Part shown: positions 1-5,715 of the stretch, piece by piece
Position numbering within the stretch: position 1 is the stretch's first letter
Layout of the letters: each line of letters starts with the position of its first letter
From: Halobacteriales archaeon
GTDB lineage: Archaea > Thermoplasmatota > E2 > JACPAO01 > JAHFTW01
DNA: 5,715 bases
Assembly (NCBI GenBank): GCA_020201445.1
Contig: JAIVGU010000232.1
Location: 1-5,715, forward strand
Direction of reading: 5' to 3'
Position numbers and translations under genes: made by a program
The notes under the pieces: model-generated
Database searches by the model: none
The model's input: the letters and a program-made list of their open reading frames with translations, nothing else
Told to the model about the DNA's origin: nothing

Positions 1-68
1 GGGCATTGCTGTGGACACAACCTGTCCGCATCGTGCAATCCGTGGTTCCGTCGAGGGGAAGTCGCGCC

Positions 69-75
69 ATTTATC
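69..75 (+). promoter_or_regulatory. TATA-like box of the presenilin-type protease gene
   Basis: ATTTATC is a short AT-rich island in a very GC-rich stretch. Its centre lies about 27 bases before the ATG at 99. That is the usual archaeal TATA-to-transcription-start distance, so transcription would begin at or just before the ATG and give a leaderless mRNA. No Shine-Dalgarno sequence precedes that ATG, which fits. The sequence just upstream is not a clear purine-rich BRE element. The promoter role is inferred from position and composition only. Confidence 0.55.
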
Positions 76-98
76 CCGGCGACCGGGCTGCCCGCCGC

Positions 99-1088
99 AT
101 GAAGCTGGATGAGGCGGCCCCGGCCCCCGCGCCGACCTCCACCGTGGCGGAGTTGGCCACCCCGCACCCGCCGCTGCCGGTGACGGCGGCCGAGTACCGC
201 GGGACCGCCGCCCTGCTGGCGTTCTTCGTGGCGACCATGCTCCTGGCGGTGGCGTTCGCGGCGCCGTTCAAGACGGCGGGGCTGCAGGCGTTCGAGAACC
301 CGGAGGAGGTCAGCAACTCCCTCTGGTACATCGCGCTCATCCTCGCCTTCACGTTCCTCATCCTCTACATCGCGAAGAAGGGTGCCAAGTGGCTCATCCG
401 CCTCATCATCCTCACCACGGTCGCCCTCACCATCGGCTACGTCGCGTATCCGCTCCTGGCCGTGACGCTGGCGCTGCCGGCGATGACGGCGCTCGGCGTC
501 GCGGGCGCCATCGCCCTGGGCTCCGTGGCGGCGCTCTACTGGCACCCGGAGTGGTACGTCGTCGACGCGGTGGGGCTGCTGGTCGCGGCCGGCTCCGCCG
601 CCATCTTCGGCATCAGCCTCGGCCTGGTCCCGGTCGTGGTGCTGCTGGGGCTTCTCGCCGTGTACGACGCGGTGGCGGTCTACCGCACCAAGCACATGCT
701 GAGCCTCGCCGACACGGTCATCGAGCTGCGCCTGCCGGTGCTGCTGGTCATCCCCAAGCACGGCGGCTACCGCTTCCGCTCCGAGGCCGCACACCTGCGC
801 CAGGCCAGCGAGGCGACGAAGGCGCAGCGCGAGGCGATGTTCATGGGCCTGGGCGACCTCGTGATGCCCACCATCCTGGTCGTCTCCTCCCTCCAGTTCG
901 CCCAGCCGGGCTGGGGGCCGTTCCCCGCCCTCGGCGCGGCGCTGGGGACGCTGGTGGGCTTCGGGGTGCTGATGGGCTACGTCCTGCGCGGCAACCCCCA
1001 GGCGGGCCTGCCGCTCCTGAACGGCGGCGCCCTGGTGGGCTTCCTGATGGGGGTCTACTTCGCCACCAAGGGCTTGGTCTTCTGGTGA
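99..1088 (+). CDS. Presenilin/signal-peptide-peptidase-like intramembrane aspartyl protease (archaeal PSH family)
   Basis: Predicted 329-residue GxGD aspartyl protease that would cleave transmembrane helices within the membrane. After an Ala/Pro-rich tail of about 35 residues, about nine hydrophobic segments can be traced (near 36-56, 74-91, 97-120, 121-145, 152-171, 173-195, 250-268, 275-297 and 303-325). The family's catalytic signatures are all present and in order: VYDAVAVY with Asp190 in the sixth segment, MGLGDLVMP with Asp253 in the seventh, and GLPLLNGG (Pro305), the archaeal form of the PAL motif, at the start of the ninth. Length suits archaeal members. The frame is open upstream to a TTG at 6, but ATG 99 is preferred because a TATA-like box lies about 27 bases before it and the extra 31 residues look like translated promoter. 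Substrates cannot be told from sequence. The next gene appears to have its own promoter, so no operon is claimed. Confidence 0.9.
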   Translation: MKLDEAAPAPAPTSTVAELATPHPPLPVTAAEYRGTAALLAFFVATMLLAVAFAAPFKTAGLQAFENPEEVSNSLWYIALILAFTFLILYIAKKGAKWLIRLIILTTVALTIGYVAYPLLAVTLALPAMTALGVAGAIALGSVAALYWHPEWYVVDAVGLLVAAGSAAIFGISLGLVPVVVLLGLLAVYDAVAVYRTKHMLSLADTVIELRLPVLLVIPKHGGYRFRSEAAHLRQASEATKAQREAMFMGLGDLVMPTILVVSSLQFAQPGWGPFPALGAALGTLVGFGVLMGYVLRGNPQAGLPLLNGGALVGFLMGVYFATKGLVFW

Positions 1089-1156
1089 CCCCGCAACCCC
1101 CGAGGAAAACCCACGCTCCGGCCTTCCTGGAGCCCCTCCGGGCGAAGAAGAAAGAG

Positions 1157-1162
1157 TTTAAG
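1157..1162 (+). promoter_or_regulatory. TATA-like box of the PRC-barrel gene
   Basis: TTTAAG follows a purine-rich run (GAAGAAGAAAGAG, about 1144-1156) that could serve as a BRE. It lies in the 107-base gap between the protease stop and the PRC-barrel start. A start site about 26 bases downstream would fall near 1185-1188, leaving a leader of only about 8-11 bases before the TTG at 1196. The AT island stands out against the surrounding GC-rich DNA. The promoter role is inferred. Confidence 0.5.
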
Positions 1163-1195
1163 CGGCCAGGGCATGGGACGTTCCAGGGATGCCGC

Positions 1196-1477
1196 TTGGA
1201 CGCTGAGGTCACTTCCTTCATCAATCTCCCCGTCTACACGCACGGGGGCCACTACGTCGGTGTGGTGCAGAACGTCCTCCTGGACCTGCCCAACCGCAAG
1301 GTCGGGAGCCTGGTCCTGACGCGCACCAACAGCAAGCTCATCGAGGGCGGCTACAACGTCGCCGTCCCGTACCGCTGGGTCGCCTCGAAGGGCGACATCG
1401 TCATCCTGAGCCACTTCCCGGAGAAGGTCATCGCTCAGCCTGCCGGCGCCCAGCAGGAAGAAGAGCTGACGGCGTAG
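1196..1477 (+). CDS. Small PRC-barrel domain protein, CdpB-like
   Basis: A 93-residue single-domain PRC-barrel protein. Visible family features are the N-terminal strand with LPVYTHGGHYVGVVQNVLLD, a middle section NRKVGSLVLT, and the closing VPYRWVASKGDIVIL, followed by a short Gln/Glu-rich tail. The YRWV..GDIVI ending is typical of archaeal single-domain PRC-barrel proteins. Some of these (CdpB1/CdpB2 of Haloferax) work in FtsZ/SepF-based cell division, so a division role is possible here but is not shown by this sequence. The frame is open far upstream, but that part is only the shadow of the protease gene. TTG 1196 is chosen because it sits directly before the family's usual N-terminus (MDAEVTSFINLPVY), no ATG or GTG occurs nearby in frame, and a TATA-like box lies about 37 bases upstream. 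No neighbour points to a specific function. Confidence 0.82.
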   Translation: MDAEVTSFINLPVYTHGGHYVGVVQNVLLDLPNRKVGSLVLTRTNSKLIEGGYNVAVPYRWVASKGDIVILSHFPEKVIAQPAGAQQEEELTA

Positions 1478-1490
1478 GCCGTTTCCGGCC
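1477..1490 (+). other. Short perfect hairpin at the PRC-barrel stop codon
   Basis: GGCCG and CGGCC form a 5-bp stem around a TTTC tetraloop, starting on the last base of the TAG stop. No T-run follows, so it is not a standard terminator. It could protect the mRNA 3' end or be chance in GC-rich DNA. Confidence 0.3.
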
Positions 1491-1636
1491 CGTCGCCGTT
1501 GCAGGCCAGTTGGTTGTCCTAGCCTGCCAGCCACCGCAAAGGAGTGCCGGCCCAGCCCTGCGTCCCGCGTCTTCGCGCCGCTCGGACCAAGCCAGACGGG
1601 CCCTCGCCACGGCCTCCAGGAGGGCCAGACTTGTTC

Positions 1637-1650
1637 GGGGCGCTTGCCCC
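1637..1650 (+). terminator. Possible terminator-like hairpin
   Basis: GGGGC-GCTT-GCCCC is a perfect 5-bp GC stem with a 4-base loop, followed by CTTTAG. The short T-stretch gives it a weak terminator look. Archaeal termination relies mostly on T-runs, and three T's is meagre, so this is a low-confidence call. It overlaps the TTG at 1644, which is a further reason to doubt that codon as a start. Confidence 0.25.
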
Positions 1651-1656
1651 CTTTAG
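1651..1656 (+). promoter_or_regulatory. Weak TATA-like candidate for the cyanophycin operon
   Basis: CTTTAG is the best AT-rich hexamer upstream of the isoaspartyl peptidase gene. A start site about 26 bases on (near 1680) would give a leader of about 40 bases that includes the 1684-1700 hairpin and the Shine-Dalgarno sequence. It matches an archaeal TATA box only loosely and is flanked by GC-rich DNA. Confidence 0.22.
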
Positions 1657-1683
1657 CGTGGCGGCGGCTTAGGGGGGGTCCTG

Positions 1684-1700
1684 CCTGGGCGCCGCCCAGG
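1684..1700 (+). promoter_or_regulatory. Strong hairpin just upstream of the operon's first ribosome binding site
   Basis: CCTGGGC and GCCCAGG form a perfect 7-bp stem around a 3-base GCC loop. TTTCC and then the GGGAGGG Shine-Dalgarno sequence follow directly. Placed in the predicted 5' leader, it could influence ribosome access or stop transcription before the operon. No known riboswitch family is recognised. Confidence 0.4.
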
Positions 1701-1705
1701 TTTCC

Positions 1706-1712
1706 GGGAGGG
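1706..1712 (+). promoter_or_regulatory. Shine-Dalgarno sequence of the isoaspartyl peptidase gene
   Basis: GGGAGGG contains the GGAGG core at 1707-1711. Seven bases separate this core from the ACG at 1719. The cphA gene has the same seven-base gap between its GGAGG and its ATG, so this site points to initiation at 1719. The next in-frame standard start, GTG 1731, is 19 bases from the core, which is too far for normal pairing. Confidence 0.55.
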
Positions 1713-1718
1713 ACCACC

Positions 1719-2615
1719 ACGCATCTCGCCGTGGCGCACGGAGGCGCCGCCAGCAGCCCCATGGACCGTGACGGCCCCGAGGCAGCGTGCCGGCGGGCCC
1801 TCGAGACCCTGGGGCGCGGCGGCTCGCCCCTGCAGGCGGCGGTGGAGGGCTGCTCGCTGCTGGAGGACGACCACCGCTTCAACGCCGGCACCGGCAGCAA
1901 CCTCCGCCTCGACGGCAAGACCATCGAGATGGACGCCTCCTGCATGACCTCGGACGGCAAGTACGGCGCCGTCGCCTGCATCCGCGACGTGCGCCACCCC
2001 GTCGAGGTCGCGGCCCTGGTCCACTCCACGCCGCACAACCTGCTGGTGGGGGAGGGCGCCATCGCGTTCGCCCGCATGCACGGCCACCCGCCGTACGACC
2101 CGTTCACGCCCGAGGCCAAGCGGCGCTACGACGAGGTGCGCAAGGTGCTGCGGCTGGCCAAGGCGCAGGCGGAGGAGTACTCCTGGGACATGACCACCCT
2201 GGCGCTGCACTGGAACTACCCGCAGGACATCAAGTCCATGCTGGGCGACAGCGACACCGTGGGGGTGCTCGCCACCGACGGCCGCACCTTCGCCGCCGCC
2301 AGCAGCACCGGCGGCACCATCAGCACCCTCCTGGGCCGGGTCGGCGACGTCCCCCTCATCGGCTGCGGCATCTACGCCGGCCCCAAGGGCGCCGTCGCGG
2401 TGACGGGCGCGGGCGACTTCCTGGCGCGCCAGATGCTCAGCCGCCGCATCTACGTGGAGCTGGAGGCGGGGCGCCCGCCGTCCGCCGTCCTGGAGGAGGC
2501 GTGCAGCCTCTTCCCCACCCACGTCGACGTGGGCGCCATCGCGCTCTTCGGCGAGGCGTGGGCCGGCCACAGCAACCGCGACATGGCGTGGGCCGCGCAT
2601 CGGGGGGCGCCGTGA
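1719..2615 (+). CDS. Plant-type isoaspartyl peptidase / L-asparaginase (Ntn hydrolase)
   Basis: Threonine N-terminal-nucleophile hydrolase that would split beta-Asp-Arg dipeptides, the product of cyanophycinase, into Asp and Arg in the cytoplasm. Counting from 1719 (298 residues), HLAVAHGGA forms the first strand and FNAGTGSNL and MDASCM are family motifs. The precursor should self-cleave before Thr180 in GDSDTVGVLATD, giving alpha and beta chains. Other active-site parts are STGG (Thr197), GRVGD (Arg207, Asp210) and TGAGD (Thr229, Gly230). These closely match Thr179, Thr197, Arg207, Asp210, Thr230 and Gly231 of E. coli IaaA as I recall them. The start is unsettled. TTG 1644 would add a Pro/Arg-rich leader and overlap a hairpin, GTG 1731 would remove the first strand, and ACG 1719 fits the Shine-Dalgarno spacing and the family N-terminus but is not a normal start. 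The stop overlaps the GTG of cphB. Asparaginase activity is also possible; the operon favours the dipeptide role. Confidence 0.88.
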   Translation, partial: THLAVAHGGAASSPMDRDGPEAACRRALETLGRGGSPLQAAVEGCSLLEDDHRFNAGTGSNLRLDGKTIEMDASCMTSDGKYGAVACIRDVRHPVEVAALVHSTPHNLLVGEGAIAFARMHGHPPYDPFTPEAKRRYDEVRKVLRLAKAQAEEYSWDMTTLALHWNYPQDIKSMLGDSDTVGVLATDGRTFAAASSTGGTISTLLGRVGDVPLIGCGIYAGPKGAVAVTGAGDFLARQMLSRRIYVELEAGRPPSAVLEEACSLFPTHVDVGAIALFGEAWAGHSNRDMAWAAHRGAP

Positions 2616-3460
2616 CGCCGGACCGCGTGCCCGCCCCGCGCGGCCTCCTGGTGGCCATCGGCGGCAACGAGGACAAGGAGTTCGGCAAGACCGTCCTCAA
2701 GCGCGTCACCGACCTGCCCGAGGGAGGCTCCGAGGTGGTCGAGGTCATCCCCACCGCCTCCAGCATCCCGCGCACCGTCGCGGACGACTACGTCAAGGCG
2801 TTCGGCAAGCTCGGCATCAAGACCGTCAACGTCATGGACATGCAGGACCGCGACGCCGCCGACCGCAAGGAATTCGCCGAGCGCATCCGCGCCTGCGACG
2901 TCGTCTACTTCACCGGCGGCGACCAGCTCCGCCTCACCAGCCTGCTGGGCGGCACCAAGGTGGCGCGCGCCATCAAGGAGCACTACTGGAACGGCGGCGT
3001 GGTGGCCGGCACCAGCGCGGGCGCCGCGGCGATGAGCGCCACCATGATCTTCGAGTCCAAGCCCGAGGGCGTGATGCGCAAGGGGTCGGTCCAGATGACC
3101 CCCGGCCTGGGCCTCATCAAGAGCTGCGTCATCGACACCCACTTCCTCGACCGCGGCCGCCTGAGCCGCCTGCTGGAGGTCGTCACCAGCAACCCGGGCT
3201 ACATCGGGCTCGGCATCGGCGAGGACACCGGCATCATCATCCGCGACGGCGAGCGCGTCGAGGTCATCGGCGCCGGCGTGGCGGTCGTCGTGGACGGCCA
3301 CCACCTGCGCTACACCAACATCAGCGACATCGGCATCGGCGAGGCCATCGCCGTGCAGAACATCATCGTCCACACCCTGGTGCAGGGGCACCTCTACCAC
3401 CTGGCCGACCAGCGCCTCGAGGTCCCCCCGCCCGCCAAGAAAAAGGAGGAACGAGCATGA
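2612..3460 (+). CDS. cphB: Cyanophycinase
   Basis: A 282-residue serine exopeptidase of peptidase family S51 that would degrade cyanophycin to beta-Asp-Arg dipeptides. Visible motifs are the N-terminal strand GLLVAIGGNED, YFTGGDQLRL at about 99-108 (Gln105), the nucleophile elbow AGTSAGAAAMS with Ser135, and IDTHFLDRGRLSRL at about 174-187 with catalytic His177 and pocket residues Asp175, Arg181, Arg183 and Arg186. GIGEDTGIII follows. Length and spacing match cyanobacterial CphB of about 270 residues with Ser132. Where Synechocystis CphB has Gln after the pocket Asp, this protein has Thr176. GTG 2612 is chosen because it overlaps the preceding TGA (GTGA) and lies just before the family N-terminus. 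A GGGGGG run at 2602-2607 is only a weak ribosome site, so start-up probably relies on ribosomes finishing the upstream gene. The Lys/Glu-rich C-terminal tail is encoded by the bases that form the cphA ribosome site. Confidence 0.94.
   Translation: MTPDRVPAPRGLLVAIGGNEDKEFGKTVLKRVTDLPEGGSEVVEVIPTASSIPRTVADDYVKAFGKLGIKTVNVMDMQDRDAADRKEFAERIRACDVVYFTGGDQLRLTSLLGGTKVARAIKEHYWNGGVVAGTSAGAAAMSATMIFESKPEGVMRKGSVQMTPGLGLIKSCVIDTHFLDRGRLSRLLEVVTSNPGYIGLGIGEDTGIIIRDGERVEVIGAGVAVVVDGHHLRYTNISDIGIGEAIAVQNIIVHTLVQGHLYHLADQRLEVPPPAKKKEERA
3443..3450 (+). promoter_or_regulatory. Strong Shine-Dalgarno sequence of cphA
   Basis: AAGGAGGA lies inside the end of cphB and stands seven bases (from the GGAGG core) before the ATG at 3457. 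It is the best ribosome binding site in the window and settles the cphA start. Together with the ATGA overlap it predicts efficient independent or coupled translation of the synthetase. Confidence 0.8.
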
Positions 3461-5715
3461 AGATCGTCGAGCACCGCGCCCTCCCGGGCCCCAACCACCA
3501 CAGCCCGTACCCGACCGTCCGCCTCGTGCTGGACCTCGAGGGGCTGGCCGAGACGCCGACCTCGGAGCTGGCGGGCTTCCCCAAGGCCCTGCAGACGCTC
3601 CTGCCCAGCCTGGCGGAGCACCGCTGCAGCCCCGAGCACCCCGGCGGCTTCCTGGAGCGCCTGCAGGAGGGGACGCTGCTGGGCCACGTCATCGAGCACG
3701 TCGCGCTGGAGCTGCAGTGCCTCGCCGGGATGCACGTCGGCTTCGGCAAGACCCGCGCCACCCGCGTCCCCGGCCGCTACGCCATCGTCTACCGCTACCG
3801 CGACGCCGAGGCCGGCATCGAGGCGGGCCGCATGGCGGTCGAGGTGGTGGAGGGCCTCCTGGACGGCGACCCGCCCCGGCTGGCGCCCATGGTGGAGGAG
3901 CTGCGGCGCCTGCAGGCCCGCAACGCGCTGGGCCCCTCGACGGACGCCATCGTGCGCGAGGCGCGCCGCCGCGGCATCCCGGTGACCCGCCTCGACGAGG
4001 GCAACTACCTCCAGCTCGGGCAGGGCGCCCGCCAGCAGCGCATCCAGGCCAGCCTGACCGGCCGGACGAGCTGCATCGGCGCCGAGATTGCCGACGACAA
4101 GGAGCGCACCAAGCGCATCCTCTCCGAGGCGGGCGTCCCGGTGCCGCGCGGCGACGTCGTCTCCTCCTGGGAGGGCGCCCTCGACGTGGCGCGCGACTTC
4201 GGCTACCCCGTCGTCCTCAAGCCCCTGGTGGGCAACCACGGCCGCGGCGTCACCACCGACATCCAGGACGAGGCGCAGCTGCGGGCCGCCTTCGACGCGG
4301 CGCAGGCCATCCACCGCCACGTCCTCGTCGAGCAGTTCCTGCAGGGCGACGACTTCCGCGTCCTGGTGGTCAACCACCGCTTCGTGGCCGCCGCGCGGCG
4401 CGACCCCGCCATGGTCACCGGCAACGGCACCAGCACCATCGCGCAGCTGGTGGACCAGGCCAACCGCGACCCCCGCCGCGGCGAGGCGCACGACAACTTC
4501 CTCACCCGCATCGACCTCGACGGGCACAGCCTGGAGCTGCTGGCGCGCGAGGGGCTCACCCCCGACTCCGTCCCCGCCGTGGGGCAGGTGGTGCGGCTCA
4601 AGGGGACCGCGAACCTGAGCACCGGCGGCACCGCCACCGACGTGACCGCCGAGGCGCACCCGCACGTGCGGCGGATGTGCGAGCGCATCAGCCGCCTCGT
4701 CGGCCTCGACCTCATCGGCATCGACGTCGTGGCCCCCCACCTGCGCCAGCCGCTGCGCGAGACCCGCGGCGGCGTCGTGGAGGTCAACGCGGCGCCCGGG
4801 CTCCGGATGCACGCCCAGCCCAGCAGCGGCCGGCCGCTCAACGTCGGCGCGCCCATCGTCGACATGCTGTTCCCCAACCGCGCCGACGGCCGTATCCCAG
4901 TCCTCGCCGTGACCGGCACGAACGGCAAGACGACAACGGTGCGCATCATCAGCCACATCCTCCGGGCCCATGGGGCGAGGGTCGGCCTGGCCACGACGAC
5001 GGGCGTGGAGGTCGACGGCGACCCGGTCATGGAGGGCGACTACTCCGGCCCGGAGGGGGCGCGCGTCGTCCTGGGCGACCCCATCGTCGACCACGCGGTG
5101 CTGGAGGTGGCGCGGGGCGGCATCCTGCGCCGCGGCCTCGGCTACGACCGCGCCGACGTCGGGGTCCTGCTCAACGTCGCCAGCGACCACCTCGGCGAGG
5201 GCGGCATCGAGACGCTGGAGGACCTCGCCGACCTCAAGGCGGTCGTGGTGGAGAACGTGGCGCGCAACGGCACGGCGGTGCTGAACGCGGACGACGACCT
5301 GGCGCACGGCTACGTCGACCGGCTGCGCTCGCGGGTCACGCTGTTCTCCCTCAACGGCGACTCGCCCCGCGTCGCCGAGCACGTGCAGCGCAGCGGCCGC
5401 GCCGTAACCCTCAACGGCAACTCCGTGGTGGTGCGCGACGGCGTCGGCGACGAGCTGGTGGGCGACGTCCGCGACTTCCCGGTGACCCTGCGCGGCGCCG
5501 CGCGCTTCAACGTCCAAAACGTCCTCGCCGCCGTCGCCGCGTGCCACGCCATCGGCGTGCCGTGCGAGGCCATCCGCCGCGCGCTGGAGACCTTCCACGC
5601 CTCGCCCGAGCACCTGCCCGGCCGCCTCAACGTGGTGGAGATGGAGGGCTACACGGTGCTGGTCGACTACGGCCACAACGTCCCCGCGCTGCAGGCCCTC
5701 GCCCCCGTGGTGGAG
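3457..5715 (+). CDS. cphA: Cyanophycin synthetase, 3' end beyond the window
   Basis: ATP-dependent ligase that adds Asp to the polymer backbone and Arg to each Asp side chain. The first 753 residues are present; about 120-150 are missing compared with the usual 870-900. The N-domain (about 1-160) begins MKIVEHRALPGPN and holds GHVIEHVALELQ (His77, Glu80, His81). The ATP-grasp domain (about 160-470) has the KPLVGNHGRG loop (255-264), TANLSTGGTA and EVNAAPG with metal ligands Glu442 and Asn444. It would activate the backbone carboxyl and add Asp. The Mur-ligase-like domain starts with the P-loop GTNGKTTT (487-494), then ARGGILRRGLG (552-562), SDHLG (576-580), NADDD (610-614), LPGRLN (720-725) and VDYGHN (736-741). 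It would add Arg. ATG 3457 overlaps the cphB stop (ATGA) and has an excellent Shine-Dalgarno. No frameshift or broken motif is seen. The domain order fits primer-using CphA1 rather than the dipeptide ligase CphA2. Confidence 0.96.
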   Translation, partial: MKIVEHRALPGPNHHSPYPTVRLVLDLEGLAETPTSELAGFPKALQTLLPSLAEHRCSPEHPGGFLERLQEGTLLGHVIEHVALELQCLAGMHVGFGKTRATRVPGRYAIVYRYRDAEAGIEAGRMAVEVVEGLLDGDPPRLAPMVEELRRLQARNALGPSTDAIVREARRRGIPVTRLDEGNYLQLGQGARQQRIQASLTGRTSCIGAEIADDKERTKRILSEAGVPVPRGDVVSSWEGALDVARDFGYPVVLKPLVGNHGRGVTTDIQDEAQLRAAFDAAQAIHRHVLVEQFLQGDDFRVLVVNHRFVAAARRDPAMVTGNGTSTIAQLVDQANRDPRRGEAHDNFLTRIDLDGHSLELLAREGLTPDSVPAVGQVVRLKGTANLSTGGTATDVTAEAHPHVRRMCERISRLVGLDLIGIDVVAPHLRQPLRETRGGVVEVNAAPGLRMHAQPSSGRPLNVGAPIVDMLFPNRADGRIPVLAVTGTNGKTTTVRIISHILRAHGARVGLATTTGVEVDGDPVMEGDYSGPEGARVVLGDPIVDHAVLEVARGGILRRGLGYDRADVGVLLNVASDHLGEGGIETLEDLADLKAVVVENVARNGTAVLNADDDLAHGYVDRLRSRVTLFSLNGDSPRVAEHVQRSGRAVTLNGNSVVVRDGVGDELVGDVRDFPVTLRGAARFNVQNVLAAVAACHAIGVPCEAIRRALETFHASPEHLPGRLNVVEMEGYTVLVDYGHNVPALQALAPVVE

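What the first reader, a model, noticed from the sequence alone, without database searches (positions are those of the whole stretch)
1719..5715. Complete cyanophycin make-and-break operon in an apparently archaeal genome
Isoaspartyl peptidase, cyanophycinase and cyanophycin synthetase are consecutive, same-strand and overlapping, with all main catalytic motifs readable. Cyanophycin is best known from cyanobacteria and other bacteria. Here the operon follows a PSH-type intramembrane protease and a CdpB-like PRC-barrel gene, both archaeal in character. If the host is an archaeon, this implies an Arg/Asp nitrogen, carbon and energy reserve there. Base use matches the flanking genes, so any transfer is not recent. 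The archaeal origin and the activity are inferred; the gene families are read from sequence.
Basis: partly seen in the sequence, partly recalled or inferred. Interest (0 to 1): 0.7.

Follow-up and report, generated by a model that had tools for sequence, protein, structure and literature searches.

The report
Archaeal operon to make/degrade cyanophycin
A stretch of DNA from what is very likely an uncultured archaeon (Thermoplasmatota) carries, side by side, genes predicted to build the nitrogen-rich storage polymer cyanophycin and to break it down again, a storage system described mainly from bacteria.

Summary
Three same-strand genes with 4-nt overlaps encode an Asparaginase_2 Ntn-hydrolase (about 1719-2615), a cyanophycinase CphB (2612-3460) and a cyanophycin synthetase CphA1 (3457 to the window end). 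CphA is cut by the window edge (753 of about 900 residues), so 'complete' cannot be seen here, and codon 1719 is ACG, not a standard start. CphA and CphB pass curated cut-offs and keep the published catalytic residues checked, including the primer-making motif Cx19HxxEH. An archaeal host is supported: the best-scoring named relatives of PSH, hydrolase and CphA are archaeal, nearly all Thermoplasmatota, and relatives of all three list one contig length (236,840), which argues against a chimera. Function is inferred; nothing was assayed. The new point is the first gene: not an IaaA by the curated model, but a separate subfamily that goes with cphA. 15 of 120 listed relatives share a contig length with a listed CphA, and it adjoins cphA in 2 of 2 signature-bearing Planctomycetota genomes against 0 of 14 with close relatives lacking the signature. 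Against this, 10 of 20 relatives on contigs of 20 kb or more match no listed CphA. I read it as a dedicated beta-Asp-Arg hydrolase.

The parts
99..1088 (+). presenilin-family intramembrane aspartyl protease PSH (context gene, archaeal kin)
   Evidence: NF041679 317 bits, cut-off 125; 11 of 12 named relatives Thermoplasmata/Thermoplasmatota
1085..1477 (+). PRC-barrel protein (context gene; overlaps the PSH stop by 4 nt)
   Evidence: PF05239 38.6 bits; the 'CdpB-like' label was not tested
1719..2615 (+). Asparaginase_2 Ntn-hydrolase of a cphA-linked subfamily, predicted to split beta-Asp-Arg; true start uncertain (GTG 1731, TTG 1644, or a non-standard codon near 1716-1719)
   Evidence: PF01112 191 bits; AF2 pLDDT 85, best PDB hit human ASRGL1; clade and linkage
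2253..2258 (+). Asp-Thr: predicted autocleavage site, nucleophile Thr180 (numbered from 1719)
   Evidence: aligned to EcIaaA T179, position checked; DT[VIL][GA] in 118 of 120 relatives
2612..3460 (+). cyanophycinase CphB, GTG start
   Evidence: TIGR02069 241 bits; 7uqv, 3en0 and 7uqw best PDB hits
3014..3016 (+). CphB catalytic Ser135 in GTSAG (Synechocystis Ser132)
   Evidence: alignment, position checked; residues as listed in PMC3235067
3457..5715 (+). cyanophycin synthetase CphA1, cut by the window end
   Evidence: TIGR02068 1030 bits; 7lg5 best PDB hit
3625..3699 (+). CphA N-domain primer-making motif Cx19HxxEH (residues 57-81)
   Evidence: function from PMC9262961
4237..4239 (+). CphA G-domain His261 (SuCphA1 H267)
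   Evidence: alignment, position checked; H267A is an inactivating mutation in PMC9262961
4915..4935 (+). CphA M-domain nucleotide loop GTNGKTT
5185..5190 (+). CphA M-domain Asp577-His578 (SuCphA1 D585 H586)
   Evidence: alignment, position checked; D585A H586A inactivates the M domain in PMC9262961

Best explanation
The window lies in a Thermoplasmatota archaeon and carries a self-contained cyanophycin cycle. CphA1 joins Asp to the backbone (ATP-grasp G domain) and Arg to each Asp side chain (Mur-ligase M domain), and its zinc-type N domain cuts some polymer into primers, so no outside primer is needed. When nitrogen, carbon or energy is wanted, the serine peptidase CphB cuts the backbone to beta-Asp-Arg, and the Ntn-hydrolase, after cutting itself before Thr180, splits the dipeptide to Asp and Arg. 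Shown here: gene families, catalytic residues, gene order, archaeal kin, recurrence of the hydrolase with CphA. Inferred: activity, storage role, co-transcription, and that the hydrolase acts on beta-Asp-Arg.
For: Equivalog matches over cut-off for CphA and CphB. CphA: Cx19HxxEH, H261, GTNGKTT, D577 H578 present; Cx19HxxEH in 116 of 120 listed relatives. CphB: Q105, S135, D175, R181, R183, R186 stand at Synechocystis Q101, S132, D172, R178, R180, R183; T176 stands for Q173, as in the active enzyme CphEal. Hydrolase: six of the seven EcIaaA residues named in PMC10206079 kept. Recurrence: 15 of 120 listed CphA share a contig length with a listed hydrolase (11 of the best 19), whereas of 119 PSH contig lengths only 236840 is shared. 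Signature hydrolase next to cphA, with a divergent cphB, in both Planctomycetota genomes that have it.
Against: No activity, expression or granule data. The two hydrolases from cyanophycin clusters tested in PMC10206079 (an IadA and an IaaA) were not specific for beta-Asp-Arg, so linkage need not mean dedication. S211 of EcIaaA, which contacts the Asp part of the substrate, is Val here. Residues 150-157 and 201-208 of the model have pLDDT under 50. Equal contig lengths do not give distances. No genome for the window.
Confidence: 0.78

Rival explanations
1. The first gene is an ordinary isoaspartyl peptidase or asparaginase used for protein repair or Asn use, which sits beside cphB-cphA and helps in cyanophycin breakdown only through broad specificity.
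For: RhIaaA from the Roseivivax cyanophycin cluster is promiscuous (PMC10206079). PDB comparison puts the protein about equally near ASRGL1, glycosylasparaginase and EcAIII. 10 of 20 relatives on contigs of 20 kb or more match no listed CphA.
Against: In the tree a 119-row clade holds all 15 contig-linked rows and both cphA-adjacent Planctomycetota rows, while in the 14 Planctomycetota genomes whose relatives lack the signature none has cphA beside it and one has a cphA on another contig.
Confidence: 0.37
2. The contig is bacterial, or a chimera of archaeal and bacterial DNA joined between 1477 and 1719.
For: CphA is best known from bacteria; 16 of 30 named CphA relatives are bacterial; no host genome is held.
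Against: The MAG could be mis-binned, but one contig holding all three is not explained by binning.
Confidence: 0.04
3. The synthetase makes a related but different polymer, or acts as CphA2 on dipeptides.
For: Related ATP-grasp and Mur ligases make many amide products (weaker matches).
Against: TIGR02068 cut-off passed with a truncated protein; the N-domain motif, said in PMC9262961 to be absent from CphA2, is present. A cyanophycinase is next door.
Confidence: 0.08
4. The operon serves uptake and use of cyanophycin made by others rather than storage.
For: Culexarchaeia are proposed to degrade cyanophycin (PMC9723716).
Against: A synthetase is in the operon; CphB shows no signal peptide by eye and its best PDB matches are CphB-type cyanophycinases; none of the five genes is a transporter by Pfam, though the window is short.
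Confidence: 0.05

Closest known systems
Bacterial cphA1-cphB-iaaA clusters, e.g. Roseivivax halodurans (L001; PMC10206079)
   Same: Synthetase, cyanophycinase and an Asparaginase_2 hydrolase side by side; CphA 51% identical, CphB 43% identical with the same DTHF motif
   Different: Archaeal host; all three genes on one strand in the order hydrolase-cphB-cphA; in Roseivivax the hydrolase is the crystallised IaaA 8dqm and lies on the opposite strand
IaaA / EcAIII isoaspartyl peptidase (E. coli, R. halodurans)
   Same: Ntn fold, nucleophile Thr, Thr/Arg/Asp/Thr/Gly substrate set
   Different: Asp instead of Gly before the Thr, Ser211 to Val, C-terminal MAW, far below the IaaA cut-off; split from Ec and Rh IaaA by a branch of 2.85 changes per column
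Glycosylasparaginase (AGA)
   Same: Asp before the nucleophile Thr (His-Asp-Thr in 9gaf)
   Different: About 25% identity; Ser after GRVGD in 9gaf; the present subfamily is linked to cphA
Culexarchaeia cyanophycinase (PMC9723716)
   Same: Archaeal cyanophycinase gene
   Different: The passages seen report degradation only, in a TACK class, and mention no synthetase

Membership tests
CphA1 cyanophycin synthetase | Passes curated equivalog TIGR02068 | tested here: met
   1029.8 bits against 850, with the C-terminus cut by the window
CphA1 cyanophycin synthetase | G-domain His267 and M-domain Asp585-His586 (SuCphA1) | tested here: met
   H261, D577, H578 by the alignment (checked); roles
CphA1 cyanophycin synthetase | N-domain Cx19HxxEH (primer independence; said to be absent from CphA2; present in 83% of CphA1) | tested here: met
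   residues 57-81; PMC9262961
CphA1 cyanophycin synthetase | Makes Arg/Asp polymer | not testable with these tools
   needs an assay
Cyanophycinase CphB | Passes curated equivalog TIGR02069 | tested here: met
   241.2 bits against 126.6
Cyanophycinase CphB | S132, Q101, D172, Q173, R178, R180, R183 (Synechocystis) | tested here: met
   six of seven identical; Q173 is Thr, as in active CphEal
Cyanophycinase CphB | Cuts cyanophycin | not testable with these tools
   needs an assay
IaaA isoaspartyl peptidase | Passes curated equivalog NF007589 | tested here: not met
   98.5 bits against 567; all 51 members of alignment A1 touch the model, scores printed only for the window's protein
IaaA isoaspartyl peptidase | T179, T197, R207, D210, S211, T230, G231 | tested here: not met
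   six of seven kept, S211 is Val
Asparaginase_2 Ntn-hydrolase superfamily | PF01112 and fold | tested here: met
   191 bits against 27; TM about 0.8 to 4o0c
Glycosylasparaginase | Acts on GlcNAc-Asn | not testable with these tools
   needs an assay

The most novel reading that the evidence does not exclude
The first gene belongs to a separate Ntn-hydrolase subfamily dedicated to the cyanophycin dipeptide beta-Asp-Arg, shared by Thermoplasmatota and some Planctomycetota, so that these archaea run a full and old cyanophycin storage cycle with their own last enzyme in place of IaaA, IadA or CphZ.
Probability: 0.42. Interest if true: 0.62.

Novelty: new variant of a known kind. Interest (0 to 1): 0.47.

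Why it matters
Cyanophycin is written of as a bacterial polymer, and the cluster survey whose abstract and passages I saw (PMC10206079) looked at complete bacterial genomes only. A make-and-break operon in an archaeal phylum widens the range of nitrogen storage and gives archaeal CphA enzymes with a predicted built-in primer maker. The same authors write that last-step dipeptidases of some groups (Firmicutes, Bacteroidota) are still unknown; the cphA-linked subfamily described here shows that further types of last-step enzyme are worth looking for, although I did not test those groups.

Tried and rejected
Archaeal genome context could not be fetched: no genome for the window; the one genome-contig scan with CphA gave only 4 bacterial loci; viral-contig scans with PSH and CphA found no relative. 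A lead that the CphB DTHF motif was odd was dropped: R. halodurans CphB has it too and CphEal has Thr there. tRNA and Rfam scans of the window were empty. Two hairpins between 1625 and 1720 do not stand out from shuffled sequence: z -0.67 and -1.66; no terminator-like site and no sigma-70-type site at 1400-1800 (archaeal promoters are not covered). The hydrolase query had no match at E 1e-40 in 150 genomes of the Roseivivax phylum (the tool warns that without a positive control an empty answer shows nothing). The plasmid search with CphA gave 180 records, all under 60% identity; the 20 listed are bacterial, 160 were not listed.

Literature: searches 'cyanophycin'+'Thermoplasmatota' (1 paper), +'Thermoplasmata', +'archaeal genomes', +'archaea' (148 papers, 30 listed), +'haloarchaea', +'archaeal'+'cphA', and two broader ones with capped lists (30 of 677, 25 of 4,295). 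I saw these listings, and passages only of PMC9723716, PMC10206079, PMC9262961, PMC3235067, PMC12661447, PMC11915815, PMC7495880, PMC10591310 and PMC10687191. None of what I saw reports an archaeal cyanophycin synthetase; this covers open-licence papers only, and most listed papers were not opened. PMC7495880 has a figure legend with 'cph cyanophycin' for microbial dark matter MAGs, details not seen. PMC9974463 is not held. Public protein records already bear the automatic name cyanophycin synthetase for Thermoplasmatota.

On re-checking I added the 10 of 20 unmatched long contigs, and for that reason lowered the novel case from 0.45 to 0.42 and raised the first rival from 0.35 to 0.37.
Full report
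What is there. Read in the right frames the window holds five + strand genes: PSH 99-1088, a PRC-barrel protein 1085-1477, an Asparaginase_2 hydrolase ending at 2615, CphB 2612-3460 and CphA from 3457 to the end. CphA, CphB and PSH pass NCBI's equivalog cut-offs; the hydrolase does not pass the IaaA cut-off. CphA stops at residue 753 because the window stops; its 96% relative P0001 has 900 residues and the Mur_ligase_C domain.

Host. No whole genome is held for the window. Names given to relatives are the evidence: PSH 11 of 12 named rows Thermoplasmata/Thermoplasmatota, one 'bacterium'; hydrolase 10 of 10 named rows archaeal, 9 of them Thermoplasmata/Thermoplasmatota and one Halobacteriales; CphA 14 archaeal and 16 bacterial of 30 named rows, the 13 best-scoring named rows all archaeal. 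Each list has 120 rows, so most rows are unnamed. In a quick tree of 124 CphA rows (one short row, P0048, left out) the window sits in an 8-row group with support 84, inside it a 7-row set with support 96, made of rows named Thermoplasmata/Thermoplasmatota and unnamed rows; named archaea also occur in four other places of the tree, and the 31-row group that holds Halomonas, Fodinicurvata, Acuticoccus and Roseivivax is sister to a 9-row group with a named Thermoplasmatota. The rows are the best hits and 4 others and the root is a midpoint, so the tree says nothing firm about the direction of transfer.

Synthetase. By the alignment to SuCphA1 (7lg5), His261, Asp577 and His578 stand for the residues whose change inactivates the G and M domains (H267; D585 H586: PMC9262961; positions checked). 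Cys57-x19-His-x-x-Glu-His is the zinc-type motif that makes primers in primer-independent CphA1 and is said to be absent from CphA2; it is in the window and in 116 of 120 listed relatives. Primer independence is thus predicted, not shown.

Cyanophycinase. Of the seven residues named as critical or catalytic in Synechocystis CphB (Ser132, Gln101, Asp172, Gln173, Arg178, Arg180, Arg183) six are identical; Gln173 is Thr, as in the active CphEal, in R. halodurans and in two Planctomycetota.

Hydrolase. The predicted structure (mean pLDDT 85, 51 sequences; residues 150-157 and 201-208 under 50) matches ASRGL1, glycosylasparaginase and EcAIII. Against E. coli and R. halodurans IaaA (the latter identical over its alpha chain to the crystallised 8dqm) it keeps the nucleophile Thr and the Thr, Arg, Asp, Thr and Gly that bind aspartate, but Ser211 is Val. 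Among the 120 listed relatives Val stands there in 110, DT[VIL][GA] is found in 118 and MAW near the C-terminus in 117. The roles of the EcIaaA residues are from PMC10206079.

Linkage. Matching contig lengths between the two lists of 120 gives 15 CphA-hydrolase pairs, 11 of them among the best 19 CphA; 119 PSH lengths as a control share only 236840. All 15 linked hydrolases have Val at 211, which 110 of 120 have anyway. Against: of the 20 listed hydrolases on contigs of 20 kb or more, 10 match and 10 do not; of the best 22 CphA, 11 match and 11 do not, P0001 among the latter. In 392 genomes of one bacterial phylum (that of a Pirellula genome, so Planctomycetota by recalled taxonomy; the tool tells no group names) 16 have a relative at E 1e-55 or better. 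Two (G048, G538) carry the signature, and both have cphA next to it on the same strand, 29 and 23 bases between the matched stretches, with a divergent cphB. Of the other 14, one (G009) has a cphA, on another contig (threshold E 1e-150). In a quick tree of 143 rows a 119-row clade (support 96) holds the window, all 15 linked rows, all 10 named archaeal rows and the two cphA-adjacent Planctomycetota rows; six rows in it have Thr or Ala at 211 instead of Val, and most rows in it have unknown neighbours. Outside lie 24 rows: 18 other Planctomycetota rows, four listed relatives with Ser or Thr at 211, and E. coli and R. halodurans IaaA.

Reading. The simplest account is a storage cycle: CphA1 makes the polymer, CphB cuts it to beta-Asp-Arg, the hydrolase frees Asp and Arg. 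The last step is least sure. Sharon and Schmeing found one clustered IaaA and one clustered IadA to be unspecific; the present subfamily lies outside that IaaA but could be unspecific too.

Novelty. Gene clusters of this kind are known in bacteria, and the archaeal genes already have automatic names in databases. In the open-licence library I found an archaeal cyanophycinase proposal (PMC9723716) and no archaeal synthetase in the listings and passages seen. I therefore call it a new variant of a known kind.

Noticed in passing
window 1644-1731: The hydrolase frame has no ATG near its expected start; ACC ACG (1716-1721) stands where relatives P0244 and P0245 begin (MAHLAVAH, MTHLAVAH), behind a GGGAGGG stretch at 1706. 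GTG 1731, TTG 1644, a rare non-standard start, or a base error.
   Followed up: partly
L024 and L035: Two Planctomycetota genomes with divergent cphB - hydrolase - cphA clusters of the same hydrolase subfamily.
   Followed up: partly
window 1085-1088: PSH stop and PRC-barrel GTG start overlap by 4 nt, so the two may be co-expressed; no search was made with the PRC protein.
   Followed up: no
P0231: A PSH relative of 64% identity named only 'bacterium' on a 449,520-base contig, 454 residues long; perhaps a mislabelled archaeal MAG.
   Followed up: no
L014 (G025): A Planctomycetota hydrolase with Asp-Thr and MAW but Ser at position 211 is the row next outside the cphA-linked clade and its genome shows no cphA at E 1e-150.
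   Followed up: partly
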